Of a stretch of DNA of 64,000 nt, positions 1 through 64,000 are shown one piece after another. A model generated the notes under the pieces. It was not told the DNA's origin, did not search any database, and was given only the letters and a program-made list of their open reading frames with translations. A program made the position numbers and the translations under genes. Numbering within the stretch: position 1 is the first letter of the stretch; every line of letters begins with the position of its first letter. Source of the DNA: Kordia jejudonensis (GTDB lineage: Bacteria > Bacteroidota > Bacteroidia > Flavobacteriales > Flavobacteriaceae); assembly GCF_001005315.1 (NCBI RefSeq), contig NZ_LBMG01000010.1:62001-126000 (forward strand), read 5' to 3'.

Positions 1-300
1 ATCCAGTTCAGGTGTCATTTGAATTTGACAACCTAAGCGACTGTTTTCTTCTACGTAGAATGCTTCCGCAAGCATCATGTCTTCATCAACGCTCATTTCT
101 GGCAACTCATGATCGGAATGTACATAACATTGACAAGAAGCACACATTGCCATGCCGCCACAAATTCCAATGGTTCCTTCGGGCGCAAGCTCATACGAAC
201 GTACAACTTCCATTAAATTCATTGCCATATCAGTTGGCGCTACGATTTTGTGTGTAACGCCTTCCCGATCTGTTATTTTTATATTGATGTCTTGTGACAT
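1..300 (-). CDS. 2Fe-2S ferredoxin (C-terminus cut by window edge)
   Basis: Read from the ATG at 300 the frame stays open to base 1, giving about 100 residues. It contains the adrenodoxin/ISC-type cluster motif C-x5-C-x2-C (CGGMAMCASC) and a fourth cysteine in LGCQIQ, about 37 residues later. This is the ligand pattern of vertebrate-type 2Fe-2S ferredoxins that carry electrons in the cytosol. It lies downstream of a ferredoxin-NADP reductase (533-1588) and of NifU and Mrp proteins on the same strand, so an electron-transfer or Fe-S assembly role is likely. Only a few C-terminal residues should be missing. Confidence 0.85.
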   Translation of the reverse strand, partial: MSQDINIKITDREGVTHKIVAPTDMAMNLMEVVRSYELAPEGTIGICGGMAMCASCQCYVHSDHELPEMSVDEDMMLAEAFYVEENSRLGCQIQMTPELD

Positions 301-341
301 GATATTTTACTTTATTGTAAATTTATGACTATTAATTTTCA

Positions 342-428
342 TTTTCTTTGCTTGCCCAAAGAAAACGAAACAAAAGAAAAGGCACTTTTTCTGGCAGGTA
401 TTTTTAGTTTTCTCGCTGGAAAACTAAA
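342..428. repeat. two adjacent hairpins between ferredoxin and its reductase
   Basis: Two perfect inverted repeats occur in the 232-bp gap: TTTTCTTTG/CAAAGAAAA (342-350 and 357-365, 6-nt loop) and TTTAGTTTTC/GAAAACTAAA (403-412 and 419-428, 6-nt loop). There is no strong T tract in the minus-strand reading direction. It resembles a mobile intergenic palindromic repeat more than a terminator, but only one copy is visible here. Confidence 0.4.
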
Positions 429-532
429 ACCAAAAATGTTTTGCTAAATTTCCTCCAAGGCTTCAAAAATTCTTAACGCAAAACCTTTTCTATACTTCAG
501 AAAAAGAATGAACTACCGACAAACTATTTTCT

Positions 533-1588
533 TTAATTTATCGCTTTTACAACCGCTTTTGGTGCTTCTTTACGAGTTCCGTCAAAACCATCAATTCCGC
601 TTACGGTTGTGTATTTCATGACATATTTTTTGTCAGGAAAGATTCGCTGATACGCACTTTGACACATTAAGGTAGCTTCGTGAAATCCACAAAGAATCAA
701 CTTCAATTTCCCTGGATAGGTATTTACATCACCAATGGCATAGATTCCTGGAATGTTTGTTTGATAGTCTAATGTATTGTCAACTTTGATGGCGTTTTTC
801 TCAATTTCCAATCCCCAATCGCCAATTGGCCCTAATTTTGGTGCCAATCCGAATAATGGAATGAAATGATCGGTTTCCAACGTAAATGAATCTTCTCCTT
901 TTTTGGTAATTTCAACACCAGTTACGTGGTCTTCGCCATGAATTCCTGTAATTTCCGCAGGTGTAATAAGGTTGATTTTTCCAAGATTTTTCAGTTCTTG
1001 TACTTTTTCAACTGAATCCAAAGCGCCACGAAATTCCGTTCGTCTGTGTACCAACGTTACTTCCGAAGCAACATCTGTTAGAAAGATACTCCAATCCAAC
1101 GCAGAATCGCCTCCACCAGCAATGACCACTTTTTTGTTACGATAGATTTCTGGATCACGAATGATGTATTCTACACCTTTGTCTTCGTAGTTTGCTAGGT
1201 TTTGAATAGGTGGTTTTCTTGGCTCAAAACTTCCCAATCCGCCAGCAATGGCAACTATTGGCGCATGATGTTTTGTTCCTTTATTTGTAGTAACGATGAA
1301 ACTTCCATCGTCTAATTTTTCAATCGTTTCGGCGCGTTCTCCTAAGGTAAATGTAGGTTCGAACGGCTCAATTTGTTTCATTAAATTGTCTACCAAATCG
1401 CCCGCTAATACTTCAGGATATCCTGGAATATCATAGATAGGTTTTTTGGGATAAATTTCTGAGCATTGTCCACCAGGTTGTGGCAAAGCATCTATCAAGT
1501 GACATTTTAATTTTAACAATCCTGCTTCAAAAACAGTAAATAGTCCTGTAGGACCAGCTCCAATAATGAGAATATCGGTTTTAATCAT
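533..1588 (-). CDS. Ferredoxin-NADP reductase, thioredoxin-reductase-like (YumC type)
   Basis: This 351-residue flavoprotein has an N-terminal FAD-binding GAGPTG motif (residues 11-16), a central NAD(P)H-binding GGGDSALDW segment and a C-terminal YAIGDVNTYPG flavin motif. This is the order of the low-molecular-weight thioredoxin reductase fold, but the redox-active CxxC of true thioredoxin reductases is absent. Length and motifs match Bacillus YumC/Chlorobium-type ferredoxin-NADP+ reductases, which pass electrons between NADPH and ferredoxin. A ferredoxin gene is the next gene downstream on the same strand, and NifU and Mrp genes lie upstream, which supports the assignment. The exact physiological electron direction is inferred. 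Confidence 0.88.
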   Translation of the reverse strand: MIKTDILIIGAGPTGLFTVFEAGLLKLKCHLIDALPQPGGQCSEIYPKKPIYDIPGYPEVLAGDLVDNLMKQIEPFEPTFTLGERAETIEKLDDGSFIVTTNKGTKHHAPIVAIAGGLGSFEPRKPPIQNLANYEDKGVEYIIRDPEIYRNKKVVIAGGGDSALDWSIFLTDVASEVTLVHRRTEFRGALDSVEKVQELKNLGKINLITPAEITGIHGEDHVTGVEITKKGEDSFTLETDHFIPLFGLAPKLGPIGDWGLEIEKNAIKVDNTLDYQTNIPGIYAIGDVNTYPGKLKLILCGFHEATLMCQSAYQRIFPDKKYVMKYTTVSGIDGFDGTRKEAPKAVVKAIN

Positions 1589-1655
1589 TTTTCTTTAAAT
1601 ATATTCTGATACAAAAATAAGTGGCACGTTTGTGTATTTTTATGACATTCGTCAA

Positions 1656-1895
1656 TTATTCCACACTGATTACCTTTTCAATTTGTGGCACATGCTTTTT
1701 GATCGTCATTTCAACACCTGATTTCAGTGTCATTTGGTTTACACTACATCCGACGCAAGCTCCTTCTAACTGAACTTTTACCAACGTGTCATTTTCGATT
1801 TCAACGAGTCTTATATCGCCGCCATCGCTTTGAAGAAAAGGACGAATTTCGTCTAATGCCTTTTCAACGCTGTCTTTTATTTCTTCACTTGTCAT
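1656..1895 (-). CDS. NifU-type Fe-S scaffold protein
   Basis: A 79-residue protein made only of the NifU C-terminal domain. It shows the LQSDGGDIRLVEIE signature and the CVGC cluster-binding motif (C47 and C50). Such single-domain NfuA-like proteins bind a labile [4Fe-4S] cluster, probably at a homodimer interface, and hand it to apo-proteins. It sits 20 bp downstream of the Mrp-type carrier ATPase gene and 67 bp upstream of the ferredoxin reductase gene, all on the minus strand, consistent with one Fe-S maturation operon. Confidence 0.9.
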   Translation of the reverse strand: MTSEEIKDSVEKALDEIRPFLQSDGGDIRLVEIENDTLVKVQLEGACVGCSVNQMTLKSGVEMTIKKHVPQIEKVISVE

Positions 1896-1915
1896 CTTTA
1901 ATTTTGTTTACGTGA

Positions 1916-3043
1916 TTATTTTTTTACTGCTGAACAACCAGCCATTGTTGTTATTTTTATGGCTTCTGTAGCTGGTAAACTTTCGTTTCTGTTAACTACT
2001 TCTTGAACAACGTTTTGTGTTAGTTTTTCAAAAGCAGCTTCAATAAGCGTTGCGGTTTGCATTGCTGCAGGTCGTCCAACATCACCAGCTTCACGAATAC
2101 TTTGTACTAATGGAATTTCTCCTAAAAATGGTACATCAATGTCTTCTGCAAGGTTTTTAGCTCCTTCTTTTCCGAAAATGTAATATTTGTTGTCTGGTAA
2201 TTCTTCAGGAGTAAAGTACGCCATATTTTCTATAATTCCCAATACAGGAACGTTTATACTTTCTTGTTGAAACATTGCCACCCCTTTTTTTGCATCAGCT
2301 AAGGCAACATTTTGTGGTGTACTTACGACAACTGCGCCTGTAAGTGGTAGCGATTGCATGATGCTTAAGTGAATATCTCCTGTTCCTGGAGGAAGATCGA
2401 GCAATAGGAAATCTAATTCGCCCCAAGCGGCATCAAAAATCATTTGATTTAAAGCTTTACTCGCCATTGGTCCACGCCAAACAACTGCCTGATTTGGTTT
2501 TGTAAAGAATCCGATAGAAAGAATTTTTACACCATAACTTTCCACAGGTTTCATTTTAGAAACATTGTCAACTTTTACGGCTAATGGCTTTTCGCCTTCT
2601 ACATCAAACATAATTGGCATGGAAGGTCCATAAATATCTGCATCTAATACACCAACTTTGAAGCCCATTTTTGCTAAAGTAACTGCAATATTTGCCGTCA
2701 CGGTAGATTTTCCAACACCACCTTTTCCAGAAGCAACGGCAACAATATTTTTGATATTTGGCAATTGTTTTCCTTTTATTTGTGGCTTTTCAGGTGCTTC
2801 CACCTTGATATTTACTTTTACTTTCGCTTCCGCATATACTTTTTCGCGCAATACGGAAACGATTTCCGATTCTACTTTTTTACGTGCTTGCATCGCTGGA
2901 TTTGTGATGATAATGTCTAATACAATTTCATCTGCAAATGTCATGATGTTTCTAACGGCTCCACTGGCAACCATATTTGCACCTTCTCCTGGAACGGTAA
3001 TGGTACTTAGTGCTGCTTGTATGTCTTTCTTTTCTATTTTCAC
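1916..3043 (-). CDS. Mrp/NBP35-family Fe-S cluster carrier ATPase
   Basis: A 375-residue protein with an N-terminal MIP18/DUF59-type domain (about residues 1-90) followed by a ParA/MinD-like P-loop ATPase. The deviant Walker A GKGGVGKS is at residues 106-113, followed by the DADIYGPS and LDLPPGTGDIHL motifs typical of Mrp/ApbC. Family members carry Fe-S clusters to target enzymes. The usual C-terminal CxxC is not evident; only one cysteine is visible near the end (AGCSAVKK), a mild anomaly. It is the first gene of the minus-strand group Mrp-NifU-FNR-ferredoxin. Confidence 0.9.
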   Translation of the reverse strand: MKIEKKDIQAALSTITVPGEGANMVASGAVRNIMTFADEIVLDIIITNPAMQARKKVESEIVSVLREKVYAEAKVKVNIKVEAPEKPQIKGKQLPNIKNIVAVASGKGGVGKSTVTANIAVTLAKMGFKVGVLDADIYGPSMPIMFDVEGEKPLAVKVDNVSKMKPVESYGVKILSIGFFTKPNQAVVWRGPMASKALNQMIFDAAWGELDFLLLDLPPGTGDIHLSIMQSLPLTGAVVVSTPQNVALADAKKGVAMFQQESINVPVLGIIENMAYFTPEELPDNKYYIFGKEGAKNLAEDIDVPFLGEIPLVQSIREAGDVGRPAAMQTATLIEAAFEKLTQNVVQEVVNRNESLPATEAIKITTMAGCSAVKK

Positions 3044-3275
3044 GAGAATTGTTTTTTTATCAATAATATAAATTGATTCTAAATTGCAAAGATACAGCGA
3101 AATGTTTAGAATTAGAAGCCGTTACATTGAAATGATTGATTGTGCAATATGATCTTACTATGATAGATTTTTAGACTTCTTTTTATCGAAAAAAAGCAAT
3201 TTATATATTTTTTGAATTTATTTTTCTTTTTATTTGTAATGCACATTTCCCCGTCAAAACACATACAACCTACTC

Positions 3276-6200
3276 ATGAAACAACTTTCTTTTTCGTTGC
3301 TTTTACTCTTTTGTGTACAAGCAATTCAAGCTCAAATTGCAACTATTGGCGATCCAAATCTCAAAACCGAATTAATTGCCGATGGTGTTGACACCAATGG
3401 TGACGGAGAAATTCAAGTCACTGAAGCACTAGCAGTTACTAACTTAAATATAAGCGGCAATCAAACGAGAACTTTTGAAGGTATTGATCAATTTACAAAT
3501 CTTACAAACTTGACAATCGGATCTTCATCGTATCCTTTTGATGAATATACTAATCTTGATCTCAGAAAATTAACAAACCTTGAAGTTCTGAATTGTTCTT
3601 CGGGTATCAATGGAGAAGTGAATGTTTCTGATTTGAATAACTTAAAAATATTAAATGCAGGTGTAGCTACATTTGGTAATATTTCTAAATTTAATTTAAC
3701 AGGACTCGCTAGCTTAGAAGAATTTTCGTATGCACCAGCTTCTGGTGGAGGATTTACAAATCCATATTTTAATCAGTTAACTAATTTAAAAAAACTCGAA
3801 ATAAGTAGCAATAGCTTGTCATTTTTAGAAATTGGAAATTTGACGAATTTAGAATGGCTAAGCTGCGCTAATAATCAACTTACTTCACTCGATTTATCAA
3901 ACATGTCAAATCTAACGGTGTTTTCTTGTACTCAAAATCAGTTAACCTCATTAGATCTTAGCAATAATAACATTACAGGATCATTAAGTTTTGCCTATAA
4001 CCCAATTACTTCCTTGAATATAAAAGATGGGAATGCAATAACAATTCAAAGTTATTCATTAGAAGCAACGAACATACAAAACGTTTGTTGTGATGCGAGT
4101 GAATTAACTGATATTCAAAACAGTTTTACAAATGCAGGATATACAGGTGTTACTTTTGAAACTAATTGTGCGCCGACGCCAAGTACTCCATATTATACCA
4201 TTCAAGGAAAAAACACCTTAGATAGTAACTTAAACGGTTGTGACGCTGGAGATGATTTTTTACCAACAGTTGAATATACAATTTCTAATGGCACAGATGA
4301 TGTAATTATTTATACAGACAAATTTGGTAATTATGAGTTTGTTGGAAAAGCAGGAACCTATACCATAACGCCAAGCATTCCAAATACAAATTATTACAGC
4401 ATTTCTCCTGCAAGTATTACAGTAAATTTTCCAGCAGATGGAACTACGGTTATTCAAGATTTTTGCGTAACGCCAAACGGCGCTCCAATTGTAACTTCAC
4501 TTTCTACACGATTAAAAAATGATATCCTTGCACAAACAAATGTTGATACGAATGGTGATGGAGAAATACAAATTACAGAAGCCGAAAGCGTGACAAGTTT
4601 AACCGTAATAAGTCCAATTATTAAAGGCTTGGATGATTTTATTAATATTGAAACGCTAAATTGTAATGGTTCTTCAATTTTTGCCAATCCTTATAATACA
4701 GTTTTTGTGTTATATTTAGATGTAAGTCCGTTGGTTAATTTGAAAAACTTATACGCTTCTAGGAATCGAATTGCCACGTTAGATGTAAGTCAAAATACAA
4801 ATTTAGAACGTTTAGATTGTAGAGGAAACTTACTAAATTCTTTACTACTAACGAACAACCCAAATTTAACATATTTATCTTGTGGAAATTTTACAGCAAA
4901 CCCAATTATTCCTCCTGGCGCATATTCTGAGGTAAACAGAAATACGTTTAAGATATTAGATTTGAGTACTAATACGTTACTAGAATCTGTAAACTGTTCG
5001 TATGCTACCATGGAAGGAATTGTTTTTGGCAGTAATACAAATTTAGAAACAATTTACTGCATAAACAATGGGCTTACTTCGCTTGATATTTCACAACTTC
5101 CAAATTTAAAAACCTTGCATTGTTTTACAAATGATGGTACAAGTAGTTATATTCCAAATAGTGAACCTAATCAACTTGCAGCACTTAATGTTTCTCAAAA
5201 TGTAAACTTAGAAAATCTTAATTGCAGCAATAACCTTTTAACTTCTATTGATGTTTCGCAAAATAGCAACTTACTTTATTTTGACTGTAGTAACAACCCA
5301 CTAAACAGTTTTGATATTTCGCAAAATACAGGATTGAAAACTTTAGGTTGTGCCAATGTTGGACTCACCATACTCGATTTGAGTCTGTTTCCAGATTTGT
5401 ATAGTGTAAATTGTGCTGATAATCAGCTAACAACACTCGACATTTCTCAAAATCCAATACTTCAATATTTGACTTGTCAAAACAACCAAATTACACAGTT
5501 ATTTGTAAAAAATGGAAATAATTTTGAGACAACCGTTACAGATTATTATGCTAGCTATCATTTTAGATATTCAGGAAACCCACTAGAATATATTTGTGCA
5601 GACGAGTTTGAAATTGAAGAAATTTTAAATTATATGCCTTCTAATTTAAGTGTCGCTGTAAATACCTATTGCTCTTTTGTACCTGGTGGAAGCTACAATA
5701 CTATTGAAGGAACGGTTCGTTTTGATGCCAACGCAAATGGTTGTGATATAAATGACAATCCGTATGAATACTTAAATCTAAACTTGACAAACAGTACAAA
5801 CGAGACTACAACGATTGCTACTCAAAATGATGGTTCATACAGTTTTCATTTTTCCGATGATGGTGTATACACGTTAACGCCAATTTTGGAAAACCCATTA
5901 TATTTTACGGTTTCTCCAGCAAGTATTACAGTCAATTTCCCAACTGATGCAAGTCCGTTTACACAAAATTTCTGCATCACACCAAATGTAGTTGCCAATG
6001 ATGTTGATATTACGTTGATTCCTTTAAATCAAGCCAGACCTGGATTTGACAGTAATTACAAAATAGTCTACAAAAACAAAGGAAATACAACAATAACTGG
6101 CGCAATTCAGCTAACTTTTGAAGATGATGTGATGGATTTAGTCATGTCAAATCCAACTGTGACTACACAAGCTGTAAATTCACTTCTGTGGAATTATGCA

Positions 6201-7055
6201 AACCTATTGCCATTTGAAACACGTGAAATTTTCTTTACAATGAATTTAAACACGCCAACAGATGCTTCTTTCCCGCTAAATTCAGATGATGTGCTTGATT
6301 TTGAAGCTACTATTACTCCAATTGTTGCCGATGAAACAATGGACGATAATACAAACACGCTTTCGCAAACGGTTGTAAACTCTTTTGATCCTAATGACAA
6401 AACATGTTTGCAAGGAACTGAAATAACAACTGATCTTGTTGGCGAATATGTCGATTATATGATTCGATTTGAAAATACAGGAACTGCCAACGCCATTAAT
6501 GTGGTAGTAAAAGATGTCATAAACACAACTATGTTTGATCCGAGTACATTAATTGTCACCAATGCAATTCATGCAGTTACTACTCGATTTACGAATGCGA
6601 ATACTGTTGAATTTATTTTTGAAAATATCAATTTACCTTTTGACGATGCTTCTAATGATGGTTTTGTAACGTTTAAAATAAAAACACTTCCAACTTTAGC
6701 CATTAACGATACGTTTGAAAACGAAGCAGAAATTTTCTTTGATTATAATTTCCCAATAGAAACCAACAAAGCAATTACACTTGTTGAAGATACTTTAAAC
6801 ACCCCAAATTTTGAGTTAGACGATTTTGAAATGTATCCAAATCCAGTAAAAGATATGTTGATTATTAAAACAAAAGAAGCGATTGAAACAATAAAAATCT
6901 ATGACATTTCGGGCAGATTGATACGACAAACTGCATATACAGCAACACAAAATACCATCGAAATTACTACTGCAAAATTTACAACAGGAACGTATTTCAT
7001 AAATATAAAAACAGTTTCTAATGCTACTCTAGTAAAGAAAATGATTAAAATGTAA
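3276..7055 (+). CDS. Large secreted leucine-rich-repeat protein with T9SS sorting tail
   Basis: 1259 residues. A signal peptide (MKQLSFSLLLLFCVQAIQAQ) is followed by two copies of one architecture. Each has an EF-hand-like VDTNGDGEIQ loop (about residues 38-48 and 423-433), a run of Bacteroidota-type leucine-rich repeats of the form NL..LxCxxNxLTSLDIS, and an SdrD-B-like beta domain (about 306-398 and 807-900, both with NGCD and SPASITVNFP). A DUF7619-like domain with FDPNDKTC and RFENTGTANA follows, then a type IX secretion sorting domain from about 1181 (FEMYPNPVKDML...GRLIRQ). It is probably exported across the outer membrane and surface-attached or released. Function is unknown; adhesion or ligand binding is inferred. 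Confidence 0.85.
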   Translation: MKQLSFSLLLLFCVQAIQAQIATIGDPNLKTELIADGVDTNGDGEIQVTEALAVTNLNISGNQTRTFEGIDQFTNLTNLTIGSSSYPFDEYTNLDLRKLTNLEVLNCSSGINGEVNVSDLNNLKILNAGVATFGNISKFNLTGLASLEEFSYAPASGGGFTNPYFNQLTNLKKLEISSNSLSFLEIGNLTNLEWLSCANNQLTSLDLSNMSNLTVFSCTQNQLTSLDLSNNNITGSLSFAYNPITSLNIKDGNAITIQSYSLEATNIQNVCCDASELTDIQNSFTNAGYTGVTFETNCAPTPSTPYYTIQGKNTLDSNLNGCDAGDDFLPTVEYTISNGTDDVIIYTDKFGNYEFVGKAGTYTITPSIPNTNYYSISPASITVNFPADGTTVIQDFCVTPNGAPIVTSLSTRLKNDILAQTNVDTNGDGEIQITEAESVTSLTVISPIIKGLDDFINIETLNCNGSSIFANPYNTVFVLYLDVSPLVNLKNLYASRNRIATLDVSQNTNLERLDCRGNLLNSLLLTNNPNLTYLSCGNFTANPIIPPGAYSEVNRNTFKILDLSTNTLLESVNCSYATMEGIVFGSNTNLETIYCINNGLTSLDISQLPNLKTLHCFTNDGTSSYIPNSEPNQLAALNVSQNVNLENLNCSNNLLTSIDVSQNSNLLYFDCSNNPLNSFDISQNTGLKTLGCANVGLTILDLSLFPDLYSVNCADNQLTTLDISQNPILQYLTCQNNQITQLFVKNGNNFETTVTDYYASYHFRYSGNPLEYICADEFEIEEILNYMPSNLSVAVNTYCSFVPGGSYNTIEGTVRFDANANGCDINDNPYEYLNLNLTNSTNETTTIATQNDGSYSFHFSDDGVYTLTPILENPLYFTVSPASITVNFPTDASPFTQNFCITPNVVANDVDITLIPLNQARPGFDSNYKIVYKNKGNTTITGAIQLTFEDDVMDLVMSNPTVTTQAVNSLLWNYANLLPFETREIFFTMNLNTPTDASFPLNSDDVLDFEATITPIVADETMDDNTNTLSQTVVNSFDPNDKTCLQGTEITTDLVGEYVDYMIRFENTGTANAINVVVKDVINTTMFDPSTLIVTNAIHAVTTRFTNANTVEFIFENINLPFDDASNDGFVTFKIKTLPTLAINDTFENEAEIFFDYNFPIETNKAITLVEDTLNTPNFELDDFEMYPNPVKDMLIIKTKEAIETIKIYDISGRLIRQTAYTATQNTIEITTAKFTTGTYFINIKTVSNATLVKKMIKM

Positions 7056-7087
7056 ACTCTTTACTGTAAAAAAAAACAGTTTTATGT

Positions 7088-7135
7088 AACACCTTACGCG
7101 TTTGGAATTTAATCCCAATGCGTAAGGTGTTTTTT
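7088..7135 (+). terminator. Rho-independent terminator of the LRR protein gene
   Basis: A 12-bp perfect stem, AACACCTTACGC (7088-7099) with GCGTAAGGTGTT (7120-7131), has an inner TTGG/CCAA pairing and ends in a T run. It starts 33 bp after the stop codon at 7055. Confidence 0.85.
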
Positions 7136-7294
7136 ATTAGTAAAAATTGAATTGGAAAAAATTGAATGTTAAAATTCTAAATAAAACGCAATGGTAAGGC
7201 ATATGTTTTGATGGAAAGTAAACACAACTAATATTTTGGCTCGTATTTGATTTCAAAAAATGTTAAAATATAGTATATTTCCATTCGTTATTTA

Positions 7295-9058
7295 TTGCAT
7301 ATGAAAAACCCTTTACAATTTCCCCTAGTACTTTTATTTTTACTCATTTCTACCATTTCTTTTGGACAAGTAGCTTTAGAAGACTTTTCTACCATTCCTG
7401 ATTCTTTAAAAACAAAATCTAATGATGAATTAATTGGCTACATCAGAGCGCAACTTGGCAAAGATGATATACAAATTCAAGATGACTTCATTTTGTACAC
7501 CAATGCAATTTTAGAAAGAGCAATACGTGAAAATAATGCACAAAATATAATGAGGGCAAATTATTATTATTGCTATGTAAAGGAATCTCAAGGAGATTAC
7601 AAATCTGCGCTGAATTATATGCAAAAAGCATTGGACATTGCAGAAAAAAACAACTTTGGCGACAAGTCTTTAATATTTTTGTATAGAAAAATTGGACTCA
7701 TGAATTTCCGTATAGGGAATTTTGAAGCTGCTCTTAAAAATTATGTGAAAGAATTAAAAATTGCCAAGAAATTAAAAGAATTTGATCGAGAACTCACGCT
7801 TCTACGAAATATAGCATTACTAAAATTAAACACTGGAGACAAAAAAGATTCCTATAGAGTTTTACAGCTGAGCTTAAAAATTATAGACTCTTTAGAAAAG
7901 GAAAATTATCCAAAGGCTGTACAAGAGCGAATAGGCACTATGATGGCATTAGGAAAAAATTACACTGCATTTGGACAATTAGATAAAGCTTTAAAAACCT
8001 ATCAAGATGCATTTGAACTTTCAAAAGAAGAATTTCCTAAACAAAGTACATTACTAAAAGCAGGAATAGGAAATGTGCTCACATTACAAAAAAAATATAC
8101 CGAAGCAATTCCTTATTTAGACACTGCTGAGCAATTAACAGATTCTCTGAATATCGCAGATTTAAAACCTTTTATTTATTTGCACAAAGGAAATAACTTT
8201 TTTGGTTTAAAAAAATATACACAAGCAATACAAGAGCTCACTAAAGTAGATTCTATCATAAAGAATTCAAAATATCCGCCTTCAGAACTTCAAGCTTGTT
8301 ATCCAACATTAGCAAAATGTTATGATGCTTTGGGCGATTATAAAAAATCGAAAGAAAACTATGAAAAATATATTGCTTTAGATGCTAAAAATGACAATCT
8401 GAAATTGGATATCGTGAGCACCATATATGAATTGTATGATATTGACTTTTTGGAAGCGCAAATTGAAGACTTATCAGAAGATGCTGAGAAAAAGGAGAAA
8501 TCTTTAAGTGCTACAAAATTGATTATTATTATTTTAATTGTTCTTATCATATTTCTATTTGCGTATTTTCAATACAAAGCACGTCAAAATCAAAAACGAT
8601 TTGAAGCTTTACTCAACAAATCTACCAGTGTCAAAAAATTAACACCTATTACAAAAACAGAAAAGATTGATCGTAAGAAATTAATCCCAGAAGAAAAAGC
8701 AGCAGAATTGTTGGCTAAACTTGAAAAATTAGAGCGCCAAAAGGTATTTTTAGATCAAAATTGTACCATTGCTTGGTTGGCTAAAAAATTAGGAACCAAT
8801 GCTTCGTATGCTTCTATTATTATCAACGATTATCGACAAAAAAAGTTCCCAGAATATCTTTCCGAATTACGAATTGATTATGCTACAGAACGCTTAAAAG
8901 AAGATAGCAAATTCCGTTCGTATACCATAAAATCAATTGCTAAAGATGTTGGTTATAAATCGTCGGAAGCCTTTTCAAAAGCGTTTAAAAAGATCAATGG
9001 CATCTACCCTTCTTACTTCATTAAAAAACTAAATGAAAAAGCCCAAAATGCGGCGTAA
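7295..9058 (+). CDS. TPR-repeat transmembrane regulator with AraC-type HTH domain
   Basis: 587 residues. An N-terminal signal or anchor sequence (LVLLFLLISTISFGQ) precedes several tetratricopeptide repeats (roughly residues 60-380), then a single transmembrane helix at about 408-427 (IIIILIVLIIFLFAY), a linker and a C-terminal AraC/XylS helix-turn-helix region (about 490-580, with IKSIAKDVGYKSSEAFSKAFKKINGIYPSYF). The predicted topology puts the TPRs in the periplasm and the DNA-binding domain in the cytoplasm, a one-protein signalling layout common in Bacteroidota. The second ATG at 7301 is an equally good start. It lies just upstream of two precursor-peptide genes, so it may control them; that is inference. 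Confidence 0.8.
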   Translation: MHMKNPLQFPLVLLFLLISTISFGQVALEDFSTIPDSLKTKSNDELIGYIRAQLGKDDIQIQDDFILYTNAILERAIRENNAQNIMRANYYYCYVKESQGDYKSALNYMQKALDIAEKNNFGDKSLIFLYRKIGLMNFRIGNFEAALKNYVKELKIAKKLKEFDRELTLLRNIALLKLNTGDKKDSYRVLQLSLKIIDSLEKENYPKAVQERIGTMMALGKNYTAFGQLDKALKTYQDAFELSKEEFPKQSTLLKAGIGNVLTLQKKYTEAIPYLDTAEQLTDSLNIADLKPFIYLHKGNNFFGLKKYTQAIQELTKVDSIIKNSKYPPSELQACYPTLAKCYDALGDYKKSKENYEKYIALDAKNDNLKLDIVSTIYELYDIDFLEAQIEDLSEDAEKKEKSLSATKLIIIILIVLIIFLFAYFQYKARQNQKRFEALLNKSTSVKKLTPITKTEKIDRKKLIPEEKAAELLAKLEKLERQKVFLDQNCTIAWLAKKLGTNASYASIIINDYRQKKFPEYLSELRIDYATERLKEDSKFRSYTIKSIAKDVGYKSSEAFSKAFKKINGIYPSYFIKKLNEKAQNAA

Positions 9059-9150
9059 ATTCATGAATATCGATTGCCTTTTCTTGCGCAAACCCTGTAA
9101 ACTCAATATGTTTGCCCAAGAATAATTCCTCTAACATAAAACAAATTATT

Positions 9151-9441
9151 ATGAAAAAAATGAAAAAATTAAACCTAAACAAAGTGCGTATTGTATCATT
9201 GAAAAACTTACAATCAATTCATGGAGGCTCAACTGTATGCAACCCAACGGGTCCTACTGATCCTACTGGTAGTTTACTTTGCACAGCTGAACCTACAATT
9301 GGTCCTGGCACCTGTCCTTCTACAGGACTTACCTACGGAGGAAATGATGGCGGAACTTTAGATGCGTGGTCAACTCAGCAAACGCAAACAACGCAAGACG
9401 TTAGTAAGGTATTAACAGAATGCGAATTGGCACCTATATAA
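9151..9441 (+). CDS. Class I lanthipeptide-like precursor peptide 1
   Basis: A 96-residue peptide starting at the ATG at 9151. The upstream in-frame extension to 9112 lacks any match in the paralogue and is not used. The leader, residues 1-26, has MKKMKKLNLNK, then IVSLKNL and IHGG, resembling Bacteroidota class I lanthipeptide/natural-product precursor leaders that end in a GG cleavage site. The 70-residue core is rich in Thr, Ser, Gly and Pro and has four cysteines. It shares TYGGNDGG and the tail VLTECELAP with the next gene. No LanB, LanC or protease gene is in the window, so modification must act in trans or not occur. Product class is inferred from the leader. Confidence 0.7.
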   Translation: MKKMKKLNLNKVRIVSLKNLQSIHGGSTVCNPTGPTDPTGSLLCTAEPTIGPGTCPSTGLTYGGNDGGTLDAWSTQQTQTTQDVSKVLTECELAPI

Positions 9442-9510
9442 TAGTGAACGTACATCTCGTAAAAATTCCTCATGAGAGCATAATTCCCCTTAACATTAAA
9501 ACTGATTATT

Positions 9511-9777
9511 ATGAAAAAAATGAAAAAGTTAAACTTAAACAAAATTAGTATAGTATCATTGAAGAACCTAAATGCAATTCATGGAGGTAATTCTGGGCAA
9601 GGCGCTCCTGATACAAATACTTGTCAAATTCAATATTCTATGGATCCTCTCATTGATTGTGACTCTACCGGAATTACCTACGGCGGAAACGATGACGGAT
9701 CTTTACAATCGGCTCCATTGCCACAAACACAAGCGTGTAGTATGGTATTAACCGAATGTGAATTGGCACCAATGTAA
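9511..9777 (+). CDS. Class I lanthipeptide-like precursor peptide 2 (tandem paralogue)
   Basis: An 88-residue peptide. The leader is nearly identical to that of the preceding gene (MKKMKKLNLNK..IVSLKNL..IHGG, GG at 25-26), with a 62-residue divergent core holding four cysteines. The conserved blocks TYGGNDDG and VLTECELAP are at the same relative places. The upstream sequences also match (AAAAC..ATTATTATGAAAAAAATGAAAAA), so this is a tandem duplication of leader, ribosome-binding region and core framework followed by core diversification. No modification genes are adjacent. Confidence 0.7.
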   Translation: MKKMKKLNLNKISIVSLKNLNAIHGGNSGQGAPDTNTCQIQYSMDPLIDCDSTGITYGGNDDGSLQSAPLPQTQACSMVLTECELAPM

Positions 9778-9858
9778 TAAAGATAGTAATTGTTATTTCT
9801 TTAAATTTGGAGAATCCCTTGAAAGCTTTTTAGGTGAGTTTTTGAGGGATTTCCTCTT

Positions 9859-10191
9859 TTATAACTCCTTAGCAGGATCCCAAAAGTATTTTTCAAGGTT
9901 TTGAATTTGATTGTCTACAACCTCAACACCTTCACTTTCGAGCAATTGTTGCATTAAGTTTGTCCCTTGAAAATGGTGTTTTCCCGTTAGTAATCCTTTT
10001 CTATTAACAACTCGGTGCGCTTGTATATCTTCATGTTTTCCCGAACTATTCATTGCCCAACCTACCATACGCGCACTTCTTGCCGCACCTAAGTATTTGG
10101 CAATAGCGCCATAACTGGTAACTCTTCCATACGGAATTAAACGAGCGACTTCGTACACACGTTCAAAAAAGTTTTGATTTTCAGGTTTCAT
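9859..10191 (-). CDS. Alkyltransferase-like (ATL) DNA repair protein, MGMT fold without catalytic Cys
   Basis: A 110-residue protein with the DNA-binding domain of O6-alkylguanine-DNA methyltransferases: PYGRVTSYGAIAKYLG, then ARMVGWAMN. The active-site PCHRV motif is replaced by QAHRV (residues 57-61), so the acceptor cysteine is alanine. Length and substitution fit alkyltransferase-like proteins, which bind and flag alkylated guanines for nucleotide excision repair instead of removing the alkyl group. It is the last gene of a tight minus-strand operon, 6 bp after the LysE-type exporter and behind trmB. Confidence 0.88.
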   Translation of the reverse strand: MKPENQNFFERVYEVARLIPYGRVTSYGAIAKYLGAARSARMVGWAMNSSGKHEDIQAHRVVNRKGLLTGKHHFQGTNLMQQLLESEGVEVVDNQIQNLEKYFWDPAKEL

Positions 10192-10197
10192 ATATTT

Positions 10198-10830
10198 TTA
10201 TGATTTAAAAAAGATACGAATGAGCGTAATAATCACTAAAACGAGCATTAAAAGACTCAAAATATAATCAGAATATTTAGAAAACTTCCCCGAATTTGAT
10301 TGCGATTTGTCAAAATAAAACACATACATATACAACATGGCAAAGGTTCCTAAACCTGCTGCCAATACAAATACTACAATGTATGGAATGGTAAATTCCA
10401 TTAAACCAGAAACATTCCACAAAGCGTTTAACCCAGCAAAGTACGGAATTGGCAATACATTTAATGTAGCAAGAAAAACACCTTTAAAAAAGCTTCCCTT
10501 TTTACTCGCTTTTACTCTTCGGATGGTTTTCCCTTTTTTCTTCTTTGCTATGACAAAAAAGTAAACACCCAATAGCACAAAAATAATCAAAGCAACTTTG
10601 AGCAACGTATCAATAACTTCTCTGTTTTTGTAGAGATATTTAGAAATCAATACCGCAATAATAGCTTGAATTACAACAATTAACGATGCACCTACAGAAA
10701 AGATAACTCCGTTCATTTTCCCTTTTTGTGTACTTATTTTTGCAGCAGTAATATTAATTAACCCTGGCGGTACAACACCCAAAAGTGCAGCCGAAAAAGT
10801 GATAAAAAAGAGAATAATGAAATCAGTCAT
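10198..10830 (-). CDS. LysE/RhtB-family amino acid exporter
   Basis: A 210-residue integral membrane protein with about six hydrophobic segments and the LysE-family N-terminus (FITFSAALLGVVPPGLINITAAK). Family members export amino acids or related small molecules across the inner membrane; the substrate cannot be read from sequence. A basic cytoplasmic loop (KKKKGKTIRRVKASKKGS) separates helices three and four. It lies between trmB (3-bp gap) and the ATL gene (6-bp gap), so the three are probably cotranscribed. Confidence 0.82.
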   Translation of the reverse strand: MTDFIILFFITFSAALLGVVPPGLINITAAKISTQKGKMNGVIFSVGASLIVVIQAIIAVLISKYLYKNREVIDTLLKVALIIFVLLGVYFFVIAKKKKGKTIRRVKASKKGSFFKGVFLATLNVLPIPYFAGLNALWNVSGLMEFTIPYIVVFVLAAGLGTFAMLYMYVFYFDKSQSNSGKFSKYSDYILSLLMLVLVIITLIRIFFKS

Positions 10831-10833
10831 TAA

Positions 10834-11508
10834 TTACTTAATTTTGAAGTGAATATAAGTAATCGCTTTGTTTACTTCCAAATATTGTGACTCATAAAAT
10901 GTTTGAATTTCTGTAACTTCCGCTGGACTTCCTTCGTTTACATATACATTGTGGTTTGCGTACAACACTTCGTGTCCCGCGCCATGCAAGAGTCCAAGCG
11001 TGTATCCGTGCATAAATTCGCTATCCGTTTTTAAGTGTACTGTTCCTTCTTCATTAAGGACTTTTTTATACCGTGCCAAAAAGGCTTCATTTGTCATTCT
11101 ATGCTTGGTACGTTTATATTTTATTTGCGGATCAGGAAAAGTAATCCAAATTTCAGACACTTCATTTTCTTCAAATAAGCCTTCTATTAGTTCAATTTGT
11201 GTTCTAATAAACGCTACATTATTCATTTCATCTTCTACCGCCGTTTTTGCACCACGCCAAAATCGAGCTCCTTTGATATCAATTCCTATAAAGTTTTTTT
11301 CTGGAAACTTTTTTGCCAAAGCCACCGTATATTCACCTTTTCCACAACCTAATTCGAGTACAATTGGTGCGTCATTTTTAAAAAAGTCCGTATTCCATTT
11401 TCCTTTCAATGGAAACGCGTTCCCTACAATTTCTTCACGCGTCGGCTGAATTACATTCGAAAATGTATCGTTTTCTCTAAAGCGTTTGAGTTTGTTTTTA
11501 CTTCCCAC
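10834..11508 (-). CDS. trmB: tRNA (guanine-N7-)-methyltransferase
   Basis: 224 residues. It has the SAM-binding LELGCGKGEYTVALA motif, the FIGIDIKGAR strand and the characteristic FPDPQIKYKRTKHRM segment of TrmB, which methylates N7 of G46 in the tRNA variable loop. Length is normal. It heads the trmB-lysE-ATL operon on the minus strand and is divergent from the glycosyltransferase at 11580, with a 71-bp shared upstream region. Confidence 0.93.
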   Translation of the reverse strand: MGSKNKLKRFRENDTFSNVIQPTREEIVGNAFPLKGKWNTDFFKNDAPIVLELGCGKGEYTVALAKKFPEKNFIGIDIKGARFWRGAKTAVEDEMNNVAFIRTQIELIEGLFEENEVSEIWITFPDPQIKYKRTKHRMTNEAFLARYKKVLNEEGTVHLKTDSEFMHGYTLGLLHGAGHEVLYANHNVYVNEGSPAEVTEIQTFYESQYLEVNKAITYIHFKIK

Positions 11509-11545
11509 AATGTTTTCTTAATATTTTGACAAAACTAAGGAAATC

Positions 11546-11574
11546 TTGCAGACCTTTTTATATTCTTATCTTTG
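11546..11574 (+). promoter_or_regulatory. Flavobacterial promoter, probably giving a leaderless mRNA
   Basis: TTG (11546-11548), an 18-bp spacer and TATCTTTG (11567-11574) match the Bacteroidota TTG-N17-23-TAnnTTTG consensus exactly. The start codon ATG at 11580 lies only 5 bp after the element, about where transcription should begin. This decides the start of the downstream gene in favour of 11580. Confidence 0.7.
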
Positions 11575-11579
11575 ATTTT

Positions 11580-12641
11580 ATGAAGAATTCTAAAACTATT
11601 CTTGTAGCGCCATTAAATTGGGGTTTGGGTCATGCGACGCGTTGCATCCCGATTATACGTGCCTTACTCGCGCATAATTTTACGCCGATTCTTGCTTCTG
11701 ATGGAATTGCCTTGCAACTCTTGCAGAAAGAATTTCCAAAATTGGAAACCATAACACTGCCTGATTATCAAATTGAATATGCCAAAAAAGGGAAGCATTT
11801 TAAGCTGAAAATGCTCAAAGATTCTCCAAAAATGCTCAAAGCGATTTCTAAAGAACGGAAAATTATCAAGAAATTAGTGAAAGAACGTGATTTCTGCGGC
11901 ATCATTTCAGACAATCGTTTGGGTGTGTACAGTAAAAAAGTGCCTTCCGTTTTTATCACGCATCAACTGAATGTATTGAGTGGAAAAACTACTTGGTTGA
12001 GCAGTAAGCTTCATCAACTAATTATAAAAAAATTTACAGAATGTTGGGTTCCCGATGTTGCTGGAAAACCAAATCTTTCAGGGAAATTAGGGCATCTAAA
12101 ACACAATTCGCTTCCACTAAAATATATAGGTCCGTTGAGTCGTTTGCTTCCGCAAGAATTGCCAAAGGTATACGATTTAATGGTTATTTTATCGGGTCCT
12201 GAACCACAACGTACCATGCTTGAAGAAAAATTATTTGAAGAGGTAAAGCATTTTGATGGAAAGGTAGTTTTTATTCGTGGAAAGGTAGAAGCCAAACAAG
12301 AACAGTTTCAGTTTTTGAATTGTGATGTGTATAATTTTATGCAAAGCGAACAGCTCGAAAAAGCATTTAATGAAAGTACTTTGGTATTGAGCAGATCAGG
12401 CTATACAACCGTAATGGATTTGGCAAAGCTGGAAAAGAAAGCCTTTTTTATTCCAACACCAGGACAGTTTGAACAAGAATATTTAGCAAAGCGTTTGCAG
12501 AAACAACAAATTGTTCCAATGGCGACACAAGATGAATTTTCTATTGACCAATTGAGCAGCGTTGCCAATTTTAAAGGACTGAGTAGTTTTACGCATGAGG
12601 AAGATTATAAAAGCTTATTCAATCTTTTCCAAAGTAAATGA
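11580..12641 (+). CDS. MurG-like/GT28-type glycosyltransferase family protein
   Basis: 353 residues from the ATG at 11580. The N-terminal LNWGLGHATRCIPIIRAL glycine-rich loop and the C-terminal SRSGYTTVMDLAKL...PTPGQFEQEYLAKRL nucleotide-sugar site are typical of MurG/GT28-like GT-B enzymes. The acceptor and sugar are not known. A longer frame begins at 11526, but it would include the promoter and has no ribosome-binding site, so it is rejected. The 3' end overlaps the convergent histidine kinase gene by 27 bp. Confidence 0.82.
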   Translation: MKNSKTILVAPLNWGLGHATRCIPIIRALLAHNFTPILASDGIALQLLQKEFPKLETITLPDYQIEYAKKGKHFKLKMLKDSPKMLKAISKERKIIKKLVKERDFCGIISDNRLGVYSKKVPSVFITHQLNVLSGKTTWLSSKLHQLIIKKFTECWVPDVAGKPNLSGKLGHLKHNSLPLKYIGPLSRLLPQELPKVYDLMVILSGPEPQRTMLEEKLFEEVKHFDGKVVFIRGKVEAKQEQFQFLNCDVYNFMQSEQLEKAFNESTLVLSRSGYTTVMDLAKLEKKAFFIPTPGQFEQEYLAKRLQKQQIVPMATQDEFSIDQLSSVANFKGLSSFTHEEDYKSLFNLFQSK

Positions 12642-13658
12642 AAATTCTGAACCTACATCAGCTTCACTTTCTACATATATTTTTTCATTGTGCGCTTCAA
12701 TGATGTGTTTTACAATGGAAAGTCCAAGTCCTGAACCGCCTTCTTTTCGGGCTCTACTTTTGTCAACACGGTAAAAACGTTCAAATAGTCGTGGAATGTT
12801 TTCCTGATCAATTCCTTCTCCATTATCTGTAACACGGACAATAACTTTATTTCGAATTAAGTTTTCAATACTTATTTCTGTAGTTCCGTTTTCGCGTCCG
12901 TATTTGATGGAGTTTACAATCAAATTTGTCAATACTTGCTGAATACGTTCTTTATCGGCAGAAACCATAATTGGATTGGCGTACGTCATGTCGAAAGCCA
13001 GTGTAATTTTCTTTTTGGCCGCTTTCATTTCGAGCAAATCGAATACACTTTGCACCAACTCAATAATGTCAAACACTTCTATATCCAAGTTTAAATCTCC
13101 CGTTTCTAACTTGGTAATCATGTCTAAATCTTTTACGATATAAATAAGACGTTCTACACCTTTTTCTGCGCGATTTAGATATTTTTTACGAATGTTTTTA
13201 TCATCCATAGCACCATCAAGCAACGTTAAGATATAACCTTGCACGGTAAATAATGGTGTTTTTAATTCGTGAGAAACGTTTCCGATGAATTCTTTTCTGT
13301 AGTTTTCTCTAATTTTTAACGTTTCAATCTCTAATTTTTTGTTTGTGGCAAACTTTTCAATTTCTTTCGTAAGTGTTGCCATATCTGTGGTAATTGGATG
13401 ATTTTGAAAATCACTCACATCTAATAAGGTAACATCATCATAAATACGTTTTACGCGCTTGTAAATAAAACGTTCTACTCTGAATTGTATGATAAAAAAA
13501 CAGAAGGTAAAACATACCACCATAAAAATTATAGGAATAAAATAGTTTTCTATTCCAAAAAAGTACAGCAATATGCTTAGTGAAAACGTTGTAAATAGTG
13601 TAATATACAACGTGGATCGCAACGCGAATTTATATGATCTTTTTAGCTTTCTAGTCAT
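12615..13658 (-). CDS. PhoR-like sensor histidine kinase
   Basis: 347 residues. Two transmembrane helices (about residues 14-34 and 40-58) with almost no periplasmic loop are followed by the HisKA domain with H130 in VSHELKTPLFTVQGY. The ATPase domain has the N-box LTNLIVNSIKYG, G1 DNGEGI and G2 GGSGLGLSIVKH. The lack of an extracytoplasmic sensor domain is like PhoR, which senses through partner proteins. It is 3 bp downstream of the response regulator gene and cotranscribed. A link to phosphate sensing is inferred from the regulator type and from Pho-box-like repeats next door. Confidence 0.85.
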   Translation of the reverse strand: MTRKLKRSYKFALRSTLYITLFTTFSLSILLYFFGIENYFIPIIFMVVCFTFCFFIIQFRVERFIYKRVKRIYDDVTLLDVSDFQNHPITTDMATLTKEIEKFATNKKLEIETLKIRENYRKEFIGNVSHELKTPLFTVQGYILTLLDGAMDDKNIRKKYLNRAEKGVERLIYIVKDLDMITKLETGDLNLDIEVFDIIELVQSVFDLLEMKAAKKKITLAFDMTYANPIMVSADKERIQQVLTNLIVNSIKYGRENGTTEISIENLIRNKVIVRVTDNGEGIDQENIPRLFERFYRVDKSRARKEGGSGLGLSIVKHIIEAHNEKIYVESEADVGSEFSFTLEKIE

Positions 13659-13661
13659 CTA

Positions 13662-14345
13662 TTATTGTACGTACTTATAGCCTACACCTTTTACAGTTTT
13701 AAAGTGGTTTTCGCCAATTTTTTCGCGTAGTTTTCTAATATGAACATCTATGGTTCGTCCACCTACAATGACTTCATTTCCCCAAACTTTATCTAAAATT
13801 TCTTCTCTTTTGAATACTTTACCTGGACGAGATGCTAATAATGAAAGTAGTTCGAATTCTTTTCTTGGTAGAATGATTTCGTTACCGTCTTTTACAATTT
13901 TATATTCTTCTCTATTGATTACAATATTACCAACCGTAAAAATCTGAGAACTTTCTTCTTCTCGCTTTAGTCTGCGCAACAATGCTTTTACTTTACTTAC
14001 CAATACTTTTGGCTTTATGGGCTTTGTAATGTAATCGTCTGCACCAGCATCAAACCCAGCAACTTGTGAGTAATCTTCTCCACGTGCCGTTAAAAATGTA
14101 ATGATAGTATTGGCAAGGTTTTTATCTTTTCGGATTGTTTCACACGCTTCAATTCCATCCATTTCTGGCATCATCACATCCATGATGATTAAGTGTGGTT
14201 TTACTTTTTTTGCTTTTGCAATAGCTTCCACACCATTTGCAGCTGTTGAGAGTTGATATCCTTCACTAGATAAATTATATCCAACAATTTCGAGTATATC
14301 TGGCTCATCATCAACCAATAATATTTTAATATCCTTTTTTTTCAT
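13662..14345 (-). CDS. PhoB/OmpR-family response regulator
   Basis: 227 residues from the ATG at 14345. The receiver domain has the acidic VDDEP pocket, phospho-acceptor D56 (IIMDVMMPEMDG) and K108 (YITKPIKP). A C-terminal winged helix (about 130-226) has the recognition region VGGRTIDVHIRKLREKI. A longer frame to 14393 adds a poor extension and is not preferred. It forms a two-component system with the kinase immediately downstream. It is transcribed divergently from the TonB receptor gene whose promoter carries 11-bp-phased NTAACA repeats, the kind of site OmpR/PhoB-family dimers bind in tandem. Confidence 0.88.
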   Translation of the reverse strand: MKKKDIKILLVDDEPDILEIVGYNLSSEGYQLSTAANGVEAIAKAKKVKPHLIIMDVMMPEMDGIEACETIRKDKNLANTIITFLTARGEDYSQVAGFDAGADDYITKPIKPKVLVSKVKALLRRLKREEESSQIFTVGNIVINREEYKIVKDGNEIILPRKEFELLSLLASRPGKVFKREEILDKVWGNEVIVGGRTIDVHIRKLREKIGENHFKTVKGVGYKYVQ

Positions 14346-14470
14346 TTGCGTGTTGTTTCGATTTAAGTAGTTGATTTTGTTTTTATTAAACAATAGCTAT
14401 GCACTATTTCAGCACTTCAAAAGTAAAGATAAAATTAAAAACTGAAAGCAGTTAACACTCATTTAATATC

Positions 14471-14548
14471 ATAACATTAAGCTAACATACATATTACAAA
14501 GTTTTAACCTGCAAGTAACACCATCTTTACACGCTGCACATTTCTTTG
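14471..14548 (+). promoter_or_regulatory. Pho-box-like array of six 11-bp-phased repeats plus -7 element
   Basis: Six hexamers start exactly 11 bp apart at 14471, 14482, 14493, 14504, 14515 and 14526: ATAACA, CTAACA, ATTACA, TTAACC, GTAACA and TTTACA. All fit NT(A/T)AC(A/C), close to the Bacillus PhoP repeat TT(A/T/C)A(C/T)A, which also has an 11-bp period. Nine bp after the last repeat lies TTTCTTTG (14541-14548), a 7/8 match to the Bacteroidota -7 element, while no TTG -33 box is seen. This is the expected layout of an activator-dependent promoter for the TonB receptor starting at 14571. Confidence 0.6.
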
Positions 14549-14570
14549 CACTGTGAAACAAAAACACAAG

Positions 14571-17411
14571 ATGAAACAAAAAATTACAGTTACGATTCTC
14601 CTATTAATTACTTGCTTTGTAGGATTTGCACAAAACGGTTCTATTGCCGGAAAGGTGCAAGATAAAGAAGTTAATAATGATCCTTTACCATTTGCCAATG
14701 TTTCTATTAAAGGAACAACAAAAGGAACAACTTCTGATTTTGATGGTTTATACCAAATTACAAACGTTGAGCCAGGAACTTATACTTTAGTATTTAGTTT
14801 TGTGGGATACGAAACAAGAGAAGTTCCGAATGTAATTGTGAATCCTGGAAAAATTACAACAGTAGATATTATTTTGGGTGCAAATGCTGCCAGCTTAGAC
14901 GCCGTTGTTATTACCGCAACTACACGTAAAGTGTCTGAAGCGGCATTATTATTAGAACAAAAAAAGGCAGTTGATATTGTACAAAGCATTGGTGCTGAGG
15001 AATTAGCCAAAAAAGGTGTGAGTGATGCTGCAGGAGCTGTTTCTAAGATATCTGGTGTTTCCAAACAAGAAGGATCGAGCAATGTATATGTACGTGGATT
15101 GGGCGATCGATATTTAAATACAACATTTAATGGATTGCCGTTACCATCAAACGATATCAACAAAAAGAATATTGAGTTGGGTTTATTTGCTTCTGATGTT
15201 ATTGAAAATGTTTCGATTAGTAAAGCATATTCTTCAAAACAATATGGAGATTTTGCCGCAGGTAATGTAAATATCAATTCAAAAGAATATAAAGGAAAAG
15301 GATACATTGAAGCTTTTAGCGGAACAAGTATCAATACAAATGCAATTGGTAAAAACTTCGTAGTGAGTGAAGGTTCAGGATTTTTCGGAGATTATGCAAG
15401 ACATAACCAAAATCCTTTTGCTGTTATTTTATCTCACGGAGTTGATCCAGAAGATGTAAGCGCGCCAATTGATGTAAACTTTGGAATTTCTGGTGGAAAA
15501 TCGTGGGATTTTGAAAATGGTGCACGTTTAAGCTTCTTCGGAACGGCTTCTTTTGAAAATGGATATGAATATAGAAGAGGAGAAGCAACCGATTTTACAA
15601 CTGTGGAAAAGAAAACATTTGAAGATGCTGAAGAGTACGAATATAGTACGACAACAACTGCAATGGCAACGTTAAATTATAAAATTGACGATGCTAATAA
15701 ATTAAAATTCACCTCTTTATTTATCAACAGTTCTACAAATGAAGTGGGATACTTCGGAATTGATGGAAATGGTAGAGATAGAGACGCAATTTTGAATACG
15801 GATGAAGGTTTCTATCAAATGAACGCACAGTTTGACCAAAACCAAGTGTATGTAAATCAATTGATGGGTAACCACAAATCAGGAAAATTTGAATTGGATT
15901 GGGCTGCAGGATATAATGTAGTATATGCAAAACAACCAGATCGTAGACGTATTACGGTTGAAAACTATCAATTTGCTTTGGATAGTGATCCAACGACGAA
16001 TCCTACATTTTTTAGCAACGTAGATTATGACAACCAACGTTATTTTCAAGATATTGACGATACAGAATTCAACGGACGTTTAAACTTAACGTACGATGTA
16101 AATGAAAACTTCAAACTCTATTTTGGCTACAACGGAAGAAGTAAAGAGCGTAACTTTGAAAACATTCGTTATGGGTACGACATTATAGATTCTGATTTCC
16201 CAGTAGATGTAAATAATTTAGATGCAGTATTTACACCTGCAAACTTAAACTTAACTAGTGGAGGAATTTACGAAATCAAAGTAATTAACACCTTCCCAGG
16301 ATTGAGCAATACTAACCGACCTGGAAGTGCTGAAAACACATACACAGGAAACCTAGACTTATTTGCAGGATATGCAAATGCTGAAATTAAAGTTGGCGAA
16401 AAGTGGTTATTTGTTCCTGGACTTCGCGTAGAATCGTTTGACCAAAGTATTGCATATGATGTAATTAACTTAGGAAACAACGGAAATGCAACTGCTAGTG
16501 CCTACGAAAACTTCTTCTTACCAAGTTTAAATATTCGTTACGCACTGACAGAAGAGCAAAACTTACGTTTATCAGCAAGTAGAACAGTTTCACTACCAGA
16601 ATTTAAAGAAACTGCACCGTTTGTATACATTGATGTAACCAACAGAATTGGTGGTAACCCTGACTTATTAGGATCAAGCAATCCAAACTTTATCAATGTA
16701 TCAGATGTTGCCTATTCTAACGTGCTAAACTTCGACTTAAAATATGAGTGGTTTTTTGGAAAAGGAGAAATCTTCTCGCTATCCGCTTTCGCAAAACAAA
16801 TCTCAGATCCATTAAACCGAGTAGTTGCGTTTGATGCTACAGGAACACAGCGTTATTTCCGTACAGGAGAAAAAGCAGATGTTTTTGGTGTTGAACTTGA
16901 AGTAAGAAAAAATCTTTTAGAAAATGCAGATGAAGAAACGGTACTTTCGGCAGGATTGAATGCTACATTTATGCACACAGAACAAGATTTATACGATGTA
17001 ATTCAAGGAACATATAGTGTAAACTTTAGAAACAGCACAGAACAATTACAAGGAGCTTCACCATTTATTATGAATGCTGATATAAGCTACTCGCCTGAAC
17101 TTTCTGGTAACTACAAACCAACAGGAAACCTAGTTTTCTCATACTTTGCTGACCGAATTGACGCTTTAGGATCTGGACAGTTAGGAAACATCATTGAAAA
17201 ATCGGTTCCTACCTTAGATTTCATCATGAGAAATGAAATAACAGAAGACTTCGAAATCAACTTTAGCATCAGAAACTTACTAAATCCTGACATAAAATAC
17301 ATCCGTGAAACTACAGGTGGAGACGTTTTAGTAACTTCTACTAACGGAAAAGGAGTTTCAGGATACGACAGAGGAAGAAACTTTGGATTACAACTAAAAT
17401 ATAAATTTTAA
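14571..17411 (+). CDS. TonB-dependent outer-membrane receptor with carboxypeptidase-regulatory domain
   Basis: 946 residues from the ATG at 14571; a GTG at 14553 would add six residues and is less likely. A signal peptide (ITVTILLLITCFVGFAQ) is followed by a carboxypeptidase-D-regulatory-like beta domain (about 25-110, GKVQDKEVNNDPLPFANVSIKGT...VGYETRE), a plug domain (about 130-240, with GVSKQEGSSNVYVRGLGDRYLNTTFNG) and a beta-barrel ending in aromatic LQLKYKF. It imports an unknown ligand across the outer membrane using TonB energy. The Pho-box-like promoter and the adjacent PhoB/PhoR-like pair suggest phosphate-linked induction. A lipoprotein gene follows after 38 bp. Confidence 0.88.
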   Translation: MKQKITVTILLLITCFVGFAQNGSIAGKVQDKEVNNDPLPFANVSIKGTTKGTTSDFDGLYQITNVEPGTYTLVFSFVGYETREVPNVIVNPGKITTVDIILGANAASLDAVVITATTRKVSEAALLLEQKKAVDIVQSIGAEELAKKGVSDAAGAVSKISGVSKQEGSSNVYVRGLGDRYLNTTFNGLPLPSNDINKKNIELGLFASDVIENVSISKAYSSKQYGDFAAGNVNINSKEYKGKGYIEAFSGTSINTNAIGKNFVVSEGSGFFGDYARHNQNPFAVILSHGVDPEDVSAPIDVNFGISGGKSWDFENGARLSFFGTASFENGYEYRRGEATDFTTVEKKTFEDAEEYEYSTTTTAMATLNYKIDDANKLKFTSLFINSSTNEVGYFGIDGNGRDRDAILNTDEGFYQMNAQFDQNQVYVNQLMGNHKSGKFELDWAAGYNVVYAKQPDRRRITVENYQFALDSDPTTNPTFFSNVDYDNQRYFQDIDDTEFNGRLNLTYDVNENFKLYFGYNGRSKERNFENIRYGYDIIDSDFPVDVNNLDAVFTPANLNLTSGGIYEIKVINTFPGLSNTNRPGSAENTYTGNLDLFAGYANAEIKVGEKWLFVPGLRVESFDQSIAYDVINLGNNGNATASAYENFFLPSLNIRYALTEEQNLRLSASRTVSLPEFKETAPFVYIDVTNRIGGNPDLLGSSNPNFINVSDVAYSNVLNFDLKYEWFFGKGEIFSLSAFAKQISDPLNRVVAFDATGTQRYFRTGEKADVFGVELEVRKNLLENADEETVLSAGLNATFMHTEQDLYDVIQGTYSVNFRNSTEQLQGASPFIMNADISYSPELSGNYKPTGNLVFSYFADRIDALGSGQLGNIIEKSVPTLDFIMRNEITEDFEINFSIRNLLNPDIKYIRETTGGDVLVTSTNGKGVSGYDRGRNFGLQLKYKF

Positions 17412-17449
17412 CAAACACAATTAAAGAATACAACTTAAACAAAAAAACA

Positions 17450-18649
17450 ATGAAAAATCGCATACTATTTGGATTCGCACTTTTAGGAGCATTAGTTATG
17501 ACTTCTTGTGCATCAGACGACACTGCTGATATCAACATTACTGATAATAGTGTTGTAAACAATACGACAAACCCAGGAACTCCAACTACTGGAAATACAA
17601 TTTTCTTATCAGGAACATATACAGAAGATTTAGACTTAGACGCAAATAACAACTACAAAGTAAACGGATCATTAATCATGGCTGCTGGAAGTACATTACG
17701 TGTACCTGCTGGTATGACAGTTGAGGCTTTAGCTGCTGGATCTGACGTGTATATTGCAATTTCACAAGGAGCCAAAATAGAAGCTATTGGTACGGCTGAC
17801 AATCCAATCGTATTTACTTCTGATGCTTCTGCACCAGCTGCTGGAGATTGGGGAGGATTAATTATCTTAGGTAGTGCGCCAATCAACTCTGTATCAGGTA
17901 ATGCTACAGCAACTTCTGAAATCGCAAGTTTACCTTACGGTGGAACTGACGCAACTGACAACTCTGGAAGCTTACGTTATGTGCGTGTTCAGTATTCTGG
18001 TGGATCGGCTGACGGACAATCAGAAAACAATGGAATCTCTTTCTACGGAGTAGGAAACGGAACAACTGTTGAGTACGTTCAAGTATTTGAAGGAAAAGAT
18101 GATGGAATCGAATTTTTTGGTGGAACAGTAAACGTTAGTTATGCTTCTGTAGTAAATGCTCAGGATGATTCAATTGACTGGACAGAAGGTTACACAGGAA
18201 CAATTACAGATGCATACGTAAAGCACGGAGCAGATCATGACAAAGGAATAGAAGCTGACGGATTTAACACAGATATCGGAAACAACTCAAACCCAATTTA
18301 CTTCTCTAATCCTACAATAAACAACCTTACAATTATTGGTTTAGGATCTGCAACAAGTAGCGAAGCTATTCGTTTAAGAGCTGGTACTAGAGCTACATTC
18401 ACAAATGTTCTATTAGAAGGATATGGAGAAGGTTTTGACTTAGATGGAAACGATACAGATAGCCCAACAGGTGTTGGTGTAACAAGTGGTGCAACTACAG
18501 TTACAGATATCTTATTTACAGACATTACATTAAAAGTAAAAAATGATACAGGAGTAATGTTTAATGATGCTGATTGGATTTCAGGAGACGGGAACGGAAC
18601 AGGAACTGACTATGCTACTTGGGGAGCTGGTTGGACAGTAGGAAACTAA
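17450..18649 (+). CDS. Lipoprotein with beta-helix-like repeats
   Basis: 399 residues. The signal peptide ends in a lipobox (LVMTSCASDD, Cys about 20), so it is lipid-anchored in the envelope. After a linker comes a Gly/Asn/Asp-rich region with repeated short beta-strand patterns (GSLIMAAGSTLRVPAGMTVEA, KIEAIGTADNPIVFTSD, GDWGGLIILG), suggesting a right-handed parallel beta-helix. It follows the TonB receptor by 38 bp and ends at a strong terminator, so it is probably an outer-membrane partner of that receptor. No enzymatic motif is recognised. Confidence 0.75.
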   Translation: MKNRILFGFALLGALVMTSCASDDTADINITDNSVVNNTTNPGTPTTGNTIFLSGTYTEDLDLDANNNYKVNGSLIMAAGSTLRVPAGMTVEALAAGSDVYIAISQGAKIEAIGTADNPIVFTSDASAPAAGDWGGLIILGSAPINSVSGNATATSEIASLPYGGTDATDNSGSLRYVRVQYSGGSADGQSENNGISFYGVGNGTTVEYVQVFEGKDDGIEFFGGTVNVSYASVVNAQDDSIDWTEGYTGTITDAYVKHGADHDKGIEADGFNTDIGNNSNPIYFSNPTINNLTIIGLGSATSSEAIRLRAGTRATFTNVLLEGYGEGFDLDGNDTDSPTGVGVTSGATTVTDILFTDITLKVKNDTGVMFNDADWISGDGNGTGTDYATWGAGWTVGN

Positions 18650-18670
18650 TACTTAAAAAAATATTGTAAA

Positions 18671-18700
18671 AAAACACTTTCATATGAAAGTGTTTTTTGT
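18671..18700 (+). terminator. Terminator after the TonB receptor/lipoprotein operon
   Basis: A perfect 26-nt palindrome with arms AAAACACTTTCAT and ATGAAAGTGTTTT (18671-18696) runs into a T tract, 22 bp after the lipoprotein stop codon. It is symmetric and could act on both strands. Confidence 0.85.
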
Positions 18701-18783
18701 TTTACACACTAAGACTTTTGTTATCAAATGGTTAAAACAACGTACAAATACGTAAGTCTACTTCGCTAATTCGACTTCTTTTG

Positions 18784-18791
18784 TATATTTG
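18784..18791 (+). promoter_or_regulatory. -7 promoter element TATATTTG
   Basis: An exact TAnnTTTG match 34 bp before the start of the secreted protein gene at 18826. No convincing TTG box is present at the usual spacing. The direct repeat GTTAAAACA(C)AACGTA occurs at 18731-18744 and 18811-18826 on either side of it. Confidence 0.5.
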
Positions 18792-18825
18792 TATCACATT
18801 ATTATAAATAGTTAAAACACAACGT

Positions 18826-20652
18826 ATGATTAAAAATTACTTTTTATTAGTTGCATTATTGATTTCTTCTGTGTCTTTTGCACAAGTATTAGAAGAAAAT
18901 TTCGATTATGGAATGACAAATGGAGACTTGACTACAGCTAGTGGAGGCGCATGGGCGCAACACTCAGGTTCAGCTGATCCTGTACAGTATGTAGCAACAC
19001 CAAGTTTGACAATGGCAGGCTATCCTTCATCAGGAATAGGAGGACATGCATCAGTTTCTGGAACTTCTCAAGATGTAAACAGATCTTTTGCAGGTATTTC
19101 ATCTGGAACAGTATATGGAAGTGCGCTAGTAAACTTAAGTGCTGTAGGTACTGGAAACTACTTTTTACACTTTAATATTGCTGGTGGTTTTACTTCAAGA
19201 GTTGGAGCAAGAGATGATGGAAGTGGTGGTGTACAATTCGGTATTGAAACGGATAGTTCTACTTTAATCTACGGAACAACATCATACGCTTTAAATACGA
19301 CATACCTTTTAGTATTCTCTTATGAGGTTTCTACAGGAGTATCTAACTTACACGTTTTATCGGCAGTAACGCCTACAGAACCTGCAACGCCTGAAGCTAC
19401 AAATACTGGAGCTACTGGAAGAACAATTAGTGCGATTGCTGTTCGTCAATCAAGTAACATCCCTACTTTTCTTATGGATGGTGTTCGTGTAGCGACAAGC
19501 TGGAACGAAATTATGAACAACTCTACTACAGCTTCTGTAAGTATTGTAACTCCTGCTAATAACGCTGTTTTTGATCCAGGAACAAGCAGTGTTGATATTA
19601 CATTTACAACACAAAACATCGATTTATCAGTTGCTGGAAACCAAGTAAATGTAACTGTTGATGCAAACCCAACTGATGCTGATGTATCAAGTCCTTATGC
19701 AATTCCTACAACAGACGGAGGAATATATGGTGTAACTGTTGAATTGTTAGAAAACAATGTTGTAGTTGACACTAAAATGGTAGCATTTTCTGTATCAAAC
19801 ATTACACAAGTAAATAATATCACTGATTTACGTGCTGGAACATTAGGTGGTTTTTATGAACTAACTGGTGAAGCGTTAATCTCTTACATCGTAACAGAAG
19901 GAACAAGAAATCAAAAATACATTCAAGATAGTGGTGCAGGAATCTTAATAGATGATACCGCTGGAACTTTAAGTGCTCCTTTAAACATCGGAGACGGAGT
20001 TATTGGTTTACAAGGTGAATTATCTCAATTTGGTGGTGTATTACAATTTGTACCAACAGCTAACGTACCTGGAGCATCAACTACTGGAAACACGATTACT
20101 CCAATTGATGTCACTGTTGCCGAATTATTAGCAAACGGAGAAACATACGAAAGTAGATTAATCAGATTGGTAGATGTAACTTTTGATGCTGCTGATGTTG
20201 GTGGAATGTTTGCAGATAACACAAACTATGACGTTACTGTAGTTGGTGGTGCAGACATGACTGTATGTAGAGTTTCTTTTGGAGATGAAGACATCGTTAT
20301 GGCTACAATTCCTAATACACATGTAAACATTACTGGTTTAGGTGGAGAATTCAACGGAACGCGTCAAGTATTACCAAGATACGCAAGTGACATTGAAGAT
20401 GCTTTAAGCACAGAAGAGTTTGGAAGAGCTTCTTTTAGCATGTATCCAAATCCAGCTAACGGAAATACTGTAACCATCGCTTCTGCTACAAACAGCACAA
20501 AAGAAGTGAAAGTTTACAGCATTATCGGAAAACAAGTAATCAACACTACAATTACAAACACATTAAATATTGCTGATTTACAATCAGGAGTATATGTAGT
20601 TCAAATTACAGAAAATGGTAAATCGGCTACTAAGAAATTAGTGATCAAGTAA
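18826..20652 (+). CDS. Secreted DUF5689-like protein with T9SS sorting domain
   Basis: 608 residues. A signal peptide (MIKNYFLLVALLISSVSFAQ) leads to an N-terminal beta-sandwich-like region (about 20-230), an Ig-like segment (VSIVTPANNAVFDPGTS, about 240-330) and an OB-fold/DUF5689-like region (ITDLRAGTLGGFYELTGE...IQDSGAGILIDD...IGDGVIGLQGELSQFGG, about 335-530). A C-terminal type IX sorting domain starts near 540 (FSMYPNPANGNTV...GKQVIN). It is exported to the cell surface or medium. The region order recalls secreted proteins that accompany extracellular nucleases or phosphatases, but no catalytic motif is visible. It is transcribed separately from the upstream operon. Confidence 0.75.
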   Translation: MIKNYFLLVALLISSVSFAQVLEENFDYGMTNGDLTTASGGAWAQHSGSADPVQYVATPSLTMAGYPSSGIGGHASVSGTSQDVNRSFAGISSGTVYGSALVNLSAVGTGNYFLHFNIAGGFTSRVGARDDGSGGVQFGIETDSSTLIYGTTSYALNTTYLLVFSYEVSTGVSNLHVLSAVTPTEPATPEATNTGATGRTISAIAVRQSSNIPTFLMDGVRVATSWNEIMNNSTTASVSIVTPANNAVFDPGTSSVDITFTTQNIDLSVAGNQVNVTVDANPTDADVSSPYAIPTTDGGIYGVTVELLENNVVVDTKMVAFSVSNITQVNNITDLRAGTLGGFYELTGEALISYIVTEGTRNQKYIQDSGAGILIDDTAGTLSAPLNIGDGVIGLQGELSQFGGVLQFVPTANVPGASTTGNTITPIDVTVAELLANGETYESRLIRLVDVTFDAADVGGMFADNTNYDVTVVGGADMTVCRVSFGDEDIVMATIPNTHVNITGLGGEFNGTRQVLPRYASDIEDALSTEEFGRASFSMYPNPANGNTVTIASATNSTKEVKVYSIIGKQVINTTITNTLNIADLQSGVYVVQITENGKSATKKLVIK

Positions 20653-20676
20653 GTTTACCAAACACATATAACATAC

Positions 20677-20710
20677 AAAAAAGCATCTTGAAATTTCAAG
20701 ATGCTTTTTT
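20677..20710 (+). terminator. Terminator of the secreted DUF5689-like gene
   Basis: A perfect 34-nt palindrome with 17-nt arms (20677-20693 and 20694-20710) has the core GCATCTTGAAA and flanking A and T runs. It lies 25 bp after the stop codon at 20652. Confidence 0.88.
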
Positions 20711-20819
20711 AGTAAAACTCAATATTGAAAAGCTTTTACAATCCATTTCAACCCATCATATACTGACTCATCTAAAATAGTACCAATACAAGTATATATT
20801 TCTTTATCTTGTCACTTGT

Positions 20820-21887
20820 ATGAAACTATGGAAAAAAATAAACCAATATGCTAGCAAACGAGACATTCTCTTATTTCTAGGTTTCTATGTCGTTTCTACC
20901 TTAATCTATTATACTGCAAGTTGGATTTCGTGGGGCGGATTCAAAAAAGGACATCCATCCTATTTTGATATAGAAGAATTTTTTGCTTCTGGTGGCGCTC
21001 AGTTTTTAATTAGCTTATTGGTTACAATTCCTATTTGGTACATCACTTCTGTTGTCTTAAGAAAATACAAGCTGAAAATACAACTGTTATCACACTTTCT
21101 ATTTTTACCAATATACATAGCAACATGCTACTTTTCATTGCTTGGCGTCACAAAAATTTTTGGTTGGGCAATGTATTGGGGAGGCTACAAAGTCATTTGG
21201 ACACTCTATACGTTTATGCTTTTTTACTTTGTACAATTTGGCTTCATACACGCGTATAGCTATTTCAAACGATTCAAAAAAGAAGAACAGGAAAAAGCGA
21301 TACTCCGAGAAATCACATTAAAAAGTGAAATCACAGCATTAAAATCACAACTCAATCCACATTTCTTACACAACCTGTTCAACTCTATCAATGCAACGAT
21401 TCCAAAAGAAAACGAACGAACCAGAGAACTCATCATCCAATTATCGGATCTTTTTAGATATCAAAATTATGCATCTCAAAACGAATTTGTAACCATTCAA
21501 GAAGAAATAGAATTTATACAAAGCTATTTAGAGCTCATGCAAATAAGACTCAAAGAACGTCTCAATTTCTCTTTTGAAGTACAAAAGGAAGTCTATCATC
21601 ATAAAATTGTACCGATGCTACTACAACCTTTAGTCGAAAACGCAGTAAATCACGGTATTGCTTCCAAAATTGAGCCTTCAACATTAATCATCAAAATTGA
21701 AAAACAACAAGAACGTCTCAACATTTCCATTGAAGATACAGGCATTGGTATTGCAGATAAAAAAAATATTTTTGACAAAGGATTAGGACTGTCGAATACA
21801 AAAATGAGACTCGATAAAATTTACAATGCCGAATTAAAAATAGAAGACAACATTCCTACAGGAACTAAAATCTCATTTACAATTTGA
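20820..21887 (+). CDS. LytS/YehU-family sensor histidine kinase
   Basis: 355 residues. Four transmembrane helices occupy roughly residues 15-145, followed by a short coiled coil and the His_kinase domain with H181 in SQLNPHFLHNLFNSIN. A degenerate ATPase domain has PLVENAVNHGI and a C-terminal DTGIGI. There is no periplasmic domain of note. It is coupled by a 4-bp overlap to the LytTR-type response regulator, so the two form a two-component system. The signal is unknown. Confidence 0.88.
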   Translation: MKLWKKINQYASKRDILLFLGFYVVSTLIYYTASWISWGGFKKGHPSYFDIEEFFASGGAQFLISLLVTIPIWYITSVVLRKYKLKIQLLSHFLFLPIYIATCYFSLLGVTKIFGWAMYWGGYKVIWTLYTFMLFYFVQFGFIHAYSYFKRFKKEEQEKAILREITLKSEITALKSQLNPHFLHNLFNSINATIPKENERTRELIIQLSDLFRYQNYASQNEFVTIQEEIEFIQSYLELMQIRLKERLNFSFEVQKEVYHHKIVPMLLQPLVENAVNHGIASKIEPSTLIIKIEKQQERLNISIEDTGIGIADKKNIFDKGLGLSNTKMRLDKIYNAELKIEDNIPTGTKISFTI

Positions 21888-22606
21888 AAACAATACTTAT
21901 CATAGATGATGAAGAAGATGCTAGAAATTTACTCCGCCAATACATTTCTGCATACAAAGAACTTCTGATTATCGGAGAAGCCTCAAATGGTTATGAAGCC
22001 GTTGAGTTGATAAACAAATTAAAACCTGACACCATATTTCTAGACATCCAAATGCCAGGTTTCAATGGATTTGAAGTACTTACGCACTTAAAAGAAATTC
22101 CCGAAGTCATATTTTCTACCGCTTATGATCAGTATGCAATAAAAGCATTTGAAGTACACGCCATTGATTATTTATTAAAACCGTATGGAAAAAAACGCTT
22201 TGAAAGCGCACTTCACAGAATTCTTAAAAATCAAGAAAATGTCATTCCATTAGCCGAAGAATTACTTCAAAAAGAAGCCCATTTTCCTTCCAAAGTGATT
22301 CTTCACAAAGGAACAAGAAAACTCATGATCCCCGTAAAGGATTTATATTATGCAGAAGCTTTTGGCGATTATACCAAAGTATTTACCAAAAATGAAGAAT
22401 TTCTAGCCACCAAAGGAATTTCTCAACTTAAAAACAGCTTCAATCCAAATACCTTTATACGCTTGCACCGTTCGCATTTTGTCAATATAAATACGATTGT
22501 AGAATTAAAAAAAGTAGATCGATATCATTACGTATATTTAACTAATGGAAAACAGCTGAGAGTAAGTGAAACCTATCTGCCTGAACTCAAAAAATTGGTA
22601 GTATAA
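21884..22606 (+). CDS. LytTR-family response regulator (TTG start)
   Basis: 240 residues. The receiver domain has phospho-acceptor D54 (IFLDIQMPGFNG) and lysine in YLLKPYGKK. The C-terminal LytTR DNA-binding domain (about 140-238) has FIRLHRSHFVNI near its end. Translation must begin at the TTG at 21884, which overlaps the kinase stop codon TGA (TTGA): a stop codon lies upstream in frame at 21866 and no ATG intervenes. Target genes are unknown; the YwqK/PD40 gene begins 91 bp downstream. Confidence 0.87.
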   Translation: MKTILIIDDEEDARNLLRQYISAYKELLIIGEASNGYEAVELINKLKPDTIFLDIQMPGFNGFEVLTHLKEIPEVIFSTAYDQYAIKAFEVHAIDYLLKPYGKKRFESALHRILKNQENVIPLAEELLQKEAHFPSKVILHKGTRKLMIPVKDLYYAEAFGDYTKVFTKNEEFLATKGISQLKNSFNPNTFIRLHRSHFVNINTIVELKKVDRYHYVYLTNGKQLRVSETYLPELKKLVV

Positions 22607-22697
22607 CAATTTCGTCGTGCTATTTTCAAATCCGTCGACTATAGCATTGTAAACTGTTTTTTGTTGCGTATGTTTAAGGTATCAAACCGTTTTTACA

Positions 22698-24047
22698 ATG
22701 AAAAATATGCTCAAAATCACGCTAATACTGCTGATTACACTACTCACCATACATATCAGTTTTGCTCAAATTGAAACACCGCTGAAAGTATCAAAAGAAG
22801 CCGAAATCATCGATCGAAAAACGTACACAGGCATTATAGCAGAACAATACGCTAATGGAAGTCCATCACTTTGGAAAACCGTCATCAATGGAAAAACAGA
22901 AGGACTTTGGCTAGAATGGTATCCTAATGGTACTTTAAGATACAGAGCGTATTGGAAAAATAGCTTAGGAAATGGCCGCTGGGAATATTTTTATCCGAAC
23001 GGACAATTGCGTTCCGAGAGCTTTTACATCAACGACATTGCACAAGGAATTTTTAAAAACTATTATGAAAATGGACAACTAAAAACCGAAGCAACGTATA
23101 TGAATGGCAAAAAAGATGGCGTAGAATATAGCTATGACATAAATGGTGTTGTGCTTTCGCGAAAACGATATGAAAATGGAATACAGCGTATTGATGAACC
23201 AACTATATTTCAAAAAGGAATTATCTCTAAAAACGATAGCAACGAATGGGGAATCAATTTTATGCCAGACGGAAAAACAGCGTACTTTACACGAAAAAAT
23301 ACGGCTGGTAAAAAACGAATCTATACAGTCACCAAAACTGAAAACGGTTGGAGCGAGCCAACTATTGCTACATTCTCAACACATGAAGATGAAGCCGTAT
23401 TTATAAATATGGATGGAAGTAAACTCTATTTCGCCTCCTACAAACCGTTACCGGATGGAAGTACAACGGAAAAAATGGACATGAATATTTGGTATCTTGA
23501 TAGAATTAATGATCAATGGTCTGCGCCAAAACCACTAACTTCTACAATCAACAAGTCAATGAAAAAAGGCAACGCATGGCCTGCAAACTATGAAGCAGGT
23601 CCAATGACAGACGCGAACGGAAATCTTTACTATTGGACAAAAGGAACGGAAAGCAAAACTACAAATCTGTATTATTCGGAACTAAAAAAGAATGGCAATT
23701 ACGGCAAACCGCAAGAATTAATTCCACCTTCAAGTCAAAAAAATTACGACACTTCGCCGCAACTTTCGCCAGATGGAACCATCCTTTTCTTTTCGTCAGA
23801 TTACCGATCTGATGGATATGGCGATTCGGACATCTACTACAGTGTAAAAAAAGAAGGAAAATGGTCAGCGCCCAAAAATTTAGGTCCTGTAGTAAATTCA
23901 TCAAAATCAGAAGGCTTTCCAAGTTTCTCGCCTGATGGAAAATATTTCTATTTTAGTAGCAATCGTGGAGATGTAAAAGATGCTTATGGAGATAACATAT
24001 CGAATCTGTATTACATGGAAACAAAATATTTAATGATTGAAAAATAA
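22698..24047 (+). CDS. Exported YwqK/MORN-repeat and PD40 beta-propeller protein
   Basis: 449 residues. A signal peptide (LKITLILLITLLTIHISFAQ) is followed by four to five MORN/YwqK-type repeats (about 45-150; YPNGTLRYRAYW, YPNGQLRSESFY, YENGQLKTEATY) and a PD40/WD40-like propeller (about 165-445; INFMPDGKTAYFTRK, SPDGTILFFSSDYR, SPDGKYFYFSSNRGD). The propeller repeats resemble TolB/OmpA-associated PD40 modules. It lies behind the LytS/LytTR pair and is followed after 4 bp by another YwqK-type gene. The antitoxin label often given to YwqK proteins has no support here. Confidence 0.78.
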   Translation: MKNMLKITLILLITLLTIHISFAQIETPLKVSKEAEIIDRKTYTGIIAEQYANGSPSLWKTVINGKTEGLWLEWYPNGTLRYRAYWKNSLGNGRWEYFYPNGQLRSESFYINDIAQGIFKNYYENGQLKTEATYMNGKKDGVEYSYDINGVVLSRKRYENGIQRIDEPTIFQKGIISKNDSNEWGINFMPDGKTAYFTRKNTAGKKRIYTVTKTENGWSEPTIATFSTHEDEAVFINMDGSKLYFASYKPLPDGSTTEKMDMNIWYLDRINDQWSAPKPLTSTINKSMKKGNAWPANYEAGPMTDANGNLYYWTKGTESKTTNLYYSELKKNGNYGKPQELIPPSSQKNYDTSPQLSPDGTILFFSSDYRSDGYGDSDIYYSVKKEGKWSAPKNLGPVVNSSKSEGFPSFSPDGKYFYFSSNRGDVKDAYGDNISNLYYMETKYLMIEK

Positions 24048-24051
24048 TTCT

Positions 24052-24507
24052 ATGAAAAAAATAATAGTACTCGTATACTTCGTAAGCTTTATAAGCTGTG
24101 CTCAAAACGATAAAACGGAATTACCACCAGCGTCAGAAATGGTTTCTATGAACGATGCCAATGTAAAATATGGCACCAAATACGGACAACAATACTTTAA
24201 AAAAGGAAGTTCAGAACCGTACACAGGTTGGTTGTGCGCACGCTATGACAACGGAGAATTAGAATCTGCACAACAATTTAAAAACGGTTATGGAAATGGT
24301 GTTTGGATAAATTTTGATCCTGACGGACGCATAGAATCGCAAGGAGCTTATCGCAACAATAAAACGGAAGGACCTACAAAATTTTTCTATGAAGATGGTA
24401 GCGTAAAAGCGGAAGGAAACTTTATTCATTTAAAAAAGAAAGTCGGTTGGTGGCTTTTTTATGATCGCAAAGGAAATGTGGTAAGCAAACGCTTTTTTAC
24501 CAGATAA
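24052..24507 (+). CDS. YwqK/MORN-repeat lipoprotein
   Basis: 151 residues from the ATG at 24052. Its lipobox-like signal (VLVYFVSFISCAQND) suggests a lipid-anchored envelope protein. It contains three YwqK/MORN-type repeats (YDNGELESAQQFKNGYGNGVW, FDPDGRIESQGAYRNN, YEDGSVKAEGNF). A TTG further upstream at 24037 overlaps the previous gene and would hide the lipobox, so it was not chosen. The gene is probably cotranscribed with the upstream PD40/YwqK gene, with which it shares the repeat type. Confidence 0.75.
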   Translation: MKKIIVLVYFVSFISCAQNDKTELPPASEMVSMNDANVKYGTKYGQQYFKKGSSEPYTGWLCARYDNGELESAQQFKNGYGNGVWINFDPDGRIESQGAYRNNKTEGPTKFFYEDGSVKAEGNFIHLKKKVGWWLFYDRKGNVVSKRFFTR

Positions 24508-24548
24508 TAAAGAAGAAAGTACACCTAAAATCTTCTGCTAATTTTAAG

Positions 24549-24556
24549 TACTTTTG
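24549..24556 (+). promoter_or_regulatory. -7 promoter element TACTTTTG
   Basis: An exact TAnnTTTG match 17 bp before the ATG of the LuxE-like gene at 24574. No clear TTG -33 box is present at the expected distance. Confidence 0.45.
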
Positions 24557-24573
24557 TTACCTCAACAAAAGAC

Positions 24574-25551
24574 ATGAATACCGATACGATTTTCAATATA
24601 TCCAATGCTGCCGATTTTGAAGCGATGACATTTCAAATATTCAAACATCAATTTGAAAACAATCGTACCTATCGTTCTTTTTGTGACTTATTATACAAAC
24701 ATCCAAGCGATATCAAACGCATTGAAGACATTCCGTTTTTGCCGATAGAATTCTTCAAATCACACGAAATTCTTTCAAATAACAATGCCATTCAGGAAAC
24801 ATTTACAAGTTCTGGAACTACAGGAAGTACGCCAAGCAAACATCATGTGACAGACATTTCAGTCTATGAAAAAAGCTATCGCAGAGGTTTTGAATATTTC
24901 TATGGAAACATTGAAAATTATGTTGTTTTAGCATTGTTACCAAACTATTTAGAACGAAAAGGTTCTTCGTTGGTCTACATGGCAAACGATTTGATACAAC
25001 GTAGCAACCACGCGGAAAGTGGTTTTTATTTAGATAATTTAACAGCATTAACCCAGAAACTCATCAAACTAGATCAGGAAGGAAAAAAGGTACTTTTAAT
25101 TGGTGTTTCTTTTGCGTTGTTAGATTTGATTGAAACGACTCAGTTTTCGCTAAAAAATACCATCATCATGGAAACGGGCGGCATGAAAGGTCGTCGAAAA
25201 GAAATGATTCGTACAGAATTGCATCAACTGCTTTGTAATGGTTTCGGTGTTGCCGAAATTCACTCAGAATATGGAATGACCGAATTGCTTTCACAAGGAT
25301 ATTCTAACGGAAATGGCATCTTTAAAACGCCACCATGGATGAAAATTCTAACGCGCGATCCAGAAGATGCACTAACCATTCAAACCAATGGAAAATCGGG
25401 CGGAATCAATGTGATCGATTTGGCAAATATCAACTCCTGTTCTTTTATTGCCACACAAGATTTAGGAAAAGTATATGCAGATGAAACCTTTGAAATTATT
25501 GGCCGTTTTGATCATTCTGACATCAGAGGCTGTAATTTAATGGTTTTTTAA
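24574..25551 (+). CDS. LuxE/PaaK-like acyl-adenylating enzyme
   Basis: 325 residues. It aligns by eye with the LuxE acyl-protein synthetase/PaaK-type adenylation family: FTSSGTTGSTPSKHHV is the nucleotide-binding loop, with METGGMKGRRKEM and HSEYGMTELLSQGY later. Family members activate a carboxylic acid as acyl-AMP and transfer it to a thiol. Solitary copies without luxCDAB are common in Bacteroidota, so light production should not be inferred. The substrate is unknown. A hairpin (25640-25680) lies downstream. Confidence 0.8.
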   Translation: MNTDTIFNISNAADFEAMTFQIFKHQFENNRTYRSFCDLLYKHPSDIKRIEDIPFLPIEFFKSHEILSNNNAIQETFTSSGTTGSTPSKHHVTDISVYEKSYRRGFEYFYGNIENYVVLALLPNYLERKGSSLVYMANDLIQRSNHAESGFYLDNLTALTQKLIKLDQEGKKVLLIGVSFALLDLIETTQFSLKNTIIMETGGMKGRRKEMIRTELHQLLCNGFGVAEIHSEYGMTELLSQGYSNGNGIFKTPPWMKILTRDPEDALTIQTNGKSGGINVIDLANINSCSFIATQDLGKVYADETFEIIGRFDHSDIRGCNLMVF

Positions 25552-25639
25552 CACAATCATACAGAAAGGTTTACCTTAAAAATACGACAAAACCTAAGAA
25601 GAGTAACATCTTCATTAGTTTAGTTATTTAATACAGTAA

Positions 25640-25680
25640 AAGCCCCGAATATTGTACCTACTACAAAATATTCGGGGCTT
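25640..25680. terminator. GC-rich hairpin between the LuxE-like gene and tyrS
   Basis: A perfect 14-bp stem, AAGCCCCGAATATT (25640-25653) with AATATTCGGGGCTT (25667-25680), has a 13-nt loop. It lies between the convergent 3' ends of the LuxE-like gene and tyrS. The T tracts on either side are weak, so a bidirectional terminator is probable but not certain. Confidence 0.6.
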
Positions 25681-25797
25681 GTTATTTTAGTACGAAAAAT
25701 CACTCGAAGCGACGTTTTTTTAATGTATCAATTTGATAATTTGAAAATGTACCAATGTTATATGAATTTAAAGATTAAATGATTAAAGGTATATTTC

Positions 25798-25821
25798 GTC
25801 AAGCTGAACCCGATTCAGCTT
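25798..25821. repeat. Dispersed palindromic repeat (AGCTGAA/TTCAGCT type)
   Basis: CGTCAAGCTGAACCCGATTC is followed by AGCT, with 7-bp arms AGCTGAA and TTCAGCT. Related copies lie at 42184-42210, 49892-49906 and 62346-62373, sharing (C)TGAACTTGATTCAG or its CCGAA variant. It lies inside the 445-bp gap 25552-25996, which otherwise holds the hairpin at 25640, a second repeat at 25930 and no convincing gene. Confidence 0.6.
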
Positions 25822-25929
25822 CTCACAAACAGCTAAAATTTTCCTCAAAATTCCTTGCTTATGTCATAGAAATTGAAGTAACGATTATTTAAAATGAAAC
25901 AATACCAAAAAAAGTCTAATAACCTAAAA

Positions 25930-25998
25930 GCCAGCGATCTAACAGGCGAAGCTGATCTAACATCCAACAGCGCCAGCGATCTAAAAGCGAAGCAGTCT
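25930..25998. repeat. Dispersed repeat of GATCTAA(C/A)AG-GCGAAGC type
   Basis: Two tandem degenerate units, GCGATCTAACAGGCGAAGC and GCGATCTAAAAGCGAAGC, sit directly before the tyrS stop codon. Similar sequence in the opposite orientation occurs at 28384-28413 and 52583-52632. A 55-codon frame through this copy (25894-26061) is judged spurious. Confidence 0.5.
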
Positions 25999-27301
25999 AC
26001 TTCACAATCAACAAGAAATTCTTTTTCTTTCCGCGTTGAATGGTTACAAACTTATCATTAATTAAATCGTCCGTCGTAATTTTATAATCTTCTTTAACTT
26101 TCGTTTTATTCACTGAAACCGAGTTTTCTTTCAAAGCTCTACGCGCATCGCCATTAGAACTTAGGAAGTTAGTTTTAGCCGATAAGGCAGCAATCATATC
26201 TAAACCTTCTTCAATATCAGCACGCACGATTTCCGCTTGCGGTACACCTTCAAAAACTTCCAATAAGGTTTGTTCGTCTAACTGTTTTAAATCGTCCGCA
26301 GTCGATTTCCCAAATAAAATATTCGTTGCTTTTTGAGCATTGTCTAAATCTTCTTTGCTATGGACCAAAATTGTTACTTCTTCTGCCAATTTCTTCTGTA
26401 ACAAACGCATATGTGGCGCTTCTGTATGTTCCGCAATTAAAGCATCAATTGTTTCTTTAGGTAAAAATGTAAAGATTTTGATATACTTTTCAGCATCTTC
26501 ATCGGAAGTATTTAACCAAAATTGGTAAAATTTGTACACCGAAGTTTTAGCTGCATCTAACCACACATTTCCACCAGCCGTTTTTCCAAATTTAGAACCA
26601 TCGGCTTTTGTGATTAACGGACAGGTCATAGCATATGCTTTCGCTGCTTCTTCCGTGTTCATTCTACGAACCAATTCGGTTCCCGTCGTAATATTTCCCC
26701 ATTGATCCGATCCGCCCATTTGTAACAAACAGTTGTGTTCTTTGTGCAAATGGTAAAAATCGTATCCTTGAATCAATTGGTATGTAAACTCTGTAAACGA
26801 CATTCCAGCGGCGCCTTCTCCACCAATACGATTTTTCACAGAATCTTTCGCCATCATGTAGTTAACGGTAATACGTTTTCCGACATCACGAGCAAAATCG
26901 ATAAACGAAAAATCTTTCATCCAATCGTAGTTATTTACTAAAATTGGCGCATTTTCTTCGGCAGAATTAAAATCTAAAAAACGAGACAATACACGTTTGA
27001 TTCCTGCTACATTATGATTCAAAATATCTTCCGTTAGCAAATTACGCTCATCTGATTTTCCTGATGGATCTCCAATCATTCCTGTAGCGCCACCAACTAA
27101 GGCAATTGGCTTATGTCCAGACTTATACAAATGCATCAACAAAATAATAGGCACTAAACTTCCAATATGCAACGAGTCCGATGTTGGATCAAATCCAATA
27201 TAAGCAGTCGTCATTTCTTTATTCAGTTGTTCTTCAGTTCCTGGCATGATATCGTGTATCATTCCTCTCCAACGTAATTCTTCTACTAAATTGCTATTCA
27301 T
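25997..27301 (-). CDS. tyrS: Tyrosyl-tRNA synthetase
   Basis: 434 residues from the ATG at 27301; a frame extending to 27328 lacks family similarity in its extra nine residues. It is a class I synthetase with HIGH-like HIGS ([10 protein letters not shown]), the GGSDQWGNI tyrosine-binding motif and KMSKS-like KFGKT. A C-terminal S4 RNA-binding domain follows (about 365-434, [18 protein letters not shown]). It charges tRNA-Tyr in the cytosol. The stop codon abuts a dispersed repeat (25930-25998), so the last residues ([10 protein letters not shown]) may be influenced by it. Confidence 0.95.
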
Positions 27302-27367
27302 TGTATCATCTTTTTTAAAGCATGGCAAAGATATAAAAGTGAAAAGAAAAAAGGTTATTTTAGTAGC

Positions 27368-28372
27368 ATGATATTAGTAACAGGAGGAACAGGATTGGTC
27401 GGCGCGCATTTATTGGCGTATTTAGTAAAAAACGCACAGCAAATTAAGGCAATTTACAGAACGGTTGATAGGTTAGAAGCCGTCAAAAATGTATTTTCCT
27501 ATTATTTTGATGATCCAATCGCTGCTTTTGATCAAATTCAGTGGTTTCAAGCTGATGTGATAGATATTCCTTCGCTAGAAGTTGTTTTTCCAGAAATTAC
27601 ACATGTGTACCATTGTGCAGCGTTAATTTCTTTCGATCCAAAAGACTTTGATACCTTACGTAAAGTGAATATTGAAGGAACGGCGAATATTGTTAATTTA
27701 TGTATTGCTCATGGTATAAAAAAACTCTGTTTTGTGAGTTCGGTAGCGGCAATTGGCGAAAATGAAGATGTTACCATTCCGATTACGGAAGAAACACATT
27801 GGAATCCTGAACTGGACAATAGTGTGTATGCCATTTCAAAATATGGTTCGGAAATGGAGGTTTGGCGCGGTTCGCAAGAAGGTTTAGACATTGTTATTGT
27901 AAATCCTGCAATTATTTTAGGTGCTGGATTTTGGCGATCAGGAAGTGGTTCTTTATTTAGAAAAGTTGCCAAAGGCTTAAAATATTACACCGACGGAATT
28001 TTAAGTTATGTAGATGTACAAGATGTTGTTTCTGTGATGATTCAATTGATGAAAAGTGACATAAAAAATGAACGTTTTGTATTGGTTGCTGAAAATTGGA
28101 CGTTGAAAAAATTTACATCAAAAATGGCAACAGCCTTGAAGGTAAAAGCTCCAGAAAAAGAAGCGAGTTCATTTTTACTAGGATTTGCTTGGCGAATGGA
28201 TTGGTTGCGACAGTTTTTTACAGGAAAGCAGCGTAAATTAACCAAACAAACTGCACAATCAATTCAATCAAAATCTTTTTTTGATAGTAGCAAGATTCAA
28301 ACTACATTGAATTTCAAATTCAAACCTTTGGAAGAAACCATTGAACGTGTGAGTAAAAGGTATAAAGACTAA
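27368..28372 (+). CDS. NAD-dependent epimerase/dehydratase family protein
   Basis: 334 residues. It is an extended short-chain dehydrogenase with the N-terminal NAD(P)-binding motif [11 protein letters not shown] (residues 5-15), strand motif [10 protein letters not shown], catalytic YAISKYGSE (YxxxK) and [10 protein letters not shown]. Members act on nucleotide sugars, dihydroflavonols or sterol-like substrates; the substrate here cannot be assigned. It is divergent from tyrS (66-bp gap). Confidence 0.85.
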
Positions 28373-28383
28373 TCAGATTGTTA

Positions 28384-28413
28384 GATATTAGACCGCTTCA
28401 CTTTTGGATTCAA
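28384..28413. repeat. Dispersed repeat copy (TAGACCGCTTCACTTTTGGA)
   Basis: A degenerate copy of the element at 25930-25998 in reverse orientation (consensus about AGATCGCTTCGCTTTTAGA). It lies in the gap between two convergent genes. Confidence 0.4.
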
Positions 28414-28479
28414 GTATTAAAATTCGCCAGCACAAGTTTCTAATGCATACTGAAAAATTAGTACAACAAAGAAACAGTT

Positions 28480-28932
28480 TTAGCGTCCTTTCTTTATTTG
28501 ATCAAATTTAGGTTTTGGCAATGTATCAGCCTTTTTTAAGGCTTCTTTTTTTGCTTTTTGAAGTGAATCACGTCGCTTCTGCTCTTTTTTCATCTCAGCT
28601 TCTACCAAACTGCGTTCTTTGGCAAATCGCTCATTTACAAGCGCATAAATGGCATCATATTCTAACGGACTCGTCGCGTAATAGTTGTTACTTTCCGAAA
28701 ACTGAATGCTATCAATATTGTGTTTTTTATATATATACGTATCAAAATGTATATTAGTAGCTTCTACGCTTTTTTTATCAACACCTTTCATGGCATTGAT
28801 TAGTGAGATATCGTATAAAACAGCCGCCATCTTTTCTTTTGATAATAAATTATCAGGTTTTGGCACTACTTCTCTTTTGCAAGAAATTACCGTGAATAGT
28901 ACAATTAATATGCAGGCTATATATTTTTTCAT
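28480..28932 (-). CDS. DUF4296-type lipoprotein
   Basis: 150 residues. The signal sequence has a lipobox (IVLFTVISCKRE). The helical body contains LLSKEKMAAVLYDISLINA, typical of the DUF4296 family of Bacteroidota lipoproteins, and a charged Lys/Glu-rich C-terminus. Function is unknown. The start codon overlaps the dihydroorotase stop codon by one base (TAATG), so the two are translationally coupled; this neighbourhood is characteristic for the family. Confidence 0.82.
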   Translation of the reverse strand: MKKYIACILIVLFTVISCKREVVPKPDNLLSKEKMAAVLYDISLINAMKGVDKKSVEATNIHFDTYIYKKHNIDSIQFSESNNYYATSPLEYDAIYALVNERFAKERSLVEAEMKKEQKRRDSLQKAKKEALKKADTLPKPKFDQIKKGR

Positions 28933-30266
28933 TATCTGTTGAATTCTAATTGTTTTACATGACGTTTTTCAGAGATTTTCCCGTTAGCGTATGCTAAATT
29001 TCCGTTGACAAACGTATGTGTAATTGTGGAATCGAACGTTGTACCTTCAAACGGCGACCAACCACATTTGTATAAAATATTGTCTTTTGCAACTTCCCAT
29101 GATTTGCCTAAATCTACCAATACCAAATCAGCATAGAAACCTTCTTTGATAAAACCTCTGTCTTTTACCTGAAATAATCGTGCTGGATTGTGACACATTT
29201 TTTGCACAATTTTTTCTAACGAAATTTTTCCTGCTTTGTGCGCTTGTATCATCGCGTTTAACGCATGTTGTACCAACGGTCCGCCAGAAGGTGCTTTGGT
29301 GTACGGATTGCTTTTTTCTTCAATCGTATGTGGTGCGTGATCGGTTGCAATAACGTCAATTCTATCATCTAATAATGCTTCCCACAATTGTGCACGATCG
29401 GAAGCTTTTTTCACTGCCGGATTCCACTTAATGTTTGTTCCTTTTTTTGCATAATCTTCGTCCGAAAACCACAAATGATGAATACAAACTTCTGCGGTAA
29501 TTTTCTTTTCTTCCAACGGAATAGAATTGTCAAACAATACGGTTTCTTTTCCTGTAGACAGATGAAAAACGTGCAAACGTGCGCCTGTTTTTTTGGCCAA
29601 TGCAATAGCTCTTGAAGAAGAAATGTAGCAAGCTTCTTCACTTCGGATAATTGGGTGAAACTCCATTGGAATGTCATCTCCATATTTTTCCGTGTATTCG
29701 GCTAAGTTTTTTCTAATGGTAGCTTCGTCTTCACAATGTACAGAAATAACCATATCGGTACTTAAAAATATTTTTTCCAGCACTGCTTCATCATCTACCA
29801 GCATATTTCCTGTGGAGGAACCTAAAAATAATTTGAGTCCAGCTACTTGTGTCGGATCAACTTTTAAGATTTCGTCCAAATTATCATTTGTGCCACCAAA
29901 CATAAACGAATAGTTTGCAAAAGCGGTGTCTCTTGCAATATTGAGTTTCTCCTGCATTTTCTCCACTGTGGTCGTTTGCGGATTTGTGTTGGGCATTTCT
30001 ATAAATGAAGTAATTCCTCCAGCAATGGCAGCTCTCGATTCTGTTTGAATGTTCGCTTTATGTGTCAATCCTGGCTCTCTAAAATGCACTTGATCGTCTA
30101 TAACTCCTGGAAAAACATGCTTTCCTGTCGCGTCAATTACTTCAGCATTGGCATCGATAAGATTTATTCCAATTTTGGCAATTCGCTCGCCTTCAATTAA
30201 AATATCTGCTGTTTTAATTTCAGATTCGCTGACAATTTGTGCGTTTTTAAGGAGTATTTTGTGCAT
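28932..30266 (-). CDS. Dihydroorotase (amidohydrolase)
   Basis: 444 residues. An amidohydrolase TIM barrel with DDQVHFREPGLTHK, the loop GLKLFLGSSTGNML, histidine motifs VHCEDEA and HVFHLST, and DVIATDHAPHT. Class I dihydroorotases interconvert carbamoyl aspartate and dihydroorotate in pyrimidine synthesis. The usual HxH metal motif reads QVH, with the first histidine replaced by glutamine, while the other ligands remain; this may be the norm in this clade. It lies between a Dpm1-like glycosyltransferase (20-bp overlap) and DUF4296 in one operon. Confidence 0.88.
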   Translation of the reverse strand: MHKILLKNAQIVSESEIKTADILIEGERIAKIGINLIDANAEVIDATGKHVFPGVIDDQVHFREPGLTHKANIQTESRAAIAGGITSFIEMPNTNPQTTTVEKMQEKLNIARDTAFANYSFMFGGTNDNLDEILKVDPTQVAGLKLFLGSSTGNMLVDDEAVLEKIFLSTDMVISVHCEDEATIRKNLAEYTEKYGDDIPMEFHPIIRSEEACYISSSRAIALAKKTGARLHVFHLSTGKETVLFDNSIPLEEKKITAEVCIHHLWFSDEDYAKKGTNIKWNPAVKKASDRAQLWEALLDDRIDVIATDHAPHTIEEKSNPYTKAPSGGPLVQHALNAMIQAHKAGKISLEKIVQKMCHNPARLFQVKDRGFIKEGFYADLVLVDLGKSWEVAKDNILYKCGWSPFEGTTFDSTITHTFVNGNLAYANGKISEKRHVKQLEFNR

Positions 30267-30993
30267 TTCTTTTATGTTTTGTAAATAGACTTCTGATTTT
30301 CATTTTTATGATTCCAAAAACGGCTTCTGAAAAGATGGAACTGTCCATTTTGGAAACGCCTTTGGTTCGGTCTGTAAAGATAACGGATACTTCTTTGATA
30401 TTGAAGCCTAATTTCCACGCTTTGAATTTTAATTCAATTTGAAACGCATAGCCAACAAATTTTATATTATGTAAACCGATGGTTTCTAACACTTTTCTGC
30501 GGTAACAGATAAATCCTGCGGTAGTGTCATGAATAGGAATTCCTGTAATGAAACGTACATATTTTGATGCAAAATAGGACATCAACACGCGATTCATAGG
30601 CCAGTTGACCACATTTACACCTTTTACATAACGTGAACCAATGGCTACATCGGCACCTTCTTTACAGGCTTCTAATAATCGGACTAAATCTGCTGGATTG
30701 TGTGAAAAATCGGCGTCCATTTCAAAAATATATTCATAATCGCGTTCCAAAGCCCAACGAAAACCGTGAATATATGCTGTTCCCAAACCTGTTTTGGCAT
30801 TTCTTTTTTCTAAAAAAAGTTGTGTTGGGTATTTTTCTTGTAATGTTGCAACACGTTTGTGCGTGCCATCTGGCGAATTGTCATCTACAATTAACACATG
30901 GAATGCTTTTTCTTGTGCAAACACTGCTTCAAGAATTGCATCTATGTTTTCGATTTCATTATACGTTGGTATGACAACAATTGCGTCTGACAT
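30247..30993 (-). CDS. Polyprenol monophosphomannose synthase-like glycosyltransferase (GT2)
   Basis: 248 residues. A GT-A fold enzyme of the Dpm1 type with VVIPTYNEIENI, LIVDDNSPDGT, MDADFSHNP and DTTAGFICYRR. It lacks the C-terminal membrane domain of longer homologues. Such enzymes move mannose or glucose from a nucleotide sugar to a polyprenyl phosphate at the inner membrane. It is the first gene of the minus-strand operon with dihydroorotase and DUF4296. Confidence 0.88.
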   Translation of the reverse strand: MSDAIVVIPTYNEIENIDAILEAVFAQEKAFHVLIVDDNSPDGTHKRVATLQEKYPTQLFLEKRNAKTGLGTAYIHGFRWALERDYEYIFEMDADFSHNPADLVRLLEACKEGADVAIGSRYVKGVNVVNWPMNRVLMSYFASKYVRFITGIPIHDTTAGFICYRRKVLETIGLHNIKFVGYAFQIELKFKAWKLGFNIKEVSVIFTDRTKGVSKMDSSIFSEAVFGIIKMKIRSLFTKHKRNAQNTP

Positions 30994-31104
30994 TTCTATA
31001 AATTATAGCAAACAAAAGTAATTAAATTATGCTTTTAACGAAGAAATGTCAGGATTTGTGATAATTTTTTATGTATTATTTAACATACTCCCTAATTTTA
31101 CCGA

Positions 31105-31764
31105 ATGTTTAGAAGTATAGAACGAACGATTATTTCCAAGGATTGGATCACTTTATTATTTTTAGTGAGTTTCTGTATACTAGTGTTGGTGCGCTTTGTA
31201 TTTAGAAAGCAATTTTCGTTATTCCTTTCTTTTTTATTTACAAATAAGTATGAAAATCAGTTTGTAAGCAAGCAAGATGATCTTGTCAATTGGTTTAGTG
31301 CTTTGTTATTTTTGGTACAAGTCACTTCTTTTTCTATTTTTATATATGTTGCCGTCACTTTTTTCTATCCTTCATTGCGTACGGCACCTTTTTTATTTGT
31401 AAAAATCATCACTTTTACGACCTTTTTTATCATTATAAAATACATTTTCGAAAAGATTATTGCGGTAATTTTAGACTTAGAATCGTACGTAAATACATAT
31501 AATTTTCACAAACTTACGACTCGAAATCTATTTGGTATTCTATTGATTCCCATTAATTTACTCTTGGTTTATAACCTTGATGGTCATAAGATTGTATTTT
31601 TCTCAATAATTGTCACATTTTTCCTCTATAATCTCATTGGATTATTTTTTCTACTAAAGAATTATCAAAAATTGATAATCAGCAAGTTGTTTTATTTTAT
31701 TTTGTATCTTTGCGCACTTGAAATCGCCCCTTATTTAGTTATCTATAAATTTTTAATTAAATAA
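31105..31764 (+). CDS. DUF4271 membrane protein
   Basis: A 219-residue integral membrane protein with about six hydrophobic helices and an N-terminal cytosolic stretch. Composition and position match the DUF4271 family, which in Flavobacteriaceae lies directly upstream of the uroporphyrinogen-III synthase gene, as here (24-bp gap). Function is unknown. Confidence 0.8.
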   Translation: MFRSIERTIISKDWITLLFLVSFCILVLVRFVFRKQFSLFLSFLFTNKYENQFVSKQDDLVNWFSALLFLVQVTSFSIFIYVAVTFFYPSLRTAPFLFVKIITFTTFFIIIKYIFEKIIAVILDLESYVNTYNFHKLTTRNLFGILLIPINLLLVYNLDGHKIVFFSIIVTFFLYNLIGLFFLLKNYQKLIISKLFYFILYLCALEIAPYLVIYKFLIK

Positions 31765-31788
31765 CGCAAAATATAAAAAAACAGGTTT

Positions 31789-32535
31789 ATGAAAGTAAAA
31801 ACTATTTTAGTTTCTCAACCGGAACCAAAAATTGAGAATTCTCCTTATTCTAGGCTTATTGATAAGCAAAAGGTGAAGATCGATTTCAGGCCGTTTATAC
31901 ACGTTGAAGGCGTAAGTGCTCGTGATGTTCGACATCAAAAAATTGATTTAGCAAAGTTTTCTGCGATCATTTTAACAAGTAGAAATGCAGTGGATCATTT
32001 CTTTAGAGTAGCAGAGGAAATGCGTTTCAAAGTTCCTGATACAATGAAATATTTTTGTCAGTCAGAAGCTGTAGCTTATTATTTGCAAAAGTATGTTGTG
32101 TACAGAAAACGTAAAATTTATGTTGGTAAACGTACATTTCAAGAATTGTCTCCATTAATTAAGAAATACAAAGACGAGACATTTTTATTGCCTTCTTCTG
32201 ATAAGTTAAAACCTGCAATACCAGAAACATTAGACTCTATCAATATTACTTGGGAGCGTGGAATTTTTTATAAAACTGTTGTAAGCGATTTATCTGACTT
32301 GCGCAATGTGTATTATGACATTTTAGTGTTCTTTAGTCCTTCTGGAATTCAATCATTATTGACTAATTTTCCAGATTTTGAACAAAATGACACACGTATT
32401 GCTGTTTTTGGTAACTCTACCATTAAAGCAACTACAGAAGCAGGATTGCGAGTAGATATTAAAGCACCAACGCCAGAAACTCCATCAATGACGATGGCTT
32501 TGGCAAAATATATTGACGAAGTGAATAAGAAATAA
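31789..32535 (+). CDS. hemD: Uroporphyrinogen-III synthase
   Basis: 248 residues. It shows the two-lobed HemD pattern: VKTILVSQPEP at the N-terminus, ILTSRNAVDHFF, an inner lobe with YDILVFFSPSGIQSLL, and FGNSTIKATTEAGLRVDIKAPTPETPSMTMAL near the end. It closes and inverts ring D of hydroxymethylbilane in haem and sirohaem synthesis. HemD is poorly conserved, but these segments are diagnostic. It is cotranscribed with DUF4271 and ends at a strong terminator shared with convergent pckA. Confidence 0.9.
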   Translation: MKVKTILVSQPEPKIENSPYSRLIDKQKVKIDFRPFIHVEGVSARDVRHQKIDLAKFSAIILTSRNAVDHFFRVAEEMRFKVPDTMKYFCQSEAVAYYLQKYVVYRKRKIYVGKRTFQELSPLIKKYKDETFLLPSSDKLKPAIPETLDSINITWERGIFYKTVVSDLSDLRNVYYDILVFFSPSGIQSLLTNFPDFEQNDTRIAVFGNSTIKATTEAGLRVDIKAPTPETPSMTMALAKYIDEVNKK

Positions 32536-32557
32536 TTACGATATAACAATACATATT

Positions 32558-32592
32558 AAAAAAGCCTGAATCAAATGATTCAGGCTTTTTTT
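32558..32592. terminator. Bidirectional terminator between hemD and pckA
   Basis: Arms AAAAAAGCCTGAATCA (32558-32573) and TGATTCAGGCTTTTTT (from 32576) form a near-perfect hairpin with A and T runs on both sides. It lies 23 bp after the hemD stop. Confidence 0.88.
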
Positions 32593-32666
32593 GGTTGAAT
32601 TAATTTTGGGTTGGTTTAGTATTACTCGACTAGTTTGTTGATTTACCAGTCATAATTTTATTAAGA

Positions 32667-34283
32667 TTAGAAACCATAACGTTGTGGTCCACCTCTTCTT
32701 ATTTCTTCGTTAGCATACGATTCAAATTTTTTGAAGTTTTCTCTAAATGCATTTGATAGCTTAAATGCCGTTTCATAATATTTTTGATCGTCATTCCATG
32801 TTGTTCTTGGGCTCAAGATAGCATCTGGCACACCAGGACATTTTCTTGGCTGTGCTACGCCAAAAACTGAATGTATGTGATAATCTTCGTATGTATAATC
32901 GCCTAAAGCGCCATCTAAAACAGCGGCAATCATTGCCCTGGTATATTTTAAAGCCATTCTTTTTCCTACGCCATATTGACCACCAGACCATCCTGTGTTG
33001 ACAAGCCAAACATTTACACCTGATTCTTTCATTTTTTCACTCAACATTTCAGCATATGCTGTTGGATGCAGTGGCATAAACGGCGCTCCAAAACATGCAG
33101 AAAAACTTGGTACAGGCTCTGTAACTCCTGCTTCAGTTCCTGCTACTTTAGCGGTATATCCTGAAATAAAGTGATATGCTGCCTGACTTGGTGTAAGTTT
33201 TGAGATCGGAGGCAATACTCCGAAAGCATCGGCAGTTAAGAAAAATATATTTTTAGGGTTTTTCCCAATTGAAGGTACTTGAATGTTGTCAATATGATAT
33301 ATTGGATAACTTACACGTGTGTTTTGCGTGATTGTAGTATCTTCAAAATCTACATTTTTGTTTTCATCTAGCACTACATTTTCAAGAATTGCTCCTTTTT
33401 TGATAGCGCGATAAATATCTGGTTCTTTTTCTTCGCTTAAATCGATCACTTTTGCATAGCAACCGCCTTCAAAGTTAAAGACTGTATTTTCGTTTGTCCA
33501 ACCATGTTCATCATCCCCAATTAACTTACGTTCTGGATCGGCTGACAAGGTTGTTTTTCCTGTTCCTGATAATCCAAAGAAGATAGCCGTTTCTCCATTT
33601 TTACCAATATTGGCACTACAATGCATTGGCAATGTATTTTTGAATACAGGAAGAATAAAGTTTAACGCTGAAAATATTCCTTTTTTGATTTCTCCTGTGT
33701 AACCAGTTCCACCAATTAAAGCTATTTTCTTTTCAAAGTTCAAAATTGCAAAGTTATGCTGACGCGTTCCATCGATCTCAGGATTTGCCATGAAACCTGG
33801 TGCGTTTACCACTAACCATTCTTCATTGAAACCTTCTAATTCTACTTCTGTTGGACGCAAAAACATATTGTGTGCAAACATATTACTCCAAGGATATTCA
33901 TTGATCACTCGGATGTTCAATTTGTAATTTTCATCAGCACATGCATACGCATCACGAACGTAAATTTCTTTTTCCGATAAGTAATCGACAACTTTGTCGT
34001 ATAACGTATCAAAAGCAGCAGGCTCAAAAGGAATGTTGATGTCTCCCCACCAAATTTTATCTTCTGTAATACTGTCTTTTACTATAAAACGATCTTGAGG
34101 CGATCTTCCAGTGAACTCTCCTGTATTTACAGCAATAGCTCCTAAAGAAGTTTCTACTCCTTGTCCTTTTTTTATAGTTTCTTCATGAAGTTCATCTGAG
34201 GAAAGTTGATAATGCGCCTTGGCGTTTTTGATTCCGTATTGATTTAACGAAATCGTTTTCGTTGAGAAGGTGTTATTTGTCAT
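32667..34283 (-). CDS. pckA: Phosphoenolpyruvate carboxykinase (ATP)
   Basis: 538 residues, the usual length for the ATP-dependent form. It has the FTGRSPQDRF oxaloacetate-binding region, the kinase-1a P-loop GLSGTGKTTLS, the metal-binding IGDDEHGW and the adenine-binding TRVSYPIYHI. It converts oxaloacetate to phosphoenolpyruvate, the entry step of gluconeogenesis. It is monocistronic, facing hemD. Confidence 0.96.
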   Translation of the reverse strand: MTNNTFSTKTISLNQYGIKNAKAHYQLSSDELHEETIKKGQGVETSLGAIAVNTGEFTGRSPQDRFIVKDSITEDKIWWGDINIPFEPAAFDTLYDKVVDYLSEKEIYVRDAYACADENYKLNIRVINEYPWSNMFAHNMFLRPTEVELEGFNEEWLVVNAPGFMANPEIDGTRQHNFAILNFEKKIALIGGTGYTGEIKKGIFSALNFILPVFKNTLPMHCSANIGKNGETAIFFGLSGTGKTTLSADPERKLIGDDEHGWTNENTVFNFEGGCYAKVIDLSEEKEPDIYRAIKKGAILENVVLDENKNVDFEDTTITQNTRVSYPIYHIDNIQVPSIGKNPKNIFFLTADAFGVLPPISKLTPSQAAYHFISGYTAKVAGTEAGVTEPVPSFSACFGAPFMPLHPTAYAEMLSEKMKESGVNVWLVNTGWSGGQYGVGKRMALKYTRAMIAAVLDGALGDYTYEDYHIHSVFGVAQPRKCPGVPDAILSPRTTWNDDQKYYETAFKLSNAFRENFKKFESYANEEIRRGGPQRYGF

Positions 34284-34351
34284 AACTTTTAACTCTTGTT
34301 GTGTTTTTTGTCAAGAGCAAAAGTATAAATATTTTTACATATAACAGATTT

Positions 34352-34750
34352 TTAATCGATTTTATCCATTTTTAACTTTAAAAAACTAACAATCATTAAA
34401 ACCCAAGCCACTATTAATAAGCTTCCTCCTATCGGCGTAATAAATCCTATAGTTGTAAAATCAAAAGATGTAGCATTGTTCGTCGCTAACAAGTATATAG
34501 AACCTGAGAATAAAATAATTCCCCATAAGATAAAAACAAACAGTAGTTTTTGTGTTTTTGTAGAAATAAAAGGTGCAATTCCTATGAATAAAAGTACTAT
34601 TGCATGGTACATTTGATACCGAACTCCTGTTTCAAAAGAGGCAATTTGATCTGCTGTGAGTATTTTTTTGAGTGCATGCGCGCCAAATGCGCCTAATATT
34701 ACTGCCAAACATGCTAAAATGGCACCTGTTACTAAAATCTTTTTTCTCAT
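34352..34750 (-). CDS. DUF423 membrane protein
   Basis: A 132-residue small membrane protein with four predicted helices. The N-terminal AILACLAVILGAFGAHALKK and GVRYQMYHAIVLL are the hallmarks of DUF423/YwdK-like proteins. Function is unknown. It lies 68 bp upstream of pckA on the same strand and is divergent from the saccharopine dehydrogenase gene. Confidence 0.88.
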   Translation of the reverse strand: MRKKILVTGAILACLAVILGAFGAHALKKILTADQIASFETGVRYQMYHAIVLLFIGIAPFISTKTQKLLFVFILWGIILFSGSIYLLATNNATSFDFTTIGFITPIGGSLLIVAWVLMIVSFLKLKMDKID

Positions 34751-34799
34751 AAAAATGAATAGTTATTTTTATAAATGTAACATTTTGCTACATTCGTGT

Positions 34800-34807
34800 T
34801 ATATTTG
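34800..34807 (+). promoter_or_regulatory. -7 promoter element TATATTTG
   Basis: An exact TAnnTTTG match 32 bp before the ATG at 34840. The nearest TTG (34785-34787) is too close to be a standard -33 box, so activation by a regulator is possible. Confidence 0.45.
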
Positions 34808-34839
34808 TCTAATTACAAAATTACGCAACAAAAGCCACT

Positions 34840-36204
34840 ATGCGAAACATTTTAATTATTGGTGCAGGAAAATCTGCTTCTTACCTTATTAAATACTTTT
34901 TAGATAAAAGTGATTCTGAAAATTTACACATTACCGTTGGAGATATTACTATTGAAAATGCACAGAAACTTGTCGGAGATCATCCGAATGCTTCTGCTAT
35001 ATTTTTAGATGTTTTTAATGAAGAAAATAGAAAAGCTGCCATTGAAAAAGCTTCGATTGTAATTTCAATGTTGCCAGCGCGTTTTCATATTGAAGTTGCC
35101 AAAGATTGTGTTCATTTTGGTAAAAATATGGTCACAGCTTCGTACATCAGCAAAGAAATGCAAGCGCTAGATGCAGCCGTAAAGGAAAAAGGACTCGTTT
35201 TTATGAACGAAATCGGAGTTGATCCTGGAATTGATCATATGAGCGCCATGGAAGTTATAGATCGTATTCGTGACAATGGCGGAGAAATGATTTTGTTTGA
35301 ATCGTTTACTGGCGGATTGGTAGCTCCGGAAAGTGACACCAATTTGTGGAATTATAAATTTACATGGAATCCAAGAAATGTGGTCTTAGCTGGACAAGGT
35401 GGCGCAGCAAAGTTTATCCAAGAAGGAACGTATAAATATATTCCGTACAACCGATTATTCCGTAGAACCGAATTTTTAAATGTTGAAGGGTACGGAAAGT
35501 TTGAAGCCTACGCCAATCGTGATTCGTTAAAGTACCGAAGCGTTTACGGATTGGATGATATTTTGACGTTATATCGTGGAACGATCAGACGTGTTGGTTT
35601 TTCTAGAGCATGGCAAATGTTTGTCATTTTAGGAATGACCGATGATAGTTACACTATTGAAAATTCGGCAGATATGAGTTATCGCGACTTTGTAAATTCA
35701 TTTTTACCCTACAGTCCAACGGATTCTGTAGAATTGAAAATGCGTCACAATTTGAAGATTGATCAAGATGATACGCTTTGGGAAAAGTTGTTAGAATTAG
35801 ATCTTTTTAATCCACATAAAATGGTAGGTTTAGAAAATGCTACGCCTGCACAAATTCTTCAAAAAATATTGATGGATAGTTGGACGTTGGCACCAGATGA
35901 TAAGGATATGATTGTGATGTATCACAAGTTTGGTTATGAAAAAGATGGCGAAAAGCATCAAATTGATTCAAAAATGGTCATTTTAGGAGAAGATCAAACC
36001 TATACAGCCATGGCAAAAACAGTCGGTTTACCTGTTGCGATTGCCGCTTTGAAAATTTTGAATGGAGAAATTAAAACACCAGGTGTACAGTTGCCAATTA
36101 CAAAAGAAGTATACACGCCAATTTTAAAAGAATTAGAGGAATACGGTGTTATTTTTAAGGAAGAAGAAGTTCCGTATTTCGGCTACGATCCTGCAAATAT
36201 GTAA
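34840..36204 (+). CDS. Saccharopine dehydrogenase-family oxidoreductase
   Basis: 454 residues. An N-terminal Rossmann fold (LIIGAGKSASYLIKYFL, residues 4-20) precedes a saccharopine-dehydrogenase C-terminal domain with MNEIGVDPGIDHMSAMEVID and SFTGGLVAPESDTNLWNYKFTWNPRNVVLAGQ segments. This fits LYS9-type glutamate-forming saccharopine dehydrogenases of lysine degradation or a close relative. An Lrp/AsnC regulator gene follows on the same strand, a common partner for amino-acid catabolic genes. Confidence 0.87.
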   Translation: MRNILIIGAGKSASYLIKYFLDKSDSENLHITVGDITIENAQKLVGDHPNASAIFLDVFNEENRKAAIEKASIVISMLPARFHIEVAKDCVHFGKNMVTASYISKEMQALDAAVKEKGLVFMNEIGVDPGIDHMSAMEVIDRIRDNGGEMILFESFTGGLVAPESDTNLWNYKFTWNPRNVVLAGQGGAAKFIQEGTYKYIPYNRLFRRTEFLNVEGYGKFEAYANRDSLKYRSVYGLDDILTLYRGTIRRVGFSRAWQMFVILGMTDDSYTIENSADMSYRDFVNSFLPYSPTDSVELKMRHNLKIDQDDTLWEKLLELDLFNPHKMVGLENATPAQILQKILMDSWTLAPDDKDMIVMYHKFGYEKDGEKHQIDSKMVILGEDQTYTAMAKTVGLPVAIAALKILNGEIKTPGVQLPITKEVYTPILKELEEYGVIFKEEEVPYFGYDPANM

Positions 36205-36392
36205 TGTGAATTTTTGATTTTTGATGTATGATTTTTGATTTCGTATTCACGATGCATGATTTTGAGTTAACTATTTCAATATTTTAAGAATTTAGCCCGA
36301 AAAATATCAAATTCAATCAGAAAAAGATCTTTTACGTTATATGTAAGTAAAAATTACTACTTTTAACTTTCATACTGTAAATATAGATTATT

Positions 36393-36863
36393 ATGAAAGT
36401 GGTCAATGAACAAATTGAAATTGATGGTATTGATAAAGAAATTCTGCGTGCGTTGATGCAAGATGCGCGCACACCAATTTTAAGTATTGCCCGCACTATT
36501 GGAATCTCAGGAGCAGCCATTCATCAACGTTTGCGCAAGCTTGAAGATGCAAAGTTGATTGTCGGTTCAAAATTTATCATTAATCCAAAAGTTTTAGGCT
36601 ATAAAACGATGGCATTTATTGGCGTATATTTAGATAAAGCCATGCGAAATCCTTCGGCAGTAAAAGAATTGGAACAAATTCCTGAAGTTATGGAAAGTCA
36701 TTATACGACTGGAAATTGGTCACTTCTCATCAAAATTTTATGCAAAGATAATGAACATCTCATGCATATTCTGAACCATAAAATTCAAGCAATTAAAGGT
36801 GTTTCACGTACGGAAACCTTTATTTCTTTAAACCAGCAAATTGATCGACAGATTGAAGTGTAA
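36393..36863 (+). CDS. Lrp/AsnC-family transcriptional regulator
   Basis: 156 residues. An N-terminal winged HTH (about 8-60; ILRALMQDARTPILSIARTIGISGAAIHQRLRKLEDAKLI) is joined to an RAM/AsnC ligand-binding domain (about 70-145). Members sense amino acids and form octamers. It lies 188 bp after the saccharopine dehydrogenase gene, so control of lysine metabolism is likely but inferred. The intervening 188 bp are AT-rich and contain GATTTTTGAT-like direct repeats (36205-36262). Confidence 0.9.
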   Translation: MKVVNEQIEIDGIDKEILRALMQDARTPILSIARTIGISGAAIHQRLRKLEDAKLIVGSKFIINPKVLGYKTMAFIGVYLDKAMRNPSAVKELEQIPEVMESHYTTGNWSLLIKILCKDNEHLMHILNHKIQAIKGVSRTETFISLNQQIDRQIEV

Positions 36864-36874
36864 ACTGATTTTAT

Positions 36875-38530
36875 TTACTTCCCAAAATACTTCGCTTGCA
36901 CATTTTTTGCATCTGTAATAATGGTTTTTGGATAGTTGTAAACGTCCAAAATTTTAATCGCATTTTGCGTTGTAAGTCTTCCCGATTTTATTTTATGATC
37001 AAAAACTAAAGTTTCATTTGCAATAGCTTCACTGAAGTGAAATAGTTCATATCCTTCAGCTTGCAACATTTCAGTCAGTTCAATATCGTGCGTAGACACA
37101 AAAACAATATTCGTAGTAGTGTTTAAATATGACAGTATTCCTTTGCCTGCTGAAATTCGTTCAACAGTGTTTGTACCTTTAAACAATTCATCTAAAATAA
37201 ATAAGCATGGTGCTTTATCAGTGGAAGCATCGAGTAATGTTTTCATCGTTTCAACTTCTTCCAAGTAGTAACTTTTGTTTTCGAGAACATTGTCTGCAAT
37301 ACGAATGGAAGAATATATTTTTAAAAATGGCGCTTTATAGGTTTTTGCAAAGCATAAATATAGTGTTTGCGCCAATATACTATTGATAGCAATCGTGCGA
37401 ATAAAAGTTGTTTTTCCTGACATATTCGAACCTGTAATCAAGATACTTTTATCCTGTATAGCTAGTTCATTTGCAACACAATCATTTACCAATGGATGCA
37501 CTATTTCAGACACTTCCATCGTTTTTGTAGCTACAAATTCAGGCGTACACGTTTGTAATTCATCCGATTTTAGGGAAGCCGTAGACAATGCCGCATCAAT
37601 TTCTCCAATACGAACAAACATGGCTTTTATACTTTTCTTTTCTTCCGTGATGCCACTTATAAAACTATTGAATACTAAAAATTCTACATTTAAAAATACT
37701 TTAAACGATTCAATTACCATCCAAATGGCAAAGAAATATTCATTCGATAATAAATTGGTTTCAAAACCTAAAAATTCTGTTTTTAGTTGTATTGCATCAA
37801 TCTTTTTAATGAAAGAAAACTCTTTATACTGTTCTTTTATGTCTTTGAATGTAGCTAGCTTTTTTGTGATTCGAAGTGCCTTTGAGAGTTGCTTTACACC
37901 ACTTAAATAATAGTTTACATATCTTTTATTGGTTATATGCAAATACATATTGACTATATAAATGGGCGCAATGCATAAGAAGAACATCGGATTGTAAAAT
38001 CCTAAACCGAAAAATAACAACGTTCCTACATTTAAACAATGTGCAAGCCAAACTAATCTTGATTTTTGTACTTGCAAACCATTTAGTAAGTTTTCTAAAT
38101 CGTATGCGCTGTGAAATCGTAATTCACTGAGCAATAGTTGACTTTTTATTCGCAGAGCTACATCTTTTCTAAACACCTCAACGAGCGAGTTAAACTTTAC
38201 CAATTTTGCTATTGATGAAATCGTTCTAAGCTTGTAATACAAGTATTGTTGCCCAATTTTAGAGCAAGTTCTGTCAATATATGTAAAGAGTTCATCAAGG
38301 TCTAAATCTCTTTGTATTTTCTCAGAAATGACATGAAAAACACCTTCTTGGTCTGTATTATTGACAAAGAACCTTTCAATCAAGTTGAAATTAAAACTTT
38401 CCTGTTTTTTGGGTTTTCCCCAATTTTCAAGCAAGTGTTTTGTTAGCTTTTCTTTTCTTTTTTTCTTCGTATAATTTGTATATATAAAGATAAAAACCAG
38501 TATTAATATCGTGCCAAATACCCAACTCAT
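36875..38530 (-). CDS. Membrane-anchored MutS-like ATPase
   Basis: 551 residues. The N-terminus is a transmembrane helix (SWVFGTILILVFIFIYTNY) and a second hydrophobic hairpin lies at about 180-225 (LVWLAHCLNVGTLLFFGLGF). The MutS core/domain III region follows, then the MutS ATPase domain with Walker A GSNMSGKTT, LENKSYYLEEVETMK, Walker B LFILDELFKGTNTVERI and STHDIELTEML. It lacks the mismatch-binding domain I of MutS, so it is not a classical repair protein. Its start overlaps the stop codon of the upstream XRE regulator by 4 bp. A DNA- or nucleotide-related role at the membrane is inferred. Confidence 0.85.
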   Translation of the reverse strand: MSWVFGTILILVFIFIYTNYTKKKRKEKLTKHLLENWGKPKKQESFNFNLIERFFVNNTDQEGVFHVISEKIQRDLDLDELFTYIDRTCSKIGQQYLYYKLRTISSIAKLVKFNSLVEVFRKDVALRIKSQLLLSELRFHSAYDLENLLNGLQVQKSRLVWLAHCLNVGTLLFFGLGFYNPMFFLCIAPIYIVNMYLHITNKRYVNYYLSGVKQLSKALRITKKLATFKDIKEQYKEFSFIKKIDAIQLKTEFLGFETNLLSNEYFFAIWMVIESFKVFLNVEFLVFNSFISGITEEKKSIKAMFVRIGEIDAALSTASLKSDELQTCTPEFVATKTMEVSEIVHPLVNDCVANELAIQDKSILITGSNMSGKTTFIRTIAINSILAQTLYLCFAKTYKAPFLKIYSSIRIADNVLENKSYYLEEVETMKTLLDASTDKAPCLFILDELFKGTNTVERISAGKGILSYLNTTTNIVFVSTHDIELTEMLQAEGYELFHFSEAIANETLVFDHKIKSGRLTTQNAIKILDVYNYPKTIITDAKNVQAKYFGK

Positions 38531-38751
38531 AATCGTTTTTGTGTTTCATCTGGCACAAATTCGAGAAGGTCTCCTGGCTGACAATGCAACGCCACGCAGA
38601 TTGCATTTAGCGTAGAAAAACGAATTGCTTTCCCTTTACTTTGTTTGAGGATGGATAAATTTACAACAGAAATACCAACCGTTTCAGAGAGTTCTTTGAG
38701 TTGCATTTTTCGCTTTGCAAGCATTACATCTAAGTTAACAACAATAGCCAT
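38527..38751 (-). CDS. Small XRE-family HTH regulator (YozG-like)
   Basis: A 74-residue protein that is little more than a Cro/CI helix-turn-helix: MLAKRKMQLKELSETVGIS, VVNLSILKQSKGKAIRFSTL and CQPGDLLEFVPDE. This form is usually paired with a membrane protein of the DUF2975 type. Here it is 9 bp downstream of a different membrane protein (38761-39282) and overlaps the MutS-like ATPase start by 4 bp, so it is part of a three-gene operon and may autoregulate it. Confidence 0.87.
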   Translation of the reverse strand: MAIVVNLDVMLAKRKMQLKELSETVGISVVNLSILKQSKGKAIRFSTLNAICVALHCQPGDLLEFVPDETQKRL

Positions 38752-38760
38752 TCCGTATAT

Positions 38761-39282
38761 TTATATGGTTAATGATTGTTGAAACGATTCGTAAAAATGT
38801 TGGTAATTTTTATGATTTCTATTCCATGAATAACTTCCATAAATAGTGACTGCGGTTACGTTTACAAGAGAAGTTTCTTTTTCGCCTTCTTTGATTTCTA
38901 TGTATAAATTTTCGCCCCAAGTCCAGAAATTTGCAGCAGTAGTAAGTAACAATTCAGATGATTTAGAATTTGAATCTACCAACCGAAATGAAGATGATTT
39001 TGTTACCTCTTGTAGTTTTTGAAATAGTAATTCTTTTGAGATCGCTGAAGTAAATGTTGAACTTTTTTTTTCTAGAAAAAAGCTGTGTTTTGATAAAAAC
39101 CATGATTTATAGCGTAATTTTTTTCTAAGAATCATATTGATTAGTAGCACCGTTATTGGAATTAGAAATACCAATAATGCTATGTATCTATTTCCTGTAC
39201 TATACTGCAACAATTTATACAGCAGGAAACAACTAATACTGATTAAGAAAGGTAATTTATGCTTCATCAAATCTTTTTTCAA
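38761..39282 (-). CDS. Uncharacterised membrane protein of the XRE/MutS-like operon
   Basis: 173 residues, not recognised. Two hydrophobic helices near the N-terminus (LPFLISISCFLLYKLLQY and YIALLVFLIPITVLLINMIL) are followed by a soluble domain of about 110 residues with alternating beta-strand patterns. It precedes the XRE regulator by 9 bp and the MutS-like ATPase, probably as the first gene of their operon. Confidence 0.65.
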   Translation of the reverse strand: MKKDLMKHKLPFLISISCFLLYKLLQYSTGNRYIALLVFLIPITVLLINMILRKKLRYKSWFLSKHSFFLEKKSSTFTSAISKELLFQKLQEVTKSSSFRLVDSNSKSSELLLTTAANFWTWGENLYIEIKEGEKETSLVNVTAVTIYGSYSWNRNHKNYQHFYESFQQSLTI

Positions 39283-39362
39283 ATATATATTTTTTTGAAT
39301 AATTAACGATAAACATTAATTATTTTATTTTAATCATTAATTCTAAAAATACTTAAGACCTA

Positions 39363-39391
39363 AAAAAACACGATCAATGTCGTGCTTTTTT
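39363..39391 (-). terminator. Terminator of the zinc metallopeptidase gene
   Basis: On the minus strand a stem AAAAAAGCACGA/TCGTGTTTTTTT with a 6-nt loop ends in a T run, 25 bp after the stop of the peptidase at 39416. Confidence 0.8.
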
Positions 39392-39415
39392 AAGACTTTA
39401 TTTACTCGTAATTTA

Positions 39416-40108
39416 TCATTTTTTCAAATATCTCATAAAGTATAGCAATGTGGCTAACGATCCGAGTGCCGCAACTACGTATGTTCTCGCTGCCCATTTG
39501 AGTGCATCTTGCGCGCCTGCAAATTCTTCTCTCGATACTATATTTTTTTGTTGTAACCAGCGCAATGCTCTGTTACTTGCGTCGTATTCCACCGGAAGTG
39601 TCACAAAACTAAATAAGGTTCCTGTGGCAAACATAATCAATCCTACGATTAAGATATTTTGTCCTAAACCAGCTCCTTGACTAGCCATGAGTGCAATTCC
39701 ACCAAAAATTACCCATTGCGAAAATTTAGAAGCAATACTTACCAAAGGCACTAATTTTGATCGCATTTGCAACCATTGATAGCCTTTTGCATGTTGTACA
39801 GCATGTCCAACTTCGTGTGCCGCTACAGCTGCAGCTGCGGCATTTCGTTGGTTAAAGACACCTTCACTGAGATTTACTGTTTTTTTCACAGGATTGTAAT
39901 GGTCTGTTAACATTCCTGGTGTAGAAATTACCTTTACATCTCTAATTCCATGATCTGCCAGCATTTTTTCGGCTATTTCGGCACCACTCATTCCATTTCG
40001 TAATTGAAGTTTTGAATAGTACGCAAATTTGCTTTTGAGTTTGTTACTCACAAACATACTTGCTAACATTATTGCGCCCACTAAAAGCATATATCCACTT
40101 GAAAACAT
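39416..40108 (-). CDS. Zinc metallopeptidase, YugP family (Peptidase_Mx)
   Basis: 230 residues with an N-terminal membrane helix, zinc-binding VAAHEVGHAVQHAKGY, and two or three C-terminal transmembrane helices. The neutral zinc metallopeptidase YugP family has this size and topology; substrates are unknown. The NPVKKTVNLSEGVFNQRNAAAAAVAAHEVGH segment is diagnostic. It is flanked by two terminators and is probably monocistronic. Confidence 0.9.
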   Translation of the reverse strand: MFSSGYMLLVGAIMLASMFVSNKLKSKFAYYSKLQLRNGMSGAEIAEKMLADHGIRDVKVISTPGMLTDHYNPVKKTVNLSEGVFNQRNAAAAAVAAHEVGHAVQHAKGYQWLQMRSKLVPLVSIASKFSQWVIFGGIALMASQGAGLGQNILIVGLIMFATGTLFSFVTLPVEYDASNRALRWLQQKNIVSREEFAGAQDALKWAARTYVVAALGSLATLLYFMRYLKK

Positions 40109-40142
40109 ATATATTCTATTTTTTATGTATCCTAAAATACAA

Positions 40143-40167
40143 AAACCTCGCCAAATGAGCGAGGTTT
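40143..40167 (-). terminator. Terminator of the 193-residue exported protein gene
   Basis: The minus-strand stem AAACCTCGC/GCGAGGTTT with a 7-nt loop is followed by TTTTTG, 30 bp after the stop at 40197. Confidence 0.85.
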
Positions 40168-40196
40168 ATAATTATATGAAGTTTTGTCAGTTGTTT

Positions 40197-40778
40197 CTAA
40201 TCGCGCTCTACTTTGCGCAACGCTGCTTTCTGTATGACAACAACATTGTAACTTGTCACAGAAAGTTTTTCGCCTCCTGTTTTTCTAGGATCTGCTTTTT
40301 CGGTAACGATAATGGTAAAAAATATACGTCCGTCATTTTTAAATTCTACACTACTGTTTAGGATTCTGTTGTTGACTTCAAATGTGCTAAACAAGGTTTG
40401 TCGCATATAATTTGCACGTAATACAACGCCGTTATTTTCATCCAAGTCGAAGATTCCTTTTTCGTGGTCGACTACGATGAGCGTATATTTTCGTTCGTCT
40501 TTTTTCTTTGCAACAATATAGGATAACGTATAATCAAACTTTTTTGGATCTTCCGTTGGTTTGATTGACAACTCCATCGGTACATTTTGCAATACGCCAG
40601 AAGCATCAGCAATGTTTAGATTTCCTGCATATGTTCCTATATATTCTTTAGGAAATGAATATTGCGTTGGAAATTCCTTGTCTTCAGATACTTTTCCTGC
40701 ACGTTCTTTTACTTGCTTTTTTTGTGCCATTCCGACACTTACACAAAGCATTGCGATTATAAAGAGGAATTTTTTCAT
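40197..40778 (-). CDS. Exported protein of unknown function
   Basis: 193 residues, not assigned to a family. It has a clear signal peptide (KKFLFIIAMLCVSVGMAQ), so it is periplasmic or outer-membrane associated. The mature part is beta-rich, with GTYAGNLNIADASGVLQNVPMEL and VVLRANYMRQTLFSTFEV patterns suggesting a lipocalin-like or small beta-barrel fold; that is a guess. A terminator follows. Confidence 0.65.
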   Translation of the reverse strand: MKKFLFIIAMLCVSVGMAQKKQVKERAGKVSEDKEFPTQYSFPKEYIGTYAGNLNIADASGVLQNVPMELSIKPTEDPKKFDYTLSYIVAKKKDERKYTLIVVDHEKGIFDLDENNGVVLRANYMRQTLFSTFEVNNRILNSSVEFKNDGRIFFTIIVTEKADPRKTGGEKLSVTSYNVVVIQKAALRKVERD

Positions 40779-40911
40779 TTGTTACTTTTTTATGATGATA
40801 TAAAATTAAACTAGCTATTCATTAGCTATTTTCATACCAAATTTTAGTTTTTATGTTTCCTATGTTTTGATTGTATCTCGATAAAGCTCAATATACTAAC
40901 TTAGAAACTTC

Positions 40912-43842
40912 TTATCCTACGATATTAATAATTTTTCCTGGAACTACAATTACTTTTTTCGGAGTTTTACCGTTTAGTTGTGCTTCTGTTCGTTCATCTT
41001 CCAAGATAATTTTTTCAATTTCTTCTTTTGACAAGTCTAATGGCAATTCTTTTTTGAAGCGCATTTTTCCATTGAAAGATACTGGATATTCTTTTGAACT
41101 TTCTACCAAATGTCTTTCTTCAAACACTGGAAACTTCGCGGTTGCAATTGAACCTTCATTTCCTAAACGAAACCATAATTCTTCTGCTATGTGCGGTGCA
41201 TATGGCGAAATTAAGATCGTTAACGGTTCTAATATTTCTCTGCTTGTACATTTTTGCACGCTCAATTCGTTTACACAAATCATAAAGGTACTTACCGACG
41301 TATTGAACGAGAAGTTTTCAATGTCATACTGCACTTTTTTGATGGTTTTGTGTAATGTTTTTAAGTTGTCTTTTGTCGGTTCAGTTTCAGTAACTCTTGG
41401 ACCTTCATCTGCAATGTACAGTTTCCATAATTTCTTTAAAAAGCTAAATACACCTGTAATTCCTGCGGTATTCCACGGTTTTGCTTGTTCTAATGGCCCA
41501 AGGAACATTTCAAACAAACGTAAACTATCGGCGCCATACGCTTCACAGATTTCATCAGGATTTACAACATTATATTTCGACTTTGACATTTTTTCGACTT
41601 CGCGAGCAACTTTAAATGTGCCGTCTTCTTCACAGATAAATTCAGCGTCTTTAAAATCAGATCGCCAATTTTTGAAACCTTCAATATCTAAAGTATCTGC
41701 TGAACTTACCAAAGCAACATCAGCGTGAATTGATTGAACAGGTAACGATTTACCTGAAATTGGAGTCCAATTTTCAAACAAACTATGTTCTTGTTCAGAA
41801 AGGTTTTCTCCATTATTTACCTTTTCATTAATAGTGTCTAATATGTTTTTTGAAATAAATTTATTAGTTCCATCTATTCTGAAAACAAAAGCACTCGTTC
41901 CCAAAATCATTCCTTGATTGATGAGTTTTTTAAACGGTTCTTCTACACCGACAAAACCTCTGTCTTTTAAGAATTTTGTCCAAAAACGTGCATATAATAA
42001 GTGTCCTGTGGCATGTTCGCTTCCACCAATGTATAAATCTACATTTTCCCAATAGTCTAAGGCTTCTTGACTTGCAAAGTGTTCATCGCGCAAGGCTTTT
42101 TCCATGTAACGGAAGAAATACCAAGAACTTCCTGCCCAACCTGGCATGGTGTTGAGTTCTAGTGGGTAGATTCCGTTGTCTGTGGATTCCGCATCAAGTT
42201 CGGAATGACAGTGTTTGTTGTCAACAACTGTATTTGTATTGGTGTCCCACGCCCAAACCTCAGCATTTCCTAATGGTGGTTCGCCTGTTTCTGTTGGTAA
42301 GTATTTTTCAACTTCTGGCAATGCAATTGGCAAATGCTTTACATCAATCATTTGTGGCATTCCATTTACGTAGTATACTGGAAATGGTTCGCCCCAATAA
42401 CGCTGACGCGAGAATACGGCATCACGCAAACGATAGTTTATTTTTCCTTTACCAAAACCGCGTTTTTCTAATTCGTAAATCACGGTTTTCATTGCTTTTT
42501 TGTATGTTAAACCGTTTAGAAAATCAGAGTTTGCAATTTTTACACCTTCTTTTTCTCCGTAGGCTTCTTCCGAAATGTCAACACCTTCAAAAATGTTTGG
42601 AATGTCTAATCCGAAATGTTTTGCAAAGTCATAATCACGTTGATCGCCACATGGAACTGCCATCACAGCACCTGTTCCGTAGCTTGCGAGTACGTAATCG
42701 CCAATCCAGATTTGCACTTTTTCACCTGTAAACGGATGCAATGCATATGCACCTGTAAATACTCCAGAAATGGTTTTTACATCTGCCATACGTTCACGTT
42801 CGCTACGTTTGGAAGTTGCATCTCTGTAGGCTTCAACAGCTTCTTTTTGATCAGCAGTTGTAATTTTTTGAACCAAATCATGTTCTGGTGCCAAAGTCAT
42901 AAAACTTACACCATAAATTGTGTCTGGTCGTGTGGTAAACACATCAATGTTTGCGTCATGTCCATCAACTTTAAATGTCACCATCGCACCTTGCGAGCGA
43001 CCAATCCAGTTGGTTTGTGAATCTTTTAATGGTTGCGGCCAATCAATGGTATTCAAACCGTCTAGTAAACGCTGTGCATACGCAGAGATTCGCATGCTCC
43101 ATTGGGTCATTTTTTTACGCACAACAGGATGTCCTCCACGTTCTGAAACGCCGTTTACGATTTCGTCATTTGCCAAAACTGTTCCTAATGCTGGACACCA
43201 GTTTACTTCCGTTTCGGCAAGGTATGTCAATCTATATTTTAGTAGTATTTCTTGTTTGGTCTTCGCGTCGTACTGCGTCCAATCTGCGGCAGCGAAAATA
43301 GCAATGTCATCATCACAAACTGCGTTTACATTGGCGTTTCCTTCTGTTTCAAATTTCGCGACAAGCGTATCAATATGTGCTGCTTTGTCTGTTTCTACAT
43401 TGTACCAAGAATTGAATAGTTCGATGAAAATCCATTGTGTCCATTTGTAATATGCAGGATCAGACGTGCGTACTTCTCTACTCCAATCGAATGAAAATCC
43501 AATTTTATCGAGTTGCTCACGATAGCGCGCAATGTTCGTTTTTGTAGTAATTGCGGGATGCTGACCTGTTTGAATGGCATATTGCTCCGCAGGCAATCCG
43601 AAACTATCATATCCTTGTGGATGCAATACGTTGAAACCTTGATGGCGTTTGTAACGCGCATAGATATCTGAAGCAATGTAACCTAATGGATGTCCAACGT
43701 GTAATCCTGCTCCTGACGGATAAGGAAACATATCTAACACATAATATTTTGGTTTTTCGGAATCGTTTTCTGCGTGAAATGTTCCGTTTTCTTTCCAATA
43801 TTTTTGCCATTTGGCTTCAATTTCGTTGAAATTGTACTTCAT
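40912..43842 (-). CDS. leuS: Leucyl-tRNA synthetase with an in-frame repeat insertion
   Basis: 976 residues from the ATG at 43842 (a TTG- or ATG-type extension to 43851 adds nothing). It is a class I synthetase with HIGH-like HVGHPLGYIASD, a large CP1 editing domain (about 220-420), the LNTMPGWAGSSWYFFRYM segment, KMSKSKYN and an anticodon-binding C-terminus. Residues 545-553 (CHSELDAES) are encoded by a palindromic dispersed repeat at 42184-42210, inserted in frame in a variable loop just before the conserved LNTMPGW block. The enzyme is probably functional, because the frame is kept and all core motifs are present. Confidence 0.95.
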   Translation of the reverse strand: MKYNFNEIEAKWQKYWKENGTFHAENDSEKPKYYVLDMFPYPSGAGLHVGHPLGYIASDIYARYKRHQGFNVLHPQGYDSFGLPAEQYAIQTGQHPAITTKTNIARYREQLDKIGFSFDWSREVRTSDPAYYKWTQWIFIELFNSWYNVETDKAAHIDTLVAKFETEGNANVNAVCDDDIAIFAAADWTQYDAKTKQEILLKYRLTYLAETEVNWCPALGTVLANDEIVNGVSERGGHPVVRKKMTQWSMRISAYAQRLLDGLNTIDWPQPLKDSQTNWIGRSQGAMVTFKVDGHDANIDVFTTRPDTIYGVSFMTLAPEHDLVQKITTADQKEAVEAYRDATSKRSERERMADVKTISGVFTGAYALHPFTGEKVQIWIGDYVLASYGTGAVMAVPCGDQRDYDFAKHFGLDIPNIFEGVDISEEAYGEKEGVKIANSDFLNGLTYKKAMKTVIYELEKRGFGKGKINYRLRDAVFSRQRYWGEPFPVYYVNGMPQMIDVKHLPIALPEVEKYLPTETGEPPLGNAEVWAWDTNTNTVVDNKHCHSELDAESTDNGIYPLELNTMPGWAGSSWYFFRYMEKALRDEHFASQEALDYWENVDLYIGGSEHATGHLLYARFWTKFLKDRGFVGVEEPFKKLINQGMILGTSAFVFRIDGTNKFISKNILDTINEKVNNGENLSEQEHSLFENWTPISGKSLPVQSIHADVALVSSADTLDIEGFKNWRSDFKDAEFICEEDGTFKVAREVEKMSKSKYNVVNPDEICEAYGADSLRLFEMFLGPLEQAKPWNTAGITGVFSFLKKLWKLYIADEGPRVTETEPTKDNLKTLHKTIKKVQYDIENFSFNTSVSTFMICVNELSVQKCTSREILEPLTILISPYAPHIAEELWFRLGNEGSIATAKFPVFEERHLVESSKEYPVSFNGKMRFKKELPLDLSKEEIEKIILEDERTEAQLNGKTPKKVIVVPGKIINIVG
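42184..42210 (-). repeat. Palindromic repeat inside the leuS coding sequence
   Basis: On the plus strand ATTCCG (42186-42191) and CGGAAT (42201-42206) form inverted arms around CATCAAGTT. On the minus strand the element reads CATTCCGAACTTGATGCGGAAT, the motif of a repeat otherwise found between genes (25798, 49892 and 62346). It encodes CHSELDAES in leuS. Confidence 0.75.
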
Positions 43843-43973
43843 CGTGATCATTTTTAAAGAAGCGCAAATTTAGTGGTTTTTTTGTGGATTTGGTTATTTG
43901 TTTTTCTGTTTTCTGTGTAAAGTCGCTTTGTTACTTAATTTTTGTTTTTTTGTGGATTTGTTATCAAAGTATT

Positions 43974-43989
43974 CTCGACTGCGCTTGAA
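43974..43989. repeat. Dispersed repeat CTCGACTGCGCTTGAA
   Basis: It shares AAAGTATtCTCGACTGCGCT with a copy at 57165-57180. The core TCGACTGCGCTCGA is self-complementary at its ends. It lies in the 259-bp gap between leuS and the next gene, which shows no other clear feature. Confidence 0.5.
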
Positions 43990-44101
43990 TTGATATATGA
44001 AACTACTAACATCTAATTCCTAAAACCTAATCCCTGATTTTGTTTTTTTGTAAATTCGTTGCTAGTTCTTAAGAGATCAATTCCATGTTTAAATTTAAAT
44101 A

Positions 44102-44656
44102 ATGACAAGACAAATACGTGATACGTTAATTTTTGAGGATCAAGAATATAGAATCAATACGTATATTCTTGATTCGCGTATAGACAAAAGTACAGCAATA
44201 AAGAATAAATCGTCAGGAGTTACCGCTTTGCACAGAGGTTATAAAGCAACTTTTAGCATTAAAGACGACTTTTTATATATTCAGAATTTAGAAGCGTTCA
44301 GTCGTGGCGGAACATTTGATTTCGTGTCTATTTTGAAAGAGAATTTTCCGCATTCTAAAAGGTGTGATTGGTTTTCAGGTTTGTTACGAATTGATGATCG
44401 TAAAGGTTCTTTTGAAGATGAAAAAGAGGATCACATTTTTGAATTTTTAGAGATTTTTAAAGGTCATTTAGTTAAAAAACACACAATGAATTATTTTGAA
44501 TTTCAACAATTTAAAGCTGCTCAGTTCAAGGAATTCAAAAAAACTGAGGAATATGAAGCATTGTACAAAAACATATATATCATTTTTGATGATCCTTATA
44601 AATTAGATACCTACATCATGCAAAATATATTGAATTTTATCAAAGAAGTAAAATGA
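44102..44656 (+). CDS. Protein of unknown function
   Basis: 184 residues with no signal peptide or membrane helix; not recognised. It is a soluble, highly charged protein with an alternating beta pattern in the first half (LHRGYKATFSIKDDFLYIQNLEAF) and a Lys/Glu-rich helical second half (FQQFKAAQFKEFKKTEEYEALYKN). Codon use and start context look genuine. It is the first gene of a plus-strand stretch running to 49852. Confidence 0.55.
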   Translation: MTRQIRDTLIFEDQEYRINTYILDSRIDKSTAIKNKSSGVTALHRGYKATFSIKDDFLYIQNLEAFSRGGTFDFVSILKENFPHSKRCDWFSGLLRIDDRKGSFEDEKEDHIFEFLEIFKGHLVKKHTMNYFEFQQFKAAQFKEFKKTEEYEALYKNIYIIFDDPYKLDTYIMQNILNFIKEVK

Positions 44657-44771
44657 ACACAATACTAATAGCTTCTGCAAGTTAACTCATTATACAATTA
44701 CGTTTACTCATTGTTAATTTTTTACGAGCATAAAAGACATATTTTTGAACATATCCACCAATTATTCTGTT

Positions 44772-45626
44772 ATGAAAAAAATCATTTTAACCATTATACT
44801 TTCGATTCCTAGTTTCGGAATGAGTCAAAGCGACTGCATAAGAATTTACGAAAAAGGGTTATATTTTGCTCAGAATAATCAGATTGATTCGGCGTATGTA
44901 AAATTTAAAGAACTTCAAGAAAGCGTTCCTAAAAATGATACTTTATATGAACATGCTATTTGGTATAATACTTTGACCGCTAGTCATATTGAACAGAATG
45001 CGCGTAATAATGAAAAATTTGATATTTCCCTAAAATACGGCTTAAAAGCACTTGAAGCAATTCGCAAAGGGCGATTTATGTTTGATGAACAATTTGCCAA
45101 GCGTGAATATTTTATGATGAAAAATATTACTGTTTCACATTTTGGCTTGGGTAATTTTGAAGAAGGTAAAAAATGGAAAGCGAAAATGTATAAAGCGAAA
45201 AAAGATAGTTTGCTTCCAGAAGGTTTGGACGAATATTTTAATTTCGATTTCTTTAAAATTGGCGACAAAAATGTTTGGGGTTACGAATGGTTTGCAGAGC
45301 TTCCTGAAAATCGTTTTTCTTCAAGTTTCACAAAGGTTGTGTATTATGTTTATAGTACAAATCCTGACGGTTCGGATAAAGATCAATTGTACCGATTGCA
45401 TGTACTAATGTTTCATGGTGACACCAAAAAATTTGATTATGTATTGACGAAACGAATGGAAACTGGCAAAGACGAATTCAGCGGAACGCTCTATCAATAT
45501 ACTTACAAAGAAGACATCGATTACAAAAAGCTTCAAAAAGATGTCAAAGATATTGTAAGTGGCAATATGAAATCTATGGAAGAATATTTGGAGGAAAAGA
45601 AGAAAGAGAAAAAGAAAGGTGAATAG
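44772..45626 (+). CDS. Exported protein of unknown function, TPR-like
   Basis: 284 residues from the ATG at 44772; an upstream TTG (44745) would hide the signal peptide KKIILTIILSIPSFGMSQ. The mature part begins with helical pairs resembling tetratricopeptide repeats (CIRIYEKGLYFAQNNQIDSAYVKFKELQ) and ends in a Lys/Glu-rich tail (EEYLEEKKKEKKKG). It is periplasmic or envelope-associated by inference. No family is recognised. Confidence 0.6.
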   Translation: MKKIILTIILSIPSFGMSQSDCIRIYEKGLYFAQNNQIDSAYVKFKELQESVPKNDTLYEHAIWYNTLTASHIEQNARNNEKFDISLKYGLKALEAIRKGRFMFDEQFAKREYFMMKNITVSHFGLGNFEEGKKWKAKMYKAKKDSLLPEGLDEYFNFDFFKIGDKNVWGYEWFAELPENRFSSSFTKVVYYVYSTNPDGSDKDQLYRLHVLMFHGDTKKFDYVLTKRMETGKDEFSGTLYQYTYKEDIDYKKLQKDVKDIVSGNMKSMEEYLEEKKKEKKKGE

Positions 45627-45777
45627 ATTTTGGGTTTTAAAGACTCCAAATTAACTTGTAAAACACGAATGCCTATTCCCTAAAACCCAATACCTGATCT
45701 CAAATACCTGATTTTACATCTAAAATTCAACATTTATAATTAATAATTTATAGTTTTACATCTCTAACGCACTATTT

Positions 45778-46656
45778 ATGAGTTCTTCTTTTGAAAAGTA
45801 TCAAAAAAACCGATTGATTTCTTCGTATTTCTCCGTGGTATTGAGCACAACGCTTGTACTTTTTTTGTTAGGAATACTAGGTTTGTTGGTATTAAATACT
45901 AAAAAAGTAGCCGATTATTATAAGGAAAAAATCGCTTTGACTGTGTATTTGAAAGATAGCGCCAAAGAGGTTGAAATTAAGCAATTGCAAAAAACATTGG
46001 CGTTGGCCGAATATACAAAGTCTGCTGATTTTGTGTCGAAAGAAACGGCTGCTGCAAATTTGACCGAAGATATCGGCGAAGATTTTGTAAAGTATTTGGG
46101 CGAAAATCCATTATTAAATTCCTTAGATGTGTATATGAATGCAAAGTTTGTTTCGGCTGAACAGTTAGAAACGATTGCCGCTGAGATTGCTGAGAAAAAT
46201 TTTGTAGAAGAAGTGTCGTTTGACAAACCGTTGGTTTCTAAGTTGAACGCAAATATTAAAAGAGTCGGACTCGGAATTTTGATCACGTGTATTTTCTTTG
46301 CACTTGTTGCCGCGTTGTTGATTAATAGTTCTATTCGTTTGTCTGTATATGCAAAACGTTTTACCATAAAAACCATGCAAATGGTTGGTGCCACGAAGAG
46401 TTTTATTCGGAAACCTTTTATTTGGAATAGTGTAAAAATGGGGATTATTGCAGCAATTTTAGCGTTGGCAGGAATGGCTGGCGTATTGTATTATGTAAAT
46501 AAATCCTTGCCACAATTGCAACTTGCCAATGATAAGGTTTTAATTGGTTCTGTGTTTGCAGGAATCTTTATAATTGGTGTGTTGATAACATGGATTAGCA
46601 GCTTTTTTGCGACACAACGTTTCTTGAATTTACGAACAGATCAATTGTATTATTAA
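45778..46656 (+). CDS. ftsX: Cell division protein FtsX (ABC permease-like)
   Basis: 292 residues with the FtsX layout: one transmembrane helix (about 20-42), an extracytoplasmic domain (about 43-170; IALTVYLKDSAKEVEIKQLQKTL), then three helices with the FtsX/MacB-type segment YAKRFTIKTMQMVGATKSFIRKPFIW. With FtsE, encoded elsewhere, FtsX transmits ATP hydrolysis to peptidoglycan hydrolases during division. It heads the group leading to DUF3098, uppP and truB, a conserved order in Bacteroidota. Confidence 0.9.
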   Translation: MSSSFEKYQKNRLISSYFSVVLSTTLVLFLLGILGLLVLNTKKVADYYKEKIALTVYLKDSAKEVEIKQLQKTLALAEYTKSADFVSKETAAANLTEDIGEDFVKYLGENPLLNSLDVYMNAKFVSAEQLETIAAEIAEKNFVEEVSFDKPLVSKLNANIKRVGLGILITCIFFALVAALLINSSIRLSVYAKRFTIKTMQMVGATKSFIRKPFIWNSVKMGIIAAILALAGMAGVLYYVNKSLPQLQLANDKVLIGSVFAGIFIIGVLITWISSFFATQRFLNLRTDQLYY

Positions 46657-46657
46657 G

Positions 46658-46831
46658 ATGAAAAAAACTATTCTCCCAATTCTACTAATTGTTGCCAGTG
46701 TTATTTTAATTATTGTCAATATTAGTATCTCTGAAGTATATGATCGTGGATTTTGGTTTCGAAACGTATCGAGTATTTTGCTAATTTTTGCCATGATTTT
46801 GACAATTCGAAGTCAACGAACGAACTCTTAA
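46658..46831 (+). CDS. Small two-helix membrane protein (57 residues)
   Basis: An ATG at 46658, one base after the ftsX stop codon, opens a 57-residue frame ending at 46831. The product has an N-terminal helix (ILPILLIVASVILIIVNIS), a short loop with YDRGFWFRN and a second helix (VSSILLIFAMILTI), then a basic tail. The abutting start and the 19-bp gap to marC suggest translation within the ftsX-marC transcript. Function is unknown. Confidence 0.6.
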   Translation: MKKTILPILLIVASVILIIVNISISEVYDRGFWFRNVSSILLIFAMILTIRSQRTNS

Positions 46832-46850
46832 TTTTTTTTAAAAACAACAC

Positions 46851-47462
46851 ATGACTGCAATTCTTACTACCTTGTTTTTTCTGATTGCTGTAATTGATCC
46901 TATTGGTTCAGTTCCTGTGTATTTGGAAGCAACAAAGGAGTTTGACGATATTCACAAACGAAAAATTGCCATCCGCGCTTCGGGAATTGCTTTTATAATT
47001 CTGTTGTTTTTTATCCTCATTGGACAATTAATTTTAGAAGGCATGTCAGTTTCGCTGGATGCATTTCAAATTTCTGGTGGTGTTATTTTATTTCTTTTCG
47101 CATTGACCATGATTTTTGGTGATGGAAAACCTGAACGTGAGAAAAATCAAATTACCGATTATAAACATGTGACTATTTTTCCTGTGGCAATTCCGTCGAT
47201 CGCTTCGCCTGGAGCCATTATGGCTGTTGTATTGATGACGGATAATCATACGTATAGCATTCAACAACAAGCAGTGACCACCGTTTTAGTGTTGGTTGTT
47301 ATTGGCATTACGTGTCTAATATTACTTGTGGCAAATTCCGTTCAAAAGAAAATCGGAAGTTATGGAATTACCGTTATTAGTAAAATAATGGGCTTAATTT
47401 TAGCTTCATACGCGGTACAAAGTATTTTGAGTGGTATTAGCCATTATTTTGGACAATCATAA
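46851..47462 (+). CDS. MarC-family membrane protein
   Basis: 203 residues with six predicted transmembrane helices and family signatures FFLIAVIDPIGSVPVYLEAT near the N-terminus and FPVAIPSIASPGAIMAVVLM in the middle. MarC/UPF0056 proteins are inner-membrane proteins of unclear transport function; a role in multiple antibiotic resistance is not supported for the family. It lies between ftsX and uppP. Confidence 0.87.
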   Translation: MTAILTTLFFLIAVIDPIGSVPVYLEATKEFDDIHKRKIAIRASGIAFIILLFFILIGQLILEGMSVSLDAFQISGGVILFLFALTMIFGDGKPEREKNQITDYKHVTIFPVAIPSIASPGAIMAVVLMTDNHTYSIQQQAVTTVLVLVVIGITCLILLVANSVQKKIGSYGITVISKIMGLILASYAVQSILSGISHYFGQS

Positions 47463-47656
47463 GTAAAAACTACTTAAGCTGAAACATATATATAACTTTT
47501 TACCATTCAAAACATTAACAGCTTTTAACCTTTCCTTGTAAAATATTTAGGAACTTATTGAGTTATCTTTATATCAACAAATCCAAACCCGAAATTTATG
47601 ATGAAAATATTTACGTGATAAAAAAATCCAGTTTAATTTTTTAAAAACTATAAACG

Positions 47657-48016
47657 ATGAAACGACTCACATTTATATTTTTAGGCATAGCACTTGTTGT
47701 ATTTTTAGCATATTCTTTTAAACCAGTAACTGAGGTAGATTCGGATGATTGCGTATTGATCTCAGGAAAAATAGTTTCTATTGCAGAAGGAACTTCTAAC
47801 GATATCCAAATTCGATTAGAAAACGATAGTCATTATTACTATATCAACCGTGGTTTAGAGAAAGGCTTAAATTTAGCGCAATTAAGTTCAAAAGTTTTAA
47901 ATAAAACCGTTACTTTGTACTGCCCAAACCGATGGACTTTAGTGAGTCCTGATGGGATAGTTCCACATATTTCCCGAATGGAAAAAGGAACTGCCATTGT
48001 CTACAGCGAGTTTTAA
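47657..48016 (+). CDS. Membrane-anchored protein of unknown function
   Basis: 119 residues with a single N-terminal hydrophobic segment (LTFIFLGIALVVFLAYSF) that could be a signal or anchor. The rest is a small beta-rich domain (CVLISGKIVSIAEGTSNDIQIRLENDSHYYYINRG) that looks OB-fold-like by eye. Not recognised. It lies 194 bp after marC, in a gap with no other clear feature, and upstream of the DUF3098 gene. Confidence 0.6.
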   Translation: MKRLTFIFLGIALVVFLAYSFKPVTEVDSDDCVLISGKIVSIAEGTSNDIQIRLENDSHYYYINRGLEKGLNLAQLSSKVLNKTVTLYCPNRWTLVSPDGIVPHISRMEKGTAIVYSEF

Positions 48017-48071
48017 AAACACCTTTTTCACTTTCTGTAGTTTTAAATGGGAATTGTAAATTAGAACGTAC

Positions 48072-48353
48072 ATGAAAAAAAAGAAGTCAGAAAGTAGCAA
48101 AAAATCTACGCCACAACATACGCCGCAACCAAAATCAACTTTTGTTTTTGGAAAGAAAAATTACCTGTTCATGCTGATTGGTATGGCAGTTATTGCTTTA
48201 GGTTTTATCTTAATGTCTGGTGGCGGAAGCGACGATCCAAACGTATTCAATGAAGCCGTTTTCAATGCACAACGAATTCATGTAGCTCCAATGCTAGTCA
48301 TTGCAGGCTTTGCCATTGAAGTATATGCCATATTGTTGAATCCGAATTCCTAA
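48072..48353 (+). CDS. DUF3098 membrane protein
   Basis: 93 residues. After a Lys/Ser/Pro/Gln-rich cytosolic tail come FVFGKKNYLFMLIGMAVIALGFILMSGGGSDDPNVFN and a second helix, the signature of DUF3098. Members are small two-helix membrane proteins that sit between ftsX and uppP in Bacteroidota; the gene ends 3 bp before uppP. Function is unknown, but the setting points to division or envelope assembly. Confidence 0.88.
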   Translation: MKKKKSESSKKSTPQHTPQPKSTFVFGKKNYLFMLIGMAVIALGFILMSGGGSDDPNVFNEAVFNAQRIHVAPMLVIAGFAIEVYAILLNPNS

Positions 48354-48356
48354 TTC

Positions 48357-49154
48357 ATGGATGTAATTAATGCGATTATCCTTGGAATTATTCAAGGATT
48401 GACAGAGTTTTTACCTGTTTCTTCAAGTGGACATATCGAATTAGGAAAAGCCATTTTAGGTGTCGAACTCAAAGAAGATTTACTATTTACAGTCGTTGTA
48501 CACTTTGCAACTGCATTAAGTACGATTGTAATTTTCAGAAAAGATATTTTAGAATTACTCAAAGGAATATTCCAATTTCAATGGAATGATGATTTCAAAT
48601 TTGCTTTGAAAATCATTATTTCTATGATTCCTGCTGCCTTGGTTGGTGTTTTATTTGAAGATCAACTGGAAGCCTTATTCAAAGGAAATATCCTATTAGT
48701 AGGTTGTATGCTCATCGTAACTGCCATATTATTGTATTTAGCCGATAAAGCGAAAAACACTAAAAAAGACGTTAGTTATAAAAATGCAATCGTTATTGGA
48801 ATTGCGCAAGCAATAGCCATGCTTCCTGGAATTTCACGTTCAGGAGCTACAATTTCAACGTCTGTATTGCTTGGGAATGACAAAACAAAAGCAGCTCGTT
48901 TTTCGTTCTTAATGGTTGTTCCGTTGATTTTTGGAAAAATTGGAAAAGATATTTTTAGTGGAGAGCTTTCGCTAGAAAGTTCTCAGATTATTCCACTTTC
49001 TGCTGGATTTATAGCTGCATTTGTTGCCGGATTGTTTGCCTGTACTTGGATGATCAATTTGGTAAAGAAAAGCAAACTTAGTTACTTCTCCATCTACTGC
49101 TTAATTGTTGGACTCATTGCAATTGGATATGTAGGATATCAAACTTATTTTTAA
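48357..49154 (+). CDS. uppP: Undecaprenyl-diphosphate phosphatase
   Basis: 265 residues with about eight membrane helices. It has motif 1 LTEFLPVSSSGHIELG and motif 2 PGISRSGATIS, the catalytic signatures of the BacA/UppP family. It dephosphorylates undecaprenyl pyrophosphate to recycle the lipid carrier for peptidoglycan and other polymers. The stop overlaps the truB start by one base (TAATG). Confidence 0.95.
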   Translation: MDVINAIILGIIQGLTEFLPVSSSGHIELGKAILGVELKEDLLFTVVVHFATALSTIVIFRKDILELLKGIFQFQWNDDFKFALKIIISMIPAALVGVLFEDQLEALFKGNILLVGCMLIVTAILLYLADKAKNTKKDVSYKNAIVIGIAQAIAMLPGISRSGATISTSVLLGNDKTKAARFSFLMVVPLIFGKIGKDIFSGELSLESSQIIPLSAGFIAAFVAGLFACTWMINLVKKSKLSYFSIYCLIVGLIAIGYVGYQTYF

Positions 49155-49852
49155 TGAAAACGCTCGAAGAATACCAAGCTGGACAAACTTTACTGATTGA
49201 CAAACCTTTGAAATGGTCTTCGTTTCAAGCGGTAAATAAGATAAAACTGGCGCTAAAATCGTACTTTAAATTACGAAAATTAAAAGTTGGACATGCTGGA
49301 ACATTAGATCCGCTCGCAACAGGATTATTGGTTATTTGTGTTGGAAAAGACACGAAAAAAATTGCTGGTTATCAAGGTCAAGTTAAAGAATACACTGGAA
49401 CAATTACGGTTGGTGGCACTACAGCTTCTTATGATTTGGAAAGTGACATTAACGAAACATTCCCAACAGATCATATTACAAATGAACAGATTCAGGAAGC
49501 TACTCAACAGTTTTTAGGCGAAATTGATCAAGTTCCACCTGTATTTTCAGCATTAAAAAAAGATGGAAAACGTTTATACAAATTGGCGCGCGAAGGCGAA
49601 AAAGTAGAGGTTCCATCACGAAAAATTACCATTAACGAGTTTGAAATTACTAGAATTGCTCTTCCTGAAATTGATTTTAGAGTCGTGTGTAGCAAAGGAA
49701 CTTATATTCGTTCATTGGCACACGATTTTGGAAAAGCCCTCAATTCTGGCGCGCATCTTTCAGCATTACGAAGAACCAAAATTGGCGATTTTGATGTGAA
49801 AAATGCCATCACACCTGATGTATTTGGCGAAAGTTTGAGAGTGAGTCGATAG
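49154..49852 (+). CDS. truB: tRNA pseudouridine(55) synthase
   Basis: 232 residues with KWSSFQAVNKIK, the catalytic aspartate motif GHAGTLDPLATGLLVICVGKDTK, VPPVFSALKKDGKRLYKLAREGE and CSKGTYIRSLAHDFG. It makes pseudouridine 55 in the tRNA T loop. It is shorter than E. coli TruB, lacking the C-terminal PUA domain, as is usual in Bacteroidota. It is translationally coupled to uppP. Confidence 0.94.
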   Translation: MKTLEEYQAGQTLLIDKPLKWSSFQAVNKIKLALKSYFKLRKLKVGHAGTLDPLATGLLVICVGKDTKKIAGYQGQVKEYTGTITVGGTTASYDLESDINETFPTDHITNEQIQEATQQFLGEIDQVPPVFSALKKDGKRLYKLAREGEKVEVPSRKITINEFEITRIALPEIDFRVVCSKGTYIRSLAHDFGKALNSGAHLSALRRTKIGDFDVKNAITPDVFGESLRVSR

Positions 49853-49891
49853 TATTGAGTTATTAGTATTGAGAATTGAGTCATTTTTCTG

Positions 49892-49906
49892 CTGAATCAA
49901 GTTCAG
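49892..49906. repeat. Dispersed repeat CTGAATCAAGTTCAG
   Basis: A 15-nt palindrome (arms CTGAA and TTCAG around TCAAG) lies in the truB/thioredoxin gap. It is the reverse complement of the core CTGAACTTGATTCAG found at 62353-62367 and a relative of the leuS insert. Confidence 0.55.
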
Positions 49907-49984
49907 TATGCCGTATAAACAAAAAAAGGATCAAAATATCTTTCAATACTTTCATCCTTCAATTTTTGAATTTTTTAATCAAAC

Positions 49985-50596
49985 CTACACCAGCTTCAAC
50001 AAATCGGCTACGGTATTTTGTCCTTTATCTTTATTATACCAAACTTGTAAATCTTGCTTAAATTCTGGCGTCAATTTTCCATATGCAGCTTTGTAATCGT
50101 TTACCAATTTTGTGGCTTCTGAAGGTCTTGGTCCCCAATCGCCTAGTACATTTCCCGAAGCATTATCAATAGCAATTAATTTCGGAATTGATTTTCCGCC
50201 ATTGGTTAAAAACTCGTTCATCAACGCTTCATTTTCATCGCGCATTACAACTTTTAGTGTAATATTATCACTCAACTCAGCAACTTTATTGATGACTGGC
50301 ATCGTTTGTGCCGCATCGCCACACCAACTTTCCGTCAACACCAACCAAGTTACATTTCCTGTGTACGATTCAATCTGCGCAATAGCTTCTGGCGTCAATT
50401 TTGTTGTTTTATCCAAACGCTTCATCCGTTTGTTATTCAACATAGAATAATTAGCTAAAGCTTCTGTTTGTAATGCGCCTGTAGATTTTCCTTCGGCAAC
50501 TAAATTTTCTACTAAAACTCTATATTCAAAATATGAAATTGCTTTTTGTAAGCTTTCGTCAATGATCGTTTTTATATGTGTATCTGTTGTTGTCAT
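49985..50596 (-). CDS. Thioredoxin-family protein with a single-Cys WCGDA site
   Basis: 203 residues. A thioredoxin-like fold has VTWLVLTESWCGDAAQTMPVINKVAEL; the WCxxC active site is WCGDA, so only the first cysteine remains. KVVMRDENEALMNEFLTNGGKSIPKLI matches the cis-proline region. Single-Cys members may act in monothiol exchange or have lost redox activity. It stands alone, convergent with truB. Confidence 0.8.
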   Translation of the reverse strand: MTTTDTHIKTIIDESLQKAISYFEYRVLVENLVAEGKSTGALQTEALANYSMLNNKRMKRLDKTTKLTPEAIAQIESYTGNVTWLVLTESWCGDAAQTMPVINKVAELSDNITLKVVMRDENEALMNEFLTNGGKSIPKLIAIDNASGNVLGDWGPRPSEATKLVNDYKAAYGKLTPEFKQDLQVWYNKDKGQNTVADLLKLV

Positions 50597-50744
50597 TTCT
50601 ATGGTTTTTACTCAAATTCAGTCGTAGTTTTCTAAAAAACTTACGAAAGTAAATTTTGATAGTTTTGTTCTTAGTCTTTAGGATTGTAAATTTACAAAAC
50701 GAATCAAAGACAAATGATGATGTTTGTCATGAAATCACTTTTAA

Positions 50745-51326
50745 ATGGAGTTTTTAGATAAAAAAAGATGTACTTGGTGTGGAAATGATCCTTTGTATGT
50801 GGCGTATCACGATGAAGAATGGGGCGTTCCCGTTCGTGATGATGATACTTTGTTTGAGTTTCTAATTTTAGAGACGTTTCAAGCTGGTTTGAGTTGGATT
50901 ACCATTCTGCGAAAGCGCGAAAACTTTAGAAAAGCGTTTGATAATTTCGATTATAAAAAAATTGCCAATTACGGAGCAGCAAAGTATGAAAGTTTATTGC
51001 AAGATGCTGGCATAATTCGAAATAAACTAAAAATAAAAGCGACCATTACCAACGCACAAGCGTTTATGAAAATACAAGAGGAATTTGGTTCGTTTTCAGA
51101 CTATATCTGGAAGTTTACCGATGGAAAACAAATTCAAAATGCATTTACAAAAAGACAAGATGTTCCTGCAACTACGGAATTATCAGATGCATTGAGTAAA
51201 GATTTGAAAAAAAGAGGATTTAAATTTGTAGGTTCTACCGTAATGTACGCGCATATGCAAGCCACAGGAATGGTAAACGATCATACGGTTAGTTGTTTTC
51301 GTTATAAAGAAGTTCAGAAATTATGA
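50745..51326 (+). CDS. tag: DNA-3-methyladenine glycosylase I
   Basis: 193 residues. The N-terminus RCTWCGND..YVAYHDEEWGVP carries zinc ligands Cys and His, followed by FEFLILETFQAGLSWITILRKRENFR and a C-terminal GFKFVGSTVMYAHMQATGMVNDH with the remaining zinc ligands. Tag removes N3-methyladenine to begin base excision repair. Its stop codon overlaps the next start by 4 bp (ATGA). Confidence 0.94.
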   Translation: MEFLDKKRCTWCGNDPLYVAYHDEEWGVPVRDDDTLFEFLILETFQAGLSWITILRKRENFRKAFDNFDYKKIANYGAAKYESLLQDAGIIRNKLKIKATITNAQAFMKIQEEFGSFSDYIWKFTDGKQIQNAFTKRQDVPATTELSDALSKDLKKRGFKFVGSTVMYAHMQATGMVNDHTVSCFRYKEVQKL

Positions 51327-51907
51327 GATCACTAGTTATACTATTATTGTTGAGTTGTTCGGTATTTTGCAATGCGCAGAATTCGTTTAAACAGGAAAAG
51401 GAAGACCGCATTAAGAAAGTCAATTTTCCAAAAAATGCCATTGAATTGTTAGAACAATATCTGCCTAAAAAAGTTAGAAAAGTAAAATATTATAAAGAAC
51501 AAGATAGTGTCAAAATAAGTTACGAAACCAAGCTAAAACACAAAGGAACTCGGTATAGTATAGAATTTAGTGAAAAAGGTATTTTGGAAGATATTGAAGT
51601 TACTATCAAAGCAAAAAACATCAAACCAAAAACGCTTGAACTGATAAAAAAGCACATGTACAATAGGTATGCTTCTTTTCGTTTCAAAAAAATTCAGCGA
51701 CAATATACACCTACAAATACCAGTCCACAAAAAGTGTTCAAAAATGCTTTTTCAAATGATACCGAAAGTGATTTTTCTTATGAAATTATTGCTGAAGTCA
51801 GAGAAGGGAAAAAGCGTTATTTTATTGAAATAACATTTACGAAAGATGGCGAATTTAACCTAGTAAGAACTATAATTCGAAGCTCGTATGATCACATTTT
51901 ATATTAG
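51323..51907 (+). CDS. Exported protein of unknown function
   Basis: 194 residues with a signal peptide (SLVILLLLSCSVFCNAQ). The mature part is basic and beta-rich, with KVRKVKYYKEQDSVKISYETKLKHKGTRYSIEFSEKG recalling PepSY/DUF2874-like domains, but no family is firmly seen. Translation is coupled to tag upstream and to the DUF2490 gene downstream (20-bp overlap), so it probably acts with the latter in the envelope. Confidence 0.65.
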   Translation: MRSLVILLLLSCSVFCNAQNSFKQEKEDRIKKVNFPKNAIELLEQYLPKKVRKVKYYKEQDSVKISYETKLKHKGTRYSIEFSEKGILEDIEVTIKAKNIKPKTLELIKKHMYNRYASFRFKKIQRQYTPTNTSPQKVFKNAFSNDTESDFSYEIIAEVREGKKRYFIEITFTKDGEFNLVRTIIRSSYDHILY

Positions 51908-52574
51908 ATTTTGTATAGCTTTCGCGATAGTTCTCTGCTCGTATTCAGCTTCAGCACAAAACGATTTTATCACTTTTTTTGAACCTTCATTCGCTGTAAA
52001 TCATAAAGTGAATGGTTCTTATAAAATAAATTTTTCAACGGTTTCAAGAAACTACATCTACCGTGATGAGGAATTTGAGTTTACAACGCGTCAATTGCAA
52101 TTTGTACATTTTTCCACCTATAGTTTGAATTCTAATCATAGCTTGAGCGCTGGAATTATGTATCGCTTTCGCGAAAATTTTGAAGATAGTAGTAATGAAC
52201 TTCGGTTGACGCAACAATACAATTATGCATATCGACCGAATGTGATTCGTTTTGGACATCGGATTCGTTCAGAACAGCGCATTACAACCGAAAATACAGT
52301 ACATCGCTTTCGCTATAGATTTACAATTGATTTCCCGTTGCAAGGAGATAAACTAGATGTTGGCGAACCGTATTTAGTCACTAATTTTGAATCATTATTA
52401 AGTGTTGCAAAAGCAGAACTACCACAAATTGATCAACGATTTACCACACAAATTGGTTGGCAATGGACAAAGAATTTAAAGTTTCAAACAGGTTTGGAAT
52501 ATCGTTTTGAAGATTATAACAATGATACTCGTGAAATTTTGTTTGTGTTGACTTCTGTGATTTTGAAAATATAA
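51888..52574 (+). CDS. DUF2490-family outer-membrane protein
   Basis: 228 residues. A signal peptide (IRFCIAFAIVLCSYSASAQ) precedes repeated amphipathic beta strands with Tyr/Phe and Arg (LTQQYNYAYRPNVIRFGHRIRSEQRI, HRFRYRFTIDFPL), ending in LVLTSVILKI. This fits DUF2490 small outer-membrane beta-barrels common in Flavobacteriaceae. The start overlaps the preceding gene by 20 bp. Function is unknown. Confidence 0.8.
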   Translation: MITFYIRFCIAFAIVLCSYSASAQNDFITFFEPSFAVNHKVNGSYKINFSTVSRNYIYRDEEFEFTTRQLQFVHFSTYSLNSNHSLSAGIMYRFRENFEDSSNELRLTQQYNYAYRPNVIRFGHRIRSEQRITTENTVHRFRYRFTIDFPLQGDKLDVGEPYLVTNFESLLSVAKAELPQIDQRFTTQIGWQWTKNLKFQTGLEYRFEDYNNDTREILFVLTSVILKI

Positions 52575-52582
52575 AAAAATAG

Positions 52583-52632
52583 ATCGTTTCACTTTTAGAA
52601 GCAAGATCGCTAATGCTGTTAGATTTTTGAAT
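52583..52632. repeat. Dispersed repeat copy (AGATCG..TTTCACTTTTAGAAG)
   Basis: It shares AGATCGyTTCRCTTTTAGA and GATCGCTAA.GCTGTTAGAT with the element at 25930-25998 in the opposite orientation. It lies between the convergent DUF2490 and aat genes. Confidence 0.45.
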
Positions 52633-52643
52633 TCTTCAATCTT

Positions 52644-53285
52644 TTAATCTTTCAATCTTAAGTACGACAAAAACACTTCACGTGGAATTTCATATGCTCC
52701 CAAACTTGCCAAATGATCTGTGTACAGCTGACAATCGATAAGTTGACAACCGTTTTCTTGTAATTTTCTAACCAAGTGAATAAAGCCGTATTTACTAGCA
52801 TTACTGACTTTACTAAACATGCTTTCACCACAAAATATGTGTCCTAAATCAATTCCGTACAATCCGCCAACGAGTTCTTCGTGTTGCCAAACTTCTACTG
52901 AAATTGCATGTCCCAATTCATGTAGTTTGATGTATGCGGCTTTCATATCTTCGGTAATCCAAGTATCTTCTTGTCCAGGTCTGTAAATTTTTGCGCATAC
53001 GTCAATAACTTCTGAAAATGCTTGATTGTACGTGACTTTAAATGCATTTTTTCGCAAGAGTTGCTTCATGCTTTTAGAAACTTTCAAATCTTCAGGAAAC
53101 AATACCATTCTTGGATCTGGCGACCACCAAACAATCGGTTCATCGTCACTAAACCAAGGGAAAATTCCACTTTCATACGCAAGTAATAATCGTTCAGGAG
53201 ACAAATCGCCACCAATAGCCAAAAATCCTTCTGGAGAAGCTGCTGTGACAGGCGGAAATATGAGTTCTTCTGTTAAAATGTACAT
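52644..53285 (-). CDS. aat: Leucyl/phenylalanyl-tRNA-protein transferase
   Basis: 213 residues with [43 protein letters not shown] (here beginning EGFLAIGG), [19 protein letters not shown] and [12 protein letters not shown]. It adds Leu or Phe to N-terminal basic residues, marking proteins for ClpS/ClpAP. It lies downstream of the AtoE-type gene, separated by 189 bp that hold a candidate small RNA on the plus strand. Confidence 0.94.
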   Translation of the reverse strand: [213 protein letters not shown]

Positions 53286-53334
53286 GATCTGTGTTTAATT
53301 TGAATGTAATTCGCGCGAAAAGCACACATAAATC

Positions 53335-53365
53335 TTTGATTTTTAGTAATTTTTTACCAATTTTG
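53335..53365 (+). promoter_or_regulatory. Promoter of the candidate small RNA
   Basis: TTTG (53335-53338), a 19-bp spacer and CAATTTTG (53358-53365; 7/8 to TAnnTTTG) match the Bacteroidota promoter layout. No plus-strand protein gene follows, so an RNA beginning near 53371 is the likely product. Confidence 0.4.
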
Positions 53366-53370
53366 TGATA

Positions 53371-53477
53371 ATCTTAACATTTCTAAAGATTTATTTCATC
53401 ATTTGCTTTTTGAATTAGTACGTTAAGATTAAAGCCTAAAACCAAAATATTAAGTCCCGTTTTCGGGACTTTTTTTA
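53371..53477 (+). ncRNA. Candidate intergenic small RNA of about 106 nt
   Basis: A promoter-like element (53335-53365) is followed by a 9-bp inverted repeat AATCTTAAC (53370-53378)/GTTAAGATT (53422-53430) and a typical intrinsic terminator AAGTCCCG-TTTT-CGGGACTT with seven T (53452-53476). No start codon or coding frame is convincing in it. The terminator overlaps the stop codon of the convergent atoE-like gene, so the hairpin may serve that gene too. No known RNA family is recognised. Confidence 0.35.
53452..53477. terminator. Intrinsic terminator hairpin AAGTCCCG-TTTT-CGGGACTT
   Basis: An 8-bp stem with a 4-nt loop. The T run (53470-53476) faces the plus strand, and the minus-strand side has a weaker T-rich tail just after the AtoE-like stop codon at 53475. 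Confidence 0.8.
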
Positions 53478-54851
53478 TAGCAATACTAATCCTAGAATAT
53501 AGACTAACGAACCGACCAACATTAAAATAATGGTGTATGGTAATATTTCTTTTGCTTTTAAGCGTGTAATTCCTAACAATGGTAATGCCCAAAATGGTTG
53601 TAACATATTTGTAATTTGATCTCCGTATGCTAACGCCATAATGGCTTTTGGCAATGGAACACCTAATTTTAAAGCAGATTCTATGACAATTGGTCCTTGA
53701 ATAGCCCATTGTCCGCCACCACTTGGTACAAAAATATTGACCAATCCTGCACTAAAAAAGGTAAAGATTGGCAAGGTCACTTCGGTTGCAACCGAAACGA
53801 ATCCGTCTGAAATCATTCCGACCATTCCAGAACTTTTCATAATACCCATGATTCCAAAATAGAGTGGAAATTGTATCAAAATCCCTGAAGTTCCTTTGAT
53901 AGCTTCTTCTATAGCGTTTAAAAAACTTTTGAAATTTCCGTGCAATATAATTGCCAAACCAAGCATTAAAAAATTAAGCATATTGGGCGAAAGCGAATCT
54001 AAACTACTGCCATATTGAAGAAAAAACACAAATAATAACAATGCTCCAAATGCTATGGCAAACCAGTTTGAATGATCTAATTTTTCTGCGCCTTCTAGAT
54101 TTTCTTTAGCTGTATTTTCAAACTCATAGTCTGGTAAATTGAGTTCGGTTGGTGCTGCTTTTTTTGAAATGAGACTTAAGGTTAATGGAATTACTATTAG
54201 TAATATCGCGAATAAAAGTAAATTCCACCAACTAAATATGGTGCTACTCGATTTGATGATTTCTGGAATTTGTGCCATCATATTTGCATCTAACATACCA
54301 TTCATCAAACCTTGCAAATGTCCTAACTCAGCCGCTTTTGAAGGTGCTGAACCGCTTATTCCTCCGTGCCAAACCATTAAACCAACATATCCAGCCGCAC
54401 CGACTAACGGATAATTTATTGGAATTTGATGTTTCTGCGCGTGTTCTCCCACTTTTCTCGCCAAGATTGCTCCAAATATTAAACCCAATCCCCAATTGAA
54501 AAACGCAACCAACATCGTTGTTACACTGACCAAAACCACTGCATTTGTGGTATTTGTCACTGATTTTGTAATTTTTAAAATGAGTTTATTTACAGGTTTG
54601 CTTAATACCAATACATGTCCTAACACCAAAATTAACATCATTTGATATGCAAAAACGAGCAAGCTAGAATTCCAAATTCCTTCTTCCCAATACGATAACA
54701 CTTGAACAAAATGCGCGTCAACTGTTGCTGTTTCAGGCTTTGTAAATACTGTTGCCAGCACGATGGTGAGCAATGTTAGTAAAACCGCAATCGTAAATGG
54801 AGATGGCAAATAACGCTTGAACAACGTTTCGATAGCTTTGGTAATTTGCAT
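53475..54851 (-). CDS. AtoE-type short-chain fatty acid transporter
   Basis: 458 residues with about twelve membrane helices. The N-terminus FKRYLPSPFTIAVLLTLLTIVLA, then YQMMLILVLGHVLVLS, NWGLGLIFGAILARKVG and FVPSGGGQWAIQGPIVIESA are characteristic of the AtoE/TIGR00366 family. Members are proposed to import short-chain fatty acids such as acetoacetate or butyrate; direct evidence is thin. It is monocistronic by spacing. Confidence 0.88.
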   Translation of the reverse strand: MQITKAIETLFKRYLPSPFTIAVLLTLLTIVLATVFTKPETATVDAHFVQVLSYWEEGIWNSSLLVFAYQMMLILVLGHVLVLSKPVNKLILKITKSVTNTTNAVVLVSVTTMLVAFFNWGLGLIFGAILARKVGEHAQKHQIPINYPLVGAAGYVGLMVWHGGISGSAPSKAAELGHLQGLMNGMLDANMMAQIPEIIKSSSTIFSWWNLLLFAILLIVIPLTLSLISKKAAPTELNLPDYEFENTAKENLEGAEKLDHSNWFAIAFGALLLFVFFLQYGSSLDSLSPNMLNFLMLGLAIILHGNFKSFLNAIEEAIKGTSGILIQFPLYFGIMGIMKSSGMVGMISDGFVSVATEVTLPIFTFFSAGLVNIFVPSGGGQWAIQGPIVIESALKLGVPLPKAIMALAYGDQITNMLQPFWALPLLGITRLKAKEILPYTIILMLVGSLVYILGLVLL

Positions 54852-54932
54852 GTGTTGGTTTTTGCTGTGAATTTACAAAAATTCTAATTCGTCCAAATCA
54901 GCACTGTTTAAATTTTATAGAGTAAAAAAACA

Positions 54933-55142
54933 ATGCAGAATTCCGTATCTTGTAATTTGTTAAATTTTAAATCAATATCATTGAGAATTAAATACTGTGA
55001 GATTTGCAAAAATGATTTTTCAACCATGTATCGCATCCAATATAAGCCATCACAATCATGGGTTTTTGCTTGTAAAGATTGCTTATTATCTGTAAAAAGC
55101 GATAATAAACACTATCGTTATGGAGGTACTTGGAAAAAGTAA
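54933..55142 (+). CDS. Small zinc-ribbon-like protein
   Basis: 69 residues with two CxxC pairs (YCEICKND and FACKDCLL), 24 residues apart, suggesting a treble-clef or zinc-ribbon site. A conserved-looking tail HYRYGGTWKK follows. A TTG at 54981 (LRIKYCEIC) is an alternative start that would remove a low-complexity N-terminus and leave a 53-residue protein. Function is unknown. It lies 70 bp upstream of the SulP gene and may share its transcript. Confidence 0.65.
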   Translation: MQNSVSCNLLNFKSISLRIKYCEICKNDFSTMYRIQYKPSQSWVFACKDCLLSVKSDNKHYRYGGTWKK

Positions 55143-55212
55143 TATTTGTACATACATCCACAATAATTTTCAACTAAAAAAAGTGTAAAACAAAATATAA
55201 AAAAAGAGAAAT

Positions 55213-56883
55213 ATGCTGAAAAAATTATACGATTTTAAAAATTTTAAAGGTGATTTCACGGGTGGACTCGTAGCTGGAGTTGTAGCCTTACCACTCGCAT
55301 TAGCATTTGGAGTTCAGTCTGGAATGGGCGCTACAGCAGGTTTATACGGAGCAATCGCTGTTGGTATTTTTGCTGCTTTATTTGGCGGAACGGAAACGCA
55401 AGCTAGTGGTCCAACAGGTCCAATGACGGTTGTTTCAGCCGCATTGATTGCCGCTGCTATTCAAATGAACGGAAGCCTTGATAATGGCATGAGTATCATT
55501 TTAGCAACCTTTTTATTGGGCGGAATTTTCCAAGTAGTTTTCGGATTTTTAAATATTGCGAGTTACGTAAAATATTTCCCCTATCCCGTCATCTCTGGGT
55601 TTATGAGTGGTGTGGGACTCATTATTGTTATTTTACAAATATTTCCTTTTGCAGGAATGCCTTCTTCAAAATCGACCGTAGCCGTTATTCAAAATTTTCC
55701 GAGTTTATTCTCAGATTTTAATCCATATGCATTGCTTTTAGGAGGAATTACTATTGTGGTATATTATCTTTTTCCAAAAATCACAAAGGCGATTCCGAGT
55801 GCTTTGGTAGCGCTTATTGTTGCCACGTTGATTGCTTATTTTTTAAAATTAGATGTTCCGTTGATTGGAGAAATTCCTTCAGGATTGCCAACATTTCAAT
55901 TGGGTAATATTTTGAGTATTGATTCCAGCGCTTATGCTACTATTGTAGAATATGCAGTAGTTTTGGCAGTACTTGGAAGTATTGATTCCTTGTTGACTTC
56001 TGTGATTGCAGACAATATGACTAAGACCAAACATAATAGCAATCGAGAACTTATTGGACAAGGAATTGGAAATATGATTGCCGCAGCCATTGGAGGAATT
56101 CCAGGAGCTGGAGCAACGAAAGGAACGGTTGTAAACATTAATGCTGGTGGAAAAACTAGAGTTTCTGGTGTGTTACATGGACTTTTCTTATTGGCCGTTT
56201 TACTTGGTTTGGGACAATTAGCCGCGCACATTCCGTTATGTGTTTTGGCAGGTTTGCTGATTCCTATTGGATTTAAGATTGTAGATTTTAAAGGATTAAA
56301 GCATCTTTTAAAAGTACCAAAAGCAGATGCCGTTATTATGATATTGGTATTATTGATTACTACGTTTGGAAGTTTGATTCAGGCAGTAGGCATCGGAATT
56401 GCACTTGCGTGTTTGTTATTTATGAAAAAATCTGGTGACATTAGTGAAAAAGGCATGGAAGTTGGAAATATCGCAGATATTGATGGTTCAAAACCTTGGC
56501 AGGATGAAATTGAGTTTTATGAAGAATACAAAAGTAAAGTCATCATCAAGCATTTGTATGGCCCTTTATTTTTCGGTTTCACTTCGTACTTTAAAGATCA
56601 AATTCAATTGTTACCTGAAGATATAAAAGCGGTTATTTTTAGGATGGATAGAGTTCCGTATATTGATCAATCTGGTTTGTATACGTTGGAAGATATCATT
56701 TTTGATTTGCGTGCGAAAAACATCGAAGTTATTTTAGTTGGTTTGCAAGAACAACCGTGTGACATGTTGAAAAAGGTAGATATCATTCCTGATCTTGTTC
56801 CAGAAGATGATTTATTTAAGACCATTGATGATAGTTTTGAATATTTGAAAATTAAGTTGAAAGGAACTGCAATTGTGAAGTAG
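55213..56883 (+). CDS. SulP-family anion transporter with STAS domain
   Basis: 556 residues. A SLC26/SulP membrane domain (about 1-410) has FTGGLVAGVVALPLALAFGV, GGTETQASGPTGPMTVV and a C-terminal STAS domain (about 445-550) with FRMDRVPYIDQSGLYTLEDII. Members carry sulfate, bicarbonate or other anions, often coupled to Na+ or H+. The substrate is not shown by sequence. A terminator follows at 57013-57043. Confidence 0.92.
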   Translation: MLKKLYDFKNFKGDFTGGLVAGVVALPLALAFGVQSGMGATAGLYGAIAVGIFAALFGGTETQASGPTGPMTVVSAALIAAAIQMNGSLDNGMSIILATFLLGGIFQVVFGFLNIASYVKYFPYPVISGFMSGVGLIIVILQIFPFAGMPSSKSTVAVIQNFPSLFSDFNPYALLLGGITIVVYYLFPKITKAIPSALVALIVATLIAYFLKLDVPLIGEIPSGLPTFQLGNILSIDSSAYATIVEYAVVLAVLGSIDSLLTSVIADNMTKTKHNSNRELIGQGIGNMIAAAIGGIPGAGATKGTVVNINAGGKTRVSGVLHGLFLLAVLLGLGQLAAHIPLCVLAGLLIPIGFKIVDFKGLKHLLKVPKADAVIMILVLLITTFGSLIQAVGIGIALACLLFMKKSGDISEKGMEVGNIADIDGSKPWQDEIEFYEEYKSKVIIKHLYGPLFFGFTSYFKDQIQLLPEDIKAVIFRMDRVPYIDQSGLYTLEDIIFDLRAKNIEVILVGLQEQPCDMLKKVDIIPDLVPEDDLFKTIDDSFEYLKIKLKGTAIVK

Positions 56884-57012
56884 TTCATTCATTAAAATAT
56901 TTGTTTTGAAGAACCTGTAACGTTGATTGTTATGGGTTTTTTGTTTTTGTGATTTCGATTCGGTTTAATTTCCATAAAGTATCGCTTTTAAATAAAAAAC
57001 ATACCAAAATAA

Positions 57013-57043
57013 AAAAGCAAGCTATGTATTTTAGCTTGCTTTT
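57013..57043 (+). terminator. Terminator downstream of the SulP gene
   Basis: Stem AAAAGCAAGCTA (57013-57024)/TAGCTTGCTTTT (57032-57043) with a 7-nt loop, 129 bp after the stop at 56883. The 333-bp gap 56884-57216 otherwise holds a tRNA fragment, a second hairpin and a short repeat. Confidence 0.8.
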
Positions 57044-57053
57044 CATGTATTCT

Positions 57054-57098
57054 TGACTTAGGCAGGATTCAAACCTGCAACCTTTTGAGCCGTAATCT
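57054..57098 (-). pseudogene. 3' fragment of a tRNA-Arg(ACG)-like gene
   Basis: Read on the minus strand, 45 nt match the last part of a tRNA: anticodon loop TTACGGC (ACG), 3' anticodon stem TCAAA, variable AGGTT, T arm GCAGG-TTTGAAT-CCTGC, acceptor CTAAGTC and discriminator A. The D arm, the 5' acceptor strand and most of the 5' anticodon stem are missing: upstream (57099-57116) is T-rich unrelated sequence. T-loop position 56 is T instead of the near-invariant C. It is not a functional tRNA. Confidence 0.55.
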
Positions 57099-57115
57099 AA
57101 AACTTTCAAAACAAA

Positions 57116-57147
57116 AAAACCTCATAACATTTTTGCTATGAGGTTTT
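57116..57147. terminator. Hairpin between the tRNA fragment and DUF3127 gene
   Basis: Stem AAAACCTCATA (57116-57126)/TATGAGGTTTT (57137-57147) with A and T runs on both sides. It lies 70 bp after the DUF3127 stop codon in the minus-strand sense and could end that operon. Confidence 0.75.
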
Positions 57148-57164
57148 GTGTTTTTAATAAAGTA

Positions 57165-57180
57165 TCTCGACTGCGCTCGA
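57165..57180. repeat. Dispersed repeat TCTCGACTGCGCTCGA
   Basis: A second copy of the element at 43974-43989, with AAAGTATCTCGACTGCGCT shared. TCGA arms flank CTGCGC. Confidence 0.5.
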
Positions 57181-57216
57181 TATGACAAGTTACAGACGAT
57201 AACTATTTTCAATTTC

Positions 57217-57594
57217 TTAAAAAGGCAAATCGTCGTGATCTTCTTCTTTGAAGTCGTTTGCTGGTTCAAAAGCATCTGCTGGTGGCACTGGTGGCATTCC
57301 TGCAGCTGGCGCTTCTGATTGTAAGTTTTCAATTCTCCAACCTTGAATAGAGTTGAAGTATTTTGTTTCTCCTTGCGGATTTACCCATTCTCTTCCACGC
57401 AAGTTAATGCTGATTTTTACAGCTTGTCCAACTTGAAAACTGTCTAATAAATCTGTTTTATCTTGTACAAATTCCACCATAATGTGTTGTGGATATTGTT
57501 CTTCAGTTGTCACTACAATTTCGCGCTTTCTAAATCCATTGTTTCCAAACGTCTGCGTTTGCCCGATCATTTTGACTTTTCCTTGTACTTCCAT
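57217..57594 (-). CDS. DUF3127 single-stranded-DNA-binding-like protein
   Basis: 125 residues from the ATG at 57594; the frame to 57630 would overlap the upstream gene. The OB-like domain has MEVQGKVKMIGQTQTFGNNGFRKREIVV, a family signature, and a C-terminal acidic tail ending DDLPF, like the SSB peptide that recruits replication and repair partners. It follows the flavin reductase gene by 11 bp on the minus strand. Confidence 0.85.
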   Translation of the reverse strand: MEVQGKVKMIGQTQTFGNNGFRKREIVVTTEEQYPQHIMVEFVQDKTDLLDSFQVGQAVKISINLRGREWVNPQGETKYFNSIQGWRIENLQSEAPAAGMPPVPPADAFEPANDFKEEDHDDLPF

Positions 57595-57605
57595 GTTCTT
57601 GTTAT

Positions 57606-58466
57606 CTATGTTGCTAATAATATGTTCCAAGCAGTTTTTACATCTCCTTTTGCTAGAAATTCTTGTGCTGCTTTATGATTTGTTTCTTTATTTTCTGAAA
57701 TCGTAATTTCAGTAGTTTTGATAAATTCTTGTATTTCAGCTTCCGTAGGCAATTGTTCTACATTTCCTAAAATTCCAAGATCGTTTCCTGTTAGCACTTT
57801 GCTTGTACGAATCGCTTCTGGAATTTGATCAACACCAATTCCTAAGGTAGCAATTGGTTTTGGAATTTCAAAAAATCCATCGCGTGCTCTACTGTAAAAA
57901 CTTCCGCCAGCTCTGGCTACCAAATCTATTTTGTAATGATCAATGCTACCACGATCATTCAAAACGTCTTCATTGATGTGCAATTTGACCACTTCACAAA
58001 TAATCAAATTTCCTGCACCACCTTCATTTCCTAAATGTACAATTTCATTCACTTTGCATTCAAATTGCACAGGCGATTCTGCTACACGAAACGGTTTTAC
58101 GATGTCGGAAGCCAACATGGTCAATCCTGCTTTTTCAAACTCATTTACACCTTCGGCATATTCCGTACTACTCAACGACATTTGTTGCACAATCGCATGA
58201 TTTACCACATTAATGACCACTTCTTTCGTTGCCATTGCATTTTCAAGCGTATGTTTTGTGGTATTGTCACGAACTCTTCGCGCTGGCGAGAAAATCATGA
58301 TAGGCGGATTGGCACTAAACACATTGAAAAAACTATACGGAGACAAATTTGGATTCCCGTCAGCATCTACAGTGCTTGCAAAGGCAATGGGTCTTGGTGC
58401 GACGGCGCCTAGCAAATATCCATGGAGTTTGGCTGTTGGAATTTCTTTTGGATCAATAGATACCAT
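57606..58466 (-). CDS. Flavin reductase-family (DIM6/NTAB) protein
   Basis: 286 residues from the ATG at 58466; a TTG at 58490 is less likely. The FMN-binding fold has LHGYLLGAVAPRPIAFASTVDADGNPNLSPYSFFNVFSANPP and SSTEYAEGVNEFEKAGLT. Members reduce flavins with NAD(P)H or bind FMN as partners of monooxygenases. The short variant found with DUF3127 in Flavobacteriaceae has an unknown partner. Confidence 0.88.
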   Translation of the reverse strand: MVSIDPKEIPTAKLHGYLLGAVAPRPIAFASTVDADGNPNLSPYSFFNVFSANPPIMIFSPARRVRDNTTKHTLENAMATKEVVINVVNHAIVQQMSLSSTEYAEGVNEFEKAGLTMLASDIVKPFRVAESPVQFECKVNEIVHLGNEGGAGNLIICEVVKLHINEDVLNDRGSIDHYKIDLVARAGGSFYSRARDGFFEIPKPIATLGIGVDQIPEAIRTSKVLTGNDLGILGNVEQLPTEAEIQEFIKTTEITISENKETNHKAAQEFLAKGDVKTAWNILLAT

Positions 58467-58631
58467 TTTCAATGTTTTTATGTGGCACAAAATTAGTGTA
58501 AAAAAGCGGAGGAAACAACTCTATTTATTTTCGACATTAATACGTCATTACTTACTTTTTTAAGAAGTTAAATACTATTTAATCCGTTTTATCGTTACTT
58601 TTAAGAAAAATAAACCAAAATTTTAAAAATT

Positions 58632-58841
58632 ATGATTAAAAAAATTTTAAATGTCGATGGTGTAAAAGCGTTGACGAAAACAGAACAGCATACTGTTTTG
58701 GGAGGAATATTCATAAACTGTAAACCATTTTCAGTAAATAACACATATTATATAGAATGCTATGACCTTAATAAGGAAGAATATATAATCGTTACTACAA
58801 TGGGAACTCCAGTAGATTGTGATGAAATTTATGATCATTAA
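58632..58841 (+). CDS. Short peptide with double-glycine leader (bacteriocin-like)
   Basis: A 69-residue peptide. Residues 1-25 resemble a ComC/bacteriocin-type double-glycine leader (MIKKILNVDGVKALTKTEQ...LGG), followed by a 44-residue core with three cysteines and an acidic tail (CDEIYDH). Its leader differs from the LNLNK type at 9151, so it is another class. No ABC peptidase or modification gene is adjacent; the neighbours are a flavin reductase and a histidine kinase. Confidence 0.6.
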   Translation: MIKKILNVDGVKALTKTEQHTVLGGIFINCKPFSVNNTYYIECYDLNKEEYIIVTTMGTPVDCDEIYDH

Positions 58842-58992
58842 CAACACAGACTAGATTTGATCTCTTACTATTCAAATTAGAGATTTATTAGATTTCAAAT
58901 CTAGTTCTGAATGATATTTATTTCTCTTTAAGTTTTTTTACAACAATAAAACTGTTAGTTTTCGTTTATATTAGTGTTTTCAATCAATTTGT

Positions 58993-60150
58993 ATGATTTT
59001 TAAAAATAGACAAGTTCTTATTCGTTGGATTCTTATTTTGGCATCTTTTGCCATTGTGTCTGGAATTTTATGGAATACGTATATTTTCTTTCAAGAGTTT
59101 AAAAAAGATGAACGTACCAAAATGGAGATTTGGGTTCGTTCATTTAATTCTATTAATGCAGGAGAAGATTTATTGTTAGCAGGAGATATCATTGCTACAG
59201 AAAACTCCAATCCCAGAATTATTAGAAATGATAAAGGTGGAGTCGAGACAATGAACATTGAAGAAGACAAAATTAAAGACTCAGTTTATATTAACAAAAA
59301 GATTCTTCAATTCTCCAAGGAAAATCAACCTATCGATATCATTTATTTTGACGAAAGTTTAAAGAAAGATGTAAAAGTAGGAACGCTTTATTACGGAAAT
59401 TCCGAAACTTTAAACAAACTCAAATATTATCCGCTTGCCTTACTTCTGATAATTGTACTGTTTGCCGCCGTTGCCTATTTCTTTTTTAGTGCTTCTAAAG
59501 CTTCGGAACAGAACAAGTTATGGGCAGGAATGGCGAAAGAAACCGCGCATCAAATTGGCACACCACTTTCATCTTTAGTAGGTTGGACAGAGATTTTAAA
59601 AACCGAAAATGTAGATCCTGAGTATGTTATGGAAATTGAAAAGGATATTGATCGACTGCAAACGATTACGGAACGATTTTCCAAAATTGGCTCGATTCCA
59701 ACTTTGATACGATTGGATATTGTGCAAGAAACCAGAGATTCTTATGATTATTTGCTTTCGCGAACTTCCAAATTGGTCCATTTTACTTTTAAAGCGCCCG
59801 AAACACCAATTTACAGCGAAATTAACGCGCAGTTGTACAGTTGGACTATTGAAAATATGGTTAAGAATGCCATTGACGCCATGAAAGGAAAAGGCGATTT
59901 GAAATTGGAAATTATTTCTACTGAAAAGTTTGTGAAAATTCAGATTACCGACAACGGAAAAGGAATTCCTAAACGAAATTTTAAAAAGGTGTTTCAACCT
60001 GGATTTACCAGTAAAAAACGTGGTTGGGGATTGGGTTTATCACTCGCCAAACGTATTGTTGAGAACTATCATGATGGAAAAGTAAAGGTGTTAAAATCAG
60101 AACTTGGGAAAGGAACAACCATGCAAATTTCGTTGAAAACAGTAGGATAA
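58993..60150 (+). CDS. Sensor histidine kinase with two membrane helices
   Basis: 385 residues. N-terminal helix (VLIRWILILASFAIVSGILW), a short extracytoplasmic region, a second helix at about 145-168 (ALLLIIVLFAAVAYFFF), a HisKA-like segment with H in KETAHQIGTPLSSLVGW and an ATPase domain with MVKNAIDAMKGKGDLKL, DNGKGIP and GWGLGLSLAKRI. No response regulator gene is adjacent, so it is an orphan kinase. It lies between a GG-leader peptide gene and HIT. Confidence 0.85.
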   Translation: MIFKNRQVLIRWILILASFAIVSGILWNTYIFFQEFKKDERTKMEIWVRSFNSINAGEDLLLAGDIIATENSNPRIIRNDKGGVETMNIEEDKIKDSVYINKKILQFSKENQPIDIIYFDESLKKDVKVGTLYYGNSETLNKLKYYPLALLLIIVLFAAVAYFFFSASKASEQNKLWAGMAKETAHQIGTPLSSLVGWTEILKTENVDPEYVMEIEKDIDRLQTITERFSKIGSIPTLIRLDIVQETRDSYDYLLSRTSKLVHFTFKAPETPIYSEINAQLYSWTIENMVKNAIDAMKGKGDLKLEIISTEKFVKIQITDNGKGIPKRNFKKVFQPGFTSKKRGWGLGLSLAKRIVENYHDGKVKVLKSELGKGTTMQISLKTVG

Positions 60151-60245
60151 ACTAGAATTGGGTTTTAGGTTTTGGGTTTTGGGTTTGGTAAGATTATTTT
60201 TCACTGTAAACTCCTAAACTTTTAAACTCTTACACTTCATGTTGT

Positions 60246-60635
60246 TTATAATGCTGATTTAATTTTTTCTGCAATTTCCTGAAATGCTTCTGGAGTTAAT
60301 TTTTCTTTGTTTTTAAAATTCATGCTATCCATTGTATGTAATGGAATTAAATGTACATGTGTGTGCGGAACTTCCAAGCCAATGACAGACATTCCCACAC
60401 GTTCGCAAGGAATTGTTTTTTCGATGGCAATGGCAATTTTCCGTGAAAAACGCATTAAACCTATATACGTTTCTTCGGGTAAATCGAATATTTTATCTAC
60501 TTCTATTTTTGGAATACACAACGTATGTCCTGCACTATTTGGGTTGATGTCTAAAAACGCATAGTAATTTTCGTCTTCAGCAATTTTATAAGATGGAATT
60601 TCTCCATTGATTATTTTCGTAAAAATAGAAGGCAT
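60246..60635 (-). CDS. HIT-family nucleotide hydrolase
   Basis: 129 residues with FTKIINGEIPSYKIAEDENYYAFLDINP and the histidine triad HTHVHLIPL near the end. HIT proteins hydrolyse nucleoside phosphoramidates or dinucleotides. It lies downstream of greA with an intervening terminator (60692-60724), a pairing widely conserved in Bacteroidota. Confidence 0.93.
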   Translation of the reverse strand: MPSIFTKIINGEIPSYKIAEDENYYAFLDINPNSAGHTLCIPKIEVDKIFDLPEETYIGLMRFSRKIAIAIEKTIPCERVGMSVIGLEVPHTHVHLIPLHTMDSMNFKNKEKLTPEAFQEIAEKIKSAL

Positions 60636-60691
60636 CGGCAGTGGTTTTATAGAATTTCTAAGATAAAAAAGTTCTTTCGTATTTGTACAAA

Positions 60692-60724
60692 AAAATCCTT
60701 TTTTAACAGGTAAGAAAGGATTTT
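60692..60724 (-). terminator. Terminator between greA and the HIT gene
   Basis: The minus-strand stem AAAATCCTTT/AAAGGATTTT with a 13-nt loop, followed by a T run, begins 23 bp after the greA stop. Confidence 0.8.
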
Positions 60725-60747
60725 ATGTGATTATGTATTGATTATTT

Positions 60748-61224
60748 CTAGTTTCTAGAAATTTCTAATATTTCAAATTTCATGGTTCCATTTGGCACTT
60801 TTACCTCAGCAATTTCTCCAACAGATTTTCCTAGCAATCCTTTTCCGATAGGAGACGTTACCGAAATTTTTCCTGTAGCTAAGTCAGCTTCACTTTCTGC
60901 AACTAACGTATAGGTTACTTCCATTCCGTTGGTGGTGTTTTTGATACGTACCGTAGAAAGTACTAATACTTTTGAAGTATCTAACTGGCTTTCGTCAATA
61001 ATTCTTGCAGTAGATAGTACCGTTTCCATTTTTGAAATACGCATCTCTAGTAATCCTTGCGCTTCTTTGGCGGCATCGTATTCTGCATTTTCACTTAAAT
61101 CACCTTTGTCTCTAGCTTCTGCAATGGCTTGTGAAGCTTTTAATCTTTCAACATTTTTTAAGTGATCTAGTTCGTCTCTTAACTTTTTTAGTCCTTCTGG
61201 TGTATAATAAGATACTTTACTCAT
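60748..61224 (-). CDS. greA: Transcription elongation factor GreA
   Basis: 158 residues: an N-terminal coiled coil (about 8-75; LKKLRDELDHLKNVERLKASQAIAEARDKGDLSENAEYDAAKEAQ) carrying the acidic tip DLSENAEYD, and a C-terminal FKBP-like domain with SPIGKGLLGKSVGEIAEV. It rescues arrested RNA polymerase by stimulating transcript cleavage. The mRNA leader may carry a hairpin (61301-61323). Confidence 0.96.
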   Translation of the reverse strand: MSKVSYYTPEGLKKLRDELDHLKNVERLKASQAIAEARDKGDLSENAEYDAAKEAQGLLEMRISKMETVLSTARIIDESQLDTSKVLVLSTVRIKNTTNGMEVTYTLVAESEADLATGKISVTSPIGKGLLGKSVGEIAEVKVPNGTMKFEILEISRN

Positions 61225-61300
61225 AATTTCTTCGTTTTCTATCTATTCATAGATCTGTTTTTGCACAACATATCACTTGTGTCTATTGTATAACGCAAAA

Positions 61301-61337
61301 AAATCCCATTAGATACGGGATTTGTTTTACAAATATA
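61301..61337 (-). promoter_or_regulatory. greA promoter element and start-proximal hairpin
   Basis: On the minus strand the exact -7 element TATATTTG (61337-61330) is followed by the hairpin AAATCCC...GGGATTT (61323-61317/61307-61301) and a T run, then 70 nt to the greA start. The hairpin would lie at or near +1 of the transcript. Terminator, attenuator and 5' protecting stem are all possible. Confidence 0.45.
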
Positions 61338-61420
61338 AGAAAATATTTAAAGAGCTTGTCTATGTTATTTTTTAAAAAAATGATTTGCGTAAATTGCAGA
61401 ACTTATTAAATATGAAATAA

Positions 61421-61864
61421 ATGAAACGATTTTTGATTGTATGCTGTCTTTTAGGATGTTTTTTGTCTTGTAATTCAGATGATGATGGAGTGAATAATAA
61501 TCCTTATGTACCGAATGCTTTGGTGCAATTTCAGGTAAACTTGAATTTACCACAATTTGACAATTTACGCTTTGCAGGTGGTTCTACATACATTGCTAAT
61601 GGTGGTGGCGTTCGTGGATTTTTTGTGTTTAATTTATCTGGCGATCAATTTTTTGCTTGGGAAGCAAGTTGTCCCAATCATATTCCGAATGATTGCTCAC
61701 GAATGACGATTTCAGGTGTTTTGGCAACTTGTGCCTGTGAAGATTATGAATATAGTTTGGCAAACGGTCAATTGTTGAATCCCGTTGAAGGTGCCGACAG
61801 TTTTCCGATGATTAATTATCGTGCTATAAAATCGGGCAATATTGTGACTATCTCGAATAATTAG
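61421..61864 (+). CDS. Lipoprotein with a degenerate Rieske-like domain
   Basis: 147 residues. The lipobox (LLGCFLSCNSDDD, Cys about 17) marks an envelope lipoprotein. The middle resembles a Rieske fold (VFNLSGDQFFAWEASCPNH...TCACEDYEYSLANGQLL), but the C-x-H and C-x-x-H cluster ligands are CPNH and CACE, with one His missing, so no 2Fe-2S cluster is expected. Members with this look are common in Flavobacteriaceae near greA; the role is unknown. Confidence 0.7.
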   Translation: MKRFLIVCCLLGCFLSCNSDDDGVNNNPYVPNALVQFQVNLNLPQFDNLRFAGGSTYIANGGGVRGFFVFNLSGDQFFAWEASCPNHIPNDCSRMTISGVLATCACEDYEYSLANGQLLNPVEGADSFPMINYRAIKSGNIVTISNN

Positions 61865-61906
61865 GGAACTGTAGTATTGAGATTTTAGTAGTGAGTATTA
61901 AGATAA

Positions 61907-61936
61907 AAAAAAGCGACTCTTTCAAGTCGCTTTTTT
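61907..61936. terminator. Bidirectional terminator between convergent genes
   Basis: Arms AAAAAAGCGACT and AGTCGCTTTTTT surround a short loop, between the Rieske-like gene (stop 61864) and the precursor peptide (stop 61941 on the minus strand). Confidence 0.85.
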
Positions 61937-61940
61937 GTTT

Positions 61941-62171
61941 TTAACAAGCTACATTCCATGACGGACAACCTCTTGTATTGTCTGGATCTGCAACAATTGG
62001 ATCTGGATCACAATCGCATGATCCATCCGCTATAGAGCACACAAAAAAACTCGTGAGTGATATGATGGTACATGCAAGCATTGTATCTCCTCCTTTTATG
62101 TTATTTACATTATCAATTTTAGAAATATTGACTTTGTTCAATGATAAATTTTTAAGCTTTTTCTTTTTCAT
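61941..62171 (-). CDS. Class I lanthipeptide-like precursor peptide 3
   Basis: 76 residues from the ATG at 62171; an extended frame to 62270 has no leader-like sequence. The leader MKKKKLKNLSLNKVNISKIDNVNNIKGG has the LSLNK motif and GG end of the tandem pair at 9151 and 9511, but the core of 48 residues is different and has six cysteines, among them CDCDP. No modification enzyme is near. It is a dispersed third member of the family. Confidence 0.65.
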   Translation of the reverse strand: MKKKKLKNLSLNKVNISKIDNVNNIKGGDTMLACTIISLTSFFVCSIADGSCDCDPDPIVADPDNTRGCPSWNVAC

Positions 62172-62345
62172 AGTAAATGATTTTAATGTTTGTATTTTAA
62201 AGCTAGTTATTATTCTATCATCATTGGTGAAATTTGAAGTGACAATGTATGTTTGGGTACAAAGAGACAATTTTTAAGAGTAATCGTATTCCCGATAACA
62301 TCTATAATTTTAATAAAAAAGAGGCTGTCTGAAAAGCTAAATTTT

Positions 62346-62373
62346 CGTCAAGCTGAACTTGATTCAGAACGAC
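62346..62373. repeat. Dispersed repeat CGTCAAGCTGAACTTGATTCAG
   Basis: The palindromic core CTGAACTTGATTCAG (62353-62367) is a near-duplicate of the 25798 copy (TTTCGTCAAGCTGAAC shared) and matches the reverse complement of the 49892 copy. It lies between the precursor peptide and the TonB receptor. Confidence 0.6.
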
Positions 62374-62423
62374 GCTTTTTTATACTTTTTAGATAACCTC
62401 TTCTACTCGTATGCTATTATTTT

Positions 62424-64000
62424 CTAGAATTTTAACGTCATTCCTACTAAGAAGTTTCTAGTGGCTTGCGGATAAAATCCTGCACCTTCAATAGTTGTTG
62501 TCGTTCCTGGATTTGACCACGTATCATCAAACGTAAAGAAATATCCGTTCGATACATATTCTACACCAAAGATGTTATTGATTAATCCTGAAAATGTAAT
62601 CGATTCAAAGATTTTATTTACTTTAATTTCATAAGTAAGATTCAAATCATTGATAAAATAACTGTCTAGTTTTGAAACGTCTGAATCAATATTCCCCATG
62701 TATTGTTCGCCAACATATTTAGATAGTAACGATGCTTGAAAGCTTCTTGAAAGCGAATATGTAAAAATATTTCCTGCTACAAAATCTGGAGAAAAAGAAA
62801 TGTTTGTATTTCCTAAGTTTACCAAACTTCCGTCTCTTGACGTAACAAAATCTACGTTTTTATTGGTACTAATCGCAACGTTTGGTCGAATTGAGAATTG
62901 TTCGCTTAGCGTAATTGACGCATCAACTTCTAAACCTAAACGGTAACTTTTACCACTATTGGTACGTAATGGCGTTCCTGTGTCATCCAAAGCGCCTGTT
63001 AATACCAACTGATCGTTGTACAACATGTAATACGCGTTTGTGTTTACCGTAAAGTTTTTTCCTTTTCTACGCCAACCCAATTCAAAATCGTCTAATTGTT
63101 CTGGTTTTACGTTGCTATTGTTTTCAAAATCGCTTCGGTTTGGCTCTCGGTTTGCTCTTGCATATGAGAAATACAGACTGTTAGTTGCATTGATTCTATA
63201 GTTAATTCCAGCTTTTGGATTGAAAAAAGTAAAATCTTCATCAATATTAAAAGGTACTAAATCTGAGTTGATTCCTGTGGTTTTGTAGCGTATCGTTCGC
63301 AATTGTAAATCTCCAAAAAGGCTTACTTTGTCATTGACACGAATGGTTGCTTTGGTAAAGAAACTAAGTTCATTTTTCTTTGCATTTCCTTCATAATAAC
63401 GATCTCTAATTTCGCTATCACTTGCAAAACGTGCCCAAATGACTTCTCCAAAGTGATCTCCATCATACAATCCTAAGAATGCTCCAAAATCCATATCGAG
63501 GTTTCCTTTTTTGTAGTTTGCATTCGCATTAACCACATAAAAATCATTGTCTAACCAACGTCTGCGAATTAAATCCGTTTCATTGATGGTTGTGCCATTG
63601 ATTACGATTTCATCAAAACCATATTCATCAAATGGCTCATCTTCTTTGTATTGTTCAAAATATCCTCTTCCTTGTGTATAGTTTAAACCTAAATTCGTGG
63701 TCCAATTTTCAGATAGTTTTTGATTCCAATGAAATTGATAATGATCTTGGCGATAGTTATCAACTTCGTTATCATAGAAACGTGTATTTCCGTTTTCGTC
63801 TGTAAATTGTCCTGAAGGATTGAAAGTTCTGTTTTCACGTAATGTCGTTTCATCAATTCCGTTCCAAGCTTGATAGGTAATTTCATGTCCTCCAAATGCT
63901 AAGGCTTTTATCAGTGTATTTTCGTCTACAAAAGAAGCTTGCAAGAAGTATGAACTTAGGTCTGAACTTGCGCGATCAATGTATCCGTCAGATTTTATTT
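62424..64000 (-). CDS. TonB-dependent receptor (N-terminus beyond the window)
   Basis: The minus-strand frame is open from 64000 to the stop at 62424, giving 524 residues of a C-terminal beta-barrel. Typical features are aromatic alternating strands (SLYFSYARANREPNRSDFENN, FELGWRRKGKNFTVNTNAYYMLYNDQLVLTG) and the terminal LVGMTLKF. The TonB box, plug and signal peptide are outside the window. The barrel looks like siderophore or vitamin receptors; the ligand cannot be set. Confidence 0.85.
   Translation of the reverse strand, partial: IKSDGYIDRASSDLSSYFLQASFVDENTLIKALAFGGHEITYQAWNGIDETTLRENRTFNPSGQFTDENGNTRFYDNEVDNYRQDHYQFHWNQKLSENWTTNLGLNYTQGRGYFEQYKEDEPFDEYGFDEIVINGTTINETDLIRRRWLDNDFYVVNANANYKKGNLDMDFGAFLGLYDGDHFGEVIWARFASDSEIRDRYYEGNAKKNELSFFTKATIRVNDKVSLFGDLQLRTIRYKTTGINSDLVPFNIDEDFTFFNPKAGINYRINATNSLYFSYARANREPNRSDFENNSNVKPEQLDDFELGWRRKGKNFTVNTNAYYMLYNDQLVLTGALDDTGTPLRTNSGKSYRLGLEVDASITLSEQFSIRPNVAISTNKNVDFVTSRDGSLVNLGNTNISFSPDFVAGNIFTYSLSRSFQASLLSKYVGEQYMGNIDSDVSKLDSYFINDLNLTYEIKVNKIFESITFSGLINNIFGVEYVSNGYFFTFDDTWSNPGTTTTIEGAGFYPQATRNFLVGMTLKF

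Follow-up and report, generated by a model that had tools for sequence, protein, structure and literature searches.

A phased six-slot array before a TonB receptor operon of Kordia jejudonensis as a probable Pho operator of Flavobacteriaceae

Introduction

Bacteroidota are major degraders of organic matter. In Escherichia coli, a bound PhoB dimer replaces the -33-type element and touches the sigma factor, and the PhoP box of Bacillus subtilis is built of ACA-type hexamers, rich in T, that recur every 11 bp. For PhoB/PhoP operators in general, direct repeats of 11 nt are described (PMC4415409; here and below, the articles cited are represented by their accessible passages).

In Flavobacterium johnsoniae, phosphate depletion induces the TonB receptor Fjoh_0545 (8.02), the lipoprotein Fjoh_0546 (FII; 9.91) and PhoB, Fjoh_0544 (3.06; values of the FC column, read as log2), as well as the glycosyltransferase of the same phoBR locus and, at another locus, PlcP (8.59), while PhoR (0.76) and OprP (Fjoh_0542; -1.3) are not induced (PMC8115612). 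The low-phosphate loci are tightly repressed under nitrogen and iron limitation, and the authors relate the lipoproteins FI and FII to Caulobacter ElpS (PMC8115612); the terms "promoter", "motif" and "Pho box" do not occur in the text of that article. PhoP of Riemerella anatipestifer, reported as raised by phosphate starvation, has the DAP-seq core TTTAACA and binds its own promoter and moxR, which it is reported to activate, among 583 binding sites that do not form a phosphate-centred set (PMC9603813). PhoB of Bacteroides fragilis binds the pst promoter in an EMSA with a 512-bp fragment (PMC3547664), and the plcP clusters of marine bacteria have predicted Pho boxes (PMC4796936), with no box sequence seen in the accessible passages of either article. 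PhoB, PhoR, Pho box and TonB are all absent from the text of PMC8812569. The motif of Riemerella PhoP was the only sequence of a Pho operator in Bacteroidota that came to light in the open-licence literature searched.

Here we describe a phased array of half-sites in front of a TonB-dependent receptor gene of Kordia jejudonensis, within a window of 64,000 nucleotides, the whole stretch of DNA analysed (Table 1), and compare it with the promoters of relatives.

The array and its promoter

Six NTWACM hexamers start at intervals of 11 bp between 14471 and 14526 and are followed, after 9 bp, by TTTCTTTG, which we take to be a -7 element of the TAnnTTTG type. This anatomy, given in a preliminary description made from the letters of the sequence, is confirmed; the six-fold phased pattern has one match in the window and none in 100 dinucleotide-preserving shuffles. 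No -33 element was seen in the array promoter; slots 5 and 6 occupy its place. The receptor most likely starts at the ATG at 14571, 22 nt 3' of the TTTG, rather than at the GTG at 14553 of the open reading frame list. The extra, off-register TTAACA is also present in eight Kordia loci (L006-L013), and a motif distance of 19 bp has 9 counts against 1.2 in shuffles among the TWACM pairs of 71 receptor promoters.

The three-fold version of the pattern has four matches in the window, all within the array, against 0.02 expected. In the whole 5.36-Mb host genome it has five matches, four of them in the array, against 11 for the reversed control; since the control is commoner, three hexamers alone mean little, and the case is made by six in register together with their conservation. 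The remaining match, on contig C68 (L005, 1501-1527), has its three hexamers in phase on the minus strand and lies between two divergently read genes, with no phosphate link seen; it was set aside because of this position and the commoner control. A reduced pattern, TAAC-N7-TWAC-N14-TTTG, was dropped as non-specific, with five places in the host genome against seven for its control.

Table 1. Positions in the window of the array, its promoter and the neighbouring genes
Feature	Position	Strand	Remark
Glycosyltransferase, PF04101	11526..12641	+	Pfam family shared with Fjoh_0541 in the phoBR locus of F. johnsoniae (PMC8115612)
PhoR-like histidine kinase, 347 aa	12615..13658	-	PF00512 + PF02518
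OmpR/PhoB-family response regulator, 227 aa, proposed array binder	13662..14345	-	PF00072 + PF00486
TATCTTTAC, possible -7 element of regulator promoter	14423..14431	-	seen by eye in many of 30 regulator upstream regions
Extra TTAACA, possible auxiliary half-site	14452..14457	+	off register, 19 bp 5' of slot 1
Slot 1 half-site ATAACA	14471..14476	+	TAAC start 73 bp 5' of TTTG
Slot 2 half-site CTAACA	14482..14487	+	62 bp 5' of TTTG
Slot 3 half-site ATTACA	14493..14498	+	51 bp 5' of TTTG
Slot 4 half-site TTAACC	14504..14509	+	40 bp 5' of TTTG
Slot 5 half-site GTAACA	14515..14520	+	29 bp 5' of TTTG; near -33 element position
Slot 6 half-site TTTACA	14526..14531	+	TTAC start 18 bp 5' of TTTG
-7 element TTTCTTTG	14541..14548	+	TTTG at fixed distance in aligned relatives
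TonB-dependent receptor, 946 aa	14571..17411	+	PF13715 (CarbopepD_reg), PF07715 plug, PF00593 barrel
Lipoprotein, 399 aa, receptor partner	17450..18649	+	model consistent with beta-helix
T9SS-secreted DUF5689 protein	18826..20652	+	near receptor only in Kordia loci L006-L013 and L084

Conservation in receptor promoters

The best 80 of 87 stretches encoding receptor relatives were kept, the closest receptors (82-88% identical) being those of L006-L013, all labelled Kordia. The period was determined in 71 promoters, without the host and L006-L013 and including L070, which also carries a Kordia label; L080 has no upstream DNA and was omitted from promoter counts. In these 71 promoters the distances between TWACM pairs peak only at 11, 22, 33, 44 and 55 bp, with 106, 44, 59, 82 and 46 counts, respectively, against about 1 each in 100 shuffles, and a distance of 66 bp shows no excess (2 counts). 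The array has a limit of six half-sites. In the alignment of the same promoters, which was built to fit the array, the consensus is TAAC in slots 1, 2 and 5, TAAY in slot 4 (TAAC or TAAT in individual relatives) and TTAC in slot 6, with TTTGC at a fixed distance. The letters of TAAC are kept at 90-95% in slot 1 and at 98-100% in slot 5, and the -7 element has TTT at 100% and G at 95%; slot 3 is the weakest in relatives (TnAY), TAAC being found at distance 51 only twice in 70 receptor promoters.

A count anchored on TTTG, and hence independent of the slot alignment, finds at least three of the six T[AT]AC slots in 73 of 80 promoters (the host and 79 loci) and all six in 12, and twenty sets of mononucleotide shuffles never rose above two on-grid slots. 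Absence of the phased repeats from orthologous receptors, named beforehand as grounds for giving up the Pho-box reading, is therefore not what these promoters show. Fewer than three slots are found in L024, L026, L053, L060, L063, L081 and L084; in L024, L026 and L081 the start of the receptor is farther 3', with on-grid motifs of its own. The receptor start lies 427-687 bp past the match start in L024-L026, L071, L076, L078 and L081, where the region scored is not the nearest promoter of the receptor. On the grid of TTTG minus 18+11n, TAAC-to-TTTG[CT] distances number 208 in 70 receptor promoters, against a mean of 0.78 per off-grid distance; in this and all later grid counts a sum over six on-grid distances is set against the mean of a single off-grid distance.

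The sequence is AT-rich, helically phased and adjoins a promoter, so that the repeats could also be read as bent DNA or as an UP-like element working without a dedicated activator. Conservation, however, lies mainly in the TAAC tetramers, with much of the spacers variable in the 71-promoter alignment; together with the lack of an excess at 66 bp this agrees better with a series of half-sites for a protein than with curvature at large, and bending by itself is a highly improbable explanation.

The divergent regulator and kinase

The regulator has the receiver and winged-helix output domains expected of PhoB. Its 212.7 bits stay below the cut-offs of the PhoB equivalogs TIGR02154 and NF053854 (296.2 and 270), yet these are its top two models. 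The best NCBIfam models of the kinase are PnpS, WalK and PhoR, all below cut-off (for PhoR, 232.5 against 334.2 with TIGR02966 and 155.8 against 500 with NF053855). That a PhoB/PhoR-like pair lies divergent from the receptor, as stated in the preliminary description, holds at the host locus but is not general: among the 76 loci whose upstream DNA is long enough, 11 have the pair in this place, namely those of eight Kordia (L006-L013), Joostella, Allomuricauda and Profundicola. The array travels with the receptor and the pair is linked to it in only these 11 loci, which places the array in the receptor operon, where it would be reached mostly in trans; the idea that it is part of the promoter of the divergent regulator was rejected because the array accompanies the receptor.

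This loose linkage bears on the identity of the binder, as an OmpR-family response regulator other than the divergent one might occupy the array. Most receptor arrays lie apart from the gene of the divergent regulator, each genome holds 2-68 regulator-like candidates, and the Riemerella PhoP motif is reported to resemble the ArcA motif of E. coli (PMC9603813). On the other hand, 57 of 60 family genomes have a single match at E<=1e-75, an orthologue of the divergent regulator, which is thus near universal, and PhoB of F. johnsoniae is itself induced (PMC8115612). Moreover, in 30 regulator loci, host included, on-grid TAAC motifs facing the divergent gene number 35 (0.48 per off-grid distance) against 1 facing the regulator, the divergent gene being variable and a receptor homologue in 6 of the 30, the host among them. 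A different regulator is therefore improbable, and we infer that the divergent regulator would be the binder.

In L257-L259, L265-L267, L275, L277, L278, L280 and L282-L284, spread over many genera, the gene divergent from the phoB-like regulator encodes a secreted protein of only about 83-114 aa that carries a T9SS-like sorting tail (by eye).

The receptor operon and its neighbourhood

The receptor scores 161.8 bits against TIGR01782, below the cut-off of 310. The lipoprotein adjoins it in 78 of 80 loci, the two exceptions (L056, L085) being contigs that end in the receptor. No SusD-family lipoprotein, by which SusCD/PusCD pairs are recognised, adjoins the receptor, and the lipoprotein has no Pfam match at E<=0.001. 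Its structure model is mostly beta (mean pLDDT 85.6) and matches beta-helix proteins weakly, among them tailspikes, polygalacturonases and pectate lyases, with one match at E<=0.001; from these model features, the lipoprotein might bind a polymer at the surface or cleave it. The receptor may take up a larger phosphorus substrate, as proposed in the preliminary description.

Further along the window, 3' of the receptor operon, a histidine kinase (PF06580) and a LytTR response regulator form a pair at 20820-22606. A small open reading frame at 9154-9438 has a GG-type leader, with a weak match to the rSAM-modified RiPP leader model TIGR04149 (17.3 bits against a cut-off of 25).

Phosphate genes in relatives and the host

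A sequence-only model, R1, was built from 69 receptor arrays, leaving out L060, L069, L070, L071, L076, L078, L084 and duplicates. In the host genome it finds only the receptor array (E=7.7e-17; next match E=0.19) and no second strong array. In the PlcP promoter of the host, a single TAAC is on grid, whichever of two TTTG is taken as the anchor. Searches of the host genome found neither PstS nor PhoX, and no OprP at E<=1e-40; plant-associated Bacteroidota are reported to be without the Pst phosphate transporter (PMC8115612), and the host genome, too, seems to be without it.

Among six named relatives, five of the ten best non-receptor matches of the model (E 3e-4 to 0.02) lie before phosphate genes, encoding a PlcP-type phosphoesterase (L117), OprP-type porins (L120, L123), a PiT phosphate transporter (L135) and an EndA-type nuclease (L125); the other five (L118, L119, L121, L124, L129) do not, as judged by position and by eye. 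In L125 (1-1551) the match is directly 5' of the nuclease gene, whose three Pfam domains (PF04231 + PF00932 + PF00041) are those of the low-phosphate nucleases Fjoh_4721 and Fjoh_4723 of F. johnsoniae (PMC8115612).

PlcP, named from its Pfam family alone (PF12850/PF00149), matched in 31 and OprP in 36 of 60 family genomes, and the grid was counted in 30 loci each, with PiT taken from 23 readable OprP loci. On-grid TAAC motifs number 36 for PlcP (0.26 per off-grid distance; n=30), 37 for OprP (0.36; n=30) and 28 for PiT (0.12; n=23), with slots 1-2, slot 6 and slots 4-5 preferred, respectively; because these genes were chosen after the model had matched a member, the counts are confirmations across genomes and not an unbiased draw. 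The control, 222 other promoter regions in the loci, is not clean, with 35 on-grid motifs against 0.69 per off-grid distance; the ten control regions with at least two on-grid motifs are seven receptor starts, two porin-like genes (by eye) and one PstS.

The preliminary description had called for a search for the array before pst, phoX and TonB genes; for PstS the outcome is mixed. Elsewhere in the phylum, four phased motifs stand before PstS in two of 28 regions (L209, L212) and pairs in five, and 21 regions have no phased pair; on-grid motifs number 8 over six distances in the 28 regions, against 0.32 per off-grid distance. PhoX-domain genes give 14 against 0.30 (19 regions, three of them, L240-L242, with almost no upstream DNA). 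Both counts omit the truncated L206, L221, L231, L235 and L238, as well as L252 and L253. In relatives the element thus precedes several phosphate genes, as expected of a Pho box: PlcP, OprP and PiT, and PstS in three genomes.

Census of strict arrays

A strict pattern, TAAC(0), TAAC(11), TAAC(44), TTTG(73), occurs at 95 places in 70 of 120 family genomes, and its reversed control at 4. At the 94 places outside the host the open frame that follows was identified: 62 are receptor homologues (13 of them only 118-128 aa, the N-terminal part), 19 belong to the beta-helix lipoprotein family and 2 are PstS, together 83 of 94, and the rest are six GKDG-type lipoproteins, three MoxR-like proteins (two scanned), one T9SS protein and one place without a frame. 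Since the pattern was derived from the receptor promoter, receptors are expected, and the other clients were not built in. Four of the GKDG-type lipoproteins were assessed; L292, L316 and L329 (the same gene as L254) are above the PhoX cut-off and L320 is not. In 296 genomes of the phylum the pattern has 22 places in 21 genomes against 2 for the control, 3 of them repeating the family census; outside the family there are 10 places among 266 genomes against 1. Receptor homologues follow at 18 of the 22 (nine of them only 24-37% identical) and PstS at 2, and 2 (L396, L398) are without assignment.

The census brought to light several further arrangements. Genes of 118-128 aa that resemble only the N-terminal part of the receptor, each with its own strict array, were seen in L289, L307, L319 (with a CarbopepD_reg domain), L321, L324, L326, L327, L353, L357, L361, L365, L371, L374 and L380, and many of these genomes have a second strict array about 600-750 bp on, before a full receptor or a beta-helix lipoprotein. 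L359 has, behind a strict array, a lipoprotein that is at least 744 aa long and matches the profile of the beta-helix lipoproteins twice. A closely similar on-grid TTAAC array precedes a moxR-like gene in three genomes (L315, by eye, L318 and L328).

The same regulator might bind the array in answer to a wider or different signal, such as envelope or oxygen stress, with phosphate as one input. For Riemerella PhoP, whose core is TTTAACA, direct control of moxR and of the Bat aerotolerance genes is reported (PMC9603813), and 3 of the 94 strict arrays precede moxR-like genes. Against this stand the 83 of 94 before receptor homologues, the lipoprotein family or PstS, the grid common to PlcP, OprP and PiT, and the tight repression of the low-phosphate loci of F. 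johnsoniae under nitrogen and iron limitation (PMC8115612). A signal wider than phosphate starvation, or different from it, is unlikely.

Proposed mechanism

Conservation of the promoter, the common grid at phosphate genes and the induction of the F. johnsoniae locus (PMC8115612) support the Pho-type operator put forward in the preliminary description. The anatomy of the array, its period and limit and the fixed 18 bp from slot 6 to TTTG are seen in the sequences themselves, and the grid is shared by unrelated phosphate genes of relatives. Judged by sequence comparison, the array is a real conserved element and very probably the Pho operator of Flavobacteriaceae and, less often in its strict form, of other Bacteroidota.

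With high confidence, we propose that its six half-sites would serve three tandem dimers of the divergent regulator, bound head-to-tail on TAAC or TTAC cores, one core per 11 bp. In phosphate starvation the kinase would phosphorylate the regulator, and the phosphorylated dimers would tile one face of the DNA. With slots 5 and 6 at the -33 position and no -33 element seen, the last dimer probably replaces that element; it would cover the missing place, probably touch the sigma factor and recruit RNA polymerase to the -7 TTTG at the fixed 18 bp. The TonB receptor and the surface lipoprotein would thereby be switched on in this strain, and a phosphorus source would be taken up or mobilised.

On balance we also favour, with less assurance, a single Pho-operator syntax across Bacteroidota, in which TAAC-type half-sites at TTTG minus 18+11n would take PhoB dimers in tandem, three at most, in place of the -33 element, and in which not Pst but a TonB receptor, together with a beta-helix lipoprotein like ElpS, would be the core client; the Pho regulon of uncharacterised Bacteroidota could then be read from sequence. 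With a rule of this kind, tied to a fixed promoter register, phosphate regulons would become predictable in many genomes. The receptor-lipoprotein pair is the commonest client of the operator in the genomes surveyed, and the register of the operator offers a direct test of how a PhoB-type activator acts at the -7/-33 promoters of Bacteroidota.

Comparison with known systems

The preliminary description had likened the array to the PhoP box of B. subtilis. The 11-bp period agrees, but it is general for PhoB/PhoP operators (PMC4415409), whereas the strict hexamer TT(A/T/C)A(C/T)A, in the wording of that description, fits only TTTACA, one of the six, the other five deviating at position 1 or 6 (by eye); the promoter type differs as well. 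The Pho box of E. coli PhoB resembles the array in its direct repeats of 11 nt (7 conserved and 4 less so), in head-to-tail binding and in the sensor/regulator pair, and differs in its core, CTGTCAT, against TAAC/TTAC in an array of six half-sites registered to the -7 TTTG of Bacteroidota (PMC4415409).

Riemerella PhoP is a flavobacterial regulator and, by description, its core TTTAACA resembles the half-sites, while an 11-bp array and a -7 register were not found in the accessible passages (PMC9603813). Caulobacter ElpS is described as a surface lipoprotein of phosphate starvation that is found together with a TonB receptor, as here; the receptor, Cc0171, is reported as constitutive, in contrast to the induction proposed for this operon (PMC2996285). 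The phoBR locus of F. johnsoniae (PUSIV), also compared by description, brings together a glycosyltransferase, PhoR, PhoB, a TonB receptor and a pectin-lyase-fold lipoprotein as in the host, although its receptor, unlike that of K. jejudonensis, is listed with a PF14905 barrel (PMC8115612). Pho boxes of 11-nt direct repeats were already known; what the array adds, as far as the literature was searched, is its six-slot core sequence, its register to the -7 element of Bacteroidota and its receptor-lipoprotein client.
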